Origin: Lactobacillus amylovorus DSM 20531
Lineage (GTDB): Bacteria > Bacillota > Bacilli > Lactobacillales > Lactobacillaceae
Direction of reading: 5' to 3'
DNA length: 64,000 nucleotides
NCBI RefSeq assembly: GCF_002706375.1
Contig: NZ_CP017706.1
Span: 1,178,001-1,242,000, forward strand
Positions 1-64,000 of the stretch are shown in pieces; position 1 is the first letter of the stretch, and each line of letters opens with the position of its first letter. A program made the position numbers and the translations under genes. Under the pieces are notes generated by a model. The model did no database searches. It had not been told where the DNA came from and was given only the letters and a program-made list of their open reading frames with translations.

Positions 1-1170
1 ATGCTTTTGCGGAATATAGGCCTGTGCATCAATTTGACTGATTGCATTAAACATAATCATATGGGCATAAATTTCCATTTCAATAAATTTATCTTGTTTG
101 GAATGGAACTGTACGCTGCCTAAAGAATACTTCAATTTCTTGAAGGAGGTCTCAATACCCCAACGCAGATGATAAAGCTCTTTAATTCTTTTTAGCGGAT
201 AATTTTTTCGATCAAGATTGGTTAGCACAACTTCCCATTCTTCTTTGCCTGATTTGGCATCATTAATTCTAAATTTGCAGGCTCGAAATTTTATTGTGCA
301 TAACTCGCCAAAATCCCAGCTTAGATCCTGGGTATTTTTAGAGCGATACTTAATATATTGGCGATAATGATGCTGGACATGGTGAATATTCTCACTGGCT
401 TTATGCGTGATGTAGTAATAGTTAGAAGTAGTTACCAGGCAGGAAATCTCACGATCACATTCTTGATCAGGCAATGTCGTTATTTCTTTAACTCCGCCTT
501 GTCCAGCCTTAGTTCGTATTATGTAATGACAGTTAGGCAGGCGATTGCAGTTTTCAATCATATTGAAACTAGTGTAGCCACGATCCATTGTTACAATATA
601 TGGACCACAATTCAAAGCTTTAAGCATTTGAACAGCCGCTTTGCGTTCATCCATTTCTGATTTAGGCTGAAAAATACAATCCTGGTAGGTATTATTCAAT
701 AGATCATATAAGGCATTAACGTGAATTTGACAATAGGGTTTCTTTTTATGAGAAGAAGCTTGTACAATGTTATTCGATTTCGGATTCCAGATTTGATTAA
801 AGTCAGAGCCATCAATAGCAAACAAACGGTAGTGATGATCAAAAAGTTGAATATTAAATAGATTTTGATTAAAAACAGTCAGAATATGTTTAAAACAAGC
901 AGGAGAAAGCTGGCTTTTGCGTTGAACATAGGCAGAAGTACTAACTACTTTATCGTTCTTTTTAGTTGCATCTTCGCCAAAAGCTCTAAAGAGTTCACTG
1001 TTTAAATTCTGACCTTGCATGTTAATTGTAGTTTTAAGGACTGTCGCTGCATCTAAAGTGCGTTTCCTGGTAAAAGCATGAGGATTATTAATAAAATCGT
1101 GAATATGATCCCCAGTATTATTGATAATTTGATCAAGACGTTCTAGAATATTCTTATGAAGGGCTTTCAT
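1..1170 (-). CDS. IS4-family transposase (3' end beyond window)
   Basis: My reverse-strand translation is open from an ATG at 1170 to the window edge (390 codons, no stop), so the C-terminus is outside. DDE transposase. The first Asp lies in AIDGSDFNQ, the second in VTMDRGY, and the third catalytic block YHLRWGIETSFKKLK fits the IS4 signature Y-(2)-R-(3)-E-(6)-K exactly. The N-terminal part is basic and Gln/Asn rich, as in IS231/IS4 relatives. It appears intact as far as it is visible. It sits inside an element whose right end is near 1338. Confidence 0.9.
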   Translation of the reverse strand, partial: MKALHKNILERLDQIINNTGDHIHDFINNPHAFTRKRTLDAATVLKTTINMQGQNLNSELFRAFGEDATKKNDKVVSTSAYVQRKSQLSPACFKHILTVFNQNLFNIQLFDHHYRLFAIDGSDFNQIWNPKSNNIVQASSHKKKPYCQIHVNALYDLLNNTYQDCIFQPKSEMDERKAAVQMLKALNCGPYIVTMDRGYTSFNMIENCNRLPNCHYIIRTKAGQGGVKEITTLPDQECDREISCLVTTSNYYYITHKASENIHHVQHHYRQYIKYRSKNTQDLSWDFGELCTIKFRACKFRINDAKSGKEEWEVVLTNLDRKNYPLKRIKELYHLRWGIETSFKKLKYSLGSVQFHSKQDKFIEMEIYAHMIMFNAISQIDAQAYIPQKH

Positions 1171-1222
1171 AATTAACACCAGCTTTCTGGCAATAATTTT
1201 GAAGGTTTAAAATATATAAGAT

Positions 1223-1257
1223 AGGCGAAAAGGCAGGTCTTTTCGCCTTTATTTTAT
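1223..1257 (+). terminator. Terminator-like hairpin inside the IS end
   Basis: The arms AGGCGAAAAG and CTTTTCGCCT are perfect, 10 bp each, with a 6-nt loop, followed by a T-rich tract on the plus strand. The hairpin lies upstream of the transposase start. Confidence 0.6.
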
Positions 1258-1259
1258 AC

Positions 1260-1299
1260 AAAAAAAGAGATCGGATCCAAATGATTCGATCTCTAAAAA
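1260..1299 (-). terminator. Terminator guarding the IS end against read-in
   Basis: Stem GAGATCG/CGATCTC with runs of A/T on both sides. Read on the minus strand it ends in a T-run and would stop transcription entering the element from the chromosome, a common IS safeguard. Confidence 0.6.
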
Positions 1300-1409
1300 A
1301 GCACCCTTAATTGTCAATGTCTTAACTTAATGACATTGGAACATATTCTAGCTGGCTTTTTAGTGTACAATAAATATCGGCATATTTTTCGATTTAAAGA
1401 GGGGATTCT

Positions 1410-2969
1410 ATGAAAGACGAGGGAAATAAAACTAATATAAATCTGCTACTCCAAGCGTTGATCGTCGGCATTTGTACTGGAATAGTAGTTGGCCTGTTTA
1501 GATTCGGCATTGAAACCACTTCGGCCTTTTGGCTTCATTTGTTCCAACTGGCTCATCAAAATCCGCTTTGGTTCATCGCAATCATTGTGGGCTTTATTGC
1601 AGTGGCGGTAATTGCCGGCTACTTTGTTAAACAATATCCGCATGTTGGTGGATCTGGTATTCCAGAAGTAAAATTGCAGTTGCAAGGGAAGTTAACTTTG
1701 CAATGGTTCCCAATTTTATGGCGCAAGCTAATTGGCGGCATTTTAGTTATAGGAACAGGTCTATTCTTAGGGCCAGAAGGACCCTCCTTGCAACTAGGTT
1801 CAACAATCGGTCAAGGTGTAGGTGAAGGCTTTAAGCAAAACAAGCTTAATACAAGAGTATTGCTGGCTACTGGTGCTTCTAGTGGTTTAGCTGCCGCTTT
1901 TGGTGCTCCTCTTAGTGGTGCACTCTTTGTCTTAGAAGAAGTCTTTCATAACTTTTCCCCTCTTGTGTGGATGAACGCTTTAGCCGGTGCGATTGCTTCT
2001 AACTTCGTTGTTTCCAACTTATTTGGACTTCATCATGCACTGGCAATTCCATATAATTATTCTTTTCCAATTAATCTTTATTGGCATTTAATTATTTTGG
2101 GCGTTTTATTGGGACTATTGGGTCACCTCTACAAGGTGGGCTTATTTAGCCTAAAAAAGGTCTATGCTAAAATAACCTTTTTACCACGTTGGTTACATGG
2201 TCTTATTCCTTTAGCACTTTTGATTCCAATCGCTTATTTCTGGCCTTTAATTACTGGTCCAGGTAATCGCTTGATTTTGTCACTTCCTAACATGATTACC
2301 AAAACAGGTTGGGGCTTAGTGGGACTTTTGGCCTTTTACTACGTAATGAGAATCGTCTTTTCAATCGTAGCTTATGATTCAGGTTTACCAAGTGGTATCT
2401 TCTTACCAATTCTGACGATGGGTGCCTTGATTGGTGCTACTTACGGTGTGTTTATGGTTCAACTTGGATTATTACCACAACGCTTGGTAGTTAACCTGGT
2501 CATCTTTTCAATGGCAGGCTATTTTGCTGCAATTATCCGGGCACCATTTACTGCAATTATTTTGATTACCGAAATGGTTGGTTCGTTGCTTCACTTAATG
2601 CCATTAGCAGTTGTTGCGTTTATTGCACTTTTGGTTGATGAACTACTTGGTGGCAAGCCAATTTACGGTCTTCTCGCAGCCGCTATGGACACTAGCAGCG
2701 ATAGCAAGGCTAACTATACTGGCGAGGCCGATCAAATGGTTCTGCCGGTCTATGAGAGCAGTAAATTAGTTGATAAAAAGGTCGCAGATATTAAGTGGCC
2801 TGATGATACTAGAGTTAGAACTATTCGCCGTGATGGGGGTGAAATTATCCCAACGGGTCAGACGATTATTCGTGGCGGCGATATGCTTGTTTTGGAGTTT
2901 GATTCAAGTCAACGAGGTCGTGTTTATAGTAAAATGAAAGACCTGCAAGGCGTTGAACTTGATGGATAA
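1410..2969 (+). CDS. ClC-family H+/Cl- exchange transporter with C-terminal RCK-type domain
   Basis: A 519-aa membrane protein with the ClC selectivity motifs: GSGIP (residues 81-85), GPEGP (121-125, carrying the gating Glu) and a GIFLP segment in the second half. LEE at about 175-177 corresponds to the proton glutamate of exchanger-type ClCs, so I infer an H+/Cl- antiporter rather than a channel. Residues about 430-519 form a soluble tail resembling the TrkA-C/RCK ligand domain often fused to bacterial ClC proteins. The start has the RBS AGAGGGG. The gene is monocistronic, followed by a terminator at 2980-3008, and begins just outside the IS end, so the IS could affect its promoter. Likely role: acid tolerance or charge compensation. 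Confidence 0.9.
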   Translation: MKDEGNKTNINLLLQALIVGICTGIVVGLFRFGIETTSAFWLHLFQLAHQNPLWFIAIIVGFIAVAVIAGYFVKQYPHVGGSGIPEVKLQLQGKLTLQWFPILWRKLIGGILVIGTGLFLGPEGPSLQLGSTIGQGVGEGFKQNKLNTRVLLATGASSGLAAAFGAPLSGALFVLEEVFHNFSPLVWMNALAGAIASNFVVSNLFGLHHALAIPYNYSFPINLYWHLIILGVLLGLLGHLYKVGLFSLKKVYAKITFLPRWLHGLIPLALLIPIAYFWPLITGPGNRLILSLPNMITKTGWGLVGLLAFYYVMRIVFSIVAYDSGLPSGIFLPILTMGALIGATYGVFMVQLGLLPQRLVVNLVIFSMAGYFAAIIRAPFTAIILITEMVGSLLHLMPLAVVAFIALLVDELLGGKPIYGLLAAAMDTSSDSKANYTGEADQMVLPVYESSKLVDKKVADIKWPDDTRVRTIRRDGGEIIPTGQTIIRGGDMLVLEFDSSQRGRVYSKMKDLQGVELDG

Positions 2970-2979
2970 TTGAAATAAG

Positions 2980-3008
2980 GGCGGCAGACGTACATGCCGT
3001 CTTTTTTC
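2980..3008 (+). terminator. Rho-independent terminator after the ClC gene
   Basis: GGCGGCA pairs with TGCCGTC, followed by a T-run. Confidence 0.75.
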
Positions 3009-3059
3009 TTGCACAAAAATAGGTTATATTAGATACTTAAACTTATGTAGGAAAGAGGG

Positions 3060-4169
3060 ATGAAGGTGAATAATTTAGTACAGATCACGTTAAATGCGGA
3101 TCAGGAAAAATATAATCTGGATGGAGATGAAAGCATCACTTTTATTGATGCGAATTCTTATTATATTGGTCAAATTATTGATCGGCATCATGGCTGGATA
3201 ACGTTAGAATCAGTTGACCAAGATGGTAACCGTGGTGGTGTCGTTTTTATTAAAGAAGATCAAGTAGCCAAGATCGAAGATAATACGCCAACACTGCATT
3301 ACTACGCGTTAGCTGATATTAAGGATCCGTTTCACATGAAACAATTGAATACAAAAGTACTTAATTGGGACTTTACCAATATTTATGATCTTTTGCTGAA
3401 TGTGGCCGATTCTCAGCTATTTATCACGTTTGAAACCAAGACAGGGATTAATTATACTGGCCTGATCACGCAGCTGGATAAAGACGAAATACGCATCCTT
3501 GAAAAGAATGAACAGACACTAGAACAATACGCTACCGTCATCCCATTAGCTGATATTGTCTGTGTCGACATTAACAGCATAGATAATCGCTTGTTTATCC
3601 ATTATCTGAAGCAACATAAAGATTATGGCAATGATCTAGAACTAGCAGAAATTTATTTTGATTATACTTTTGATGACCAATTTGGCAGTTTTGCAATTGG
3701 CAGAATCGTTAAGTATGATGATGAAAATATGATTCTTGAAAGCTTGAATGATTTGGGTCAAGTCGAATCCATTGCAGTAATTGCACGTAATCACATTGCC
3801 CATTTAACTGAGGAATCTGAGAGACTTAATTACTTTAACTACCTAGTTAATTGGCAAAAAGAAAATGGCAGTTTTGATCCGGATCATTTGGAGCATTCTG
3901 TTAATCTGCAGGGGGAGATTAGGTCAATACCTGAAGTAATTGAAGAATGGCCAGAAGACAAAATAATCAAGGTTAGCGATTCAATTTATCATTATCCTGA
4001 CCGTTTGGGACTCATTTCATCTTATAATGATGATGGCTTTGATTTAAAAATTGCAACTGAATACGCTGTAGGTGATGTCAGCGATCATGATTATGAGGAC
4101 GTGATTAGCGTTGATTTGGCCGGCTCAGAGATGATTAGGATGCAAAAATTCCTCGATAATCGTGGATAA
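3060..4169 (+). CDS. Protein of unknown function with four barrel-like repeats
   Basis: 369 aa, acidic, no signal peptide or membrane segment; I recognise no named family. By eye it contains four related units at residues about 25-82, 119-183, 198-263 and 302-365. Each has an invariant Gly before a hydrophobic strand (GQIIDR, GLITQL, GRIVKY, GLISSY), then a D/N-rich turn, two strands (ITLES, IRILE, MILES, DLKIA) and a closing hydrophobic strand plus short helix (…I..LN.F..YL type). The strand-turn pattern recalls Sm-like or SH3-like small barrels, but this is inference. It is preceded by RBS GAAAGAGGG and followed by a small gene 60 bp on. Confidence 0.75.
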   Translation: MKVNNLVQITLNADQEKYNLDGDESITFIDANSYYIGQIIDRHHGWITLESVDQDGNRGGVVFIKEDQVAKIEDNTPTLHYYALADIKDPFHMKQLNTKVLNWDFTNIYDLLLNVADSQLFITFETKTGINYTGLITQLDKDEIRILEKNEQTLEQYATVIPLADIVCVDINSIDNRLFIHYLKQHKDYGNDLELAEIYFDYTFDDQFGSFAIGRIVKYDDENMILESLNDLGQVESIAVIARNHIAHLTEESERLNYFNYLVNWQKENGSFDPDHLEHSVNLQGEIRSIPEVIEEWPEDKIIKVSDSIYHYPDRLGLISSYNDDGFDLKIATEYAVGDVSDHDYEDVISVDLAGSEMIRMQKFLDNRG

Positions 4170-4229
4170 ATAAGTTGGCAGTGAATAAAAGTTTTTTATA
4201 TAATTAAGCAAACGAAAGGAAGATGTTCT

Positions 4230-4382
4230 ATGGGATTAACATTTGACAACCCTAACAATTTACAAAAGATGCTTGATCGCTTTGCGACGGTTCCAGATCC
4301 AAAGAAGACACCAAAGCACAAGGATCCAGAAGAATTGCTTAATAAAGATTCAAAAGACAAAAAGAAGAAAAAAGATAAGTAA
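4230..4382 (+). CDS. Small highly charged protein, 50 aa
   Basis: ATG with a strong GAAAGGAAGA ribosome site. The product starts MGLTFDNPNNLQKMLDRFAT and ends in a Lys/Asp-rich tail (…KDKKKKKDK), so it is cytoplasmic. From memory the N-terminus resembles the short SPJ_0845-type proteins of lactic acid bacteria, function unknown; this assignment is tentative. Followed directly by a terminator. Confidence 0.75.
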   Translation: MGLTFDNPNNLQKMLDRFATVPDPKKTPKHKDPEELLNKDSKDKKKKKDK

Positions 4383-4386
4383 ATTA

Positions 4387-4418
4387 AAAGCAGGTTGCAA
4401 ACGCAATCTGCTTTTTCT
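4387..4418 (+). terminator. Terminator after the 50-aa gene
   Basis: AGCAGGTTGC pairs with GCAATCTGCT (loop AAAC), then TTTTTCT. Confidence 0.85.
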
Positions 4419-4433
4419 CTAGGAGTAAGAAAT

Positions 4434-5087
4434 ATGAAAAAACATTCGGCAGTAGCTTGTATCAGTAGGACAGATTTATTTTCATCCTTATCATCTGATG
4501 CCCTAAAGAAAATTGCAGCAATCTCAACTCATCAGGAATATTTCCCAAGAAATACAATTATTCGTCAGCCAGGCGACGGTAAGGAAGGCATGATCTTCAT
4601 GGATGAGGGTAGTGCCAAGATTTATAGCCTGAATGAAGACGGCAAAGAAACTGTGTTGGGCGTAATCAATAAGGGTGATTATGCTGGACAGCAGAGTCTT
4701 TTTAAAGAACCAAATCATGAAAATTATATTCAGGCGTTGCAAGATACGTATGTCTGCTCAATTAATCGTGATGATTTTCAAAACTTGCTTAAAAAGACGC
4801 CAGATTTAGTCATCAATTTGCTTAATACATTTGGTGAAAAGCTAGTAGCGGCAGAAACGAATTCAATTCGAAGAAATTCGATGAATGCCAAAGACCGCTT
4901 GATGGATTATCTGGTTGAACAAAGTCAAAAGTTGGGCTCAGCTAGATTTTCTCTCCCTTTGAAAAAGAAAGATTTAGCCAGTTATTTAGGAACCAGTCCT
5001 GAAACTTTGAGCAGACAATTGAAGCTATTAGAAAAGGAAAATAAGATCAGGGTCAATCGCCGAGAGATTACTATTGTTAAAAATTAA
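4434..5087 (+). CDS. Crp/Fnr-family transcriptional regulator (Flp-like)
   Basis: 217 aa from the ATG at 4434, which has the ribosome site AGGAG at 4421-4425. The upstream in-frame extension would start inside the preceding terminator and is rejected. N-terminal cyclic-nucleotide-binding-like beta-roll (about 15-120), long dimer helix, and C-terminal winged helix with recognition helix around LASYLGTSPETLSRQLKLL. It lacks the Fnr N-terminal Cys cluster. It does carry Cys9 and Cys108, positions comparable to the redox disulfide pair described for L. casei FLP, so a redox-sensing role is plausible. It is convergent with the YdcF gene, 4 bp between stop codons. Confidence 0.85.
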   Translation: MKKHSAVACISRTDLFSSLSSDALKKIAAISTHQEYFPRNTIIRQPGDGKEGMIFMDEGSAKIYSLNEDGKETVLGVINKGDYAGQQSLFKEPNHENYIQALQDTYVCSINRDDFQNLLKKTPDLVINLLNTFGEKLVAAETNSIRRNSMNAKDRLMDYLVEQSQKLGSARFSLPLKKKDLASYLGTSPETLSRQLKLLEKENKIRVNRREITIVKN

Positions 5088-5091
5088 TAGC

Positions 5092-6138
5092 TTATAATGG
5101 GCGAATGACGTAATACACAAATGCCAAGCCGATATTGATCAAGGCAAAGAAGCCAATGATAGTGCATTGCATTCTTTTAGTAATAACTAGGTAGGCAATA
5201 AATTCGCGAATAAAGGCGTTTAAGGTGAAATACCACTTGGTCTTGGCACCATAGCCAATACACTTTAAGCCTTGACGCTTAGCCAAAACAAGCGCTCTAT
5301 AAACGTGATACGAATTAGTAACGATACAAAATGTGCTGTCAGGCTGCATCAGTTGATGTGAAAACTTAAGGTTTTGATTAGTTGTCTTGGAACGATCTTC
5401 AATGATGATGTCGGACTTGGGCACGCCATGTTCTTCCGCATAAGCGGCCATAGCGTGGCTTTCAGGAATTTCTTCATCGGGACCTTGGCCACCAGACATG
5501 ATCAATTTTGAGCCAGGATTTTTGTGATAAATTTCAATTCCGCGATCGATTCGGCTGGCAAGAAGTGGCGTAACTTTTTTGCCAATTAATCCTGCACCTA
5601 GAACGACAACGTAGTTTAGCTTCTTGATATTGAAATTAATGAGGTTCAACCAAGCAGTCAGGGTATACATCATCATGATGAAGATTAAATAAAGAATGCT
5701 CATTGATAAAAATAGATAAATAAATCTGAACCAAGGAGCAGAATTGAAACGACCAAAAGCAGGGTAGGCGAAAATTAGTAAAATGATGACGATACCTGTT
5801 CCTAGAGACAGGAAGTTAGTCCATCTAGTGCCTTCTTTGATTAAGATCTTGATGCCGTTATAGAGAAAAATGGCGATTAAAAGAAAGACGAAGGCAAAGA
5901 TGAATAAAGCGATGCCTACGGCTACTAAGAGTAAAAAGTCGGAAATTAAGTGATGTTGTTCAGGGTGCCTAATGTCGACGACAATTAGAAAATCGACGGC
6001 TAGAAAAGCCAGAAACATTAAGGTAGAAGTTAGGGTCAATCCAGCCCACATTGAACGCCGTTCATGCGTTAGTACAAAGATAAAGAGCCCAAGATTGATT
6101 AGAAACAATGCTAAAAGCCAATAGAAAAAGGTTAACAT
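5092..6138 (-). CDS. YdcF-family (DUF218) membrane protein, copy 1
   Basis: 348 aa. The N-terminal half has about five or six membrane helices, followed by a DUF218/SanA-like domain at roughly 178-320 with VVVLGAGL, an Arg/Asp helix (SRIDRGIEIY) and the conserved block MSGGQGPDEEIPES. The final hydrophobic helix is near 325-345. The family is linked to envelope functions, but its reaction is not established. A paralogue with the same architecture lies at 30354-31457. Confidence 0.85.
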   Translation of the reverse strand: MLTFFYWLLALFLINLGLFIFVLTHERRSMWAGLTLTSTLMFLAFLAVDFLIVVDIRHPEQHHLISDFLLLVAVGIALFIFAFVFLLIAIFLYNGIKILIKEGTRWTNFLSLGTGIVIILLIFAYPAFGRFNSAPWFRFIYLFLSMSILYLIFIMMMYTLTAWLNLINFNIKKLNYVVVLGAGLIGKKVTPLLASRIDRGIEIYHKNPGSKLIMSGGQGPDEEIPESHAMAAYAEEHGVPKSDIIIEDRSKTTNQNLKFSHQLMQPDSTFCIVTNSYHVYRALVLAKRQGLKCIGYGAKTKWYFTLNAFIREFIAYLVITKRMQCTIIGFFALINIGLAFVYYVIRPL

Positions 6139-6200
6139 ATTAAAAAACTCCTTTAGATAGCTAATTTAATTATACGTAGTTTATTAACTAAAAGAAAAAT

Positions 6201-6228
6201 AAAAACGCATCCCGCAGGATGCGTTTTT
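6201..6228 (-). terminator. Terminator of the copper operon (bidirectional)
   Basis: AAACGCATCC/GGATGCGTTT stem with loop CGCA and T/A runs on both sides, just downstream of the ATPase stop. Confidence 0.85.
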
Positions 6229-6235
6229 TGATATT

Positions 6236-8164
6236 TTAGGCTGTTTCACCAGCAATTTTTGTTTTATTCAAAAGTAGTGAACTAGTTACAACTGATACGG
6301 AACTGAAGGCCATCGCCAAACCTGCAAGTTCAGGGCTCAAGGTCAAACCTAATCCCATGAAGAGGCCGGCGGCAATAGGGACGCCGATAGTGTTGTAAAT
6401 GAGGGCCCAGAACAAGTTTAATTTGATTCTATTGAAAGTCTTCTTAGAGATGCTCCAAGCTCTTACAACGCCCATTAAATCGTTTTGAACAAGGACGATA
6501 CCAGCAGATTCGATCGCAACATCTGTACCAGCCCCCATTGCAATACCTACATCTGCAGTAGACAATGCAGGAGCGTCGTTGATACCGTCACCTACAAAAG
6601 CCACCTTTCTGCCTTCATCTTGTAACTTCTTAATTTCAGCAGCTTTTTCAGTTGGTAAAATACCAGCGATAACTTGGTCAATGCCAACTTCCTTACCAAT
6701 AGCGTTAGCGACGTTTGGATTATCACCAGTAAGCATGATAGTCTTTAAACCACGCTTATTAAGCTCTGCAATAGCCGCCTTTGAACTCGGCTTAGGAACG
6801 TCTTGAATAGCGATTAAACCGATGATTTCTTGACCTAAACCAACATAAACAACAGTTTTAGCTTCTTTTTGCAACTTAATGGCTTGATCTTTCATTTCCT
6901 GGGAAATGGAAATATCTTCAAGCAATCTGTCGCTACCTACAAAAGCAGTTTGACCATCATAACTGGCTCTAACTCCTTTACCTTCAATTGCAGCAAAGTT
7001 TTTAACTTGAGCTAAAGCAATTTTGTCTTCCTTAGCTTTCTTAACTACAGCTGTCGCAAGTGGGTGTTCAGAGTTTTCTTCCAAACTTGCGGCAATAGTC
7101 AAAACCTTGTTTTGATCACCAACAACATCGGTTACTTGAGGCTTACCAACGGTAATAGTACCGGTCTTGTCGAAGACAACAGTATCAAGGTCGCTAACTT
7201 CTTCAAGAACTTCACCGTTTTTGATTAAAACGCCCATCTTAGCGCTACGTGCAGTACCAACCATCAATGCAGTAGGAGTAGCAAGTCCAAGGGCACAAGG
7301 ACAAGCAATAACTACAACAGAAACTGCAAATAGCAATGCAGTAACTAATGGAGCGTTCAAGAATACGTACCAAATAACGAAGGTAATAATCGCAATAATT
7401 AAAACAGCAGGTACGAAGATATTGGAGATTTTATCAGTCAAGTTTTGGATAGGGGCGTGACTAGTTTGCGCCTTCTTAACTAAATCAACGATTTGTGAAA
7501 GCATCGTGTCGCTACCAACTTTGGTTGCTTTAAAATTAAATGTACCGTTAGTGTTGATAGTTGAACCTACAACGTCATCGCCTTTTTTCTTAGTTACTGG
7601 CATACTTTCACCGGTAACCATTGATTCATCAATAGTAGTTGAACCGTCGACGATAACACCATCAACTGGAATCTTTTCACCAGGCTTAACGCGGATAATG
7701 TCGCCAACCTTAACTTGATCAAGTGGCACCTTAACGAATTCACCGTTACGTTCAACTTCGGCGTCCTTAGCTTGCAAGTCAATCAACTTAGCTAAAGTGT
7801 TAGATGCGTTATTGTGCATCTGCTCTTCCATAGCGTCGCCCAAAAGAACGAAGACCGTTACAAATGCGGCACTTTCAAAGTAAACTTCATGTCCGGTGAA
7901 CATAGCGAAGATACTGTAGAAATAGGCAACAGCAGTACCAACAGCAACCAGCGTATTCATATTAGCGCTATGATGCTTGAAAGCGGCCCAGGCACTACTC
8001 CAGTATGGAGCGGCTGAAATAGCCATGATAATCGTTGTCGTTATAAATGCGATCCAATTGTAGCCAGGCATCATCCAATGGAATGGCATGGCAAACATTT
8101 GGATAAGCATTGGAATTGATAAGATAAATGAAATCCAAAACCGTTTAATGTTTGAAAGTTTCAT
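6236..8164 (-). CDS. Copper-translocating P1B-type ATPase without N-terminal metal-binding domain
   Basis: 642 aa. Transmembrane pairs precede the actuator TGES (184-187). The channel motif is CPC (288-290), phosphorylation site DKTGT (332-336), the P1B hallmark HP (367-368), and the GDGINDAP hinge. CPC plus HP place it among Cu+ (CopA/CopB-like) pumps. No HMA CxxC or His-rich N-terminal domain is present; the protein starts almost directly at the first helix. Its ATG overlaps the stop of the upstream cupredoxin (TAATG), indicating translational coupling. Last gene of the copY-cupredoxin-cupredoxin-ATPase operon. Direction of transport (export) is inferred from CopY control. Confidence 0.9.
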
Positions 8165-8451
8165 TACTTAACGACGACCTTCCCATGGAACATGTCCATT
8201 CCGCAAGCGTAGTTGTAAGTACCTGGTTTGTCGGTTGGAACATCAATAGTAACTTCTTTTTTATCGTCTAATTTTTCGTCAAAGTTTAAGTCCTTTGAAA
8301 CGACTTCGTTCATACATCCCATATTGTCTGAAGAAATAAACTTCAATTGAGCAGGCTTGCCTTGCTTGAAAGTAACAATATCAGGCTTGTAACCATGATT
8401 TTCTGCGTTTACGACAACTTTTTTAGTTTGATTCTTTGAAAAAATACTCAT
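8164..8451 (-). CDS. Cupredoxin-like protein without signal peptide
   Basis: 95 aa. A single cupredoxin-type beta-sandwich with a possible copper site formed by GCM (residue about 57), then CGMDMFHGK near the C-terminus (Cys, Met, Met, His). There is no signal peptide or membrane helix, so it is predicted to be cytoplasmic, unusual for the fold. It is closely related to the neighbouring 125-aa protein and coupled to it and to the ATPase by 1-nt stop/start overlaps. Inferred role: copper buffer or donor to the pump, replacing the missing N-terminal domain. Confidence 0.8.
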
Positions 8452-8828
8452 TATTTAACAACAACCTTTCCATGAAACATATCCATACCACAAGCAAAGT
8501 TATAAGTGCCTTTCTTGTCAGTGGGAATATCAATAGTAGTAATTTTTTGCTTAGTTAAATCTTTATCAACACCGAGTTGTTCAAAAACAACGTGAGACAA
8601 ACATGCTGTTGAATCATTCATATCGAAGTTTACCTTGGCAGGTACGCCTTGCTTAAGCACAACGGTTGAAGGAGAGTAGCCACCTTTAACGACGATGTTT
8701 GCTTCTTGCGTACCTTGGTCAACTGTGGCTGTGCCGACGGCTTCTTGGTGTTTACCGAAGAACCACCAAAGAATGAAGCCGATCAGCAAGATGGCCACGA
8801 TCAACGTGATAATTTGTGAAATACCCAT
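8451..8828 (-). CDS. Membrane-anchored cupredoxin-like protein
   Basis: 125 aa. One N-terminal membrane helix (about 5-24, IITLIVAILLIGFILWWFF), a short linker, then a cupredoxin domain (about 40-125). It carries TACLSH and the terminal CGMDMFHGK, the same ligand set as its 95-aa neighbour. The helix would place the domain on the outer face. Second gene of the copper operon; RBS AGGAGG lies in the gap after copY. Confidence 0.8.
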   Translation of the reverse strand: MGISQIITLIVAILLIGFILWWFFGKHQEAVGTATVDQGTQEANIVVKGGYSPSTVVLKQGVPAKVNFDMNDSTACLSHVVFEQLGVDKDLTKQKITTIDIPTDKKGTYNFACGMDMFHGKVVVK

Positions 8829-8839
8829 ATCTTTTCCTC

Positions 8840-9280
8840 CTAGCAGACGTGCTCTTTATCTGGCAAACAGTTGCAAGGAACCATGTCAGGGGCACTTTTT
8901 TCTTTTTCAGAAATTACTTGCTGCATTTTTGCTAAATCACTTTTTGAAATAGGAGAATCGGTTAATAGCTGCAAGAGAACTTCACCTTTATGCATATCGC
9001 ACATGCGGTTTAACAGCTCCTGTGCGGCTTCCGCCATTACCTGCGTCTGATTGACCTTAGCAGTATAAACGAAGCGTCTACCTTCCTTTTTCGTGCTCAG
9101 CAGGTTCTTTTTAACCAAACGTCGCAATAAAGTTTTGATTGTCGATTCGGACCAATCTTTTTTGGCTTGCAGTTTTTCAATGATCTTGGTTGAGCTGACA
9201 GGCTCAAGGGTCCAAATGATACGCATGGCTTCCCACTCGCTGTCGGAAATCGTGCTTTCTTTTTCTTGAAGTTTAACCAT
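8840..9280 (-). CDS. copY: CopY-type copper-responsive repressor (BlaI/MecI family)
   Basis: 146 aa. N-terminal winged helix (about 8-80, with SDSEWEAMRIIW and the recognition segment STIKTLLRRLVKKNLL), then a dimerisation helix region. The C-terminus carries CNC and a final Cys (CNCLPDKEHVC), a shortened form of the CxCx4CxC metal-binding tail of enterococcal CopY. Two cop boxes overlap its own promoter, so the operon is autoregulated: Zn-CopY binds DNA and Cu+ releases it (family knowledge). Confidence 0.9.
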   Translation of the reverse strand: MVKLQEKESTISDSEWEAMRIIWTLEPVSSTKIIEKLQAKKDWSESTIKTLLRRLVKKNLLSTKKEGRRFVYTAKVNQTQVMAEAAQELLNRMCDMHKGEVLLQLLTDSPISKSDLAKMQQVISEKEKSAPDMVPCNCLPDKEHVC

Positions 9281-9299
9281 TTCTTTCCCCCCTATAGTT

Positions 9300-9336
9300 T
9301 ACAAATGTAACTATACAATTAAAATCTACATTTGTA
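9300..9336 (-). promoter_or_regulatory. copY promoter with two cop boxes
   Basis: Two TACAnnTGTA operators are present: TACAAATGTA (9300-9309) and TACATTTGTA (9327-9336), centres 27 bp apart. On the minus strand a -35 TTTACA, a 17-bp spacer and a -10 TATAGT run through them, so one box covers the -35 and the other lies just downstream of the -10. Confidence 0.9.
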
Positions 9337-9351
9337 AACACTGAAACTATA

Positions 9352-9377
9352 AAAAAAGAAAGACGTGTGTCTTTCTT
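9352..9377 (-). terminator. oppA terminator
   Basis: GAAAGAC/GTCTTTC hairpin, T-run on the minus strand, between the oppA stop and the copper promoter. Confidence 0.75.
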
Positions 9378-9384
9378 AAGATTA

Positions 9385-11013
9385 TTAGCCTAAATAAACG
9401 TTCTTAAAGTCGTATGGTACACCGGTTGGATTAAAGGATACATTCTTAACATCAGTTTTAAGAAGTTGAGGGTGGGCTACTTGAACTAATGGAATGGTAC
9501 CTTGATCTTTCATTAAGATCTTTTCAGCGGCTACTAATCTGCTCCAACGTTTAACAGGATTATTACCGTAGACATTTTCAGATTGATCTAACAATTTGTT
9601 GAATTGATTGTTGTTCCAACCGTTGTTAAGGTAGCTTGATCCTTTTTGGAAAACATCTAAGAAGTTAATTGGGTCACCAAAAACGGCTTGCCAATTCTTT
9701 AGTGTAATTTCATAGTTTCCTGCAGTTTGACGAGAAATTAATTGAGTAAATGGAATATTTTGAATTGAGATATTTACGTTAGGTAAACGATCTAATTGAC
9801 TTTGTAAGAACTCAGCAGTTTGCTTTGAAGAGTCATCATCACTAGCTAGCAAAGTAACTTTAATAGATTTGATGCCAGTTTCTTTATAGCCTTGTTGAAG
9901 CAATGACTTTGCTTTCTTCAAGTCGTAGCTGACACCACTTTTTACGTAAGCGTCATTTTCAAATTGAGCTCCAGTTTTTGGATTTGTACCCATGCCTGAT
10001 GGAACGAAGCCTTTAGCTGGAATAGAACCATCCTTTAAAATGTTGTTAGCCAATTGCTGACGGTTGATTGCATATGAGAATGCTTGCCTAATTTTCAGAT
10101 TCTTAAATGCCTTAACCTTGTTTTGGTTTAATTCAAGACGGCGAATAGCTGAAGAAAGTCTAGCGTGGTAGCCGGCCTTATTCTTGTTGGAAGCTACTTG
10201 TTGACCGGTTAAGCCTGTTTCGTCAGCTTTTCCGGCTTGGAAGAGGTTGTAGCTAGTGGTAGTTGATTCACTAACTTGTTCGTTAACTTTACTTAATTTA
10301 ACGTCTTTTGCATCCCAGTAATTCTTATTTTTGACTAAAGTCCAAGTCTTATTATTGCCGGTCCATTTAGTTAAAATGAAGGGACCAGAAGAAACGGTGT
10401 AATTAGCTTGCGTGCCGTAAAGTTTGCCGTACTTTTGAACTACTTTTTGGTTTTGTGGGAAGAATAGTGGCCAAGCAAGTAAATTCTTAAAGTAACTCAA
10501 TGGACGAGTAAGTTCGATATGTAAATGGTATTTTGAAGGTGCGGTTACACCAATAGTAGATGGCTTCTTCTTTCCGCTGTTGATTGCTTGAGCATTCTTA
10601 ATTTGGTAGAGGTAGAAAGCCATTTGCGATTTGGTAGCTGGGTTGACAGTTCTTTGGTAGGAATAAACGAAATCTTTAGCAGTAAGAGGATCGCCGTTTG
10701 ACCACTTAGCATTTTTACGTAAAACGAAATCATAAACTCTGCCGCCTTTAGAGGTCTTAACAGATTTGGCTAAAGATAGTTTAGGCTTGTTGTTTTTATC
10801 TAAACGGTAAAGGCCATCACCAGTGTTTAATAGGGCTTGAAAACTAGTAGTGTCAGTAGCTAAAGATGGATCCTGAGTTGATAACTGGGTGGTTTCTGAC
10901 CAATTTAAAACTTGCTTTTTCTTTTGTGAAGCTGATTGATTACCACAAGCTGCAAGAGCTAATGCTGAAACGATAATTGTACCTGTTGCTAAAATCTTCT
11001 TTGATATTTTCAT
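9385..11013 (-). CDS. oppA: Oligopeptide ABC transporter substrate-binding lipoprotein (OppA family)
   Basis: 542 aa. Lipoprotein signal with lipobox LAAC, lipid-modified Cys at residue 23. SBP family 5 fold of usual length, with WSETTQLSTQDPSLATD at the start of the mature lobe and the typical KFSNGDP-like KWSNGDPLTAKDFVYSYQR. No permease or ATPase genes are adjacent, so it must use a transporter encoded elsewhere. Its leader is a T-box riboswitch with a Met-type specifier, so expression should rise when tRNA-Met is uncharged. This fits import of methionine-containing peptides by a Met-requiring lactic acid bacterium. Confidence 0.9.
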   Translation of the reverse strand: MKISKKILATGTIIVSALALAACGNQSASQKKKQVLNWSETTQLSTQDPSLATDTTSFQALLNTGDGLYRLDKNNKPKLSLAKSVKTSKGGRVYDFVLRKNAKWSNGDPLTAKDFVYSYQRTVNPATKSQMAFYLYQIKNAQAINSGKKKPSTIGVTAPSKYHLHIELTRPLSYFKNLLAWPLFFPQNQKVVQKYGKLYGTQANYTVSSGPFILTKWTGNNKTWTLVKNKNYWDAKDVKLSKVNEQVSESTTTSYNLFQAGKADETGLTGQQVASNKNKAGYHARLSSAIRRLELNQNKVKAFKNLKIRQAFSYAINRQQLANNILKDGSIPAKGFVPSGMGTNPKTGAQFENDAYVKSGVSYDLKKAKSLLQQGYKETGIKSIKVTLLASDDDSSKQTAEFLQSQLDRLPNVNISIQNIPFTQLISRQTAGNYEITLKNWQAVFGDPINFLDVFQKGSSYLNNGWNNNQFNKLLDQSENVYGNNPVKRWSRLVAAEKILMKDQGTIPLVQVAHPQLLKTDVKNVSFNPTGVPYDFKNVYLG

Positions 11014-11057
11014 TGCTAAACTCCTTTACGATAGACGAAAATTAAGCAATGAAAAAG

Positions 11058-11316
11058 AAAAAGCGCCTTACTAGATCATGTCGATCTAATAGGGCGTTTA
11101 TCACGCGGTACCACCTATTCTTTATGGAAGTTCCACCTCGGTTCATGTACGGCCCAAAGGGCGATATATTACCGCAATAGAGGGCGGACCCTGAATCTGC
11201 TAAATATCGCAGGTTCATGCTCGAAGGCCATTTTCAAAAATAAAAACAGACATTTCTTCTCACCAAACTAGAAACTCTCTGTAGAAAGTTTTATTTTTTA
11301 CTTTCCTTGTCATTGC
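11058..11316 (-). promoter_or_regulatory. T-box riboswitch upstream of oppA (specifier read as AUG, Met)
   Basis: On the minus strand the conserved T-box AGGTGGTACCGCG occupies 11104-11116. Stem I features are visible: AGTA opposite the specifier loop, AGAGAG, and GGTGAGAAG. Pairing AAAAATAAAAC with GTTTTTATTTTT sets the helix above the specifier loop. This places GAAAATGG on its 3' side, with ATG at 11229-11231. The terminator stem GCGCCTTACTAGATC/GATCTAATAGGGCG plus T-run ends the leader (11063-11097). The class is certain; the codon is my structural reading. Confidence 0.9.
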
Positions 11317-11389
11317 TTAATTTGTTTTTAATGTTGTTATCATAATATAGCCTAGGAAATAATTTGTCAACAAAAAATTTAAAAAAGGC

Positions 11390-11425
11390 AAACCAAAAGA
11401 GACCCATACGGATCTCTTTTGGTTT
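11390..11425 (-). terminator. Terminator of NCS2 permease 1
   Basis: AAACCAAAAGAGA/TCTCTTTTGGTTT stem overlapping the stop codon, with a T-run on the minus strand. Confidence 0.85.
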
Positions 11426-12734
11426 ATAAGTTAGTGACCAGGAAAAAGATGACGAATACCACGAATAAGATATACATCATTGGAGTAACTTCCTTGGCAC
11501 GCTTTGAAGCGATCATAGTGATAGGGTAGGCAATAAGTCCTAATGCCAAACCATCTGAAATACTGTAAGTTAATGGCATCCCTACAACAGTTAAAAATGC
11601 TGGAAAGGCAATTTCAAACTTGTCCCAATCGATCTGTCTTAAGTTACTTGCCATAAGCACACCAACAATAATCAAAGCTGGAGCCGTTACAGTAGTAGGA
11701 ATAACGGAAAGAAGTGGACTGAAAATCATACTGATGATGAAGAAGATACCAACAAAGATTGCAGTTAAACCAGTTCTACCGCCCATTGCGATACCCGCAC
11801 TTGATTCTACTGAAGTACCAAGTGGGGCAGTACCCAAGACAGCACCTTCAACCATAGCAGTTGAATCAGCTAAAAAGGCACGACCGATCCGTGGAATCTT
11901 ACCATCTTTATCAACCATGCCGGCTTGTTCAGTCATACCGATCAAAGTACCAGCAGTATCAAAGAAAGTAACAAGTAAGAAGGTCAAAACAACCATCCAA
12001 AGTTGTGCGGTATTAATATCCTTTAAGTGGAAAACGGCTTGACCCAAGGTTGGTGCAATGCTTGGCGCACCTGAAACGATGCCGTGAGGCAATGGAATTT
12101 GACCAATGATCATACCGAAGATAGCAGTAACGATCATCCCGATGAAAATTGAACCAGGTACGTTCAAACACATCAAGATAACAGTTAAAATTAAACCGAA
12201 CAAAGTAATCCAAACGGCAGGATTACTAAACTTGCCCAAGGTAACTAAAGTTGAATCGCTGTTAACGATTAATTGACCATTTTTTAACCCAATAAAGGCA
12301 ATGAATAAACCAATACCAGCCGAAATTGCATACTTCATATCTTGTGGAATTGCATTAACCACCATTTCACGCAATTTGAAAATAGTGATTAAAATGAATA
12401 AGATTGATGCAACAAGCACAGCAGCTAAGGCTGTTTCCCAGGAAATATGCATTCCAACACATACGTTGTATGCGAAAAAGGCACCACTACCCAAGGTTGG
12501 AGCAAGCGCAATAGGATAGTTTGCGATGAATCCCATCAAGAAACAACCAATGGCAGTTGCTACTGCGGTAACCGTAAATGCTGCACCTTTTGGAATACCA
12601 GCTGCGTGCAAAATGTTAGGGTTAACAAATAGGATGTAGGAGAGACTAACAAACGTAGTTAATGCAGCGATTAACTCGCGTTTAACAGTGGTATGAGCAT
12701 CCTGTAAATGAAAGACTTTATCTAATGTCTGCAT
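11424..12734 (-). CDS. NCS2/AzgA-type purine permease 1
   Basis: 436 aa, about 12-14 membrane helices. It shares with its two neighbours the N-terminal TTFVSLSYILFVNPNIL block, FFDTAGTLIG, and SVESSAGIAMGGRTGL, typical of the hypoxanthine/guanine/adenine (PbuG/AzgA) branch. RBS GGAGG precedes the ATG. A guanine-type purine riboswitch with a terminator lies in its leader, so it should be shut off by guanine or hypoxanthine, supporting purine base uptake. It is the most diverged of the three paralogues in this cluster. Confidence 0.9.
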   Translation of the reverse strand: MQTLDKVFHLQDAHTTVKRELIAALTTFVSLSYILFVNPNILHAAGIPKGAAFTVTAVATAIGCFLMGFIANYPIALAPTLGSGAFFAYNVCVGMHISWETALAAVLVASILFILITIFKLREMVVNAIPQDMKYAISAGIGLFIAFIGLKNGQLIVNSDSTLVTLGKFSNPAVWITLFGLILTVILMCLNVPGSIFIGMIVTAIFGMIIGQIPLPHGIVSGAPSIAPTLGQAVFHLKDINTAQLWMVVLTFLLVTFFDTAGTLIGMTEQAGMVDKDGKIPRIGRAFLADSTAMVEGAVLGTAPLGTSVESSAGIAMGGRTGLTAIFVGIFFIISMIFSPLLSVIPTTVTAPALIIVGVLMASNLRQIDWDKFEIAFPAFLTVVGMPLTYSISDGLALGLIAYPITMIASKRAKEVTPMMYILFVVFVIFFLVTNL

Positions 12735-12755
12735 TTTTCCTCCAAAACAAATGAA

Positions 12756-12801
12756 AAAAGGACACAGTTACCCACCAACTATGGGTAAAAGATGTCCTTT
12801 A
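12756..12801 (-). terminator. Riboswitch-controlled terminator of NCS2 permease 1
   Basis: On the minus strand AAAGGACA pairs with TGTCCTTT, with an inner ACCCA..TGGGT stem, followed by T6. It is the expression platform for the aptamer just upstream. Confidence 0.85.
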
Positions 12802-12819
12802 AACGATTTGTGACGTCTA

Positions 12820-12888
12820 ATACCTATAGTCCTGAATTTATGGTTCAGGGTAGACACTGTCGAACTTATCTCGACGATATATAGATAT
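12820..12888 (-). promoter_or_regulatory. Purine riboswitch aptamer, guanine class
   Basis: Minus strand: P1 ATATCTATA pairs with TATAGGTAT. P2 is GTCGA/TCGAC with loop GATAAGT, followed by the joining sequence AGTGTCTACC. P3 is CTGAA/TTCAG with loop CCATAAA, followed by GACTAT. The C in GACTAT is the residue that pairs with the ligand, indicating guanine/hypoxanthine rather than adenine recognition. Confidence 0.9.
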
Positions 12889-12975
12889 ATTGATTGTTAA
12901 GTATTCTAGCAGAAATCTAGTAGATAAGCAAATTAGGGTTGGGAGGATATGTATTATAGTTATTTCCTGAGAAAT

Positions 12976-13007
12976 AAAAAACAAGTAGCTGTTAACTACT
13001 TGTTTTT
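12976..13007 (-). terminator. Terminator of NCS2 permease 2
   Basis: AAAAACAAGTAG/CTACTTGTTTTT stem, bidirectional. Confidence 0.85.
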
Positions 13008-13035
13008 GAAAGAGGTATTTTACTAGTGAAATTAG

Positions 13036-14343
13036 CTAGACATTTAAAACGATGTAATAGATAACGAATACTACAAATAGAATCCACATCATTGGCGTAA
13101 TCTCTTTGAAACGCTTTGCTGCGATCATTGAGATTGGATAAACGATAATTCCCCAACCTAAACCGTCTGAGATAGAGTATGTAAGAGGCATTCCGATGGC
13201 AATAAGGAAACATGGAATGGCGATTTCGAGGTTGGTCCAATGTACGTTAGCCAAGTTTTCGGCCATCAGTACACCAACAATGATTAAGGCAGGAGCAGTT
13301 ACTTGAGTGGTAAAGACACTTAAGATTGGACTAAAGATTGTAGAAATGAGGAAGAAGATACCTACCCAAACTGCGGTTAAACCGGTTCTACCACCAACGG
13401 CAATACCAGAACTTGATTCCACAAATGCACCAACTGGTGAAGTACCAAGAACTGAACCAACAAGCATACCAGATGAGTCGGCAGCTAAAGCTTCACCGGC
13501 ACGTGGCATCTTGTTGTCTTTCATCAAACCAGCTTGTTGAACCAAACCGATCAAGGTACCAGTGGTATCGAAGAAGGTAACAAGCAAGAAGGTGAAGACA
13601 ACTACCCACATTTGAACGGTGTTGATGTCACCGATATGGAAGATTGCTTGACCAAACGTTGGAGCGATGCTTGGAACAGATGAGATAATACTCTTAGGCA
13701 TTGGAATTTGACCAATAACGACACCGAAGACAGCAGATATAATCATACCGATGAAGATGGCACCCGGTACACGGGCAATCATCAAGAAGATAGTAATGAA
13801 TAAACCGAAAATAGTGATCCAAACAGTTGGATTGTTAAGGCTACCGATAGTAACCAAAGTTGAGTCACTGTTTTGAATTAACTTACCACCTTGAAGACCG
13901 ATGAAGGCGATGAATAAACCGATACCGGCAGAAATAGCATATTTAATGTCTGCAGGTATCGCATCAATGATCATCTCACGAACTTTAAAGACAGTTAGTA
14001 AAATGAAAAGAATTGATGCAACAAAAACGGCAGCTAAAGCTGTTTGCCATTTAACGTGCATGCCAAGACAAACTGTGTAAGTGAAGAATGCGTTCAAACC
14101 TAACGTTGGAGCTGAAGCGATTGGATAGTTGGCAACAAGTCCCATCACGATACAGGTAAATGCAGCAGATAATGCGGTAACGGTGAACAAAGCACCTTTA
14201 TCCATACCACTAGCGCCCAAAACATTGGGGTTGACGAACAGAATGTAAGACATACTTACAAAAGTAGTTAGGCCGGCTAAAAGCTCGGTCTTAAAGGAGG
14301 TATTGTTCTCCTTTAAATGAAAGAAATTACTGATTGCGTTCAT
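13036..14343 (-). CDS. NCS2/AzgA-type purine permease 2
   Basis: 435 aa, same topology and motifs as permease 1 (FFDTTGTLIG, FVESSSGIAVGGRTGL) and closer to permease 3. RBS GGAGG. No riboswitch is visible in its leader, only A/T-rich promoter sequence shared with the divergent merR gene (14344-14523), so it is controlled differently from permease 1. Substrate within the purines cannot be read from sequence. Confidence 0.9.
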   Translation of the reverse strand: MNAISNFFHLKENNTSFKTELLAGLTTFVSMSYILFVNPNVLGASGMDKGALFTVTALSAAFTCIVMGLVANYPIASAPTLGLNAFFTYTVCLGMHVKWQTALAAVFVASILFILLTVFKVREMIIDAIPADIKYAISAGIGLFIAFIGLQGGKLIQNSDSTLVTIGSLNNPTVWITIFGLFITIFLMIARVPGAIFIGMIISAVFGVVIGQIPMPKSIISSVPSIAPTFGQAIFHIGDINTVQMWVVVFTFLLVTFFDTTGTLIGLVQQAGLMKDNKMPRAGEALAADSSGMLVGSVLGTSPVGAFVESSSGIAVGGRTGLTAVWVGIFFLISTIFSPILSVFTTQVTAPALIIVGVLMAENLANVHWTNLEIAIPCFLIAIGMPLTYSISDGLGWGIIVYPISMIAAKRFKEITPMMWILFVVFVIYYIVLNV

Positions 14344-14523
14344 TTAGTCCTCCAAAATTTGTATAAAGTGAACATTCAATTAAGATTATACATATAATGT
14401 TAATAATTTCAATAGAAAAATAGTGAAATATTTGCTTTTTGAAGTTTTTTCGGGAATATTTAGCTTATTCTTGACTTTAACGCAGCGTAAACCCGTATAT
14501 TTAAGTTGTGAGGTGAGAAAGTA

Positions 14524-15255
14524 ATGTCAGAAGAATACACAATCGGAGATCTAGCCAAACAGTTGAATATAACCACCAGGACAATTCGCTATTATGATCA
14601 AAAAGGCCTGGTTAAACCAAGCAGAGTGAGTGAAAGTGGCTATCGTTTATATTCAAATGAGCAGATAAAACAATTAAAACTGATTATCTTTTTAAAAGAA
14701 CTAGGCTTTTCACTAAAGGATATTCAAAAGATACTGGAGGATCCAAATAGTGAAAAAACGATTGGTCTTTTACTTAAAGATCAAATGGAAAGAAATAGCC
14801 AGGAAGTACAAAAACTAGAAAAGCAAAATAAGAAAATAGTGCAATTGCAGAAGGTATTAAATAAACCTAAAGGTATTGCTGAAGTTACTGACATTACGAA
14901 GATTATGAATAATGAAACTAGGTATAAAGAATTAACACGTTCAATGTGGAAGCTGTCAGCAGTGGAAATTGCTGTTGAGCTGATTGGTATGACATTTATC
15001 GCGTACTGTATCATCAATAAGATGAACACTACGGCGTATATTTCGGTAGCTGTTTTAGTAGCAATCTTGGTTGCAATGTCTGTTGTGTTACTTAAAAATT
15101 ATTATCAAAAAGTGGCATATATTTGTCCTAATTGCGATTACAAATTTGTTCCAGAACTTAAAAGCTTTATGTTTGCGGCACATACGCCGCATACTAGAAG
15201 ATTACGTTGCCCAAACTGTCATAAAAAATCATATTGTTTGGAAACTGTACGCTAG
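14524..15255 (+). CDS. MerR-family regulator with membrane helices and C-terminal zinc ribbon
   Basis: 243 aa. Residues 4-72 are a MerR winged helix (YTIGDLAKQLNITTRTIRYYDQ…GLVKPSR). A coiled coil follows (about 75-120), then two hydrophobic helices (about 143-162 and 166-186). The cytoplasmic tail has two CPNC knuckles plus a further Cys, an apparent zinc ribbon (about 200-240). It has no canonical metal- or drug-binding C-terminal domain. RBS GAGGTGAG. Divergent from purine permease 2 and convergent with permease 3. A membrane-tethered sensor for the flanking permeases is inference only. Confidence 0.85.
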   Translation: MSEEYTIGDLAKQLNITTRTIRYYDQKGLVKPSRVSESGYRLYSNEQIKQLKLIIFLKELGFSLKDIQKILEDPNSEKTIGLLLKDQMERNSQEVQKLEKQNKKIVQLQKVLNKPKGIAEVTDITKIMNNETRYKELTRSMWKLSAVEIAVELIGMTFIAYCIINKMNTTAYISVAVLVAILVAMSVVLLKNYYQKVAYICPNCDYKFVPELKSFMFAAHTPHTRRLRCPNCHKKSYCLETVR

Positions 15256-15290
15256 TATTTCCAGGGAAATACACATTTTTAAGAAGCTGT

Positions 15291-15388
15291 TATCGAGTAT
15301 ATTCGATAAAAGGCTCCTTTTTTGCAATCTTATCGATTATACTAGATAAGATTAATAATTTTAGTGTTTTCATCGATTATAATCGATA
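15291..15388. repeat. Three 18-bp palindromes at exact 40-bp spacing
   Basis: Copies begin at 15291 (TATCGAGTATATTCGATA), 15331 (TATCGATTATACTAGATA) and 15371 (CATCGATTATAATCGATA). They share ATCGA-n6-TCGAT symmetry with small deviations. The first lies in a hairpin followed by CCTTTTTT that may terminate the merR transcript. All lie between two convergent gene ends. Confidence 0.8.
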
Positions 15389-15411
15389 TAAATAGGAAAA
15401 AGTGTAAACAA

Positions 15412-15445
15412 AAAGGACTAAGCTCAAATTCAAACTTAGTCCTTT
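15412..15445 (-). terminator. Terminator of NCS2 permease 3
   Basis: AAAGGACTAAG/CTTAGTCCTTT stem with A/T runs. Confidence 0.85.
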
Positions 15446-15465
15446 CTTTATTTATTGTTTTTCAT

Positions 15466-16773
15466 CTAAAAGTTCAGTACCCACAGGAAGATGATGAATA
15501 CGAAGAATAGTACCCACATCATCGGGCTGATTTCCTTACCACGCTTAGCTGCAAGCATGCAGATTGGGTAAGTGATCATACCCCATGACAAACCATCAGA
15601 AATTGAGTAAGTAAGTGGCATACCCAAAATGATGAGGAATGCAGGAACCGCAATTTCTAACTTGTTCCAGTGGATGTGAGCAGTGTTTTGGGCCATCAAT
15701 ACACCAACGATAATCAAGGCTGGTGCAGTAACTTGACTAGTGAACACACCCAAAAGTGGACTGAAGATCATTGAGATCAAGAAGAAGATAGCAACGAAAA
15801 CTGCAGTCAAACCAGTTCTACCACCAACGGCGATACCGGCACTTGATTCAACGAACGCACCAACTGGTGAAGTACCCAAAATTGAACCAACGGCCATCGC
15901 ACTTGAGTCGGCAGCCAAAGCCTTACCAACACGTGGCATCTTGTTGTTCTTCATGAAACCGGCTTGTTGAGCAAGACCAATCAAAGTACCGGCAGTATCG
16001 AAGAAGGTAACAAGCAAGAAGGTTAAAACCACAACCCACATTTGAACGGTATTAATGTCCTTAACGTGGAAGATAGCTTGACCAAAAGTTGGAGCCAAAC
16101 TTGGAGCAGTTGAGATTACCTTGTGTGGCAATGCAATTTGACCAGTACAAATACCGAAGATAGCTGCCAAAACCATACCGATGAAGATGGCACCAGGAAC
16201 GTTCAAGATCATCAAAATAACGGTTACAAGCAAACCAAAAATGGTGATCCAAACAAGTGGATCGTGAAGTGAGCCTAAGCCAACCAAAGTTGATTTATTT
16301 GCGACAATTAACTTACCGTTTTGCAAACCTAAGAAGGCGATGAATAAACCAATACCTGATGAAATAGCAAACTTCAGGTCAGCTGGAATTGAATCAATAA
16401 TCTTTTCACGCAATTTAAATAAAGTGATCAAAATGAAGATAATTGATGCAACGAAAACACTGGCTAAAGCAGTTTGCCATGAAACGTGCATCCCCACACA
16501 AACGGTGTAAGCAAAGAATGCATTAATACCAAGGGCTGGTGCTTCACCAATTGGGTAGTTTGCAACAATACCCATGATGGCACTACCAAGCGCACTGGCC
16601 AAAGCAGTAGCAGTAAACACAGCACCTGTGTTCATACCACTAGCACCTAAAACGCTAGGGTTAACAAACAAAATGTATGACATACTAATGAAAGTAGTCA
16701 AACCAGCAATAAATTCGACTTTAATACTGGTGTTGTATTTATCTAATTGAAAATATTTCCTAATAAAATTCAT
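15466..16773 (-). CDS. NCS2/AzgA-type purine permease 3
   Basis: 435 aa. FFDTAGTLIG and FVESSAGIAVGGRTGL as in the paralogues. RBS TTGGAGAGAG. The leader carries no riboswitch. A CACGAACAATT sequence (reverse strand, near 16791-16801) loosely resembles a PurBox but is unpaired with a second good copy, so I do not call it. Third member of an apparent tandem amplification. Confidence 0.9.
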   Translation of the reverse strand: MNFIRKYFQLDKYNTSIKVEFIAGLTTFISMSYILFVNPSVLGASGMNTGAVFTATALASALGSAIMGIVANYPIGEAPALGINAFFAYTVCVGMHVSWQTALASVFVASIIFILITLFKLREKIIDSIPADLKFAISSGIGLFIAFLGLQNGKLIVANKSTLVGLGSLHDPLVWITIFGLLVTVILMILNVPGAIFIGMVLAAIFGICTGQIALPHKVISTAPSLAPTFGQAIFHVKDINTVQMWVVVLTFLLVTFFDTAGTLIGLAQQAGFMKNNKMPRVGKALAADSSAMAVGSILGTSPVGAFVESSAGIAVGGRTGLTAVFVAIFFLISMIFSPLLGVFTSQVTAPALIIVGVLMAQNTAHIHWNKLEIAVPAFLIILGMPLTYSISDGLSWGMITYPICMLAAKRGKEISPMMWVLFFVFIIFLWVLNF

Positions 16774-16996
16774 AAATCTCTCTCCAAAGAATTGTTCGTG
16801 TTTTTACTTCATAAAAGCAACTCTTATACTGTAGCATTGATATTTAGATTTGTAAACACGAATTATTATTAAGAGATCACACTGATTCATCATAAATTGC
16901 TGTATAAAAGTAGCTTTAGGGCCGTAAATTACTTTCATTCTCAGTTTTTTAGCATTATTCTTAATTACAAAGATTAAACAGATTAAGGGTGAAAAA

Positions 16997-17797
16997 ATGT
17001 CCGCAAAACTTATTTTTTCAGATATCGATGGCACGCTAATTAACAATGAATTAAAGGTAACGCCTAAAACGCGTGATGCAATTAGACATCAGATTATCAA
17101 TGGCAATATCTTTATTCCAACTTCAGCTCGTCTTCCTAAAGGGATTATGACGGCTGTAGGACAGATTCTTAAGGTCTTTCCGATGATTGCCTATAATGGT
17201 GCCTTAGCGCTAGATGAGATAGGTAGAGCGCTAATTACGCGCTTTTTTAACGCAAAAGAAGCTGCAGAGATCTGTCGTTACGTTGAAGAGCAAAATAGCG
17301 GTGCAGCTTGGAACATTTATAGCGGCTATGTGTGGTATAGCTCAGAAAAAGAGAGCGATTGGGTCAAAAAAGAAGAAAGCATCGTCGGTGTGAAATCTAC
17401 CAAGACAAGTATCGATCAAATTGCAAAACTTCAAGGTGTACATAAAGGTTTAATCATGGGTAAATCCGAAGAAATTGACCGTATGCAAAAAGAATTGGCA
17501 AAGAAGTACACTGACCTTGATTTTGTAAAATCTTCGCCTATATTACTTGAAATTGTCTTAAAGGGTGTAAGCAAAAAGAGTGCACTTGAGATCGTAGCCC
17601 AAGAATATGGCGTAGATTTAAAAGATTGTATTGCCTTTGGTGACAACTACAACGATGAGGCAATGTTAAAAGCAGTAGGTCATCCATTCTTGATGGGTAA
17701 TGCTCCAGAAGATTTGAAGAAGCAATTTAAATCAGAAGATATTACCTTAGATAATAATCATGATGGTATTGCTAAGGCGCTAGAAAATATTAAATAA
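16997..17797 (+). CDS. Cof-type HAD-superfamily phosphatase
   Basis: 266 aa. HAD motif I FSDIDGTLIN at 7-16, motif II near STSAR (FIPTSARLP), the C2B cap, then motif III Lys and motif IV FGDNYNDEAML (about 213-223). This is the Cof/YbjI/YkrA subfamily of sugar-phosphate or nucleotide phosphatases; substrate unknown. The start ATG has the RBS AAGGGTG. It shares a bidirectional terminator with the convergent dGK gene. Confidence 0.88.
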   Translation: MSAKLIFSDIDGTLINNELKVTPKTRDAIRHQIINGNIFIPTSARLPKGIMTAVGQILKVFPMIAYNGALALDEIGRALITRFFNAKEAAEICRYVEEQNSGAAWNIYSGYVWYSSEKESDWVKKEESIVGVKSTKTSIDQIAKLQGVHKGLIMGKSEEIDRMQKELAKKYTDLDFVKSSPILLEIVLKGVSKKSALEIVAQEYGVDLKDCIAFGDNYNDEAMLKAVGHPFLMGNAPEDLKKQFKSEDITLDNNHDGIAKALENIK

Positions 17798-17815
17798 ACA
17801 AAATAGAATGCATAC

Positions 17816-17849
17816 AAAAAGAGCTAGGATTTTATATCCTAGCTCTTTT
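17816..17849. terminator. Bidirectional terminator between HAD gene and dGK
   Basis: AGAGCTAGGAT/ATCCTAGCTCT stem flanked by A and T runs. Confidence 0.85.
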
Positions 17850-17867
17850 CATTTATTACCTGGGAAA

Positions 17868-18554
17868 TTAAGCTTCAATTTGAATATCAGTTGACTTATC
17901 CCAGTCCATTGGCAATTTGCCAACTTCTTTCAATTTATCAACGATTTGATCAAGTACGATTTCACGATCTTCTTCAGAAGACATGAAGTCATATTTGTCA
18001 CCATCAATTTCCATCTTTGGTGAGTAATCGTACTTGTCATACCATGGCTTGTAGTAGCGAAGCAATCTCTTGTAGTAGTCTTCAAGAGTTGAATCGTAGC
18101 TCAATTGTTCGTATGGACGGCCACGTTTTTGAATACGTTTAATCATTGTGTCGTAAGAAACGTTGATGTGAACAAGCAAGTCAGGGTTCTTCTTAGGCAT
18201 TCTGTCTAATTCACCCATCATATTGTGTAAAAGTTCATAGTAAGTGTCGACTTCCTCAGGAGTGGCACGACCAATGTCAGCGTTCATTTGGAAGAAGAGC
18301 GCATCTTCATAGATAGAGCGGTCCAACACGTTATTATCTTGAGTCAATGCGTCTTTAATACTGTGAAAGCGTGTATTCAAGAAATATACTTGCAATAAGA
18401 ATGCGTACTTTTTAGGATCAGCGTAGAAAAGTGGCAAAACTGGGTTGTCATCAACACTTTCGTAGAATGGCTTAGTTCCTAAATATTTGGATAAAATACC
18501 TGTTAAACTGGATTTACCGGCTCCAATTGGCCCGCTTAAAACAATAACTGTCAT
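17868..18554 (-). CDS. Deoxyguanosine kinase-type deoxynucleoside kinase
   Basis: 228 aa from the ATG at 18554 (RBS AAGGA; an upstream in-frame GTG is less likely). P-loop GPIGAGKSS at 9-17, [11 protein letters not shown], and an Arg-rich lid (KRGRPYEQ). Lactobacillus acidophilus-group species carry tandem dak-dgk genes whose products form a heterodimer phosphorylating dAdo/dCyd and dGuo. Gene order (downstream member) and the slightly longer product match dGK. Role: salvage of purine deoxynucleosides to dNMPs. Confidence 0.85.
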   Translation of the reverse strand: MTVIVLSGPIGAGKSSLTGILSKYLGTKPFYESVDDNPVLPLFYADPKKYAFLLQVYFLNTRFHSIKDALTQDNNVLDRSIYEDALFFQMNADIGRATPEEVDTYYELLHNMMGELDRMPKKNPDLLVHINVSYDTMIKRIQKRGRPYEQLSYDSTLEDYYKRLLRYYKPWYDKYDYSPKMEIDGDKYDFMSSEEDREIVLDQIVDKLKEVGKLPMDWDKSTDIQIEA

Positions 18555-18578
18555 CACGTTCCTTCTTTTTTATTAAGA

Positions 18579-19226
18579 CTATAAGTTGCCGATTTGGTGC
18601 AACTTATCATCAATTTCAGACAATACTTCTCTTTGAGCATCCATGTTAGTAACGAAATCAAGCTTATTGCCATCGATTTTCATCTTAGGGGATGCATTGT
18701 AGTGTTCATACCATGGTTCGTAGTATTTCAAAAGGCGAGCATAGTAATCCTTTAAACCTGGATCAGTGCTGATTTGTTCAAAGGATCTGCCGCGTTTCTT
18801 AATTCTAGCAAGCATAGTATCAAGGGAAACATGGATGTAGATAAGCAAATCTGGCTTCTTACTTGGATTGCCAGGGGTATCTTCCATCATGTTTTCAAGC
18901 AAATCGTCATAGATCTTGAATTCTGTAGGATCAGCGACCTTGCTGTCAGCGTTCATCTTAAAGAACAATGCATCTTCATAGATAGAACGGTCAGAAACAC
19001 TGTTTTTCTCCTTAATAGCTTGGTTAATTTGTGCTAAACGGTGGTTAAGTAAGTATGTATTGAGCAAAAAGGTGTAACGCTTCATGTCCTTGTAGTACAA
19101 AGGAAGTACTCGGTTGCTGTCGACGCCTTCGTAAAAGGCTTGCGTACCTAAATGTTCAGCTAAAATACTGGTTAAACTGGATTTACCGGCTCCAATTGGC
19201 CCACTTAAAACAATAACTTGAATCAC
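18579..19226 (-). CDS. Deoxyadenosine kinase-type deoxynucleoside kinase
   Basis: 215 aa, GTG start. P-loop [20 protein letters not shown] and KKRGRSFEQ lid, about as in the downstream paralogue. Length and position match the dAK subunit of the dAK/dGK heterodimer. Co-transcribed with dGK, 24-bp gap. The paralogues keep near-identical DNA around the P-loop codons (compare 18500-18550 with 19170-19220), consistent with recent duplication or gene conversion. Confidence 0.85.
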
Positions 19227-19356
19227 ATTCTTTCTACTATATATTGGGTTGCTTTAATAGTTTAGTCAATATCTGGTAGTGGTGCAAGGATTTTTTTAAT
19301 TAGGTAAAAATCAGAATTGTCAATATGTTAGGGATAAAAAACGGATAGGATTGAAA

Positions 19357-19389
19357 AAAACGGCTAGGCAAGTTTGCCTACCCGTTTTT
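19357..19389 (-). terminator. nagB terminator
   Basis: CGGcTAGGCAA/TTGCCTAcCCG stem with T-run on the minus strand. Confidence 0.8.
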
Positions 19390-19404
19390 CTATTGGTATT
19401 GTTT

Positions 19405-20124
19405 TTAGTTCTTGTATTTGTCATCCAATTCTTGAGCAGCTGCTTCGTCAACGATAACAGTTACATCTGGGTGCTTTTGTAAAATTGATGCAGGAACTTC
19501 TTCAGTAATAGGTCCTTCGATCATTTCTTTGATAGCTTTAGCTTTCTTTTCACCAAAAGCCATCAAAATGATCTTCTTGGATTGCATAATGTTAGCAGTA
19601 CCCATGCAGATAGCGCTCTTTGGTACTTCATCTTCATTGTCGAAGAAACGAGAGTTGGCCTTAATTGTGTTTTCAGTTAATTTAACTTCGTGAGTACCGA
19701 TGTCAAATGGAGTACCTGGTTCATTGAAGGCAATGTGACCATTACGGCCGATACCTAATAATTGAATGTCGATAGGATTTTCTTTAATGATTTGATCGTA
19801 TTCTTTGCAAACTGCAGGAATATCTTTTGCCATACCATTAGGAATGTAAGATTTCTTAAATGGCTTCTTATCAAATAAGTGTTTTTGCATGAAATAATGG
19901 TAACTTTGAGGATTGTCTGGTGTTAAGCCAACATATTCATCAAGGTTGATACTAGTAAGATTTTCACAGTTAAGGTCGCTCTTTACCCAGTTTTGGTAAA
20001 GAGTTTCAGGGGTAGAACCAGTTGCTAAGCCTAAGACCTTAGCACCGTTCTTAATACCTTTTTCAAAAATTTCGAATGCTTTTGCTCCGCCTTGAATTTT
20101 GTTTTCTGTAACAATAACTTTCAT
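19405..20124 (-). CDS. nagB: Glucosamine-6-phosphate deaminase
   Basis: 239 aa, typical of the short Gram-positive NagB. Motifs: [12 protein letters not shown] (phosphate loop), [22 protein letters not shown] with catalytic His. Converts GlcN6P to fructose-6-P and ammonia, linking amino-sugar catabolism to glycolysis. RBS GAGGAGG. Two dre-type operators over its promoter indicate control by a NagR/DasR-like GntR regulator that is not in this window. Confidence 0.95.
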
Positions 20125-20142
20125 AATAAATCCTCCTCATTT

Positions 20143-20185
20143 ACTGGTCTAGTCCATTATAAAATGGAATAGACCAGTTTGTCAA
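20143..20185 (-). promoter_or_regulatory. nagB promoter with two dre (NagR) operators
   Basis: ACTGGTCTAGTCCATT (20143-20158) and AATGGAATAGACCAGT (20163-20178) are dre-like sites in inverted orientation, centres 20 bp apart. Minus-strand -35 TTGACA (20180-20185), 18-bp spacer, -10 TATAAT: one operator fills the spacer, the other follows the -10. Confidence 0.85.
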
Positions 20186-20244
20186 TTAAATAAAAAGAAA
20201 TATTCTTAACTATGTTAGAATTTGAGTAAAGGAAGTGAATAAGG

Positions 20245-21072
20245 ATGGATTTTGAAAAATTAACGGGATTAGGTATAGGTACATGGAAGATTGGTGAAGA
20301 ACCCAGAAAAAAAGATGAAGAAATAGCCGCAATCCGTTATGGACTGGATCATGGGATAAACATTATTGATACAGCCGAGATGTACGGTGAAGGTAAAAGC
20401 GAGAAGTTGGTAGGTGAAGCCATTAAAGGCTATGATAGAAGCAAATTATTTTTGATTTCAAAATTCTATCCCTATCATGCAACGCCAGAATTAGAATGCC
20501 ATAGTTTGGAAGCTAGTTTGGAAAGACTAGGCACAGATTATTTGGATCTCTATTTACTTCACTGGCGTGGCAATCATCGCTTATCTGATACAATTCGTGG
20601 CCTTGAAGCTTTGCAAAAAGAAGGTTTGATTCGTCATTGGGGCGTTTCAAACTTCGATACTAGCGATATGAAGGAACTTTTCACGGTACCTGGTGGAGAT
20701 AAATGTTTTGCCAATGAAGACCTGTACAATTTAAATGAGCGAGGAACCGAGTATGACTTACAAGATTGGCAAAAAAAGCATGGTGTAAGTTTTATCGGCT
20801 ATTCACCGTTTAATTCGGGTGCTGGCGATACGATTCGCATTACGCGTAATTTGAAAATTGTTGCGCGTGATCATGGCGTTACGCCACATCAGATTATGCT
20901 TGCTTGGACAATGCGCAATGGCAATGTTTTAGCTATTCCTAAGGCTGCCAAGATCAAGCATATGAAGGAAAACATTGAAGCCCAGAATATCAAATTAACT
21001 GAGGATGAGCTTCGTTTGATTAATAGTGATTTTCCTGTTCCTACTGAAAAAACTCCGCTAGCAGTGATCTAA
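20245..21072 (+). CDS. Aldo/keto reductase
   Basis: 275 aa, full TIM-barrel length. Catalytic tetrad visible: Asp in IIDTAEMYGEG, Tyr46, Lys in ISKFYP, His in LLHW. C-terminal NADP-binding part contains the RITR…IPKAAK segment. Closest in look to the YeaE/2,5-diketogluconate reductase-like group; the substrate is unknown. RBS AAAGGAAG. Monocistronic, followed by the 21070-21115 inverted repeat. Confidence 0.88.
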   Translation: MDFEKLTGLGIGTWKIGEEPRKKDEEIAAIRYGLDHGINIIDTAEMYGEGKSEKLVGEAIKGYDRSKLFLISKFYPYHATPELECHSLEASLERLGTDYLDLYLLHWRGNHRLSDTIRGLEALQKEGLIRHWGVSNFDTSDMKELFTVPGGDKCFANEDLYNLNERGTEYDLQDWQKKHGVSFIGYSPFNSGAGDTIRITRNLKIVARDHGVTPHQIMLAWTMRNGNVLAIPKAAKIKHMKENIEAQNIKLTEDELRLINSDFPVPTEKTPLAVI

Positions 21073-21075
21073 TTA

Positions 21076-21117
21076 CAAGATATAGTATTTGAAAAAGATA
21101 CTATTCACTATATCTTG
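21076..21117 (+). terminator. Inverted repeat after the aldo/keto reductase
   Basis: ACAAGATATAGT and ACTATATCTTGT are perfect 12-bp arms around an A-rich loop. There is no clean T-run, so termination is likely but not certain. The right arm runs into a DnaA box. Confidence 0.5.
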
Positions 21118-21166
21118 TGGATAACTTTGTGCATATGTGTAAAAAATATCTGTTTCATGTGAAACA
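21116..21166. promoter_or_regulatory. DnaA box next to a parS-like palindrome
   Basis: TGTGGATAA (21116-21124) is the perfect reverse of the consensus DnaA box. TGTTTCATGTGAAACA (21151-21166) differs from the ParB site TGTTTCACGTGAAACA at one base. The palindrome is also the stem of the next terminator, so its role is ambiguous. Confidence 0.5.
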
Positions 21167-21178
21167 GATATTTTCTTT
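21143..21178 (-). terminator. Terminator of the BMP ABC transporter operon
   Basis: AAATATCTGTTTC/GAAACAGATATTT stem with A/T runs, directly after the last permease gene. Confidence 0.8.
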
Positions 21179-22134
21179 TATTTAGATTTGATGTAGTTAA
21201 CCCCGTCAGCTGCAGGTGCAACGGATTTTCCTAAGAAGAGGACTAAGACAATAATAGTAAGTACATAAGGTGCAATCTGCATGTAGACAGCTGGAATATT
21301 TGAGATAACTGGTAGTTGATTTCCAATAATACTTAAACTTTGTGCGAAACCGAAGAATAATGAGGAAAGCATTGCGCCAATTGGATTCCATTTACCAAAG
21401 ATTACAGCAGCTAAGGCCATGAAGCCTTGACCAACAATGGTTGAAATAGAGAAGTTACCTGCAATAGCTTCCGCAAAGATCGCACCACCAAGTCCGCCCA
21501 TGAAGCCAGAAGTTAAAACGCCGATATAGCGCATCTTGTAAACATTGATCCCCATAGTGTCGGCTGCTTGAGGATTTTCACCACAAGAGCGAAGGCGTAA
21601 ACCAAAACGCGTCTTATATAAAAGCCACCACATAAAAATTGCAAGAATAATGGCGATCCAGGCAGGAGCTGAAGTGTTCTTGAAGAAGATAGGCCCGATT
21701 ACAGGAATACTGCTTAAACCAGGAAAGCTGAAGTAACCGAAGTTGGCAGTAATATTTTTGGTTTGACCTTTATCATAAAGAGCTTTAATTAAGAATACGC
21801 CAATAGGTGGTGCCATGATGTTTAGCACTGTTCCTGAAATGATGTGGTCGGCGTGAAAGTTAATAGTTGCTACAGCATGAAGAATTGAAAAGATCAAGCC
21901 AGCAATACCACCGACTAAAGCACCGACCCACGGGGTTAAACTACTCATGGATGGAGCAAAGGTTAGGTTAAATACTATAGCGGCAAAAGCTCCTATAGTC
22001 ATAATTCCTTCAAGACCGATATTAACGATCCCAGAATTTTCACTATAGACACCGCCTAAGGAAGTAAGGATTAGTGGTGCAGAATAAACCAGTGTTGATG
22101 AAACAATTAAGGCCATTATGGTGATGAAGTTCAT
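21178..22134 (-). CDS. BMP-type (nucleoside) ABC transporter permease 2
   Basis: 318 aa, about 8-10 helices. Contains the ENSGIVNIGLEGIM motif near the N-terminus and GENPQAADTMGINVYKMRY plus GxxGGxxFAE, typical of the branched-chain/ribose/BMP permease family (YufQ, NupC-type). Its start overlaps the stop of permease 1 by 1 nt. It pairs with permease 1, the double-NBD ATPase and the BMP lipoproteins; in Lactococcus and Bacillus such systems import nucleosides. Confidence 0.88.
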   Translation of the reverse strand: MNFITIMALIVSSTLVYSAPLILTSLGGVYSENSGIVNIGLEGIMTIGAFAAIVFNLTFAPSMSSLTPWVGALVGGIAGLIFSILHAVATINFHADHIISGTVLNIMAPPIGVFLIKALYDKGQTKNITANFGYFSFPGLSSIPVIGPIFFKNTSAPAWIAIILAIFMWWLLYKTRFGLRLRSCGENPQAADTMGINVYKMRYIGVLTSGFMGGLGGAIFAEAIAGNFSISTIVGQGFMALAAVIFGKWNPIGAMLSSLFFGFAQSLSIIGNQLPVISNIPAVYMQIAPYVLTIIVLVLFLGKSVAPAADGVNYIKSK

Positions 22135-23285
22135 TAGTTGGTGCTCCCTTCAATTACTTTTTTACCAGGACCGTCGACACCATTGTTTGGTCCCTTTTCT
22201 TTACGGGTAGGGATGTAGTATTTACTTTTATTTTTCTTGGTTTTAAAGATTTTACCGATAACGTAGTTGATTGCGATAAAGAAAATGATAGCGGCAATTA
22301 CGATAGAAACGATTTCGTAAGGGATGCCGGCGATAGTTTGCATCCCCAAACCACCAATTTTTAAAACTGAGAATAAAATAGCAGCAATTAAAATGCCCCA
22401 AGCAGTTCCACCACCTAAAAGTGCAACTGAAAGGCCGTCCCAACCGATATCTACACTACTTGTTTGAGTGAAGTAGTTTTGGTATGTTCCCAAACCTTGT
22501 GCAACACCGCCAAGACCTGCGAATGCTCCCGAAATTAACATTGAAATAATAATGTTTTTCTTAGATGACATACCTGCGTAGCGACTGGCGAATGGATTAA
22601 GGCCAACTGCTTTGATTTCAAAACCGACAGTAGTTTTCTTCATGAAGTACCAGTAGAGAACTAAGCCAATAAGTGCTAAGAAGATACCACCATTGATTCG
22701 AGAATCTCCAAACATGGTTGATAACCAGCCGATTTTTAAACTGCCATTTGGAGAAATAGTTTTAGTGGTGTCAGTACCAATACGCAAGCTTGCAGGCATT
22801 ACTTGTTGCATCAAGTATTGGCAAACGTATAACACAATGTAGTTAAGCATGATAGTTGTAATAACTTCGTTGGTGCCAAATTGTGCTCTCAAGTATCCGG
22901 CAATTCCGGCAACGATAGCTCCGGCAATTGCACCGCTGATGATTGCAAATGGTAAAAGAATATAACCAGGTAATTTAGGAAAGGCAAGAACAATCCAAAT
23001 TGATGTCAGCCAACCAGCTTGTGCTTGTCCTGGTAAACCAATGTTGAAAAAGCCTGCTTTAGAAGCAATTGCAAAACCAACCGCAATAAAGATTAGGGGA
23101 GTGGCTTCTCTGATTGTTTCACCAATTCCGTTCATGTTGCCAAGCGCACTTGAAAACATTGAACTATAAGCTTCTATTGGGTTGTAGCTCCATGCGAGCA
23201 TGATCAACGCACCAACTAAAAATCCGGCAATAATTGAAACCGTTGGTACGAGTATATTTTTAACTTTAGGAGTGACTTTAATCAT
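22134..23285 (-). CDS. BMP-type (nucleoside) ABC transporter permease 1
   Basis: 383 aa. FNIGLPGQAQAG and GLNPFASRYAGMSSKKNI correspond to the paired permease motifs; the C-terminus is a charged tail (about 355-383). Starts within the last codons of the ATPase gene (8-bp overlap) and overlaps permease 2. Homologous to YufP/NupB-type permeases. Confidence 0.88.
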   Translation of the reverse strand: MIKVTPKVKNILVPTVSIIAGFLVGALIMLAWSYNPIEAYSSMFSSALGNMNGIGETIREATPLIFIAVGFAIASKAGFFNIGLPGQAQAGWLTSIWIVLAFPKLPGYILLPFAIISGAIAGAIVAGIAGYLRAQFGTNEVITTIMLNYIVLYVCQYLMQQVMPASLRIGTDTTKTISPNGSLKIGWLSTMFGDSRINGGIFLALIGLVLYWYFMKKTTVGFEIKAVGLNPFASRYAGMSSKKNIIISMLISGAFAGLGGVAQGLGTYQNYFTQTSSVDIGWDGLSVALLGGGTAWGILIAAILFSVLKIGGLGMQTIAGIPYEIVSIVIAAIIFFIAINYVIGKIFKTKKNKSKYYIPTRKEKGPNNGVDGPGKKVIEGSTN

Positions 23286-24816
23286 TCACTGCTCCTTCTT
23301 TCTTGATTCCAGTCATTAAGAGACCGAGCTCTGTATCGTTTGTGTCTTCAGGTTTAACTTCTCCTGAGATTTTTCCGTCGTGCAATACTGCGATTCGATC
23401 AGACAATTGCATGATTTCATCCAGCTCATATGACACAAGCAAGACGGCCTTTCCTGCATCTCGTTCTGCTAAAAGCTGCTTATGAATATATTCGATAGCG
23501 CCGACGTCTAATCCACGTGTTGGTTGGAAAGCGATAATTAAATCACTATTTCGATCTAATTCTCTAGCAATGATTGCTTTTTGTTGGTTACCACCTGAAA
23601 GATCACTTGCTGGCAGTTCAGCGCTGGTAGTTCGAATGTCGTATTTTTTAATTAACTCTTCGGCATGTTCATAGATTGCTTGATGGTTGATGATTCCGTG
23701 TTTTGAATATGGTTGCTTGTAGTAAGTTTGCAAAACCAGATTTTCAGCTAATGGAAGATTTAAGATCAGGCCGTATTTTTGACGGTCGGCAGGGATGTGA
23801 GCAACCCCAGCTTCAGTTATTTGACGAACTTTTTTATTCGTCATATTTTGACCATTGATGATTACTTTACCGCCATTAACGTGACGCAACCCTGTGATTG
23901 CTTCGACAAGCTCATCTTGACCGTTACCGTCGATTCCGGCTAAGCCTAAGATTTCACCACCATGAATGTTAAGCGAAAGCTTTTTGACGGCGAATGAGCC
24001 ACGAGTATTTTTAACCTTCAGATTTTCAACTTTAAGGATTTCACGTCCTAGCTTTACGCTCTTTTTGTTAAGCTTCATGTTAACGTGGTGGCCAACCATT
24101 AATTCAGCCAAACGATTATCGTCAACGTTAGCTACTTCAAAAGTACCAACATCGCGTCCGCGGCGAATAATAGTTACTTGATCTTCCACTGCCTTGATTT
24201 CACTAAGCTTGTGCGTGATCAGAATGATTGATTTTCCTTCTTTAGCTAAGTTTTTGATAATTTGAATAAACTCAGTGATTTCTTGTGGAGTTAAAACCGC
24301 AGTAGGTTCGTCGAAGATAAGGATGTCAGCACCACGGTAGAGCACTTTAAGGATTTCTACTCGTTGTTGTTGAGCAACAGTAATATTTGAAATTTGAGCA
24401 TCAGGATCAATTGCGAGGCCGTATTTTTCGGAGAGTTTTAAGATTTGTTCGCGTGCCTTTCTTATATTAAGGACAATGCCATTAGTAGGTTCATGACCTA
24501 AAATAATGTTTTCTAATACTGTGAATGATTCCATCAACATGAAGTGCTGGTGAACCATACCAATACCGAGTTCTTTTGCTTTAGTTGGGCTATTAATTTC
24601 TACTTTTTTACCTTTTACAAAAATTTCACCAGAAGTAGGTTCAAGCAGTCCTGATAAAATGCGCATCAAAGTAGATTTACCAGCACCGTTTTCACCAAGT
24701 AAGGCTAAAATTTCACCTTGATGAAGTGTGAGGTTGATATCGTCATTGGCTTTAAAATCACCGAATTTTTTAACGATATGTCTCATTTCAATTGCATTTG
24801 TTTTTTCTGTCGTCAT
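23278..24816 (-). CDS. BMP-type (nucleoside) ABC transporter ATPase, two fused NBDs
   Basis: 512 aa with tandem nucleotide-binding domains as in RbsA/YufO. NBD1 has Walker A GENGAGKSTL (41-50) and Walker B LIFDEPTAVL. Its signature region is VAQQQRVEILKVLYRG, which is atypical. NBD2 (about 260-512) has degenerate Walker A GIDGNGQDEL and signature LSGGNQQK. The asymmetry is normal for this family. Separated from the upstream BMP gene by a hairpin that may trim downstream expression. Confidence 0.92.
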   Translation of the reverse strand: MTTEKTNAIEMRHIVKKFGDFKANDDINLTLHQGEILALLGENGAGKSTLMRILSGLLEPTSGEIFVKGKKVEINSPTKAKELGIGMVHQHFMLMESFTVLENIILGHEPTNGIVLNIRKAREQILKLSEKYGLAIDPDAQISNITVAQQQRVEILKVLYRGADILIFDEPTAVLTPQEITEFIQIIKNLAKEGKSIILITHKLSEIKAVEDQVTIIRRGRDVGTFEVANVDDNRLAELMVGHHVNMKLNKKSVKLGREILKVENLKVKNTRGSFAVKKLSLNIHGGEILGLAGIDGNGQDELVEAITGLRHVNGGKVIINGQNMTNKKVRQITEAGVAHIPADRQKYGLILNLPLAENLVLQTYYKQPYSKHGIINHQAIYEHAEELIKKYDIRTTSAELPASDLSGGNQQKAIIARELDRNSDLIIAFQPTRGLDVGAIEYIHKQLLAERDAGKAVLLVSYELDEIMQLSDRIAVLHDGKISGEVKPEDTNDTELGLLMTGIKKEGAVND

Positions 24817-24838
24817 ATTTTATCTTTCTATGAATAAA

Positions 24839-24864
24839 AACTCTTCACTAAAAAGTGAAGAGTT
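24839..24864 (-). terminator. Intra-operon hairpin between BMP gene and ATPase
   Basis: AACTCTTCACT/AGTGAAGAGTT, 11 bp. Followed by only a short T stretch on the minus strand, so it is probably a partial terminator giving more binding protein than transporter. Confidence 0.6.
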
Positions 24865-24881
24865 CAATGGATACTAAGTTT

Positions 24882-25967
24882 TTACTTAGAAGGAGCGGTA
24901 GCAACCTTGATTTTGCCGTCAATAATTTGCGTACGTGCTTTTTGAACTGCTGCCCAAGTCTTAGCGTCTAAATTACCTTTGGTGATAGAAACACCATTGC
25001 CTTTTAAGCTGTAAACTAAGTGCTTGCCGCCAGGGAACTTGCCCTTGTAAGCATCGTTGGCAATGCTCTTAGTAGCGATGTTCAAACCTTTCAATACGGA
25101 AGTTAAAGTAAGGTTTTCTTTCTTGCCATCTTTTGAAGTGTAGTTACCCAAGTTGCTTTGGTCAACGTCAACACCGATTACCCAAACCTTCTTTGAAGCT
25201 GGACGAGCTTGGTCATAGTCTTTAGCTTCTTGGAACACACCATTACCAGCATTACCAGCTGCTTGGTAGATGATGTCTGCTTTGTTTGCGTACATTGATT
25301 GAGCAATTGATTTTGCTTTATCAGTTGAAGTGAAGTTACCAATGTATTGAGTTTGAACAGAGATCTTCTTGTGAAGAGCTTTGGCACCATCTGCAACACC
25401 TTGCTTAAAGCCTGCTTCGAATAAGTCGATTACGGCTGACTTTGCACCACCGATGAAACCAACCTTGTTAGTCTTGGTAGTGTAAGCAGCAGCTAAACCA
25501 CCTAAGTATGATGATTGGTTACTTTCGAAAGTGGCAGAAGCGACGTTCTTTTGGCCAGATACGACACTATCTACGATAACGAAGTTCTTCTTAGGATTCT
25601 TTTGTGCAGCTTCTTTAACTGCGTCTGCTAATTGGAAACCTACACCGAAGATTGTTTGATAGCCTGCTTTTGCAGCTTGGTCGAAGTTAGGGGTGTAATC
25701 TGCAGCACTACTTGATTGGAAATATTGGTAGCCGCCGCGGCCCTTTTGTAAGTTGTGTTCCTTACCGTAGGCCTTGAAACCTTCCCATGCAGCTTGGTTG
25801 AATGAGTGGTCATCCACACCGTTTTCGTCAGTGATTAAAGCTATACCGTGTTTAGTGTCTTTGTTAGCTGTTTGGTTGCTCTTTTTACCTGAGCAAGCAG
25901 TAAGTACTAAACCAACTGAAGCTAAAACGATACCGAATGAAAAGACTTTTTTGAACTTTGAGTTCAT
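24882..25967 (-). CDS. BMP-family nucleoside-binding lipoprotein 1
   Basis: About 361 aa from the ATG at 25967; the longer in-frame TTG lies inside the ribosome site GGAGG. Lipobox LTACSG. Mature BMP/Med fold: ITDENGVDDHSFNQAAWEG, GVGFQLADAVKEAA, VGFIGG, and VWVIGVDVDQSNLG. Captures purine or pyrimidine nucleosides for the ABC transporter directly downstream. About half identical by eye to lipoprotein 2. Confidence 0.9.
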   Translation of the reverse strand: MNSKFKKVFSFGIVLASVGLVLTACSGKKSNQTANKDTKHGIALITDENGVDDHSFNQAAWEGFKAYGKEHNLQKGRGGYQYFQSSSAADYTPNFDQAAKAGYQTIFGVGFQLADAVKEAAQKNPKKNFVIVDSVVSGQKNVASATFESNQSSYLGGLAAAYTTKTNKVGFIGGAKSAVIDLFEAGFKQGVADGAKALHKKISVQTQYIGNFTSTDKAKSIAQSMYANKADIIYQAAGNAGNGVFQEAKDYDQARPASKKVWVIGVDVDQSNLGNYTSKDGKKENLTLTSVLKGLNIATKSIANDAYKGKFPGGKHLVYSLKGNGVSITKGNLDAKTWAAVQKARTQIIDGKIKVATAPSK

Positions 25968-26140
25968 TTGAAAATGTACCTCCAAAAATATATGCGAATG
26001 ATTTAATAAAATAATACAGAATAATACGTATTACGTCAATATAATGCTAAAAAATAGTCCGTTTAAAATTAAATATTCGCATTGTACTAATAATTCATTA
26101 AAATAAAAAGCGAACGTTAAGAACTGTGTAAGTTTTTAAA

Positions 26141-26176
26141 ATAAAAACCTATCTGAATATATAAATCCAGATAGGC
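26141..26176 (-). terminator. Terminator of BMP lipoprotein 2
   Basis: CCTATCTG/CAGATAGG stem, minus-strand tail TTTTTATTTT. Confidence 0.75.
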
Positions 26177-26182
26177 TTAATT

Positions 26183-27223
26183 CTATATTTTGATTTTTCC
26201 AGCTAATATTTTGTTTCTAGCTATTTGAACATATTTCCAAGTGGCAGGATCTATTTGACCAGGTAGGATAGAAACTGCATTATTTTTTAAATCATAGGTA
26301 ATCGTTTTTCCACCAGGAAATTCATCTTGATAGCTGCGACTGGCAATATCCTTGGTAGCTACATTAATTCCGGTAATTACAGACGTTAAAACGAAGTTAG
26401 CTTCTTGGCCGCCTTTAGCATCATATTTGCCCAAGTCAGATTGATTGGCATCAACACCAATTACCCAAACTCGATCTTTGGCAGGACGGGCTTGATTGAT
26501 GAATCTAGCTTCTTGGAATAGACCACTTCCGGCTTTTCCGGCTGCATGGAAAATAATATCTGCGTCTTTGCCATACATACTTGCGGCTATAGTTCTGGCC
26601 TTAAATGTATTAGTGAAATTACCAATATTTTGGCTATAAATAGTGACTTTCTTGTGCATCTTTTTAGCTTGATTGTTTACGCCCTTAGTAAATCCATGCT
26701 TAAATGAACGAATCACACTACTATTTTCGCCACCAATAAAACCAATTTTTCCAGTTTTAGTTTGACTTGCTGCTGCAACGCCAGCTAAATATGCGCCTTC
26801 GTCTTTTCTAAATCTTACAGAAGCAATATTAGGATAACCCTTGATAGTGTCATCCATGATGACAAAGTTTTTGTTAGGATGCTTTTTTGCGGCAGAAGTA
26901 ATGGCTGATTTTGCTTCGCTACCAAGACCAAAAATAGTTTGATATTTTTGCTTGATCGCTTTATTAATACCAGTTTTCAAGTCATCTTTGTCTTTAATTT
27001 GAAAGTATTGATAGCCATCTGCACCTTTGTTTAATTTATATTCTGTGCCGTAATCTTCCAGTCCTTCCCAAGCTGATTGATTAAAAGAGTGATCGTTGAT
27101 CTTGCCATCCGTAATCAACGCGGCAGACTTGGAGACACTGTTATCCGTATTGTTTGAAGTAGAGCACGCAGAGAGGGTGCCCATTGCTAATAGAACTACT
27201 AAAAATAATTTTTTGAAACGCAT
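26183..27223 (-). CDS. BMP-family nucleoside-binding lipoprotein 2
   Basis: 346 aa from the ATG at 27223 (RBS AAAGGAA; the longer reading lacks a ribosome site). Lipobox LSACST. Conserved KINDHSFNQSAWEG, FGLGSEAKSAI, IGFIGGENS, VWVIGVDANQSDLG. A second receptor with its own terminator, presumably feeding the same transporter with different specificity or expression. Confidence 0.88.
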   Translation of the reverse strand: MRFKKLFLVVLLAMGTLSACSTSNNTDNSVSKSAALITDGKINDHSFNQSAWEGLEDYGTEYKLNKGADGYQYFQIKDKDDLKTGINKAIKQKYQTIFGLGSEAKSAITSAAKKHPNKNFVIMDDTIKGYPNIASVRFRKDEGAYLAGVAAASQTKTGKIGFIGGENSSVIRSFKHGFTKGVNNQAKKMHKKVTIYSQNIGNFTNTFKARTIAASMYGKDADIIFHAAGKAGSGLFQEARFINQARPAKDRVWVIGVDANQSDLGKYDAKGGQEANFVLTSVITGINVATKDIASRSYQDEFPGGKTITYDLKNNAVSILPGQIDPATWKYVQIARNKILAGKIKI

Positions 27224-27342
27224 ATAAATTCCTTTTCTTAATCTGTACTTATTGTACAAGAACCAAGGTGTTTTTACTGAAAAAATTATTCATTTATGAT
27301 TTAATTTAATGTTGCCGAAACAAAATGAATTGGAGAGATTGA

Positions 27343-27948
27343 ATGAGACGAGAAGAAACGAAGAGAATGGCAATTACTGCCGTATTTGCTGCGTTATTGA
27401 TTATTCAAACTTTTGTGCCTAATATTGGCTACATTAGAGTTATTCCAGCTCTTCCTGCCATCACTACTATTCCATTAACAATCGCAGTTTATGGCACATT
27501 AATGGGACCGAAGGCTGGTTTTATTTTTGGCCTCTTCTGGGGAATTACCAGATTAATTGTGGCTTACACTCAACCGGGAGACATGGTGAGTTTAATGCTG
27601 TTCCAGAATCCAGTAATTTCACTTGTACCTAGTATTTTAGCTGGGTATTTCCCGGGAATTATTGGCAGATATTTTGATCAAAATAAATATGACAAGGTAG
27701 GCTATATCGTGAGTGGTGCTGCAACCTCTTTAACCAACACGGTTATGGTTATCGTATTAACTAGCTTATTCTTTATGCATGATCCTGCTAGTTTGGTACA
27801 ACATTTAGGTAACTATAATTCGAGTTCACCATTGATCTTGATTTTGATCTCAGCTCTCGGATTAAACGGATTGTTTGAAGCAGCCTTCACAGCAATCGTT
27901 ACACCGATAATCGTAACGCCGCTTAAAATAGTGATGAAAAGACGTTAA
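27343..27948 (+). CDS. ECF transporter S component (PanT-like)
   Basis: 201 aa, six predicted helices. Begins MRREETKRMAITAVFAALLI with the ECF S-component pattern of a basic N-terminus and Ala-rich first helix. VIPALPAITTIPLTIAVYG and FWGITRLIVAY look like the pantothenate group, but vitamin specificity is a guess. It would need the shared EcfAA'T module encoded elsewhere. RBS TGGAGAG. Confidence 0.75.
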   Translation: MRREETKRMAITAVFAALLIIQTFVPNIGYIRVIPALPAITTIPLTIAVYGTLMGPKAGFIFGLFWGITRLIVAYTQPGDMVSLMLFQNPVISLVPSILAGYFPGIIGRYFDQNKYDKVGYIVSGAATSLTNTVMVIVLTSLFFMHDPASLVQHLGNYNSSSPLILILISALGLNGLFEAAFTAIVTPIIVTPLKIVMKRR

Positions 27949-27957
27949 TTTACACAT

Positions 27958-27989
27958 AAAAAACGTATTACATTAGTAATGCGTTTTTT
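27958..27989. terminator. Bidirectional terminator
   Basis: AAAACGTATTAC/GTAATGCGTTTT stem between two convergent genes. Confidence 0.8.
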
Positions 27990-27990
27990 A

Positions 27991-30330
27991 TTATTCACTT
28001 CTAAGTGCAATTGCGGCATCTTTTTTAGCTGCCATTCTTGCAGGAATGTGTCCGCCCAGCAAGGTAAGTATTGTTGAAACAATGATCAAAATAATCGCTG
28101 CTTTTGGATCAAGCTGTGCCACATTTGATAAATCTGTAAGGTTGTAAATCACAGTGTTGATTGGGAAGGTGAGCAGGTAGGCAATAAAGATACCCAGCAC
28201 ACCAGAGAAGACACCTAAGATAAAGGTTTCAGCGTCGAATACACGAGTGATGTCTTTCTTACGTGCACCTAATGCCTTTAACACGCCGATTTCCTTCGTT
28301 CTTTCAAGAACTGAAGTGTAAGTCAAAATGCCGATCATGATCATTGAAGTGATCAATGAAATTGCAGCGAAAGCAACTAGAATAGTGGTAATGCCGTTAA
28401 GAAGTCCACCTGTCATCGTTGTAACGGCACTCGACATATCGGTATAAACGATCTTGTCGGCTTTCTTCTTACCCTTGTTCCACTTGTCTAAGTAATCGAG
28501 CACCTTGTCCTTATCATCGAAGTTGTTAGGGTAGATCATGATGCCAGTAGGGATGCTAGAACCACCTAAGGTTTGCATCGTCATTTTCTTTTCGTTAGCG
28601 TTCAATTTTTGATTAGTCAAAACGCTACGGTTAGTCTTCTTTTGCGCCTTAACAACGTCAGAATTTTTGTTGTCGTTGATCACTTCTTGAGAAAGTTTAT
28701 CGCTGTAAGCAATGCCAGTTGAGAGAAGGGCCATTGAATCTTCATTCTTAGGTCTAATTACACCAACGAGTATCAACTTGGTCTTTGCGTTGTTGTACAT
28801 TGAGCTAGTAACTTTCTTAGGAATAAACATACCATTAGGCAATTCTTGGTAGTAATCGTTGTTAGCAACTACTTTAAATGTTTTACCAACAAGTTTATTA
28901 AATTTAATTTGATCATTTTCAGACACATCAAAACCTAAATTCTTTAAGGAATTTAGGTTAACAGTGTTTTTATTATCAGTTACTAAAATTAAATCAGTTG
29001 CCTTGGTAGGCCAGGTGCCCGATAAAATTTGGTAGTTTTGCTTTAAGAATGAACCCTTATTTTTATTCAAAGTTGTTGGGAAAACTGAAGAGCCGATACC
29101 CATTGAACTCATGGCTTGTGCACGTGCTTGTACAACGGATGAACCTTGATCAGGATCAGAATTTGAAAATTGTACTCGTTCAGGCTCGCCCTTTACCTTA
29201 GATAAAAGGTTTAAAGTAACGCCACGTTGGTAAGAAATATTGTTGGCGTAACTAGGATTGATCTTCTTAACGTAGTTAACATACTTTTGGGTAATCTTGT
29301 TAGTATGTTGAGCCTGTTCGCTTTGATCTTTTTTAGCCGTTACATAACCGCGATTTTTGACGTTTTTATTCGACTCGTTACGCTCGTTCATCGAGTTCAT
29401 ATCGGTGGCTGTTTGGCTAATTGAGATCGGATATTTAGCTAAAGCCTTGCTCATCGTAGTGTTGATTTGCTTTTGAAAACCATTGGAGATGGCTAAAACA
29501 ACCGCGATGGAAATGATCCCGATACTGGAAGCAAAAGCAGTTAAAATTGTCCGACCTTTCTTAGTCATGATGTTGGTAAAACTAAGTTTGATTGCATTCC
29601 AATAGGACATTTTGGTCCGCTTTAAATTGAATTTGTCCTCTTCTTCCTTAGGATCAAATGGCTTAGAATCGTGTCGGATCTTACCATCTTGGAAATTAAC
29701 AATTCTAGTAGCGTATTTTTTAGCTAGTTCAGGATTGTGAGTAACCATAACGACTAAACGATCCTTGGAGATCTTTTTAATCAATTCCATAATTTGAACG
29801 GAGGTCTCAGTATCAAGAGCCCCAGTTGGTTCGTCACAGAGTAAAATATCAGGATCGTTGGCAATCGCACGAGCAATGGCTACACGTTGCATTTGACCAC
29901 CAGATAATTGGTTAGGGCGCTTATTGATGTGCTCTTTTAAACCGACTTCGGTCAAAGCCATAATCGCCCTATCGTGGCGCTCTTTACTTGGAACACCAGA
30001 AAGATTCATCCCTAATTCGACATTAGCGATGATTGAAAGGTGAGGGATCAGATTGTAGTTTTGAAAAATAAAACCAACGGTGTTGTTACGATAAGCATCC
30101 CAGTCAGTTTCTTTAAAGTTCTTAGTTGATTTACCATTGATGATTAAATCGCCCTTGTCGTAGCGATCCAAACCACCAATCACATTCAACATAGTCGTTT
30201 TACCAGAACCACTAGGTCCCAAAATTGCGACAAATTCTTGATCACGGAAAGAAATGGTAACGTCGTCTAACGCATAGGTGACAGTGTCACCAACATGGTA
30301 TGACTTAAAAATATGTTTTAGTTGTAGCAT
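27991..30330 (-). CDS. MacB-like ABC transporter, fused ATPase and FtsX-type permease
   Basis: 779 aa. NBD at 1-225 (Walker A LGPSGSGKTTML, signature [15 protein letters not shown], Walker [12 protein letters not shown]), first TM helix about 262-285. A large extracytoplasmic region follows (about 290-640), then three C-terminal helices with the FtsX motif ERTKEIGVLKALGARKKDI. This is the MacB/LolCDE type VII fold, which does mechanotransmission or extraction rather than classical channel transport. The cargo is unknown. Probably co-transcribed with the YdcF gene 23 bp upstream. Confidence 0.9.
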   Translation of the reverse strand: MLQLKHIFKSYHVGDTVTYALDDVTISFRDQEFVAILGPSGSGKTTMLNVIGGLDRYDKGDLIINGKSTKNFKETDWDAYRNNTVGFIFQNYNLIPHLSIIANVELGMNLSGVPSKERHDRAIMALTEVGLKEHINKRPNQLSGGQMQRVAIARAIANDPDILLCDEPTGALDTETSVQIMELIKKISKDRLVVMVTHNPELAKKYATRIVNFQDGKIRHDSKPFDPKEEEDKFNLKRTKMSYWNAIKLSFTNIMTKKGRTILTAFASSIGIISIAVVLAISNGFQKQINTTMSKALAKYPISISQTATDMNSMNERNESNKNVKNRGYVTAKKDQSEQAQHTNKITQKYVNYVKKINPSYANNISYQRGVTLNLLSKVKGEPERVQFSNSDPDQGSSVVQARAQAMSSMGIGSSVFPTTLNKNKGSFLKQNYQILSGTWPTKATDLILVTDNKNTVNLNSLKNLGFDVSENDQIKFNKLVGKTFKVVANNDYYQELPNGMFIPKKVTSSMYNNAKTKLILVGVIRPKNEDSMALLSTGIAYSDKLSQEVINDNKNSDVVKAQKKTNRSVLTNQKLNANEKKMTMQTLGGSSIPTGIMIYPNNFDDKDKVLDYLDKWNKGKKKADKIVYTDMSSAVTTMTGGLLNGITTILVAFAAISLITSMIMIGILTYTSVLERTKEIGVLKALGARKKDITRVFDAETFILGVFSGVLGIFIAYLLTFPINTVIYNLTDLSNVAQLDPKAAIILIIVSTILTLLGGHIPARMAAKKDAAIALRSE

Positions 30331-30353
30331 TTCTTATCTTCTTTCTAATAGGA

Positions 30354-31457
30354 TTAGACAACGTTAAGTCTAACGATGCCCGCTGCAGCCAAAATAGCTT
30401 GCAAGATAAAGAATAAAATGATTACTCCCATGATAACGAAATGGCGGCGTTTATGCATGACAAACACACCGGCAAATTCACGAATAATTGCATTAGGCAA
30501 ATAGTAGAAGCGGGTGAAAGCCCCGACGCCATTTGCTTTTAAGCCCACTTCTTTAGCCAGCAGAGCGGCTCTAAAAATATGGTAATTGTTGCTGAAGAAG
30601 GTAGCTCTGAACTTTTCACTGCCAAAATCTTTAGTAGCTACTCGCTTTGAGAAAAGCATGTTTTGGTAAGTATTCTTAGATTGATCCTCAATTAAAATGT
30701 GATCGGGTGAGACACCACGATGTTCAGCAAATCTCGCCATAGCCAAGGCTTCAGGAATTTTTTCATCAGGACCTTGACCACCGGACATGATAATAATTGG
30801 GCGCTTTCTGCCTTTTTGATATTGGCGGTTAGAAAATTGAATGGCGCGGTTAATTCTAGCGGCCAATAATTTTGAAACTTGGTCGCCGTTGAGCAGGCCA
30901 GCGCCAAGGACGATCAAATAATCCTGCTTGTAGCGGCGAGGATAGATTTGATAGAGTAATAAATTTAACAAAAAGTTATATAAAACCAGGCCAAGGTATA
31001 GGGCAGTTGCCGGAATTGATGCAAGCAATGCACTCAACCAGTGCGGCAAATATTTCCCTGGACCAACTAAGACCAGAATGCTGAAAATAAGAACCACAAA
31101 ACCAACAATCAAAGTTAATAGATTAGGTAAAGTGTGACTTTCATATTTCCAGACAAAGTAGGCGTTCCAGAATAAAAAGATCCAGGCAAAGATTAAAATT
31201 GCGGCGATGCCAAAAAGTACGACCAAGATTAAAAGATCATAGGCTCGCTGCAATCCGTGGCTGGTACTTTTGTGGATCATGACTGTTGTCCATGACAGTA
31301 GTGAAACTAAAAAGATGGTGAAAAAGACACCGTTGATTAAACGGCGCGGCTCAATTAGCCAAGAAATTAGGAAGACAAAGAAGATCACCAGCATGAAAAC
31401 TGAGATGTAGAAAAATTCACCGTGTCTCCCTAGAAAAGCAACAATTTCGTTTAGCAA
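30354..31457 (-). CDS. YdcF-family (DUF218) membrane protein, copy 2
   Basis: 367 aa, same plan as the protein at 5092-6138: about six N-terminal helices, then a DUF218 domain with LIVLGAGLLNGDQVSKLLAAR and MSGGQGPDEKIPEA, and a final helix. RBS GGAGGAG. First gene of a probable two-gene unit with the MacB-like transporter. Confidence 0.85.
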   Translation of the reverse strand: MLNEIVAFLGRHGEFFYISVFMLVIFFVFLISWLIEPRRLINGVFFTIFLVSLLSWTTVMIHKSTSHGLQRAYDLLILVVLFGIAAILIFAWIFLFWNAYFVWKYESHTLPNLLTLIVGFVVLIFSILVLVGPGKYLPHWLSALLASIPATALYLGLVLYNFLLNLLLYQIYPRRYKQDYLIVLGAGLLNGDQVSKLLAARINRAIQFSNRQYQKGRKRPIIIMSGGQGPDEKIPEALAMARFAEHRGVSPDHILIEDQSKNTYQNMLFSKRVATKDFGSEKFRATFFSNNYHIFRAALLAKEVGLKANGVGAFTRFYYLPNAIIREFAGVFVMHKRRHFVIMGVIILFFILQAILAAAGIVRLNVV

Positions 31458-31545
31458 GATACTCCTCCTTATGCTTTTTTACTTATTAATATTATAATGA
31501 AAACATCGATTAAAAGTGGAAAGAATCAAGGTGTGAACGAGAAAA

Positions 31546-32205
31546 ATGAAGAAAATAGGACATTACCTGGGAAATATTGCGGGGGCAGTATTGGCCTTTG
31601 CGCTATATATGTTGCTTGAAATAGCTTATTTTGCGCCTAAAAGAATAAATTTGGGTAGCGGCGATTTACGAGTGTTTGCTACATCTTTGATGACTGTGGT
31701 GATCTTATTTGTGATCTTTTATTTATATCGTCAGCAGTTAAAGGAAGAAAATCAGTGGGGCTTTAATGAAAGTCCGCACTGGGATGCACGTAGGTTAGGG
31801 ATTGCGGTAATCGGCTTTATCTTAATTATGATTGGATCTGTCGTGATGCTTAATTTAGTTGGCGGTGGTGTATCTGAAAACCAACAAAGCTTGAATAGAT
31901 TGGAACAAGGCAATGCAGGACTATTTAAAATTTTGGTAGTCTTTATTGCACCGTTTTGTGAGGAAACGATTTTTAGAGGGATGTTCTTCAACATCTTCTT
32001 TACTAAACCAACAACGTTGAATAAATGGTTGGGCATCATCACAAGTGGTTTTTTATTCGGCTATATGCACGATCCGATGTTGAGCAAGTACATCTTGGTT
32101 TACTGGGTGTTAGGTATCGTCTTAGCCTGGGTATATACAACAACGAAGGACTTGCGTTACTCGATGCTAGTGCACATGTGTTATAACGCGATGGGATTTA
32201 TTTAA
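31546..32205 (+). CDS. CPBP-family intramembrane metalloprotease
   Basis: 219 aa, about six to seven helices. CPBP (Abi/Rce1-like) motifs: CEETIFRGMFF (EExxxR, about residues 140-148), FLFGYMHDP with His, and the last His/Asn in HMCYNAMGF. In lactobacilli such proteins occur in bacteriocin immunity or peptide processing. No bacteriocin gene is seen next to it, so the role is open. Confidence 0.85.
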   Translation: MKKIGHYLGNIAGAVLAFALYMLLEIAYFAPKRINLGSGDLRVFATSLMTVVILFVIFYLYRQQLKEENQWGFNESPHWDARRLGIAVIGFILIMIGSVVMLNLVGGGVSENQQSLNRLEQGNAGLFKILVVFIAPFCEETIFRGMFFNIFFTKPTTLNKWLGIITSGFLFGYMHDPMLSKYILVYWVLGIVLAWVYTTTKDLRYSMLVHMCYNAMGFI

Positions 32206-32219
32206 AATTGAATGCAAAT

Positions 32220-32249
32220 TAAAACGCCGGAATTTTTTCCGACGTTTTT
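32220..32249. terminator. Bidirectional terminator
   Basis: AAAACGCCGGAA/TTCCGACGTTTT stem between convergent genes. Confidence 0.8.
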
Positions 32250-32253
32250 GTGT

Positions 32254-32655
32254 TTAGTGTGCAAATAATCTGATAATGATAGTAAGTATCAATGTAATTG
32301 GAAATATAATCATACCAGAATCCCAATTATCAAAGGTAAATCCGCAGATAACATAGATTGCTCCAGCAATTGCCCAAATAGCAGAATTAAGGCGCCCAAA
32401 TTGAATCCATGAAAGGCTGAAGTGATGCTTATTAGTTGATTTATTACTCTTTTCTTCATTGTCATCTTTGAGTAAATAATCAGTTGAAACATCAAAAATA
32501 TTAGATAAAGCAATGATTTTGTCTAGATCAGGTTTAGCTTGTCCGCTCTCCCATTTAGAAACGGATTGTCGACTAACATTTAATTTCTCAGCCAATTCTT
32601 CTTGTGACCAGTTATTATCATTTCGTAATTGTGAAATTTTTTGATTTAAGTTCAT
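32254..32655 (-). CDS. XRE-family regulator with two membrane helices
   Basis: 133 aa. N-terminal helix-turn-helix (NDNNWSQEELAEKLNVSRQS, about 11-30), charged linker, then two hydrophobic helices (about 88-106 and 112-130). Membrane-tethered XRE proteins of this size are common in Firmicutes; target genes are unknown. Confidence 0.85.
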   Translation of the reverse strand: MNLNQKISQLRNDNNWSQEELAEKLNVSRQSVSKWESGQAKPDLDKIIALSNIFDVSTDYLLKDDNEEKSNKSTNKHHFSLSWIQFGRLNSAIWAIAGAIYVICGFTFDNWDSGMIIFPITLILTIIIRLFAH

Positions 32656-32758
32656 ACTCGTTACCTCGATTGGTTTGATTTTATCAAAATGATACTGCTA
32701 GGAATGGTTGCATTCTACCAATTTTGCGATAAATTTTGTCAACTTGAGGTTGCAATGC

Positions 32759-33364
32759 TTATTTAGTAGGACGAGCATAAGTGATACGTCCCTCTTTAAG
32801 AAGGCTTTGAAAAGATTGCGCAATTGTTGAACGATGGACCGCACCCATTGGATCGATTCCACCGATTTTGATAATTTGCGTTTTTCTGCCGTGATATGAA
32901 CCATCAATAATTGCTGTGTGGCCATTTGGACCATAACCAGTTCCAACATTAACAATGACAATACCACCTGGTTTCACATTTTTAGCATGAATTTGTCTAA
33001 AGTATTGATGAGCATTTTTGGCATCATTTTCCATTTCAGGAGTAGAAAAGGCTGTTTGTCCAACATTATAACCAGCCTGTTTCATCACTAGCCAAACCAG
33101 GCTTGAGCAATCAGCAAAACCATTTTTGTTTCGATGTTGTAAACTGCCAAAGTTCATTCTTTGAGAGTCAGTACCATAATTGAAATATCCAACCAAACGG
33201 CGACTATGTTTGATAATTGGGTTTTGATAATGTGAGTCATCAGTGAATTGAGTAGGTATGTTCATTGCTCTGCCTCCTATAAAAAATACGCTAAATAGAA
33301 CTAAGAGACTGATTAAGACGAGAATAATTTTCTTTAAAGTAGATTTATTTGCCGCGACAAACAA
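32759..33364 (-). CDS. NlpC/P60-like peptidoglycan amidohydrolase, membrane-anchored
   Basis: 201 aa when read from TTG at 33364. One N-terminal helix (about 12-31), then a papain-like domain with catalytic Cys in FADCSSLVWL and His in NGHTAIIDG, as in NlpC/P60 or phage-type amidases. The start is uncertain. TTG directly abuts an AGGAGG, whereas the ATG at 33265 has an ideal AGGAGGCAGAGCA spacing but would remove the membrane anchor. I keep the long form because the family is exported. Confidence 0.75.
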   Translation of the reverse strand: MFVAANKSTLKKIILVLISLLVLFSVFFIGGRAMNIPTQFTDDSHYQNPIIKHSRRLVGYFNYGTDSQRMNFGSLQHRNKNGFADCSSLVWLVMKQAGYNVGQTAFSTPEMENDAKNAHQYFRQIHAKNVKPGGIVIVNVGTGYGPNGHTAIIDGSYHGRKTQIIKIGGIDPMGAVHRSTIAQSFQSLLKEGRITYARPTK

Positions 33365-33400
33365 CCTCCTGTGTTATTCTTTTTTGATTTGATTAATATT

Positions 33401-34267
33401 CTATAGCAAATTGCTTTTTTTATTTAATATTTTTACTTTTTCAAAGATATCTTTAAATGTATCTGCAGATTCGGTCATTCCCATAGCTTGAGCATTATTG
33501 ATAAAACTTAGAATAGAATCTTCATCTTTAGTTTTTAAATATTGCAGTGTCTTTTCTAAGAATGTCAAAGTCACTTTAAAGAATTCTAGGTATTGTGGTA
33601 GTTCGACGCTTTTAAAAGCATTAATTAATTTATGTGCATGGATTATATCTTTGCGAAAAATTAGCGATATCGTTGCATCTGATAGAACACCCATCATGGA
33701 AATTAAACCGATGGAACTAGAATTTTTTTGAATTAAATCTTGGTTGTTTAAAACGTTCATCGCAATAGCATAGACTTTGTCAGTTTTGATCATGAAAACA
33801 CAGTTGCCAAAAAAGCCTAAATTATAGGTGCTCCACAAGGTGATCTTGGATAAATAAGTGTAAAGGTGCATTTGATCACAAAATGGTAAGAGGTTTTCAC
33901 CCTTTATTAGTAAATATTGATTGCAAAGTATCACAGCAAGATAAAGATCATGTGCGTTTCGTTTAGCATGGTACTTATCTAATTGTACGTGGATAAGTTT
34001 ATTTATTGCACTAGCATCTTCTTCTTCGATTGCTTTCAGTATTTCTGTTGGAAGATCATTTTCTTGCACAATATCTGCATAACCAATAAATTCGGTAGGG
34101 CTAATGTGAATCCGGCTTAAAAGAGCCAGTACTTTGTTGAACTCTAGCGTAATTTTACCGTTCTCCCAGCGAGATAAATTCGAAGTAGCACAAATACCTT
34201 TGGCTGCTTGTGCTAAGGTAATAGATTGTTCTTTTCGTAATTCTTTGTATTTTTCACCAATTGCCAT
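33401..34267 (-). CDS. Rgg/GadR/MutR-family transcriptional regulator
   Basis: 288 aa. N-terminal HTH (about 6-62: LRKEQSITLAQAAKGICATS…NLSRWENGKI) and an all-helical C-terminal domain of the Rgg type that usually binds a short peptide pheromone. No SHP-like hydrophobic peptide gene is evident on either side. Divergent from the ABC exporter gene, with a perfect 16-bp palindrome between them, so it probably controls that cluster. Confidence 0.85.
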   Translation of the reverse strand: MAIGEKYKELRKEQSITLAQAAKGICATSNLSRWENGKITLEFNKVLALLSRIHISPTEFIGYADIVQENDLPTEILKAIEEEDASAINKLIHVQLDKYHAKRNAHDLYLAVILCNQYLLIKGENLLPFCDQMHLYTYLSKITLWSTYNLGFFGNCVFMIKTDKVYAIAMNVLNNQDLIQKNSSSIGLISMMGVLSDATISLIFRKDIIHAHKLINAFKSVELPQYLEFFKVTLTFLEKTLQYLKTKDEDSILSFINNAQAMGMTESADTFKDIFEKVKILNKKSNLL

Positions 34268-34288
34268 TTTACTGTCCTACATATCAAT

Positions 34289-34304
34289 ATTGCATATATG
34301 CAAT
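34289..34304. promoter_or_regulatory. Perfect palindrome between Rgg gene and ABC exporter
   Basis: ATTGCATATATGCAAT, 16 bp, in the 103-bp divergent intergenic region. Candidate Rgg operator. Confidence 0.55.
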
Positions 34305-34370
34305 TTATCATTTCTGAATAAAAAATGCATGTAATAATATCCCCAATAACAAACAGGGGAGTTGAATTTC

Positions 34371-35945
34371 ATGTTTTACAAATACTCAAATCATTTTAAA
34401 TTTATCGCAATGATCATAACAGGATTCATTGCAAGTTGTTCCACTATCGTATCAGCATATATGGTGCAAACCTTGACCAATATTGCAACACAAAAGAAGT
34501 GGGATCAAGTAGGTGGTTTCTTAACAATTGTAATTATTGGATTTCTGCTTGTTTTTGTAGCAAGTTTGATTTTTAATCGTTTAAAAACTTCAGCCATTCA
34601 AGAAACTAATACATACTTGAGAACAAATATCTTTAAAGGGATGCTTGGTACTGATAAGGATGAAAATTCCAATGCCCTTGGTTTCTTAACTAATGATTTT
34701 AAGTTGCTTGAAACTAATCGCTTTGATGCACAAATTGAAATTATTATGCAGGCTTACACATTGGTGTTGGCCCTCGGCTATGCATTACTAGTTAATTGGC
34801 TGGTTACTATATTGTTTTTAGTTGGTTCATTCGTGCCAATGCTCATTTCTAATTTCTTCCAAAAATCAATTCAGAATACCTCAGAAAATTGGACTAAAGC
34901 CAATGGTCAGTATGTAAATCAAACTAAGAATTTTTTAGCCGGTAGCGAAACTTTGAGTTTGTACAATGGGCGAGAAAATGCAGCGAAGAAAAACCAAGTA
35001 AAAGTATTCAATCTTGAGGCTGCATTAAGAAAAATGAATCTATTGAATTTAGATACTGGTTCTTGGATTAGTCTGATCGGTAATCTTGTTACATTCTTAG
35101 TTCCGTTTTTAACAGGTGTCTACATGGTAATCCATGGCATGACAACGTTAGGTTCGTTGTTTGCTATTGTGCAGTTGGCTAACTCTTTTGTAAATCCAAT
35201 CTTAACTATCTTGAATGATCGTAATGAATTATCAACTACTAAAAAGATCGTTGAAAAGGCAAATAAGTATTTAGCTTTGGCAAAAGGTGAAAAAGCTGAT
35301 AACAATAAAGTGGCCTTTAAGGATCTTGTTTTAACAGACGTTTCACTTAATAGAAAAGGTCAACAGTTAATCCAAAATCTTGATTTAACAATTAAAAGAA
35401 AAAATAAGCAGGCAATTATTGGTCCATCAGGGACAGGTAAATCAACGTTGCTGCAGTTCTTGATGAAAGGTAAATATGGTGAAGCAAAAGAAATTTTGTT
35501 AAACGGGAAAATTGAAAAAGCAGGTAACTTTGAAAATATTTTTGCTTATGCAAGTCAGGCACCAGTTATTTTCGCAGATACTTTATGGTTCAATCTGACT
35601 TTAGGCAAAGATATTCCCCAGGAAATAGTTGAGCAAGTTTGTTCTAAGCTTGAACTTACTAATGTAATTAAAGAAAAAGGGTTTGATTATTCCCTGGGTG
35701 ATAATGCAGATCAATTATCAGGCGGTCAGCTTGCAAGAATTGAGTTGGCTAGAGCGATTTTATCAAGACGCCCTGTGCTTTTGCTTGATGAAATTAATGC
35801 CTCTCTTGATAAAAAGACATCAGATAAGATTCATCAATATTTGTTAAATTCTGATTTAACCTTTGTAGAAGTGACCCACCATTATGAAGCAAATGAGTTA
35901 GGAAACTATGATAACGTAATTGACTTGAAAGGATATATGGAGTGA
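34371..35945 (+). CDS. ABC exporter (fused TMD-NBD)
   Basis: 524 aa from ATG 34371 (RBS AGGGGAG, 9-nt spacing; the upstream TTG touches the RBS). Type I exporter membrane domain with six helices (about 10-290). NBD with Walker A GPSGTGKSTLL, signature LSGGQLARIELARAI, Walker B VLLLDEINASLD and a final His in VTHHYEAN. No peptidase (C39) domain, so not a classical bacteriocin processor. First gene of a two-gene unit with the DUF4097-like protein. Confidence 0.9.
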   Translation: MFYKYSNHFKFIAMIITGFIASCSTIVSAYMVQTLTNIATQKKWDQVGGFLTIVIIGFLLVFVASLIFNRLKTSAIQETNTYLRTNIFKGMLGTDKDENSNALGFLTNDFKLLETNRFDAQIEIIMQAYTLVLALGYALLVNWLVTILFLVGSFVPMLISNFFQKSIQNTSENWTKANGQYVNQTKNFLAGSETLSLYNGRENAAKKNQVKVFNLEAALRKMNLLNLDTGSWISLIGNLVTFLVPFLTGVYMVIHGMTTLGSLFAIVQLANSFVNPILTILNDRNELSTTKKIVEKANKYLALAKGEKADNNKVAFKDLVLTDVSLNRKGQQLIQNLDLTIKRKNKQAIIGPSGTGKSTLLQFLMKGKYGEAKEILLNGKIEKAGNFENIFAYASQAPVIFADTLWFNLTLGKDIPQEIVEQVCSKLELTNVIKEKGFDYSLGDNADQLSGGQLARIELARAILSRRPVLLLDEINASLDKKTSDKIHQYLLNSDLTFVEVTHHYEANELGNYDNVIDLKGYME

Positions 35946-36598
35946 TGAGAAAAATGTTGATATTAATATTTATAGTTGTAATTGCCATTGGAGGAGTTTA
36001 TTTCTTGTACAATTCAAATGATATAAAGACAGTTAATAAAAACTTTTCGGTAGAATCCTTTGATCAAATAAAAGTTGATAACTCGATCGACAACATTAGA
36101 TTAGTGACTGGTGATCGCTATAGTGTAAGTTACACAGGACAAGAAAAATTAGAGCCATCTGTAAAGGTGAAAAATGGTATTTTGACTATTGATTCGCCAG
36201 AAAGGTCTATAACGATTAATGGCAGCATTTTTAATGCGAAAAAGTTAAAACAAGAATTGATTATTGAAATGCCCAAACAAGAATTAAAGTATCTTTCAAT
36301 TGATACATCGAATGGCAATATCTCGGCCGATCATCTGGAAGTTCAAAAGGGAAAGATTGATACATTGAACGGAAGTATTAATATTAAAAATCTAGTGATG
36401 AAAAATGAGTTCGAAATCGACACTTCTAACGGCACGGTAAAAGTAGGAAAGACTAATGCAGCAGGGTATGATTTGTCTACTTCAAATGGTCATATTACTA
36501 TTGAAGGGAAAAATAAATCTGATGAGTTTGAGAAGAATACTAGTGCTGAAAATGTGATAAGTATCGATACTTCAAACGGTAATATTTACGTTAATTGA
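35945..36598 (+). CDS. DUF4097-like beta-repeat protein, membrane anchored
   Basis: 217 aa from the ATG overlapping the exporter stop (TGATG). One N-terminal helix (about 4-22), then a right-handed beta-helix-like domain. The domain repeats short units of the form IDTSNGNI (SIDTSNGNIS, IDTLNGSIN, IDTSNGTVK, LSTSNGHIT, IDTSNGNIY). Family members are often tied to envelope stress or peptide sensing. Coupled translation suggests it works with the exporter. Confidence 0.8.
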   Translation: MRKMLILIFIVVIAIGGVYFLYNSNDIKTVNKNFSVESFDQIKVDNSIDNIRLVTGDRYSVSYTGQEKLEPSVKVKNGILTIDSPERSITINGSIFNAKKLKQELIIEMPKQELKYLSIDTSNGNISADHLEVQKGKIDTLNGSINIKNLVMKNEFEIDTSNGTVKVGKTNAAGYDLSTSNGHITIEGKNKSDEFEKNTSAENVISIDTSNGNIYVN

Positions 36599-36627
36599 TT
36601 GTATACAAATCATGTAGTTGATATAAT
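36599..36627 (+). promoter_or_regulatory. Promoter of the antisense (antitoxin) RNA
   Basis: -35 TTGTAT, 17-bp spacer, extended -10 TGATATAAT. Starts right after the DUF4097-like stop codon. Confidence 0.75.
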
Positions 36628-36633
36628 TAGTAT

Positions 36634-36760
36634 GAAAAAAGAGGCCGACTAAGTCGAACCTCTTTAGTGTAGAATCGCATTAGCGACGACTATTTAAAAA
36701 TATTTTTTAGGTATTAATAAATAACTGCCAGCTTTGCAGAGCTAAAGCAGCTATTTTTTT
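36634..36760 (+). ncRNA. Antitoxin RNA of a type I toxin-antitoxin locus
   Basis: About 127 nt. A strong promoter lies just upstream. The first hairpin (AAAGAGG/CCTCTTT, 36637-36665) is on the other strand the terminator of the toxin mRNA. It ends at AGCTTTGC-aga-GCTAAAGCAGCT followed by a T7 run (36731-36760) that overlaps the toxin stop codon. It is complementary to the toxin 3' UTR, the arrangement of RatA/TxpA and SR4/BsrG. Not tested by expression data. Confidence 0.7.
36637..36665 (-). terminator. Terminator of the toxin mRNA
   Basis: AAAGAGG/CCTCTTT plus inner GACTTAGTC, T6 on the minus strand. Confidence 0.75.
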
Positions 36761-36861
36761 CGCTGATCATGAATTTTGATCAGCTCGACAACCAATATGA
36801 TCAGTAAAACGACAAATGAGCCAAAACTGATCATTAGTTGCAACGCATCTGAGACAGACAC
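36751..36861 (-). CDS. Holin-like type I toxin, 36 aa
   Basis: GTG start with an ideal AGGAG 8 nt upstream. Begins VSVSDALQLMISFGSFVVLL and has a single membrane helix, ending in the charged HDQRKK. This matches the short holin-like toxin family (pattern M-S-x-x-E/D-A-L-x-L-M-I-x-F-G-x-F). The earlier ATG at 36869 sits too close to the RBS and stops after 11 codons. Expected to depolarise the membrane when freed from its antisense RNA. Confidence 0.85.
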   Translation of the reverse strand: MSVSDALQLMISFGSFVVLLIILVVELIKIHDQRKK

Positions 36862-36990
36862 GATGGCATCTCCTTTCTAACAGGATTGTGGCAGAGTCAA
36901 AAAATCCTCATAAGCACCATCTCCTTGGGATAGCCGCCGCTTCAACTTTTCTACGCATAAAATTATACTGATTCGTATTTGCGTCTACAA
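36862..36990 (-). promoter_or_regulatory. Toxin promoter and structured leader
   Basis: Minus strand -35 TTGTAG, 17-bp spacer, -10 TATAAT (36962-36967), start near 36955. The about 90-nt leader holds a decoy AAGGAGATGGTG and GGATT/AATCC complementarity that could hide the real ribosome site, typical for type I toxins. Confidence 0.65.
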
Positions 36991-37000
36991 GCGAACACGA

Positions 37001-37027
37001 AAAAAGCCTAGCATCCGCTAGGCTTTT
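37001..37027 (-). terminator. Terminator of the Na+/H+ antiporter gene
   Basis: AAAAGCCTAGC/GCTAGGCTTTT stem. Confidence 0.85.
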
Positions 37028-37030
37028 AAT

Positions 37031-38200
37031 CTACATAAATTCAGTATCTTGCTTACTCTTTTTGATAAAGTGATTTAAGATAAATGGTGAAATTACGGTC
37101 GTTACAATGATTACTAAAATTAAGCTAGAGTAAATATCTTCAGGGAATAGGTGATGCGTAATCCCGATCTGCGCCACGATCAACGCAACTTCACCACGTG
37201 ACACCATTCCGGCACCTACAATATTGCCTTCATTCTTACTGAAACCGAATACTTCACTAGAGTATTTACCAGCCCAGAACTTGGATAAAACGGCGAAAAC
37301 GGTCATCGCAATGATGAACCAGATGTCTTTGAAGAAGCTGGCAAAGGTCATTGAAAGGCCGATATCAGCGAAGAAAACAGGGATGAAGATTGAATAACCG
37401 ATTGCTGAAACAGAAGACTGAACTTCTTTATGTTGCGGTGTTTGACGAATTGCCAAACCACCGAAGAATGCACCTACAACGGCGGATAAACCAACAAAGT
37501 CTGCAGCCCATGCCATTGTCAATGCTAAAACCAATGAACCGATGACTACAGAGTAATCAACAGAAATCTTTTCTGAGACCTTCATGAAGTATGGCGCAAT
37601 AAACTTAAAGATCACCCAAACAACGACGAAGTAGACAATTTCGATCAAGATGTTAAGGAAGAAATTGTTAGTTAAGCCGCTTTTACCGCCTTCATGGCTG
37701 AAGGTGGTGAAGAGACTTAAAACTACCACGGCTAGGATATCATCAACCACAGCGGCCCCTAAAATGGCTGTACCAGCACGTGTATGAAGCTGGTTAGCTT
37801 CTTGCAAAACCACAACTGAGATAGAAACACTGGTTGCCGCAAAAACAATCCCAATAAAGAGTGCCTCAAGTGGCTTCATGCCGAAGAAGTAACTTGCTAG
37901 CCCCATGAAAACAACTGGCAAGATAACGCCAACGCTAGCTACCGTAAAACTCAACTTGAAGTATTTCTTTAACAAGTCCAAGTCACTTTCAAGACCGGCC
38001 AAAAACATTAATAGAATGACCCCAAATTCAGAGAATAAGCTGATTATGTCGTTGGTGTGAATCCAGTTTAAGATAGCTGGTCCTAATAAAATCCCTGAAA
38101 GCAATTGTCCAATAACTGCTGGCAAGTTAAAACGTGCAAATAATTGCCCGAGCAATACCGTAGTCAGTAGGATTAAAATTAATTCCCCTAAGAAATGCAT
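37031..38200 (-). CDS. CPA2-family cation:proton antiporter
   Basis: 389 aa, 12-13 helices. Begins with the Kef/NapA-type ILLTTVLLGQLFARFNLPAV and has GVILLMFLAGLESDLD and AAVVDDILAVVVLS (the DD pair of the ion site). There is no TrkA-N domain. Family role: Na+(K+)/H+ exchange in pH and salt homeostasis. RBS in AGAGGAC. Confidence 0.88.
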   Translation of the reverse strand: MHFLGELILILLTTVLLGQLFARFNLPAVIGQLLSGILLGPAILNWIHTNDIISLFSEFGVILLMFLAGLESDLDLLKKYFKLSFTVASVGVILPVVFMGLASYFFGMKPLEALFIGIVFAATSVSISVVVLQEANQLHTRAGTAILGAAVVDDILAVVVLSLFTTFSHEGGKSGLTNNFFLNILIEIVYFVVVWVIFKFIAPYFMKVSEKISVDYSVVIGSLVLALTMAWAADFVGLSAVVGAFFGGLAIRQTPQHKEVQSSVSAIGYSIFIPVFFADIGLSMTFASFFKDIWFIIAMTVFAVLSKFWAGKYSSEVFGFSKNEGNIVGAGMVSRGEVALIVAQIGITHHLFPEDIYSSLILVIIVTTVISPFILNHFIKKSKQDTEFM

Positions 38201-38225
38201 ATCGTCCTCTTTTCCTTATAAAAGC

Positions 38226-38277
38226 AAAAAACTTTCAAGCGCTTCTTGACCCAAAGAAGCAAATCTTGAAAGTTTTT
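38226..38277 (-). terminator. Terminator of the metal ATPase gene
   Basis: AAAACTTTCAAG/CTTGAAAGTTTT with inner GCTTCTT/AAGAAGC. Confidence 0.8.
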
Positions 38278-38354
38278 ATTTTGTGTAAAAAACCAACCAC
38301 TAAATAAATATTCAGTTGAGTTTAATCTTAATATTTTTTTTAGTCCGATGCAAA

Positions 38355-40211
38355 TTACTCTTCAAGTCCGAATTGCTTTTTGCTTGGAGTAGTCTTAGCA
38401 AGAAGTCCCAAACTGATAGTGATCATGTCGACAACTTCCTGCAAAATAGCACCCCAGAATGCTGGGATAACACCAGTGAAGGCAATTAATTCAATGATGA
38501 TTACGACACCAATCGCAGTCAAAACGTCGACATTAGCAACCTTCATAGTGTGCTTAGAAATAGCAACGGCATCATTGATCTTAGACAAATCGTTAACCAT
38601 GATAACCGCATCAGCACTTTCACTGGCAGCAGTAGCACCTTTAGCACCCATAGCGATACCAACATCAGCGGCGGTCAAACTTGGTGCGTCATTAACACCG
38701 TCACCAGTCATAACGACAGGACGCAAGTTCTTAGGTACTTCCTTGATAGCCTTAATCTTTTCAGATGGTAAAAGATCAGCACGGATATCAGTAATTCCGG
38801 CCTTGTTACCAACCTTTTCAGCAACTGCCTTGTGGTCACCAGTAAGCATCATGATATCTTGAGCACCTTGACGCTTCAACTTAGCGATTGTGTCAGGTGT
38901 TTCTGGACGCATTTCGTCCATCAAAGTAATGTAACCAGCAAATTGATTATCAATTGAGACAAAGACAGCAGTGGAGTTAACATCGATCTTTTCATGATCA
39001 GGTGCAACGAACTTTAATTTACCAACCTTAACGTGCTTGCCGTCGACGTTACCTTCAACACCTTGAGCAGTAGTTTCCTTTAAGTCGGTTACTGGCTTAA
39101 TCAAATCTTTGCTAGTAGCCTTTACAAGTGAACTAGCAATAACGTGACTTGATTGTTGTTCAACACTAGCAGCTAAGCCTTGCAATTCATCCTTGCTTAC
39201 AGATTTTTCTGCAGGGACAACTTGGTCAACTACCAATTGGTTTTCAGTTAAAGTACCAGTCTTATCAAAAGCAAAAGTCTTAGCACGAGCTAATTTTTCA
39301 AGAGTTGGACCAGACTTCACAATAATATGGTGAGCTGACATTGAACTCATACCACTGACCAAAGCAACGGGAGCTGCGATCAAAAGTGGACATGGTGAAG
39401 CGACAACCATAACTTCGGCGAATCTAGTAGCATCCCCTGAAACGGCCCATGCAACGCCACCAATAATCAATGAAATGATGGTGAATGGAACGGCGTAACG
39501 GTCGGCCATCTTAACGAACTTAGCAGGTTGTGCTTGTGATGACTTAACCAAAGCAACGATTGACTGATATTCAGAATCTTTAGCTTCTTTGGTAACCTTC
39601 ATCTGTACTGCGGCGTCACCGTTGACGGAACCTGACATCAAGCTGTCGCCTGGTTTCTTAGTTACAGGAACGGATTCACCAGTCAATGAAGATTGGTCAA
39701 AACTAGAAGTACCCTTGATGATTTCACCGTCAACAGGAACTTGTTGACCTGGCTTGATCAAAACGATGTCGCCAATGTGCAATTCATTAACCTTGACTTC
39801 AGTAATTTGACCGTTAACCAGCTTGTTGGCAATACGTGGTGTATTGTTCAAAAGAGAACGGAGTTCCTTGCTGGCTTGTCCAGTAGCGTAGTCTTCTAGT
39901 GTTTCACCACCAGTGGACATTACCAAAATCATCCATTCAGCCCAGTAGTTGTTGATCAAAATAGTAGAAACAATCGCAATAACTGCTAGGATATCAACAC
40001 CGTAGCGTCCAGATTTCCAATCTTCAAATATTTCCATTAACAAGAGAACGGAAATCCAAATACCAAGAATGTCGATAATAATTGCTTGTGGGTTCATCTG
40101 CAATTTAAGGAGTGGCGTAGTAAACAATGTAGAAGCATGTATGCCAAACTCAAAAAACAGACTTATTACCCCGGCAATTAAAACGACCATAAACTTCCAT
40201 TGACGTTTCAT
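38355..40211 (-). CDS. P1B-type heavy-metal ATPase with SPCP motif
   Basis: 618 aa. TGES (177-180), membrane motif SPCP (272-275) instead of CPC, DKTGT (316-320), GDGVNDAP hinge. No HMA domain. At the P1B HP position the sequence reads SSHVIAS, so the usual Pro is Val. SPC is the mark of P1B-4 (Co/Fe/Zn) pumps, but the HEGGT partner motif is not present; ILQEVVDM stands near its place. Metal therefore uncertain: Zn, Cd, Co or Mn. RBS GGAGG; inverted repeat in the leader. Confidence 0.85.
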   Translation of the reverse strand: MKRQWKFMVVLIAGVISLFFEFGIHASTLFTTPLLKLQMNPQAIIIDILGIWISVLLLMEIFEDWKSGRYGVDILAVIAIVSTILINNYWAEWMILVMSTGGETLEDYATGQASKELRSLLNNTPRIANKLVNGQITEVKVNELHIGDIVLIKPGQQVPVDGEIIKGTSSFDQSSLTGESVPVTKKPGDSLMSGSVNGDAAVQMKVTKEAKDSEYQSIVALVKSSQAQPAKFVKMADRYAVPFTIISLIIGGVAWAVSGDATRFAEVMVVASPCPLLIAAPVALVSGMSSMSAHHIIVKSGPTLEKLARAKTFAFDKTGTLTENQLVVDQVVPAEKSVSKDELQGLAASVEQQSSHVIASSLVKATSKDLIKPVTDLKETTAQGVEGNVDGKHVKVGKLKFVAPDHEKIDVNSTAVFVSIDNQFAGYITLMDEMRPETPDTIAKLKRQGAQDIMMLTGDHKAVAEKVGNKAGITDIRADLLPSEKIKAIKEVPKNLRPVVMTGDGVNDAPSLTAADVGIAMGAKGATAASESADAVIMVNDLSKINDAVAISKHTMKVANVDVLTAIGVVIIIELIAFTGVIPAFWGAILQEVVDMITISLGLLAKTTPSKKQFGLEE

Positions 40212-40226
40212 GATTAAACCTCCAAA

Positions 40227-40250
40227 AAGTAAGTAGTATTACTTTACTTA
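40227..40250. promoter_or_regulatory. Inverted repeat upstream of the metal ATPase
   Basis: AAGTAAGTA-gtat-TACTTTACTT, nearly symmetric, immediately upstream of the ribosome site. Candidate metalloregulator operator. Confidence 0.45.
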
Positions 40251-40314
40251 CACCATTCTAACATTCTTTCTAGGTATAAGAGATATAAACGGTTTATTAT
40301 AATTTATTAATTAA

Positions 40315-40347
40315 AAAAGCGGCTTGAATAAAGGTCTCAAGCTGCTT
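40315..40347 (-). terminator. Terminator of the CBS protein gene
   Basis: AAGCGGCTTGA/TCAAGCTGCTT stem, T6 on the minus strand. Confidence 0.8.
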
Positions 40348-40352
40348 GGGGG

Positions 40353-40823
40353 TTATTTAATTTTTTCAGATTTATAGTGCTTATCATATGTGTGAACGAC
40401 ATAGTTGAAGGCCTTGATCCATTCACGTCTGGTGAGGAGACCTTGAAAGACGCCGCGATCATCTACGACGGGCAGGAAGGCATTGTTAATCAGTAAATGC
40501 AGCTGCGTTTCAAGCGTAGTTTCAACAAAATTTATTTTATCGAAATCCGTTTGCATTACGTCTTTAACTTTTAAAGTATCAAGTGGCGCGGTAGAAATTG
40601 CGTCATTGGTTAGCATTTTGTCCGTAATCATGGCCAAGCTGAGTAAACCAACTACTCTTTTATCTTTATCTAAAACTGGAATTTTGGAATATTTAACTTT
40701 AGTCAGAATTAAAAATGCGTGATAGAGTGGGTTGTCTTCTTGAACAAAGGCAATACGACTAGCGGGAATTAAGAATGATCCCGATTTTTCTTCAATTAAA
40801 TGTTGGATCGATGGTGAAAACAT
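40353..40823 (-). CDS. Two-CBS-domain protein, CbpB-like
   Basis: 156 aa consisting of two CBS motifs (about 15-75 and 85-145: ILTKVKYSKIPVLDKDKRVV…LLSLAMI and INNAFLPVVDDRGV…FQGLLT). Size and layout match CbpB/DarB, the c-di-AMP-binding stand-alone CBS protein of Firmicutes that signals to Rel and potassium control; ligand inferred from family. Its promoter follows directly on the terminator of the nearby sRNA candidate on the same strand. Confidence 0.8.
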   Translation of the reverse strand: MFSPSIQHLIEEKSGSFLIPASRIAFVQEDNPLYHAFLILTKVKYSKIPVLDKDKRVVGLLSLAMITDKMLTNDAISTAPLDTLKVKDVMQTDFDKINFVETTLETQLHLLINNAFLPVVDDRGVFQGLLTRREWIKAFNYVVHTYDKHYKSEKIK

Positions 40824-40856
40824 GATACGCCTCTTTTCTGACTAAAATTATACTAG

Positions 40857-40978
40857 AAAAAAGGAAAAGGCCCGCAAAATTTTGCGGACCTTATTAGTTT
40901 CATCTACTTTGGAGGAGTAAGAATGAATGAAATAAAAAAGTGGGAGTATTGTAGCAAGTTTCTACCGCCTTGCTACGA
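40857..40978 (-). ncRNA. Candidate anti-Shine-Dalgarno small RNA, unit 1
   Basis: Minus strand. TATATA (40981-40986) could serve as -10. A 5' hairpin GTAGCAAG/CTTGCTAC is followed by an unstructured CU-rich stretch containing CATTCTTACTCCTCC, the exact complement of an SD-plus-start-codon. The terminator CCGCAAAATTTTGCGG then ends in TTTTCCTTTTTT. About 120 nt. A second, diverged copy follows at 41076-41238. Confidence 0.6.
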
Positions 40979-40997
40979 TTTATATAGTACAGAGTAA
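40923..40997 (+). CDS. Possible 24-aa ORF opposite sRNA unit 1
   Basis: GGAGGAG followed by ATGAATGAAATAAAA and 24 sense codons. It looks translatable, but the paired copy at 41184 has only eight codons and no shared peptide sequence. The RBS-ATG appearance is better explained as the complement of an antisense RNA. Confidence 0.2.
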   Translation: MNEIKKWEYCSKFLPPCYDLYSTE

Positions 40998-41075
40998 ATG
41001 TGAATTAAAAATGTTCAAATTGTTATGAAAAGGTAAAGATTTGTTTGAGAACTAGTTAAGAAGAAAATTTGGGCA

Positions 41076-41238
41076 TAAGAAAAGCCCACGCAACGCACGT
41101 GAGCCGAAAGGGATAGATATGAAATTGACTAATTGGAGTAAGTCAATTCTTTTTATTTTCATTATTTACTTGGAGGAGTATGAATGAAAAACAAAAAAGT
41201 TGAGTTGTAATGGGAAGATGTTTTCTTCCTCACTACAT
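41076..41238 (-). ncRNA. Candidate anti-Shine-Dalgarno small RNA, unit 2
   Basis: Minus strand -10 TATACT (41242-41247). 5' hairpin between 41206 and 41235 (GTA..GAAG/CTTC..TAC, the same place as in unit 1 with different bases), then CATTCATACTCCTCCAAG. An extra hairpin AAATTGACT/AGTCAATT follows, whose loop exposes TACTCCAAT. The terminator is CACGtgcgttgCGTG with TTTTCTT. About 160 nt. Conserved design with changed sequence in the stems supports an RNA function. Confidence 0.6.
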
Positions 41239-41410
41239 TAAGTAGTATAACCTGAAATTGTGAAAAAAGTGTGACGAAATGCACTTTATTTTCAAAAAAG
41301 GCTATATTTTTGCTAAAAAGCCCGAGTTTATGCACTTATAAAGAAAAATAAATTTTTTTGGTTATAATGTAAGACATGATAAAAACGGAAAATAGAAGGG
41401 TGTAGTTTTT

Positions 41411-42547
41411 TTGAAAAGAATAGGCAGATTTATCCTGCATCTGTTTTTAGTACTCCTTTTATTAGCTGGAGTGGGAGCAGGGGGATATTTCGGTTATCAA
41501 TGGTGGCAAAAACAGCAAATGCTGCGAGATAGGCCCAAGATAGTCAAAGCAAAGGATGGTACTAATACAAGTGCTGCTTGGCACAATTTTTCTAGTTATC
41601 AAAGATCCTTGCGTCAAAATTATTCTTTCATTAATAAGGTTTCAAATTATGTTCCACCAAGAACGTGGGATGGTAAGGACTTTGTCATTCCGGGCTTAGT
41701 TTCGACTAAGAGCTATGATTTTGCCACGAAAAAATACAATACGGCAACCGCAATGACGCCGCAGGGGATTACTGTAGCTGGTAAATATATTTTGCTCACG
41801 GCATATGATGGCGAGCACCGGCATGCTTCAGTCGTTTATGTGCTGGACAAAAAGACGGGAAAATACATTAAGACGATCCAGGTTCACGGCCGTCCTCACT
41901 TAGGCGGGATTGCTTATGATCCAGTTGCCAAAAATATTTGGGTAACCGGTAAAATGGGTAAGTCCTCAGCTCTTGCTTCATTTACATTAAAAGAAATGAA
42001 GGACTATAAAGATGGCAGTCGCATCCCGATCAAGTACAATCACCAGATTGCGATTCCTGCCGTTGAAAAAGCCTCTACTGTTACTTACTACGATGGTCAA
42101 CTGTTCGTCGGCTTCTTTAACATGTATGGCCGGGGTAAAGTTGCCGCATATTCAATTGCCCGTAGCGGTAAAAACAAGGGCTCCATTACTAATAATGAAG
42201 TGAAATCCGTTACTGGTACTTTGCAGTGGTCAGATCCTACCGGTGAAACATCAATGGATAAGCAGATTCAGGGGATTGCGATTTATCAAGATAAAATCTT
42301 CTTGAGTCAGTCATACGGCAGCGGCAATTCTAAACTGTATGTGTTCCCAACTTCGGCATTGAACGCGCTTGACGAAAAGAATGCGGAGCTAGTTGTCGAT
42401 ATGCCGCCATATTTGGAACAAATTACTGCTTACAAGGGGCAGCTGCTTTGTGTATTTGAATCAGCTTCAAGTATTTATGCTAGACCAGACATCACGGTAA
42501 TGGATAGAATACTATCGATGAATATCAATGCCTTGTTTGGCAGCTAG
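41411..42547 (+). CDS. Exported protein, beta-propeller-like, function unknown
   Basis: 378 aa, TTG start with RBS AGAAGGG. N-terminal signal anchor (about 8-33, then WWQKQQ). The mature part has blade-like repeats (GITVAGKYILLTAYDGE…VYVLDKKTGKYIKTI, GRPHLGGIAYDPVAKNIWVTG, QGIAIYQDKIFLSQSYG) resembling quinoprotein/YncE-type propellers. No enzymatic motif is recognised. It precedes a small membrane protein and the dlt operon on the same strand. Confidence 0.8.
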   Translation: MKRIGRFILHLFLVLLLLAGVGAGGYFGYQWWQKQQMLRDRPKIVKAKDGTNTSAAWHNFSSYQRSLRQNYSFINKVSNYVPPRTWDGKDFVIPGLVSTKSYDFATKKYNTATAMTPQGITVAGKYILLTAYDGEHRHASVVYVLDKKTGKYIKTIQVHGRPHLGGIAYDPVAKNIWVTGKMGKSSALASFTLKEMKDYKDGSRIPIKYNHQIAIPAVEKASTVTYYDGQLFVGFFNMYGRGKVAAYSIARSGKNKGSITNNEVKSVTGTLQWSDPTGETSMDKQIQGIAIYQDKIFLSQSYGSGNSKLYVFPTSALNALDEKNAELVVDMPPYLEQITAYKGQLLCVFESASSIYARPDITVMDRILSMNINALFGS

Positions 42548-42565
42548 TTTAGAAAGGAAAAACAA

Positions 42566-42862
42566 ATGAATGTAGATTATCGAAGAAGAGAAATCTTTCT
42601 TTTGCGTTTTTCTGGTTGGTTCTGCTTATTCCCAGCGTCAGTTTATCTCTACCTTTATCAAATGACTCATATGATATTCTGCCTTGGCGAATTAGTTATT
42701 ATTGTGCTTTTTGCTGTATATTTGCTGACTACCGCCAAGAGCGAGCGCTGGACTAAACCACAAAATGTGATGCGACTATCGATTTTTGCCTTAATCTTTG
42801 TGGCAATCGTAATTTTCATCCCATTATATTTTGCATATCGCAACTGTAAGAAATTACAATGA
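42566..42862 (+). CDS. Small membrane protein, three helices
   Basis: 98 aa with RBS GAAAGGAA. Hydrophobic segments at about 11-31, 33-56 and 68-90. No family recognised. 18 bp behind the propeller-like gene, so probably co-transcribed with it. Confidence 0.7.
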   Translation: MNVDYRRREIFLLRFSGWFCLFPASVYLYLYQMTHMIFCLGELVIIVLFAVYLLTTAKSERWTKPQNVMRLSIFALIFVAIVIFIPLYFAYRNCKKLQ

Positions 42863-43014
42863 AGAAACCGTTTTTTTGGTATTTTTTCAAAAATAGATTG
42901 GATTTCAGAAAAAGTTTAAATTTGTTAAAATGTACAACGATAGTGCGTCTAGTGTTGCTATTTGTAGTAATATAAGACAAAAGTAAAAAATATATGTTAC
43001 TTGAGGGAGAAAAA

Positions 43015-43167
43015 ATGGATAAAAAAACACAAATTGACTCTCGAGGCAAACGCATTGGAAAGTTTGTTTTAAAGACAATTGTTTATTTTGCAATCCTGAT
43101 GGCCCTTATCTATTTGTATGAATATAGTGGACTTACTTCAGTTCATTTCATTTACAACGAATTTTAA
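43015..43167 (+). CDS. dltX: D-alanylation protein DltX
   Basis: 50 aa, RBS GAGGGAGA. A basic N-terminus (KKTQIDSRGKR), one membrane helix (about 17-36) and a short outer tail ending in SVHFIYNEF, the conserved DltX C-terminus. DltX carries D-Ala outside the membrane onto teichoic acid in the Dlt pathway. First gene of dltXABCD, 15 bp before dltA. Confidence 0.9.
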   Translation: MDKKTQIDSRGKRIGKFVLKTIVYFAILMALIYLYEYSGLTSVHFIYNEF

Positions 43168-43182
43168 GGTAGGTGCTGTCAC

Positions 43183-44697
43183 ATGATTCAAGATGTTATT
43201 AAGAAGATCGACGAGATAGCAGAACAAGAACCAGATCGTGTTGTTTACGACTATCTTGGCAAAACTAATACATATGGTGACCTTAAGAAGCGTTCTAACG
43301 CTTGGGCACACAAGATTGCTAGCTTAGATATTTCAGATGATGCTCCAATTATGATTTGGGGTGGTCAAACCTTTGAAATGATCGCTAGTTTTTTAGGCTG
43401 TGTTAAAACTGGTCACGCTTATATTCCAATTGCTAGTTACTCAAACGCTGAACGTTTGACCATGATTCAAGATGTTTCAAAATCACCATTGGTTTTGGAA
43501 ATTGATCCATTGCCAGACGTTAACTTAGACAACGTTAAGGTACTTAAGGCTAGTGAAGTTGAAGATGGCGACTTCACTGTTGACGAAAGCAAATTTGTTG
43601 AAGGCGATGAAAACTACTACATCATCTTCACTTCAGGTACTACTGGTAAGCCTAAGGGTGTACAAATCAGTCACGATAACTTACTCAGCTTTGTAAACTG
43701 GGAGTTATCAGACTTTAATTTGCCAGAACACCCAAGTTTCTTGGCCCAAGCTCCATACTCATTCGACTTGTCAGTAATGAGTCTTTACCCTGCACTTGTT
43801 TCAGCAGGTAAGCTTGTTGTATTGCCACACGATGTAACGCAAAACTTTGGTCAATTGTTCCAAACTTTGCCAAAGATGCAATTTAATGTTTGGGTATCAA
43901 CACCATCATTTGCACAAATGTGTTTCTTGGATAAGACTTTTGATTCTGAACATCACCCAGACCTTAGTCACTTCTTATTCTGTGGTGAAGAATTACCACA
44001 CAGCGAAGCAGACATGCTTAAGAAGAGATTCCCAGAAAGCCATATCTTCAACACTTACGGTCCAACCGAAACAACTGTTGCCGTAACGCAAGTTGAAATT
44101 ACTGACGACGTTCTTAAGAAGTACGACCGTTTACCAATCGGTAAGGTTAAGGAAGACACCAAGATCACTATTGATACTTCAAAGGGTGATAAGCCTGGCG
44201 AAGGTGAAATTATCATTAGCGGTCCTAGCGTTTCAAAGGGTTACATGAACAACCCTGAAAAAACTGAAGCTGCCTTCTTCCAAAAGGATGGCGACAAGTA
44301 CCGTAGCTACCGCAGTGGGGATGCCGGATTCTTTGACGGCGACATGCTCTTCTATCGTGGTAGAATTGACTTCCAAATCAAGTTCAACGGTTACAGAATC
44401 GAACTTGAAGAAATCAACTTCTACTTGAGCAAGAACGAGTACGTCCGTTATGGCGTTGCAGCACCAAAATACAATAAAGATCACACCGTTAAGCAAATCG
44501 TAGCGGAGATCGAATTGAAGCACGGTGTAGCGCGTCAACACTCAGAAGCCACTTTAACTAAGGCAATTCGTGAAGATTTGGCAAAGAACATCATGCCGTA
44601 CATGCTTCCACAACGTTTTGTCTACCAAGACAAGTTGCCTATTTCTCAAAACGGCAAGGTTGATATCAAGGCGGTTATTAAGGAGGTTAATAAGTAG
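43183..44697 (+). CDS. dltA: D-alanine--D-alanyl carrier protein ligase
   Basis: 504 aa, the normal length. Adenylating enzyme: P-loop FTSGTTGKPKG (about 150-160), FNTYGPTETT, YRSGDAGFFDGD, and the C-terminal catalytic Lys in ISQNGKVD. Activates D-Ala with ATP and loads it on DltC in the cytoplasm. Its stop overlaps the dltB GTG. Confidence 0.97.
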   Translation: MIQDVIKKIDEIAEQEPDRVVYDYLGKTNTYGDLKKRSNAWAHKIASLDISDDAPIMIWGGQTFEMIASFLGCVKTGHAYIPIASYSNAERLTMIQDVSKSPLVLEIDPLPDVNLDNVKVLKASEVEDGDFTVDESKFVEGDENYYIIFTSGTTGKPKGVQISHDNLLSFVNWELSDFNLPEHPSFLAQAPYSFDLSVMSLYPALVSAGKLVVLPHDVTQNFGQLFQTLPKMQFNVWVSTPSFAQMCFLDKTFDSEHHPDLSHFLFCGEELPHSEADMLKKRFPESHIFNTYGPTETTVAVTQVEITDDVLKKYDRLPIGKVKEDTKITIDTSKGDKPGEGEIIISGPSVSKGYMNNPEKTEAAFFQKDGDKYRSYRSGDAGFFDGDMLFYRGRIDFQIKFNGYRIELEEINFYLSKNEYVRYGVAAPKYNKDHTVKQIVAEIELKHGVARQHSEATLTKAIREDLAKNIMPYMLPQRFVYQDKLPISQNGKVDIKAVIKEVNK

Positions 44698-45935
44698 TGA
44701 ATTTTAATTTCATTAACTTACAACCTTACTCAAATCCGCAATATTTCGTTTACTTGATGATTGCTTTAATTCCAATCATTATTGGTCTTTATAACGGTCG
44801 TCGTCTCAAGACATATGAAGCAATTTTCTCAATTGTCTTCTTATTCTTGATCTTTGATGGTAGTCACTGGCAACAAGGTGTAAACCTGATTCTTTGGTTG
44901 ATTTACGAATTCGCGTTGACCTTTGCTTATCAGTATTATCGTCATCATGGTAAAAATAAGACCTGGATTTTCAGTTTAGCTGTAATTTTGGCCATCATAC
45001 CATTAGCTGCAGTTAAATATTTGACTGCGTTTCCTGATAATTCAATTAACTTCGTGATCGGTTTCTTGGGTATTTCATATGTAACGTTCAAGACCGTTCA
45101 AGTTATCATGGAAATGCGTGATGGGGCAATCAAGAAGGTAGATCCTGTAACGTATGCAAGATTCTTGCTCTTCTTCCCAACTATTTCATCAGGTCCTATC
45201 GATAGATATCGCAGATTTAAGAAAGATTACGATAAAGTTCCTACAAGAGACGCATATATTACAGACTTACAATGCGCTGTAAGATATTTGTTCCAAGGAT
45301 TTTTATACAAATTTGTAATTGGTTGGTTCTTTGGTACTTACTGGCTTCCAAGAATCAGCACTGCTGCTTTAGCAGTAGGTAACGCAAATGGTGGTTTGAA
45401 GTTATCCTGGTGGTTACTTGCTTATATGTACTGCTACAGTATGTATTTGTTCTTCGACTTCGCAGGTTACTCACTATTTGCGGTATCAATTTCATACTTC
45501 ATGGGTATTCATACCCCAATGAACTTCAACAAGCCATTTATTTCTAAGAACATCAAAGACTTCTGGAACCGTTGGCACATGACGCTTTCATTCTGGTTCC
45601 GTGACTACATCTACATGCGATTCACTTTCTTTGCAATGAAGAAAAAGTTGTTCAAGAATCGTATTAGATTGTCACAGGTCTCATACTTCCTGTTATTCCT
45701 AATAATGGGATTCTGGCATGGTTTAACATGGTATTATATTGTGTATGGTTTATTCCATGCTACTGCTATCTGTGTCAACGATATGTGGCTAAGATTTAAG
45801 AGAAAACACAAGAAGCAAATTCCACACAACAAGTTCACTGAATGGTTCGCCATTTTCTTAACTTTCAACGTGGTATGTTTCAGTTTTTTGATTTTCTCAG
45901 GATTCCTTAGCCAATTATGGTTTGGCTGGAAGTAA
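44697..45935 (+). CDS. dltB: Teichoic acid D-Ala transferase channel DltB (MBOAT)
   Basis: 412 aa, GTG start overlapping the dltA stop, RBS GGAGG. About 11 helices; MBOAT features SSGPIDRYRRF, WNRWHMTLSFWFRDY and the active-site His in FWHGLTWYY. Receives D-Ala from DltC and passes it across the membrane. Confidence 0.96.
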   Translation: MNFNFINLQPYSNPQYFVYLMIALIPIIIGLYNGRRLKTYEAIFSIVFLFLIFDGSHWQQGVNLILWLIYEFALTFAYQYYRHHGKNKTWIFSLAVILAIIPLAAVKYLTAFPDNSINFVIGFLGISYVTFKTVQVIMEMRDGAIKKVDPVTYARFLLFFPTISSGPIDRYRRFKKDYDKVPTRDAYITDLQCAVRYLFQGFLYKFVIGWFFGTYWLPRISTAALAVGNANGGLKLSWWLLAYMYCYSMYLFFDFAGYSLFAVSISYFMGIHTPMNFNKPFISKNIKDFWNRWHMTLSFWFRDYIYMRFTFFAMKKKLFKNRIRLSQVSYFLLFLIMGFWHGLTWYYIVYGLFHATAICVNDMWLRFKRKHKKQIPHNKFTEWFAIFLTFNVVCFSFLIFSGFLSQLWFGWK

Positions 45936-45968
45936 AAAATAGAGTAGATTTTTTGAGAGGTATTAATT

Positions 45969-46208
45969 ATGAACACTAAACAAGGCGTATTAGACATTTT
46001 GAACGATTTAACTGGTGAAGACTTATCAGACCAAATGGATGAAAACATCTTTGACAATGGTTTGATGGACTCAATGGCAAGTGTACAAATGCTTTTGAGC
46101 TTACAAGAAAAATTTGATATCGATGTTCCTGTATCAGAATTCAACCGTGCTGAATGGGACACTCCTAACAAGATTGTTGCAAAGGTGGAAAGCTTAGAAA
46201 ATGAGTAA
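45969..46208 (+). CDS. dltC: D-alanyl carrier protein
   Basis: 79 aa acyl-carrier fold. The phosphopantetheine Ser lies in DNGLMDSMASVQ (about 38-39). RBS GAGAGG. Overlaps dltD by 8 nt. Confidence 0.97.
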   Translation: MNTKQGVLDILNDLTGEDLSDQMDENIFDNGLMDSMASVQMLLSLQEKFDIDVPVSEFNRAEWDTPNKIVAKVESLENE

Positions 46209-47487
46209 TAAACGCCGGCTGTGGCAAATTTTTGGCCCAGTCCTTTGCGCTTTTATCCTTTTACTAGTTGTATTCCTACTTCCTTGGGAAAGAACTTTTT
46301 CTAAGCAAACCATTTACGAAGCTGCTGCTTCACAAAATACTACTGTCTTCAAGGGCAGCACAATGAAGCAAGAAGCATACAATGAGGGTTATATACCATT
46401 CTATGGTTCAAGTGAATTGTCTAGATTCGATCCACTTCACCCTAGTGTTATTGCAGAAAAGTACCACAGAAATTATCGTCCATTCTTACTTGGTGGACCA
46501 GGTAGTCAATCTTTGGCTCAATTCTTGGGGATGCAAGGTACAGCTAAACAGCTTAAAAACAAAAAGGCTGTAGTGATCATTTCACCACAATGGTTCACTA
46601 AGAAGGGCCAAGATCCTAATGCCTTTGCTTTGTATTATTCACCACTTCAAGCATGTAACTTCTTGTTAAGTGCTAAGAATAATAAGACTGATCGTTATGC
46701 TGCACAACGTCTGCTTGATATGCCAGACGTAAAGGGTGAGATTAGAAATAGTCTTAAGCAAATTGCTGCAGGTAAGAAGTTAACTACTTTCCAAAGATTT
46801 TACTTAGAAAATCGTCGTATAATGTTGGTTAACGAAGACAACTTCTTTAGTTCATTCCAATTGCGTGACCGTGTAAATAAGATCCGCGATAGAGCTAAGG
46901 TTTTGCCTAGTACTTATTCTGTTGCTGCCTTGAACAAGGTTGCTGAAGAACAAGCTGCAGCACACACTAATTCAGACAACTTGGGAATCGACAATACTTT
47001 CTTTAGAACTCGTTTGCCTAAGAAGGTATTGAAGAACCTCAAGGGCAGTCAACGTCACTTTAACTACGTAAAATCAGTTGAATACGCTGACTTCCAATTG
47101 ATGCTAGAACAATTTGCTAAGCAACATACCAATGTTTTGTTCATTATTCCACCTATCAACGGTAAGTGGATGAAGTACACTGGCTTGTCAGCTAAGATGT
47201 ACCAAGAATCAGTTGCTAAAATAGAACAACAATTGACTAGCCAAGGCTTTGAAAACATTGCTGATCTTTCAAGACGTGGTAATGAAAAGTACTTCATGCA
47301 AGATACTATTCACCTTGGTTGGAAAGGTTGGGTAGCTGTTGATCAAGCCGTTAGACCATTTATGAAATTGCCTAACGAGCGTTACAACTACGATATGTCT
47401 AACTACTATTACTCAAAGAAGTGGCAGAATAAAGACAATGTTAAGCGAGTAAATTTAACTAGCAAAGATCGTTTAAAAGTGAAGTAG
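46201..47487 (+). CDS. dltD: DltD, D-alanyl transfer protein
   Basis: 428 aa. One N-terminal anchor helix (about 10-29) and an SGNH-like extracellular domain. Catalytic Ser in YGSSELSRFDPLHP; Asp and His in MQDTIHLGWKGW. Catalyses the last step of D-Ala transfer to lipoteichoic acid outside the cell. Stop codon overlaps the GTG of the next gene. Confidence 0.96.
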   Translation: MSNKRRLWQIFGPVLCAFILLLVVFLLPWERTFSKQTIYEAAASQNTTVFKGSTMKQEAYNEGYIPFYGSSELSRFDPLHPSVIAEKYHRNYRPFLLGGPGSQSLAQFLGMQGTAKQLKNKKAVVIISPQWFTKKGQDPNAFALYYSPLQACNFLLSAKNNKTDRYAAQRLLDMPDVKGEIRNSLKQIAAGKKLTTFQRFYLENRRIMLVNEDNFFSSFQLRDRVNKIRDRAKVLPSTYSVAALNKVAEEQAAAHTNSDNLGIDNTFFRTRLPKKVLKNLKGSQRHFNYVKSVEYADFQLMLEQFAKQHTNVLFIIPPINGKWMKYTGLSAKMYQESVAKIEQQLTSQGFENIADLSRRGNEKYFMQDTIHLGWKGWVAVDQAVRPFMKLPNERYNYDMSNYYYSKKWQNKDNVKRVNLTSKDRLKVK

Positions 47488-48428
47488 TGCGACGGGCTAT
47501 TAATAGATTAGGTATTAAGGGTTCCGTATTGGTAACAAGCAATATGAAGCCTGTACTGAACTATGCAACAAACAATAGTACTGACACTAGCTACTTGATC
47601 AATTCAGTTCAAAAGTCAATGACTGCTGCAATGATAATGCGCGAGGTGCAGAAAGGTAAGCTTAGCTTAAAAGATAAGCTTTCTAAGTATTATCCAAACG
47701 TAGCTGGAGCACAGAAGGTTAGAGTCAGCAATCTGCTGGATATGACTTCAGGACTTGATTTAGAGAAGGGCCAAGAGTTAGGCACAAAGAAGTTTATTTC
47801 TGACAAGGCTAATATTGACCATGATCAGAAATACACCGTGTTTGATGCTAAGAAGCTTGGCAAATGGCACTATACTTCAGTTAACTACATTTATCTCTGT
47901 GGTATTTTATCCCAGCTTGAACATAAGACTTACGAGCAATTGTTCCGTGAGACTTATATCGAGCCGCTTCACCTTAAGAGAACTGAGTTCTTATGGTCTA
48001 ACATGTCCAAATTACGCGCCGTTAATTGGGTGACTGGATATGAAATGAAAGAGGACCAGTACGTAAAGGTAAAGCGTAAGACCGCAGTAAAGGATGCACA
48101 TAATGAGTTAGGTGCTGGATCGATTGTAATGTCAAATGGCGATTTAGCTAAAACGATTGAATACATTCTACATGGCAACATGCTAACCAAACATAGCAAG
48201 CAGATCCTGTTTAAGGGTAAGGCTCCTACATTCTATAATGGTGGTTTATACAACTTGAAGAAGTATAAGTCAGCTAATGGTGCAGGTGAAGGTTATTACA
48301 CCTTTATGCGTAGCACTAGGGATGGTAAGAATATGATTATAATTCAAGATAATCACACTGTCCCTGGTGAGTTTGGTAAGATTAAGAAAAAAGTAAATCG
48401 CATCATGTCAATCATGATGGAATTATAA
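47487..48428 (+). CDS. Serine hydrolase of the beta-lactamase/DD-peptidase fold, dlt-linked
   Basis: 313 aa, GTG start inside the dltD stop, so translationally coupled. SVQK (Ser40 to Lys43) is the nucleophile motif and YTS (129-131, in HYTSVNYIY) the second motif; the C-terminal NHTVPGEFG may hold the third. L. plantarum has a related enzyme, DltE, in its dlt operon that removes D-Ala from lipoteichoic acid, so a D-Ala esterase is my preferred reading. Oddly, no signal peptide or anchor is visible: the protein starts directly with the catalytic fold. Confidence 0.8.
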   Translation: MRRAINRLGIKGSVLVTSNMKPVLNYATNNSTDTSYLINSVQKSMTAAMIMREVQKGKLSLKDKLSKYYPNVAGAQKVRVSNLLDMTSGLDLEKGQELGTKKFISDKANIDHDQKYTVFDAKKLGKWHYTSVNYIYLCGILSQLEHKTYEQLFRETYIEPLHLKRTEFLWSNMSKLRAVNWVTGYEMKEDQYVKVKRKTAVKDAHNELGAGSIVMSNGDLAKTIEYILHGNMLTKHSKQILFKGKAPTFYNGGLYNLKKYKSANGAGEGYYTFMRSTRDGKNMIIIQDNHTVPGEFGKIKKKVNRIMSIMMEL

Positions 48429-48472
48429 AAAAGAGGTTTGATTCCGATTTAATTCGGAGTCAGGCCTTTTTT
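48426..48472 (+). terminator. Terminator of the dlt operon
   Basis: Long stem AAAGAGG..TGATTCCGA/TCGGAGTCAGGCCTTTTT with T6. Confidence 0.85.
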
Positions 48473-48522
48473 GGTGGCATATAATTGAGGTAGAAAATAA
48501 ACTGTAGAAAGTTCAAAATATT

Positions 48523-48921
48523 ATGGAAAAGCTCGTACCTACAATTATAGGAATAGTATTAATTTTATGTGGTGTGTTGGAACTTTACATGACTTATCGC
48601 TATTCTCAAAACATTAAAAAATTGAAGAATCAACCACCAACTGCTCCTTTTGCTATTTGGAGTGGATTAATATTTGGCCTATTTTTCATTGTAGGGCCTA
48701 TCATCACCATGGCCGGTGGTCTTAAGAATATGAGTCAAATGACGTCAATTATTGTAGGGATTCTATTCTGGATAGCAGCTATTTTTTCCTTAGCCAGGGC
48801 AGAACAAATTAGAAAGAAACTTAAGGCAGAAAATAAACCATTATCCAGTTCACCCCAAGCGGTTGCGACGTATGTAATTGTAATTGCTGCCGTTATATCG
48901 GGCTTGATTGCAATTTTTTAG
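48523..48921 (+). CDS. Membrane protein of unknown function, four helices
   Basis: 132 aa. Helices at about 6-24, 43-68, 76-96 and 112-131. ATG with weak upstream GTAGAAAG. I recognise no family. Stands alone between the dlt terminator and the structured RNA. Confidence 0.65.
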   Translation: MEKLVPTIIGIVLILCGVLELYMTYRYSQNIKKLKNQPPTAPFAIWSGLIFGLFFIVGPIITMAGGLKNMSQMTSIIVGILFWIAAIFSLARAEQIRKKLKAENKPLSSSPQAVATYVIVIAAVISGLIAIF

Positions 48922-48961
48922 CAAAGAAAAATTATAATATTTGCGATTAACGCCATATCGC

Positions 48962-48990
48962 TTGTTTTTTATTTTTTTGAATGCTAAAAT
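48962..48990 (+). promoter_or_regulatory. Promoter of the structured RNA
   Basis: -35 TTGTTT, 17-bp spacer, extended -10 TGCTAAAAT. Confidence 0.6.
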
Positions 48991-48996
48991 CTTCAT

Positions 48997-49118
48997 GTAC
49001 CGTCGCTGATAGTAGTCATTTTCTCCGGTAGCGAAAATGTTATCTTCTATATGTGGTCAGAGGTGACGGTCAACACTGTGTGAGCCTAGTTCCGTTGTTG
49101 GTTGAATTAGGCTTTTTT
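48997..49118 (+). ncRNA. Structured RNA of unknown class upstream of the DUF975 gene
   Basis: About 122 nt. Basal stem ACCGTCgCTGA pairs with TCAGaggtGACGGT. An inner hairpin is CATTTTC/GAAAATG (49017-49039). The terminator GCCTAGTTC/GAATTAGGC with T6 ends at 49118. It does not match the 4.5S, 6S, tmRNA or common riboswitch sequences I know. Either a free sRNA or an attenuating leader for the gene at 49186. Confidence 0.6.
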
Positions 49119-49185
49119 GATGCTATTTTTTCTGATAATCGTATATAATTGAAGAGTATATTTATAAAAAAGTTAGGAGAAATTT

Positions 49186-49866
49186 ATGTCTACTACACGA
49201 AAGTAACTAAAGGATAGCGCTAAGCAAGTTCTTCGCGGTAATTGGCCTTGGGCTGTTCTAATCGCTTTGATTAATAGGTTAGTTGTATGGATTTTGACTT
49301 CAGGCGGTCACAAGCTTGATGGTTTTTATATGAATTACGATGGAAATAATGTATTTTTCCAATTCCTTAGCCCAATGGGTGGCATCTTAGCTTGGATTGC
49401 TGATTTTATTGCATTGAGTTTGGCAATTTCATTTTTGAACTTAAGAGATAACGCAGATACAAGTGAAGAGAAGCCATACATCGCTGCCTTCTCAGTTTTC
49501 ACTGAAAACCGCTTTGGTCCAGAATGTATTAACTATGTTATGACCAGTATCTTCACTTTCTTGTGGAGCTTATTATTGATCATCCCAGGTATTATTAAGA
49601 GCTATTCATACGCAATGACGACATACATCGTTAGTGACATGGTAGCTAGTGGCAAGTCCGTTGGCGCTACCGATGGTATTAACGCCAGCAAGGAATTGAT
49701 GAATGGCCACAAGATGGATTTATTTATCTTTGACTTAAGTTTCCTTGGCTGGTTTATTCTTGGTAGTATTCCAGCCGGTATTGGTCTTTTATGGGTTATC
49801 CCATACTACCAAACTGCTAAGGCTAATTTCTACCGCAACTTAGCTGGTGACAGATACTTAAAATAA
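49186..49866 (+). pseudogene. DUF975 membrane protein gene with nonsense codon 7
   Basis: ATG at 49186 with a good TTAGGAGA ribosome site. Codon 7 is TAA (49204-49206) where the surrounding MSTTRK-?-LKDSAKQVLRGNW indicates an original GAA (Glu). The frame then stays open for 220 codons. The body has about five helices and the DUF975 features FFQFLSPMGG, LRDNADTSEEKPYIAAFSVF, IPGIIKSYSYAMTTYIVSD and SKELMNGHKMDLFIFDLSFLGW. Reinitiation at the internal TTG 49267 would lose the N-terminal helix region. Confidence 0.85.
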
Positions 49867-49883
49867 AAAATAAATTAAGCATG

Positions 49884-49920
49884 AAAAAACACCAGGTAAA
49901 TTTCTTACCTGGTGTTTTTT
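49884..49920. terminator. Bidirectional terminator
   Basis: AAACACCAGGTAA/TTACCTGGTGTTT stem between convergent genes. Confidence 0.9.
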
Positions 49921-49938
49921 GATTAGTCTTTATTAGTA

Positions 49939-50910
49939 TTAGTAGAGGTTAGCTGCCTTAACGTAAGCATTCTTACCGATACGGTAGTACTTAACACCAT
50001 TGATGGTCTTCTTCTTACCGTGGGTAGTAACAGTAGTGTTCTTCTTCAGTGACTTACGGTTTAACTTGTAGTTACCGTTCTTGTTGTAAACGCGAGCTGC
50101 GTGCTTCAACACACGAGCCTTAGTTGAACTCTTAGTAGGAGCTTGAGAAACGGCGCTACCTGATGCAGTAAGTGGCAATACGTTGATGTTACCGTCTACG
50201 TTAAGACCACGCCAGTTATCAGCAAATTGCCAAATTGAAACACCCTTCATTGATGGGAAGTAGCTGAAGTTTGGCTTGTCGATACGGCCAGCAACTGCGT
50301 ATGAAGCAACCCATAAACTGTTAGGGAACTGGTTAATAACAGCGTTGGTGTTGATGTTATTTCTCAAAACTGATGAACTTGCGTATAAAAGTGGCTTGTA
50401 GCCAGCTGACTTAACTTGTTGCATGAAGGCAATGATTGCGTTAGCAGTAACGCCCTTACCCATGTTGATGTTGTTACCATCGCCTGATTCATAGTCACAA
50501 GCAAGGTATGAACCTGGTGCAAGACCTACGGCCTTAGCTGAAGCGACTGCGTAGTTTGCTTCGCGCTTAGCAACAGCGCTGTTAGCACTGAAAGTAGCGA
50601 AGTGGTAGCCCATTGGCATCATGTTTTGTGCACGTGCACTAGAAACTTGTGCACTAGCCTTAGGGTTTCTGTAACTAGTACCTTCACTAACCTTAACTAC
50701 GGCAAACTTAGCACCTGATTTTGCATGAGTTGAAAGATCAGCACTTTGGTAACTTGCAACGTCGATACCAAGTGAACGAGCAGCAACTGAAGTAGTTGAA
50801 GCTTGAACAGTCTTGGTTTGAATATGTAAGGTGTTAACTACGGCAACTGAAGTAGTTGATAATGCAGCAACAAGTGCTAATTTTGTAATAAATCTCTTCT
50901 TTAATGACAA
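49939..50910 (-). CDS. GH25 lysozyme with SLAP cell-wall-binding domain
   Basis: 323 aa. Signal peptide (about 1-37, cleavage near VQAST). GH25 domain (about 45-240) with LGIDVASYQ, catalytic Asp-Glu in ACDYESG, YHFATFS and VSIWQFADNW. C-terminal SLAP domain (about 263-323, RVYNKNGNYKL…YYRIGKNAYVKAANLY), the S-layer-protein-type anchor of acidophilus-group lactobacilli. Acts on peptidoglycan as an N-acetylmuramidase at the surface. Confidence 0.93.
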   Translation of the reverse strand: MSLKKRFITKLALVAALSTTSVAVVNTLHIQTKTVQASTTSVAARSLGIDVASYQSADLSTHAKSGAKFAVVKVSEGTSYRNPKASAQVSSARAQNMMPMGYHFATFSANSAVAKREANYAVASAKAVGLAPGSYLACDYESGDGNNINMGKGVTANAIIAFMQQVKSAGYKPLLYASSSVLRNNINTNAVINQFPNSLWVASYAVAGRIDKPNFSYFPSMKGVSIWQFADNWRGLNVDGNINVLPLTASGSAVSQAPTKSSTKARVLKHAARVYNKNGNYKLNRKSLKKNTTVTTHGKKKTINGVKYYRIGKNAYVKAANLY

Positions 50911-51199
50911 CTTTATTCCCCCGAATATTATTCTTTAATTGTTAGTCTAAATTTTATCTTCATAGAAACATTTCAAGGATAATAAGAATAACGTACTGGG
51001 TCAAGAGAACTAACGGTAAAATAAACTAGAAGTAACATTATAGTAAATAATGTAATCAAATTGTATTATTTGAAGAAGAAAATAAGCTAAATTTTTTCTA
51101 AAAAAGTTCGGCTTTTATCCACTTTATTCCCAAAAAATCGAATTTCCACGTATAATAAGAAGGCAATATTGAAACTAACGTAGATTTGAGGCTTTTCTG

Positions 51200-52816
51200 T
51201 TGAATAAAAAAATCTTATCCGGCTCTTTCTGGCTATCATTCGGTAGTATCGTATCTAGAATACTGGGAGTCGTTTATTTAATTCCGTGGTTAATCATGCT
51301 TGGCAGTTACCACAACCAATTAAACGCACAGGCTATGTTTAATTCTTCATACACCCCATATGCGCTTTTTTTGTCTATTGGTACTGCAGGGCTTCCTTCA
51401 GTTATTGCCCGGGAAGTATCACAGTTAAATTCGCAAAATAGATACAAGGATAGTTTATACATTACTAAACTGGGACTGATCATCATGTTCGTCATGGGAC
51501 TAGCCTGTGGTGTTTTGCTTTATGTAACGGCACCAATTATTGCTAAAAACAGTCCGGTAGATTCCGTTGCCAGTGCGACTATTTCCATTCGTGTATTGGT
51601 TCCAGCCGTAGTAATTTTGCCATCAATGAGTATGGTGAGAGGCTGGTTCCAGGGAAATAACGATATGAAGCCGTACGGAATTTCCCAATTATGGGAACAG
51701 TTCGCCAGAATCCTCTTTATCCTTTTATCTACGTTCTTAGTTATCGAAGTCTTTCACCATGATTATGTGACTGCCGTTTACTTTAGTGTATTCGGTGCCT
51801 GTGTCGGCGCTATTGCCAGTTATTTGTACCTCTTTGCGTATATGCGTAAGCAAAGGGGGCATTACAAGGGCCTAATCGATAAAAGCGCACCACGCACTTT
51901 AAACAACGTCTCACGGAGTTTGCTTAATTTATGGTATGCCTCAATTCCATTTGTTTTGCTTGGTTCCTTTATTACCGTGACGCAGCTGGTCGACCAACTT
52001 TTGTTTAAACAAATTTTGATCAGTTTCAACCACATGAGCACAACCTATGTTAGTTACCTCTACACGATTTTCTCAGCTAACCCAAGTAAGATCACTACGG
52101 TGATTGTTTCACTCGCTACAGCTGTTTCTGAGACGAGTCTGCCGCTTTTAGCAGGGCTTAGGTATAAATCCAAGGATAGCGTCGAAAGCATCAGAAAACT
52201 GCTCTTAGAGAACTACAGACTACTTCTGTTTGTCCTTCTTCCGGTAGTCGCACTTGGTGCCTTTGCCTCATCACCAGTTTATTCAGTACTATTTTCACAT
52301 GATAGTCTTGGTGCATATTACTTGGTAGAAAATATCATCCAAAGTTTATTGGCTGGTTTAGTAATGAACTCACTGACTCTGCTTTTAGCTTTAAATATGA
52401 ACAAGTTGGCCGTGATCTACATGATGTGGGGCATCTTGGCAAAAATCATTTTGCAGGTGCCAATGACCTTCTTGATGAGTGCAGACGGTGCGATCCTTTC
52501 AACCGATATTTCATTCTTGATCGTAATTTTGCTCAGCTACCACAAGCTGGACAAGACTTATGGCGTCAAGTTGCGGAGCTTATTGCCAATTATCGTTTCA
52601 AACGAAATTTATATTGTTTTGTTATTCGTTTACCAAATTCTTTTCGGCTATCGCTTCAATGATTTAGGTCGAATGGGCAGTTTTATTTACCTGGCAATTT
52701 TTGGCCTAGCATTTTTAGGCATCTACATCTTGATTGCCAACTGGATGGGAACGTCCGAAACAATCTTCGGCAAAAAGATTGGGTATCGCTATTACAGATA
52801 CAAGCATTACCAATAA
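51200..52816 (+). CDS. Polysaccharide flippase (MOP/PST family)
   Basis: 538 aa, 14 helices, TTG start with RBS GAGG. Begins with the family block SGSFWLSFGSIVSRILGVVYLIPW and has RGWFQGNNDMKPYGISQLWEQ, as in SpoVB/MurJ-like exporters (YtgP type). Transports lipid-linked glycans or lipid II across the membrane; a MurJ role is possible since YtgP-type proteins serve that function in streptococci. No glycosyltransferases are nearby, which favours a housekeeping role. Confidence 0.88.
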   Translation: MNKKILSGSFWLSFGSIVSRILGVVYLIPWLIMLGSYHNQLNAQAMFNSSYTPYALFLSIGTAGLPSVIAREVSQLNSQNRYKDSLYITKLGLIIMFVMGLACGVLLYVTAPIIAKNSPVDSVASATISIRVLVPAVVILPSMSMVRGWFQGNNDMKPYGISQLWEQFARILFILLSTFLVIEVFHHDYVTAVYFSVFGACVGAIASYLYLFAYMRKQRGHYKGLIDKSAPRTLNNVSRSLLNLWYASIPFVLLGSFITVTQLVDQLLFKQILISFNHMSTTYVSYLYTIFSANPSKITTVIVSLATAVSETSLPLLAGLRYKSKDSVESIRKLLLENYRLLLFVLLPVVALGAFASSPVYSVLFSHDSLGAYYLVENIIQSLLAGLVMNSLTLLLALNMNKLAVIYMMWGILAKIILQVPMTFLMSADGAILSTDISFLIVILLSYHKLDKTYGVKLRSLLPIIVSNEIYIVLLFVYQILFGYRFNDLGRMGSFIYLAIFGLAFLGIYILIANWMGTSETIFGKKIGYRYYRYKHYQ

Positions 52817-52833
52817 AATGAAAATTTAGACAG

Positions 52834-52868
52834 AAAAAACCAACAAGAATTTTCTTGTTGGCTTTTTT
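52834..52868. terminator. Bidirectional terminator
   Basis: AACCAACAAGAA/TTCTTGTTGG stem with flanking A/T runs. Confidence 0.85.
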
Positions 52869-52870
52869 AA

Positions 52871-53107
52871 TTAATATCTTCTGTTAATATCACCCATACT
52901 GGAGCGCATGGTTTCATCAACGTACTTAGACACTTCATCGTCTGAGTCCCGTAAAGCTTCTTTAACTTCCTTATGGTTCATTTGGTTAACAAGGTAGAAT
53001 TTCAAAGCCTTGTTGATTAAGTCGCTAAATTCAACATCATGATTCTCGCTATATTTATCGATTAATTTACGAACATCACTGTTCATTTCAAAGTGTTTTC
53101 TTGCCAT
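52871..53107 (-). CDS. Ribbon-helix-helix-like small protein
   Basis: 78 aa, RBS AAGGTGGAG. A beta strand (RKHFEMN) followed by two helices suggests an RHH/CopG-type DNA-binding fold or antitoxin-like protein. The C-terminal half is acidic and helical. No partner toxin gene is adjacent. It sits downstream of the FtsX-type transporter gene cluster's stop-side neighbour, on the same strand as it. Confidence 0.6.
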   Translation of the reverse strand: MARKHFEMNSDVRKLIDKYSENHDVEFSDLINKALKFYLVNQMNHKEVKEALRDSDDEVSKYVDETMRSSMGDINRRY

Positions 53108-53154
53108 TTTTTACTCCACCTTTTCTTATGGAAATAATTATAGCATAGTAGCCA

Positions 53155-55695
53155 TTAATCGATAGATGACAAAGCATCTAGCATGTTGATGCGTTTGATC
53201 TTTTGGTGAACGACGATGGCCAATGCGGCCGTGATCATAGCAGGGATGAGGGCCGAGAAGACGAAGTTCATTGGATACATATTCGGATCAAACATTGCTA
53301 CATCTGGCGGCAGACTCGTGATGATAAAGTGGTGCAGCCACCAACCAAAGCCGAAGCCTACGATGATGCCAAGACCAGACAAAATGATCGTTTCACGGTA
53401 GATGTACATGGTCGTTTCATTATCGTAGAAGCCTAGCACTTTAATCGTGGAGAGCTCACGGATTCTTTCAGCTACGTTAATGTTAGTCAAGTTGTAGATA
53501 ACCACAACGGCTAGCATTCCTGAAATCAAAATCAAAATGAAGATAACTTCGTTCAAACTACCTGTGAAGCTACCTAGCAATCTTCTGTTGGCGGAACTGG
53601 AAATCACTGTTTCAATTGCAGCAGACTTAACCAGCTTACGACTGACGCGATTGATGAAAGTAGAAGAGTGTTTTCTCATGGTGACCAAATATGCATTAGT
53701 AGCATATTTTTTGCTAGTAGCTTTTTCATATTCTTGTTGATTCATGAAAATGTAGTGCCCTAGGTACATTTCACAAATGCCGTTGACTTTGAAGCGGTAT
53801 GTTTTACCGTGGCTGTTTTTAAGAGAAATGGTAGAACCCTTTTTAGCATTTAAAATATTGGCCAATTTTTCCGAAATAATTACGCCATTATTGGTCAATT
53901 GCAGTTTCTTCTTTGATTGACGTTCTCTTAAATTGATCGATTTTTTAAAATTCTTATTTGACTTAGGTACCATCAACATCACATTTTCGGTCGAACCGCT
54001 GCTGGCAATGTGCTTGGTTAATTGTTGGTACTGGATTGCATCAGACTGCTTAATATCTTTTTCTTTTAGCAGATTATCTAATTTATTTTGTTCTTTCTTT
54101 GTGACATTACTGCTTCTTAACGCAATTATGTCATTTTTTTGAATATCAGAATACTGAATGCCGCCAATGCCTTGCAGCGAATCGCGGATACCGAAGCCCA
54201 TTACTAAAAGTCCGGTACAACCGGCAACACCAATGATGGTCATAAGCATTCTGCTCTTATAACGGAAAATGTTGCGCGCAGTAACTTTAGCCGAAAAGCT
54301 CATGTGGTTCCATAGCCAACTCCAATGTTCCAGCAAGATTCTTGAACCATTTTTTGGTGGTTTTGGTAAAAGCAAAGCAGATGGTTGCTCACGTAGCGTC
54401 TGATGCAAGGTAAAAATTGAGATCACGGTGGTAGAAATCAATGCAACCAATAGGGAAATGAGTAGTGGCCCCCAGGCAAAATTGATCTCATAACCGGTAC
54501 CTAGCGTAGAAGAGGCTAAATAGGCCTTGATGATGAGATCGGGTAGGGACGTGTAACCAAAGTTGGCACCCAAAATAACGCCTAAGATTGCAGCTGAGGT
54601 GCTATAGAGCAAAAATTTAATAGCAATGGCACCATTGCTGTAGCCAAGTGCTTTTAGCGTCCCAATATTTGTCCGTTCTTCTTCGACAAAGCGCATCATG
54701 GTAGTCAAACTGACAAAGGCTGCTACGGCGAAGAGAAAGCCAGGGAAGACATTAGCGAGGACTTCAACACGTTCTGAATCAGCACGGTAAGAAGCGTAGC
54801 CTTGGCTTTCTTCACGACCACTGATTGTGTAGCTTGGGTAAGCAATTTTGATCTTATTTTTAGGTACTTTAATTTGGGCTGGATCAACAGAGATGCCACG
54901 CTTTAACATTTGCTCAGCTGCTTTTTTACGGTACTGATTTTTATACATCGTGATGTATTTTTGATGTTTATCAGCACGGTTCTTGTTTAAAGCAGTTTGC
55001 AGCTTGTCTTGATCGTGGTAGACGCGGTTACGGTAAGTTACGCTAAATGGGCTCAAATTCTGGGTATTTTTAAACGTTACACGTGAAACTTGGTACACAG
55101 GAGAAGCAAATGCACTTGGAGTAGTAACTGCAATCCCAGTTAAACGACCGTTGCCAATGTTAGTTTGTCCAATTTGATTCTTGTCCAAAAACTCGCTTGC
55201 TTTGACAAAGCCAACGATTTTAAAAGTTTTATTCTTTAAAATACCAGGCTTAGTAAAAGTGATTTTTTGTCCGATGCGATATTTCTTTTTAAGCAAATAA
55301 GATAGCGCGATTTCATTTCTGTTTTTCGGGAAATGACCACTAATTAGCTCATAGCTTGAAAGGTCCCCCGATTTTGAAAAGACGCGTAGCGTATCATTAT
55401 TGTGCTTATTTTTTACATCTTGAAAATAGCCAAACGTTGCTTTTTTAACTTCCGATAAATTACGGATTGTCATTTGATCTGTGGAATTGATACCGTAATT
55501 TGAAGTAACAGTTACATCGGCCAGATTGTGTTTGTTAAAAAAGTCGGCACCCGTGGCGCGCATATCAGGGCCCGCCATTTTTAAACCAGTAAAGGCAAAA
55601 GTACCTAAACCAATTAATAAAATGATGGCGATATAACGGCCTAAGGAATGCGTTATGGCCTGGAAGGCATCCTTCCATAGAATTGTTTTACGCAT
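53155..55695 (-). CDS. FtsX-family ABC transporter permease
   Basis: 846 aa from the ATG at 55695 (AGGTG 8 nt upstream; the GTG at 55704 lies inside that site). Ten helices in two FtsX modules with long extracytoplasmic loops (about 45-310 and 525-690). Motifs FVEEERTNIGTLKALGYSNG and RIRELSTIKVLGFYDNET are typical. Partner of the ATPase gene whose stop abuts it. Resembles transporters of antimicrobial-peptide resistance or lipoprotein release; substrate not deducible. Confidence 0.88.
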   Translation of the reverse strand: MRKTILWKDAFQAITHSLGRYIAIILLIGLGTFAFTGLKMAGPDMRATGADFFNKHNLADVTVTSNYGINSTDQMTIRNLSEVKKATFGYFQDVKNKHNNDTLRVFSKSGDLSSYELISGHFPKNRNEIALSYLLKKKYRIGQKITFTKPGILKNKTFKIVGFVKASEFLDKNQIGQTNIGNGRLTGIAVTTPSAFASPVYQVSRVTFKNTQNLSPFSVTYRNRVYHDQDKLQTALNKNRADKHQKYITMYKNQYRKKAAEQMLKRGISVDPAQIKVPKNKIKIAYPSYTISGREESQGYASYRADSERVEVLANVFPGFLFAVAAFVSLTTMMRFVEEERTNIGTLKALGYSNGAIAIKFLLYSTSAAILGVILGANFGYTSLPDLIIKAYLASSTLGTGYEINFAWGPLLISLLVALISTTVISIFTLHQTLREQPSALLLPKPPKNGSRILLEHWSWLWNHMSFSAKVTARNIFRYKSRMLMTIIGVAGCTGLLVMGFGIRDSLQGIGGIQYSDIQKNDIIALRSSNVTKKEQNKLDNLLKEKDIKQSDAIQYQQLTKHIASSGSTENVMLMVPKSNKNFKKSINLRERQSKKKLQLTNNGVIISEKLANILNAKKGSTISLKNSHGKTYRFKVNGICEMYLGHYIFMNQQEYEKATSKKYATNAYLVTMRKHSSTFINRVSRKLVKSAAIETVISSSANRRLLGSFTGSLNEVIFILILISGMLAVVVIYNLTNINVAERIRELSTIKVLGFYDNETTMYIYRETIILSGLGIIVGFGFGWWLHHFIITSLPPDVAMFDPNMYPMNFVFSALIPAMITAALAIVVHQKIKRINMLDALSSID

Positions 55696-55704
55696 TTTGC
55701 TCAC

Positions 55705-56406
55705 CTACCATTCAATAGTACTGATATCAGCAGGCTTTTTATTAATGTGAATATCCTGAATGCCGCCATCGTGGATGCGGATCACCTTGTCGGCAATTGG
55801 AGCAATAGCAGCGTTATGAGTAACGATTAAAACGGTGGAACCATTCTCGCGGCTCATGTTTTGCAGGATTTTTAAGATACGTTTACCAGTTTGGTAGTCG
55901 AGTGCTCCTGTAGGTTCATCACATAAAAGCAGCTCTGGCTTTTTGGCAATGGCACGAGCGATAGCTACACGCTGTTGTTCACCACCAGATAGTTGAGCCG
56001 GAAAGTTGTTTTCACGATCGCCCAAATCGACGTATTTTAGCGCTTCGTCTGCGTCCATCGCATCCGGTACGATTTGTGCAGCTAATTCCACATTTTCTTT
56101 GGCCGTTAAGTTAGGAATTAAGTTGTAGAATTGGAAAATGAAACCGATGTCGTTGCGCCGATACGTCGTCAGCTCGTTAGCGTTATAGCCAGCGATATTT
56201 TTGCCAGCAACGATAACATCACCACTGGTATTAGGCTCCATGCCGCCTAGAATGTTAAGCAAAGTAGATTTGCCGGCACCAGATGAGCCAAGGATGATGA
56301 CTAATTCTCCTTTGGCGACAGAGAAGGTGATATCTTTGTTGGCATAGATTTGCGTATCGCCGGATTGATAAATTTTGGTATTATTTTTAAGTTCAATGTA
56401 AGCCAT
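55705..56406 (-). CDS. ABC transporter ATPase (MacB/LolD type)
   Basis: 233 aa from ATG 56406 with RBS AGAAAGAT. Walker [12 protein letters not shown] (about 37-47), signature [15 protein letters not shown], Walker [13 protein letters not shown]-loop VTHN. Pairs with the large FtsX permease downstream. Divergent from the PTS IIC-like gene. Confidence 0.9.
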
Positions 56407-56491
56407 GATTATCATCTTTCTAGCATAATTGTATAATGTCGTTATAACTTTATTTAAACATAATTGTAAGCGCTATATAAAGGAAAATACT

Positions 56492-57799
56492 ATGGTAGAT
56501 AAGTTAGCAAATTTGCTATTAACAATAAGAAGATTATCGATCTTCAGAGTCTTTCAGCGAACGCTGGTTATACTGATGCCGATCGCAATTATTGGTGCAT
56601 ACTTTCAACTTATGCGAAATGCTGTTTTTTCACCAGATAGCTTTATTTATAATGTTTTGAATTTTGATGAAACTATGCCAGACGATATTTGGTATGCCGG
56701 TGCTTTTATCAGCAGCGGAATGGTGCGAGCTACTTTTGGGCTATTTGGCTTATATGCAGCATATTTTTCGGCAAGATATACGGCGCGTTTATATAAGAAA
56801 GATTCCACTTCGGCCGGTATGACCGCCGTTATTGTAATTATGTTCTGTGCCTATGCTAATAATTTGGGCGACACAACCGGTAATCGCTCGCCGTTTTCTG
56901 CCAGTATTTTAAAAGTAAATGCCATGTTGCTGGCTTTGCTGATAGGGTATGCTGTTGGCCAGATTTTTCACTGGTTAGGTAAAGATCATGAGCCGATTGA
57001 GTTTGAACATACTAGCCGCATTCGAAAAAGGGCGTGGGATGCGCTATTACCAGCGTCAGTGTCGATCTTAGGCGGTCTGATTTTAGGTGTTTCAATTTAT
57101 GAACTGCAAATCAGAATTATGAGTTCGGATACTTTTAAGACCTTGGTAGCGCAGGTGGAAAATTCAAATAATTTATTTGAAATTATCCTACTACTGATAG
57201 TAGTAATGTTCCTAAGCTGGATTGGTATTGGCTATCCACTGAATGCTTTGTCTAATTCAGCCGTTAATACTGCCGCAATGGCAAATCTGAATTATGCTTT
57301 AAAACATGGCAGCGCCTGGGACGTTCCCCACAAATTCCTGGGTAGTTCGTTAGTTTATCCATATGCTTGGATGGGCGGAGCCAGTGTTAGTCTTGCTTTG
57401 ATAGTAATTATTCTGCTTGTACGTGAAAATAAGCAACATGAGAATATTGCCAAAATTAACTTATTGCCGGTAGTCTTTAACTCTAATTGGGGCTTCATGG
57501 TAGGGATGCCGATTATTTTGAATCCAGTTTTGTTTTTACCATTTATTATTATTCCCGTGGTCAATGTTTTATTAGCTTCAGTGGCAATTGCACTGCATAT
57601 TATTGCTCCATGCGTGTATCCAGTGCTAAGAGGGACGCCAGGTATTTTAATTTCATTTTTTGGCTCTAACGGGAACTGGGTTAATTTAGTATTTTCAATC
57701 TTGCTATTTATATTGGATATCGTGATGCTTATCCCAATTGCCTCATTGGGCCAAAGAATCGAGAAAGGTCTGAGAGAACGTGAACAAAAGAATGAGTAA
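56492..57799 (+). CDS. PTS IIC-like membrane permease without its IIA/IIB
   Basis: 435 aa from ATG 56492 (RBS AAAGGA; the longer frame has no ribosome site). Eight to ten helices with the lactose/cellobiose EIIC pattern (VFQRTLVILMPIAIIGAYFQ, GTPGILISFFGSNGNWVNL). No phosphotransfer components are encoded nearby, and it overlaps a hydrolase gene by 8 nt. It may have left PTS function. Confidence 0.7.
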   Translation: MVDKLANLLLTIRRLSIFRVFQRTLVILMPIAIIGAYFQLMRNAVFSPDSFIYNVLNFDETMPDDIWYAGAFISSGMVRATFGLFGLYAAYFSARYTARLYKKDSTSAGMTAVIVIMFCAYANNLGDTTGNRSPFSASILKVNAMLLALLIGYAVGQIFHWLGKDHEPIEFEHTSRIRKRAWDALLPASVSILGGLILGVSIYELQIRIMSSDTFKTLVAQVENSNNLFEIILLLIVVMFLSWIGIGYPLNALSNSAVNTAAMANLNYALKHGSAWDVPHKFLGSSLVYPYAWMGGASVSLALIVIILLVRENKQHENIAKINLLPVVFNSNWGFMVGMPIILNPVLFLPFIIIPVVNVLLASVAIALHIIAPCVYPVLRGTPGILISFFGSNGNWVNLVFSILLFILDIVMLIPIASLGQRIEKGLREREQKNE

Positions 57800-58664
57800 A
57801 AATCCCAACCTAAAATGGTTAATCCTAACTTTATTGCTGGTTATTCTTTTAGCTATTCCGGGCTACTCTTGGATGAAAAAAGATAACTGGGCTCGAGCAC
57901 AAAGGCAAAAGTCCATGTTATCACCAGTTATTATGGTGCCAGGCTCAAGTGCTACCACGGAACGATTCAATCAATTAGTTAGACAACTGAATAGCAAAAC
58001 AGCAACTAAGCATAGTGTGTTAAAGATTAAGGTTTCAACAAAAGGCACATTGTCTTATTCCGGTGCCATTGATAAAGATGATAATGAACCAATTATTGTA
58101 GTAGGTTTTCAAAATAATCATGACGGCTATAGCAACATCAAAAAGCAAGCAGGCTGGCTTGATCAGGCTTTTTACACATTGACGCAAAATTATCATTTCA
58201 ATAATTTCAAGGCATTTGGTCACTCAAATGGCGGTCTGATTTGGACATATTGGCTGGAGCATTACTATTCTAGTTATGCTAATGAAATCAAAATGAAGCG
58301 TCTGATGACGTTGGGGACGCCATATAATTTTAGTGAAAGCAATTTGAAGTATAGAACGCAAATGCTTGAAGACTTTATCAAGAATAAAAATAAGTTGCCA
58401 AAGAATTTGGTTGTTTATTCTTTATCCGGTGGTAAAAGTTATGAATCCGACGGGATTGTGCCGGAAGCAAGTGTTGCAGCCGGAAAGTATATTTTCCAAA
58501 ATCAGGTAAAGAGCTACACGGCCATGACAGTAACCGGTTCAGAAGCCGATCACTCGGACCTGCCACAGAATGAACAGGTTGTGCGCTTGATCAAACAATA
58601 TTTACTAGAAAAGAAGAATAAAAACTTGCGGCCCCCTAGACAAGCTAATAAGAAAAGACAATAA
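57792..58664 (+). CDS. DUF915-type alpha/beta hydrolase, membrane anchored
   Basis: 290 aa from ATG 57792, which lies in the stop of the previous gene (ATGAGTAA). N-terminal signal anchor (about 8-27). Oxyanion region MVPGSSATTERFNQLV, nucleophile Ser in GHSNGGLIW, acid in SDGIVPEASV, and His in ADHSDLPQN. DUF915 hydrolases of lactic acid bacteria are predicted extracellular esterases or lipases. Coupled to the IIC-like gene. Confidence 0.82.
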   Translation: MSKNPNLKWLILTLLLVILLAIPGYSWMKKDNWARAQRQKSMLSPVIMVPGSSATTERFNQLVRQLNSKTATKHSVLKIKVSTKGTLSYSGAIDKDDNEPIIVVGFQNNHDGYSNIKKQAGWLDQAFYTLTQNYHFNNFKAFGHSNGGLIWTYWLEHYYSSYANEIKMKRLMTLGTPYNFSESNLKYRTQMLEDFIKNKNKLPKNLVVYSLSGGKSYESDGIVPEASVAAGKYIFQNQVKSYTAMTVTGSEADHSDLPQNEQVVRLIKQYLLEKKNKNLRPPRQANKKRQ

Positions 58665-58917
58665 TGTAGGTGTCATGAGATAAGAGTTTTTTCTTATTAT
58701 CCTGTGGATAAGTCTCTTTGAAAGCTCAACAAAAATTAGTTATAAACTGATTATCTTAAGAAATTCTTTATAATTTGTGAAGTGCAATAAACGCTGATAT
58801 ACCAGTGCTTATTGCACTTTTTATTTTCTAAATAACAAAAAATAAAGAAATTGTGGAAAACCTTTAGAAAAAACTTGCATTCTGTGGATAACCTGTTATA
58901 CTAATAAATGTAATGAG
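58665..58917 (+). other. Intergenic region with DnaA boxes and hairpin before clpE
   Basis: No gene seen. It holds perfect DnaA boxes TGTGGATAA at 58703-58711 and 58883-58891 and a one-mismatch form TGTGGAAAA at 58852. A 44-nt hairpin terminator lies between them. The second perfect box lies in the spacer of the clpE promoter (TTGCAT, 16 bp, TATACT at 58897-58902). Confidence 0.7.
58780..58824 (+). terminator. Hairpin terminator upstream of clpE
   Basis: AAGTGCAATAA/TTATTGCACTT, 11-bp perfect arms, then TTTTTATTTT. TATAAT shortly upstream (58769-58774) could also make it a tiny free RNA. Confidence 0.75.
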
Positions 58918-58944
58918 TTAGCACTCAAAGACGTCGAGTGCTAA
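58918..58944 (+). promoter_or_regulatory. CIRCE element of clpE (HrcA operator)
   Basis: TTAGCACTC, 9-bp spacer, GAGTGCTAA: a perfect CIRCE inverted repeat just downstream of the -10. Confidence 0.97.
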
Positions 58945-58980
58945 AAGACTTAAATTTATTTATAGGGAGTGTTTGCATAT

Positions 58981-61110
58981 ATGGCATACTTTGACAATGA
59001 TTTTGACAACTTATTTAACGAATTGAACAGCTCATTCTTTAATGACGACTTCGGCAAGAGAAGTGGCAATGGAAATGGCAACTCAGGTTCAATTCCAATT
59101 AACTACTCAAGCAACATGGGAGCAACCCCACAAACTATTCAACAAAATCCTCAAAATCCAAATGAAAAACCAATTGGTGAAGATTTAGTTGAAGAAGCAA
59201 AGAACAACAAATTCGACCCAGTTATCGGTCGTGATGAACAAATCGATAACGTAATCGAAATTTTATCAAGACGTAAGAAGAACAATCCAGTTTTAATTGG
59301 ACCTGCTGGTGTTGGTAAAACCTCTATCGTAGAAGGCTTGGCTGAAAGAATTGCTTCTGGCAACGTTCCAGCTAAGATGGCAAACATGCACATTATTTCA
59401 GTAAATATTAACGACATGGTTGCTGGTTCAAGCCTTCGTGGTAGCTTTGAAGAGAGACTTAAGAAAGTTATCGACAAAGCTAAGAGTGATCCTAACATTG
59501 TTTTATTCATCGACGAATTACACAACATTGTAGGTGCAGGTTCTACTGATTCAGAAAACAACAACGGTGACGCTGCTAACATCTTGAAGCCAGCTCTTGC
59601 AAGCGGTGACTTGAAGTTAATCGGTGCTACTACTACAAGCGAATTCCAAAGAATTGAAAAAGACCCAGCATTATCACGTAGATTCCAAGCTGTACAAGTT
59701 CCAGAACCTACTACTGATGTAGCTGTTAAGATTTTGGAAGGCTTGAAGAAGAAATACGAGGACTACCACCACGTAAAATACACTGACGACAGCCTTAAAT
59801 TAGCCGTTGAATTATCAGAAAGATACATTCAAGGTCGTTACTTACCAGACAAGGCCATCGACTTGATGGATGAAGCTGGTGCTAAGAAGGCTTTGCTTGT
59901 ACAACCAACTGATGAAAAGAGCTTGAAGAATCAAATCAATGCTCTTGAAGCTAAGAAGTCAGAAGCTGCTAAGGCTGAAGACTACGACAAGGCTTCAGAA
60001 ATTAAGAACAAGATTGCTGACCTTGAAAAGCAACTTAAGAACGTAGACACTAAGAATACTCCAGAAGTAACTGAGAAAGACATCTACGAAATTATTGAGC
60101 AAAAGACGAAGATTCCTATGAGCGAACTCCACGCTGACGAAGCTCAAAAGAACTTAGACCTTGCTAAGAAGTTAAAGCAAAACGTTATTGACCAAGACAG
60201 AGCAATTGATGTAATTACTGACGCTATTGCTCGTAAGCAAATCTTTAAAGACAGCGATCGTCCTACTGGTTCATTCTTACTTACTGGTCCTACTGGTGTT
60301 GGTAAGACTGAACTTGCTAAGCAATTAGCTATCCAATTATTTGGTAACAAAGACCACTTAATCCGTTTGGACATGAGTGAATACCAAGACGAGATGGCTG
60401 TTAACAAGTTAATCGGTTCAGCTCCTGGTTACGTTGGCTACGGTGAAGGTGGTCAATTAACTGAAAAAGTTCGTCACCAACCATACTCATTGATTTTGTT
60501 CGATGAAATTGAAAAGGCTAACCCACAAGTCTTCAACGCACTTCTCCAAATTATGGACGATGGTCGTTTGACTGACGCACAAGGCAGAACCGTTTCATTC
60601 AAAGACACTATCTTGATTATGACTTCAAACGCAGGCTTCTCAGACAAGCTTCTTGAAGACGGCAAGGTTGACCAAGACAAGTTAATCTCAGCTCTTGAAA
60701 ACTACTTCAGACCTGAATTCTTGAACCGTTTGGACGCAATCGTTCCATTCAACTCACTTACTGAACAAGACATGGGCAAGATCATCAACATTTACTTGAA
60801 GAAGATGTCCCACGTACTTGCTAAGAAGGGTGTAACTGTTGAAGTTTCAGACAAAGCTAAGGCATTCTTGGCAGAAAAGGGTTACGACAAGAAGTTCGGT
60901 GCTCGTCCACTTAGAAGAGTTGTTGAACAAAACCTTGAAACTCCAGCTGCTAAGTTGATCTTAAGAGAACCTGACACTAAGAAGGTTGAATTTACTGCTG
61001 ACGACAAGCACTTGTACTTGAACGGCAAAGCAATCTTCGACATTTCTCCAAAGATTGAAGGAAAGGTTAAGGAAGACGAAGCTAAGGCTGACGACAAGAA
61101 AGAAGACTAA
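58981..61110 (+). CDS. clpE: Clp ATPase, ClpE-type without zinc finger
   Basis: 709 aa from ATG 58981 (RBS AGGGAG). HSP100 with two AAA+ modules: Walker A GPAGVGKTS and GPTGVGKTE, Walker B VLFIDELHN and LILFDEIEK. A UVR coiled-coil motif (AEDYDKASEIKNKIADLEKQ) sits between them, and a ClpE/ClpC-like C-terminus (KKFGARPLRRVVEQ). The classical N-terminal Cys4 zinc finger of ClpE is replaced by an Asp/Asn/Gly-rich segment (about 1-62). Controlled by HrcA through CIRCE. Protein disaggregation or ClpP-linked degradation in heat shock. Confidence 0.88.
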   Translation: MAYFDNDFDNLFNELNSSFFNDDFGKRSGNGNGNSGSIPINYSSNMGATPQTIQQNPQNPNEKPIGEDLVEEAKNNKFDPVIGRDEQIDNVIEILSRRKKNNPVLIGPAGVGKTSIVEGLAERIASGNVPAKMANMHIISVNINDMVAGSSLRGSFEERLKKVIDKAKSDPNIVLFIDELHNIVGAGSTDSENNNGDAANILKPALASGDLKLIGATTTSEFQRIEKDPALSRRFQAVQVPEPTTDVAVKILEGLKKKYEDYHHVKYTDDSLKLAVELSERYIQGRYLPDKAIDLMDEAGAKKALLVQPTDEKSLKNQINALEAKKSEAAKAEDYDKASEIKNKIADLEKQLKNVDTKNTPEVTEKDIYEIIEQKTKIPMSELHADEAQKNLDLAKKLKQNVIDQDRAIDVITDAIARKQIFKDSDRPTGSFLLTGPTGVGKTELAKQLAIQLFGNKDHLIRLDMSEYQDEMAVNKLIGSAPGYVGYGEGGQLTEKVRHQPYSLILFDEIEKANPQVFNALLQIMDDGRLTDAQGRTVSFKDTILIMTSNAGFSDKLLEDGKVDQDKLISALENYFRPEFLNRLDAIVPFNSLTEQDMGKIINIYLKKMSHVLAKKGVTVEVSDKAKAFLAEKGYDKKFGARPLRRVVEQNLETPAAKLILREPDTKKVEFTADDKHLYLNGKAIFDISPKIEGKVKEDEAKADDKKED

Positions 61111-61125
61111 TTAGTAGTTAATTAT

Positions 61126-61158
61126 TAAAAGGATATTCCCCCGGGAATATCCTTTTTT
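61126..61158 (+). terminator. clpE terminator
   Basis: AAAGGATATTCC/GGAATATCCTTT stem, T7. Confidence 0.9.
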
Positions 61159-61229
61159 TGTTATCACGGCTTTTTTGCTAAATTTTGTGTTTAGCTGTAT
61201 TCTAAGTAAAAAAACTATTGGAGATTTAT

Positions 61230-61862
61230 ATGGCTAAACAAAAAGAAGAAAATGAATCATGGGGCAGATTTGTCCTTGATGTAGTAATTATTTGGGCCGT
61301 ATTAATGGGAATCTTTTTCTTGCTCTTCCGCTTTGTCTTGAGCAACGATACAGTTTCCGGCCCATCAATGGAACCGAGTTTTGAAAACGGACAACGTTTA
61401 ATTTCTGTGCGTCATGCTGCAATTAAACGTGGTGAAGTAGTAATCGTTAAGGCACCGGATGAACCAGGTGCTTTGTATATTAAGCGTGTGATCGGTCTTC
61501 CTGGCGAAAAGATCGTCAGCAAGAACAATCAAATTTATATCAATGGCAAGAAGTTGGCTCAACCATGGCTGGCTCAAGGCCGGAAGATGGAAGACACTGC
61601 AACTGATACTAGCTTTGCAGCTACGCAAAACTTCACAATGAAGTCACTTGCTAGATCACGCCAATTTGCGCAATACTACACCAAGTCGCAATTAACGTAT
61701 ATTAATCAACAAAACCGTATTCCTAAAGGAACCTACTTCGTAATGGGTGACCACCGAAGTGTTTCAAAGGATAGTCGTTATATCGGTACGATCAAGCGTA
61801 AGAACATTGTGGGTGTCGTTAAGCTAAGATACTGGCCATTCAATCAATTCAAAGTATATTAA
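61230..61862 (+). CDS. lepB: Signal peptidase I
   Basis: 210 aa from ATG 61230 (RBS TTGGAGA; the TTG at 61218 is inside it). One membrane helix (about 17-37). Catalytic Ser in SGPSMEPSFENG and Lys in YIKRVIGLPGE; MGDHRSVSKDSR is box E. An insertion of about 50 residues between boxes D and E (KMEDTATDTSFAA…) is within the Gram-positive range. Cleaves signal peptides outside the membrane. Confidence 0.93.
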   Translation: MAKQKEENESWGRFVLDVVIIWAVLMGIFFLLFRFVLSNDTVSGPSMEPSFENGQRLISVRHAAIKRGEVVIVKAPDEPGALYIKRVIGLPGEKIVSKNNQIYINGKKLAQPWLAQGRKMEDTATDTSFAATQNFTMKSLARSRQFAQYYTKSQLTYINQQNRIPKGTYFVMGDHRSVSKDSRYIGTIKRKNIVGVVKLRYWPFNQFKVY

Positions 61863-61866
61863 ACTG

Positions 61867-61896
61867 AAAGGATATTTCTTCGGAAATATCCTTTTT
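61867..61896 (+). terminator. lepB terminator
   Basis: AAAGGATATTTC/GAAATATCCTTT with loop TTCG and T5; close in sequence to the clpE terminator. Confidence 0.9.
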
Positions 61897-61938
61897 GTTA
61901 TAATGAAAGTAATACAATTCGAGTAAAGAGATAGGAAT

Positions 61939-62685
61939 ATGAATAAGAAAACATTTGATTTAATTATCAAAATAATATTGTCAGTTTTGGCCATTGCATC
62001 AGGAATCCTAGCTTTCATTTTGCGCTGGCCAAGTTATTCAGCTGTTGAAGCAGCCATTTTTGGAATTGCATATTTTATTGCGGCTATTTCGTTTTGGTTT
62101 GCGGATAAAAAATATTGGGTTCGAGTAGTGATGATTGTAGCTTTGATGGTTACGATTTTCTTTACGCTTGACCAAGCTCTATCAGGGATGCCACTGGGTA
62201 TAGGGCAAATTAATAGCGCACTTTATTCACTATTGATGGTTCTACTTGCTTCGCCTGCGATTCTGGGCCTAATCTACTTTAACTTAGAGATGGATCACAG
62301 CAACATGGAACTGTTACTAGTGTTTATGCGTATCGTGCTCAGCTTGGAAGTAGGACTTATTGCATTTATGTTAATCATTATGCTAGAAACAAGTGGCGCA
62401 TCAATTTGGGCTTTGCCACTTTGGGGACAATATGTCTTTGTTTATGGAATCTTGCTTCTGGTAGTTTTAGACATCGTTTACGCGGTGATCAATTGGTTGA
62501 AGTTTTATCGCGGTAAAGTGGCCTGGATTACTACCGCTTTGATGGTGCTTGAGATCATTGCTTGCTTCCCAATGATGGGAGTACTAGATGTAAGTGCAAT
62601 CGTCTTTGGCTTGGTAGCGATCGCAATTCTGATTTTTACTGCTTACTTGAACAATCATGCCAAAAAAGAATTGCGCAAAAAGTAA
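61939..62685 (+). CDS. Membrane protein of unknown function, about eight helices
   Basis: 248 aa, RBS AGAGATAGGA. Regularly spaced hydrophobic segments and a Lys-rich C-terminus (NNHAKKELRKK). I recognise no named family. Followed by a terminator. Confidence 0.75.
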   Translation: MNKKTFDLIIKIILSVLAIASGILAFILRWPSYSAVEAAIFGIAYFIAAISFWFADKKYWVRVVMIVALMVTIFFTLDQALSGMPLGIGQINSALYSLLMVLLASPAILGLIYFNLEMDHSNMELLLVFMRIVLSLEVGLIAFMLIIMLETSGASIWALPLWGQYVFVYGILLLVVLDIVYAVINWLKFYRGKVAWITTALMVLEIIACFPMMGVLDVSAIVFGLVAIAILIFTAYLNNHAKKELRKK

Positions 62686-62721
62686 GATGGCTTTATAATT
62701 CAAAACAAAAAGAATTTTGAT

Positions 62722-62757
62722 GGAGCGTCCGTTTCATTGTTGGTCGCTCCTTTTTTT
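62722..62757 (+). terminator. Terminator ahead of the amino acid permease
   Basis: GGAGCG/CGCTCC stem followed by T7. Confidence 0.7.
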
Positions 62758-62778
62758 CTACTTAGGGAAGGTGACACT

Positions 62779-64000
62779 GTGAATGAGAGTAAAAAGTTAA
62801 AACGGGGACTGAAAAGCCGTCATGTAACAATGATCGCAATAGGGGGCGCCATTGGTACAGGCTTATTCTTAGGGTCGGGTTCGGCCATTCACAGTGCCGG
62901 ACCCTCGATTATTTTGTCGTATTTGATTGTCGGGATTATCACGTTCTTTATGATGCGTGCGTTAGGCGAATTGATTTTAGCCGATCCCAACAGCCACTCA
63001 TTTTTGGAATCGATTAAAAAGTATTTAGGTAAGCGTGCCGAATTTGTAGCAGGCTGGACCTATTGGGCCTGCTGGCTTAGTTTGGCCATGGCCGATTTGA
63101 CCGCTACAGGGATCTATCTGCGTTACTGGTTTCCATGGCTGCCGCAATGGGTCGGATCACTGGTCATCGTCGTTTTATTAATGCTAATTAACATGGTTAA
63201 TGTCGGTCTATTTGGGGAGCTTTAAAGCTGGTTCTCCATGATCAAAGTGATCGCTATCGTTGCACTAATCGTTACGGGTGCTGTGATGATCGTGCTGCAA
63301 ACCAAGGTTAAGGGCGGCACCGTTTCGCTAACCAATTTAGTTAGTCACGGCGGCTTTTTTCCAAGCGGAATTTGGGGCTTTTTGCTCTCTTTTCAAATGG
63401 TAGTTTTTGCCTTTGTTGGGGTAAAAATCGTAGGTAAAACTGCTAGTGAAACAGCTGATCCGCATAAAGATATTCCAAAGGCAATCAACACTTTGCCAGT
63501 CAGAATTGGGCTTTTCTATGTTGGATCAATGCTGGCTATTATGTCAGTTTATCCATGGAACCAAATTAAAACGACGTCTAGTCCGTTTGTCCAAGTATTT
63601 ACAGGAATTGGCATTACCTCTGCAGCAGGAATCTTGAACTTTGTCGTTTTGACAGCTGCATTATCTGCTACTAACAGCGCAATTTTTTCAACGAGTCGTT
63701 CGCTTTATTCATTGGCACGTAACGGTCATGCTCCTAAGAAGTTGGGCAATTTAACAAGTAAAGCTATTCCAAGGAATGCTTTAATGACTTCATCGACGAT
63801 TTTATTTGTAGTGGTAATATTGAACTATGTCATGCCAGCTAGGATCTTCGATGTGGTATCGACAGTTTCTACCATCTGTTTCGTTATCGTTTGGATCATG
63901 ATCATGGCTGTGCATGTTGTGTACCGTAGACAAAATAAGGACAACCTCGGTGAATTTAGAATGCCTGGCTATCCTTTGACTAGCTGGCTCACAATTGCAT
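62779..64000 (+). pseudogene. APC-family amino acid permease interrupted by a stop codon (continues past window)
   Basis: GTG at 62779 with RBS GGGAAGG. Begins like lysine/GABA-type permeases (LKRGLKSRHVTMIAIGGAIGTGLFLGSGSAI). The frame runs to FGEL and TAA (63223-63225), then continues with no shift as SWFSMIKVIAIVALIV. The expected residue at the stop is Glu (E-x-WF is conserved in the family), so one G-to-T change made TAA. The rest of the permease, including EFRMPGYPLTSWL, is readable to the window end. Unless read through, only four helices are made. Confidence 0.88.

Follow-up and report, generated by a model that had tools for sequence, protein, structure and literature searches.

The 64,000-nucleotide stretch of Lactobacillus amylovorus DSM 20531 analysed here (the window) carries two tandem RNA genes on the minus strand at 40858–41275, each formed by a promoter, a 5′ hairpin, an antisense core and a terminator. 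These are probably trans-acting small RNA genes of a single family, driven by a response regulator and blocking translation starts. A tandem minus-strand pair sharing one plan had been proposed from the sequence alone (the original prediction), and folding confirms it: predicted energies of −33 kcal/mol (copy 1) and −44 kcal/mol (copy 2) correspond to z-scores of −5.0 and −7.0, equalled by 0 of 200 shuffles for either copy. The two cores lie 261 bp apart and not about 215 bp as first estimated. A Lactobacillus kitasatonis contig matches the window at 97.1% identity over 5.9 kb.

Copy 2 is the upstream unit of the series and copy 1 the downstream one; all features below are on the minus strand. 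The copy 2 promoter (41243–41275) has GTCACA at 41275–41270, N5, TTCACA at 41264–41259 and, after 9 bp, a −10 element TATACT at 41249–41244. It is followed by a 5′ hairpin (41206–41237; predicted fold and compensatory changes), a second hairpin with an apical CCUCC loop and the anti-AUG on its 5′ arm (41150–41197; fold and shuffled-arm test), a third hairpin (41122–41149; fold and alignment) and an intrinsic terminator (41077–41106; fold and terminator prediction). The third hairpin is extra to copy 2, as foreseen, but the TACTCC loop claimed for it (UUACUCCAAU) recurs in just 5 of 21 sequences. The copy 1 promoter (40984–41015) has a degenerate first half-site, AACATT, then N5, TTCACA at 41004–40999, 9 bp and a −10 element TACTAT at 40989–40984. 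Its 5′ hairpin (40951–40976; predicted fold and compensatory changes) precedes a weak second hairpin with a CCUCCAA loop (40898–40927; about −4 kcal/mol by folding) and an intrinsic terminator with a T-run (40858–40892; fold and terminator prediction). Three terminator-like sites occur at the locus, two of them nested, against 0.2 in shuffles, giving one terminator per copy. The neighbouring gene outside the RNAs (40353–40823, minus strand) encodes a CBS-domain protein, assigned by NCBIfam to CbpB, a c-di-AMP-binding protein.

Both cores read CATTC(T/A)TACTCCTCC, and pattern matching places them at 41172–41186 in copy 2 (CATTCATACTCCTCC, antisense of GGAGGAGTATGAATG) and at 40911–40925 in copy 1 (CATTCTTACTCCTCC, antisense of GGAGGAGTAAGAATG). 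The proposal that they are antisense to a Shine–Dalgarno (SD) sequence plus start codon holds for both: the core is complementary to GGAGGAGTA(A/T)GAATG, a well-spaced SD and ATG, and the antisense block runs on into the complement of AAAA-rich codons. No other site in the window matches the core at up to two mismatches (shuffle mean 0.20; 1 of 100 shuffles reaches two or more). Genome-wide, exact matches to CATTCNTACTCCTCC are confined to the two cores, with one site at one mismatch and 17 at two.

For comparison, 74 sites were cut from 39 stretches of relatives and five set aside as non-family (L062, L084–L087), leaving 69 copies: 23 of copy 2 type, 25 of copy 1 type, 20 of type B (from other species) and one in none of these. 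Some loci hold two to four copies in series. The antisense block is the most conserved part of the RNA, with mean pairwise identities of 0.974, 0.977 and 0.992 in the three copy types, while the 5′ hairpin shows 0.731, 0.437 and 0.603, respectively. Pairing in this hairpin is maintained despite base differences, as originally noted: two-sided changes affect 3 of 8 pairs in the copy 1 type, 11 of 11 in the copy 2 type and 3 of 9 in type B. Column shuffles of the whole structures (copy 1 and copy 2 types) never reach the observed pairing values (0 of 500), a result that relatedness alone could yield, but sliding the partners lowers the paired cells from 95–98% to 33–50%. A covarying hairpin beside a fixed block indicates that the structure is selected and that the block is held in some other way, most simply by its targets.

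The CU-rich stretch that contains the core had been described as unpaired; folding instead predicts a hairpin with a CCUCC loop, stable in copy 2 and weak in copy 1. Its pairs hardly vary within the genus and show no two-sided change there, so that they carry no information either way on pairing. When the 3′ arm is shuffled, p < 0.05 is reached in 10 of 36 distinct sequence windows from Lactobacillus, Lapidilactobacillus and Holzapfeliella and in 8 of 28 from other genera, with medians of about 0.10; these corrected arms replace a version whose arms reached into the terminator (15 of 49). Across genera the arms differ and yet pair (ATTCTG/CAGAAT, CTTGTTCA/TGGACAAG, CTTGTCCA/TGGGCAAG and TTTTCACT/AGTGAAAA), with visible compensations in L268, L287, L289, L298 and L282. 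The core thus likely sits in a second hairpin with a CCUCC loop, for which these tests offer modest support.

Could the plus strand be the functional one, encoding small peptides behind the ideal ribosome-binding site GGAGGAGTAAGAATG? A perfect SD and ATG do precede short open reading frames (for example, MNEIKKWEY or MKIKSWMLMLIA), and their first residues are alike within each copy type, but it is the antisense block that dictates these few residues. Conservation of such peptides, which the original prediction had named as evidence against an RNA, was checked and found in neither length nor frame: across the 69 copies reading-frame length varies between 3 and at least 47 codons (in four cases the frame continues beyond the extracted sequence), and indels in the T-run shift the frame. 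Promoter repeat, covarying hairpins and terminators all indicate the minus strand, and we regard a plus-strand peptide as highly improbable.

Relatives of the two RNAs are widespread (in the counts that follow, family stands for Lactobacillaceae and order for Lactobacillales). A pattern search finds the core at up to one mismatch in 53 of 60 relatives; an extended core at up to three mismatches occurs in 58 of 61 genus genomes, including all 49 of good quality, and the reversed pattern gives 7 matches overall. Some of the extended-core matches are gene starts and not RNA genes. A scan of named genome contigs returned 95 stretches, possibly omitting records near the window's own genome. The 26 inspected include carriers in L. 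delbrueckii, L. equicursoris, L. jensenii, seven Lapidilactobacillus species and Holzapfeliella floricola, among others, and seven stretches from other organisms that are not member-like. All eight of the Lapidilactobacillus and Holzapfeliella species carry the promoter repeat GTCA(C/A)A-N5-TTCACA. A contig named Faecalicatena absiana (L104, 2755–3045) bears two copies near-identical to those of L. delbrueckii, which probably reflects mislabelling or a mixed assembly.

In neither of the alignments A1 and A5 did RNAalifold detect a shared base pair, and the two search models are therefore sequence-only: R1 describes promoter and core, and R2 is a broader model. R1 matches 116 of the 251 family genomes, spread over 22 of 38 genera, and R2 (E ≤ 0.01) matches 191 of the 295 order genomes, spread over 57 of 72 genera, with up to 10 matches per genome; both counts take in some gene starts, such as the third matches of G012 and G027. 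The window copies, both in the R1 training set, score E values of 5.6e-22 and 6.5e-22, and both have the features that define the RNA family (promoter repeat, 5′ hairpin, CTCCTCC-type core and downstream terminator). Among mostly top-scoring matches, CTCCTCC is present in 21 of 23 from other genera of the family and 25 of 30 from other families; the remaining inspected top matches have a shorter or C-richer core, and promoter repeat and terminator are visible in nearly all of those inspected. Of 22 lower-scoring R2 matches inspected, the 15 from families f5 and f7 appear to be true members, three in three genomes of genus g4 are not member-like, and four in genus g8 have at most the promoter repeat in common (two of the four).

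Beyond Lactobacillaceae, the RNAs occur on named sequences from Vagococcus fluvialis (plasmids) and Enterococcus faecalis (a replicon). On the small V. fluvialis plasmids, members lie beside HTH and replication genes (L385, 4384–4498; L386, 1362–1476); a plasmid search returned matches of only E 0.4 for a piece of the window and none for a piece from another genus of the family. Five stretches from another family of the order (L367, L370, L371, L379 and L383) have in common an additional linker resembling GCATACCAACAAAACAACCCTAAC, and four near-identical tandem copies are present in L367. Scanning the window and 44 loci of relatives with Rfam 15 at gathering score gave no match to these RNAs; sub-threshold MicC and GcvB matches at 40854–40988 are at chance level and were rejected. 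The accessible text of the open-licence literature, including PMC3091779, PMC4132741, PMC3166299 and PMC5593968, gives the family no name. This is apparently a large RNA family, spread across many lactic acid bacteria and so far without a name.

The genomic neighbourhood bears on whether the elements instead act in cis, as leaders or attenuators, on the cbpB gene that follows on the same strand (and on a P-type ATPase gene). Within Lactobacillus, 23 of 25 copy 1-type (C1) and 11 of 20 type B copies are directly followed on the same strand by cbpB, which lies 100–190 nt from the last RNA copy among the cases listed, and 33 of 35 stretches (of 2–8 kb) combine an RNA with cbpB or the ATPase gene. 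Given this linkage, some read-through into cbpB may occur. However, every copy closes with its own terminator, two to four can stand in series, and four type B copies have a different next gene, three of these on the opposite strand. Beyond the genus the association is lost: cbpB and ATPase genes are both missing from 7 of 7 Lapidilactobacillus stretches and 20 of 20 from other genera of the family, and cbpB is found in 0 of 23 order-level stretches (all 2–8 kb). A leader function is accordingly an unlikely account of the pair, and we retain that of independent small RNA genes.

Several other elements were seen near the locus or elsewhere in the window. In most Lactobacillus stretches cbpB, the P-type ATPase gene, dlt-like genes and the RNA stay together. 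A 36-residue Pfam Hol_Tox peptide (36754–36861, minus strand) lies under an Rfam rli28 match (36795–36978, minus strand), and the other strand carries a RatA-like match that scores below threshold (36624–36709, plus strand); judged by sequence, peptide and RatA-like match likely form a type I toxin–antitoxin pair. A Na+ riboswitch aptamer (38241–38298, minus strand) stands directly 5′ of a gene that by eye resembles a sodium/proton antiporter (37031–38200), and the riboswitch recurs in two type B stretches (L059 and L071). Rfam also identifies a T-box leader (11087–11322, minus strand) and a purine riboswitch (12807–12904, minus strand).

The promoters carry an OmpR-type repeat, GTCACA-N5-TTCACA, placed 9 bp before the −10 element. 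TTCAYA-N9-TANNNT is present in 75 of 87 aligned copies and the first half-site as well in 49; copy 1 promoters have a degenerate version of this half-site, and the repeat is missing from five copies of type B. Neither RNA promoter gives a sigma-70-type match, as expected of activator-dependent promoters. The promoter pattern matches 47 of 61 genus genomes (reversed pattern, 2 matches), and 14 of 62 rows fall away from RNA loci, including before Spx-like and small-peptide genes. In four stretches (L233, L234, L231 and L232) the repeat is 5′ of an Spx-like gene, in two genomes resembling the bee-associated clade, or of a gene for a 35-residue peptide, in the L. johnsonii group. Promoter searches in 20 family genomes (20 stretches) uncovered more RNAs with C-rich hairpin loops, a few other genes and, in two of the genomes, htrA. 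Two of these stretches (L304 and L306) combine the same repeat with a series of several hairpins that each show, by eye, a CTCC-type loop, and are likely RNA genes that are multi-headed relatives.

Upstream of htrA the repeat is found in 21 of 23 genomes, that of the window included (at least 13 of 15 positions, p ≤ 0.02 against mononucleotide shuffles), and in 19 of 21 without the two genomes that prompted the test (G322 and G150). These regions were scored in 23 of 24 genomes, G283 being left out for a split match; as a control, regions upstream of a LisR-like regulator were scored in the same way, and 1 of 30 reached this level. The sequence ahead of htrA in the window's own genome is TTCATA-N5-TTCAAA-N9-TATGAT. 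From this shared repeat, it seems that the RNAs may be switched on together with the stress protease gene htrA.

Which regulator this would be was pursued through the seven OmpR-type regulator genes of the genome, which by eye include WalR, PhoP and a LisR-like protein. None has the motif upstream at p ≤ 0.05, and autoregulation as a route to naming the regulator was dropped on this account; across genomes the motif precedes LisR-like genes in 0 or 1 of 30 cases, depending on settings. The LisR-like regulator has a counterpart at 65–81% identity in 19 of 20 other RNA-carrying genomes (50% in G380), and the three genomes of genus g4 have no such relative above 42%. It is also present in 11 of 12 family genomes that gave no R2 match, and so its presence does not single it out.

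The simplest function suggested by the core is repression of translation initiation through pairing. In the mechanism that we propose, a response regulator of the OmpR class would bind GTCACA-N5-TTCACA beside the −10 element and activate both RNAs and htrA, probably in an envelope-stress response. The second hairpin of each RNA would expose CCUCC in its loop; this loop would contact the SD of a target mRNA, after which the hairpin would open and its invariant 5′ arm would pair onward with the spacer, the AUG and the A-rich coding start, thereby blocking the ribosome start. The A-rich extension would suit mRNAs whose coding region opens with a Lys-rich signal peptide. A different role, in which the RNAs act mainly as CU-rich sponges for a protein and not on mRNAs, would fit the CU-rich loops and the several UCCC motifs read from the sequence of each RNA, but a plain CU-rich protein site would not need a core that complements SD, spacer and AUG jointly, and we consider it unlikely.

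Where targets are concerned, the closest start site in the genome (one mismatch) belongs to a gene that by eye is glutamine-amidotransferase-like and not secreted. Four of 14 near-complementary gene starts, hand-picked among the matches listed, look secreted by eye (L062, L219, L224 and L228); the best near-complementary start among those, that of a L. johnsonii gene, matches over 21 uninterrupted nucleotides (G012:C31:75247–75267). A preference for secreted proteins may be taken as a lead only. The Flp-like regulator mRNA had been suggested as a target within the window: AGGAGTAAGAA is indeed present at 4421–4431, but its ATG is two bases too far away (AGGAGTAAGAAATATG), and it was rejected, ranking 11th of 56 window start sites by duplex energy.

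If the pairing model is right, a large group of food, gut and vaginal bacteria have in common a regulatory RNA family unrecognised by the Rfam 15 scans, htrA is tied to translation-blocking RNAs, as it is by CiaR in streptococci, and the tuning of exported proteins by lactobacilli under envelope stress becomes directly testable. More tentatively, and with somewhat less than even confidence, a single response regulator might activate htrA together with one to ten hairpin-displayed anti-SD RNAs that silence exported-protein mRNAs under envelope stress, throughout the Lactobacillales outside Streptococcus. If true, this would be a Gram-positive counterpart of the porin-repressing small RNAs of enterobacteria, replaced in streptococci by CiaR and the csRNAs.

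Rfam 15 has an LhrC family, and the RNAs at the scanned loci give no Rfam match. As far as the available account of the Listeria LhrC RNAs goes, the two groups have in common multiple copies, CU-rich motifs (UCCC in LhrC) that bind upstream of the start codon and, here by inference, control by an envelope-stress two-component system (LisRK in Listeria); the LisR-responsive positions of lhrC5 (−53 to −75) lie farther upstream than the promoter repeat described here (PMC4132741). The same source, in the part accessible, lists RsaE, FsrA, RNAIII and SprD as Gram-positive small RNAs whose C-rich motif meets the SD (PMC4132741); these have that motif in common with the RNAs in this study, whose complementarity reaches through the AUG, and no common sequence family was found with them.

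A close parallel is with the streptococcal csRNAs, as described in the accessible part of PMC3091779. Both groups have several small RNAs per genome with anti-SD and anti-AUG sequences and a terminator, and promoters with a hexamer-N5-hexamer repeat just 5′ of the −10 element. The repeat is GTCACA/TTCACA at 9 bp here, whereas csRNAs have the CiaR repeat NTTAAG-N5-TTTAAG at 10 bp (PMC3091779), and the anti-SD lies in a predicted hairpin loop here but, with the anti-AUG, in an unpaired linker between two stem-loops there (PMC3091779). That account reports no CiaH homologue in Lactobacillus (PMC3091779). In Streptococcus pneumoniae, htrA is under the same regulator as the csRNAs (CiaRH; PMC3091779), as the repeat at htrA parallels here, and csRNA9 resides on the small plasmid pST0 (PMC3091779), as members here do on Vagococcus plasmids. 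The likeness to csRNAs drawn in the original prediction thus stands for the anti-SD and anti-AUG design but not for membership, since the CiaR repeat is missing; by analogy, the best reading is that these RNAs would function like streptococcal csRNAs.
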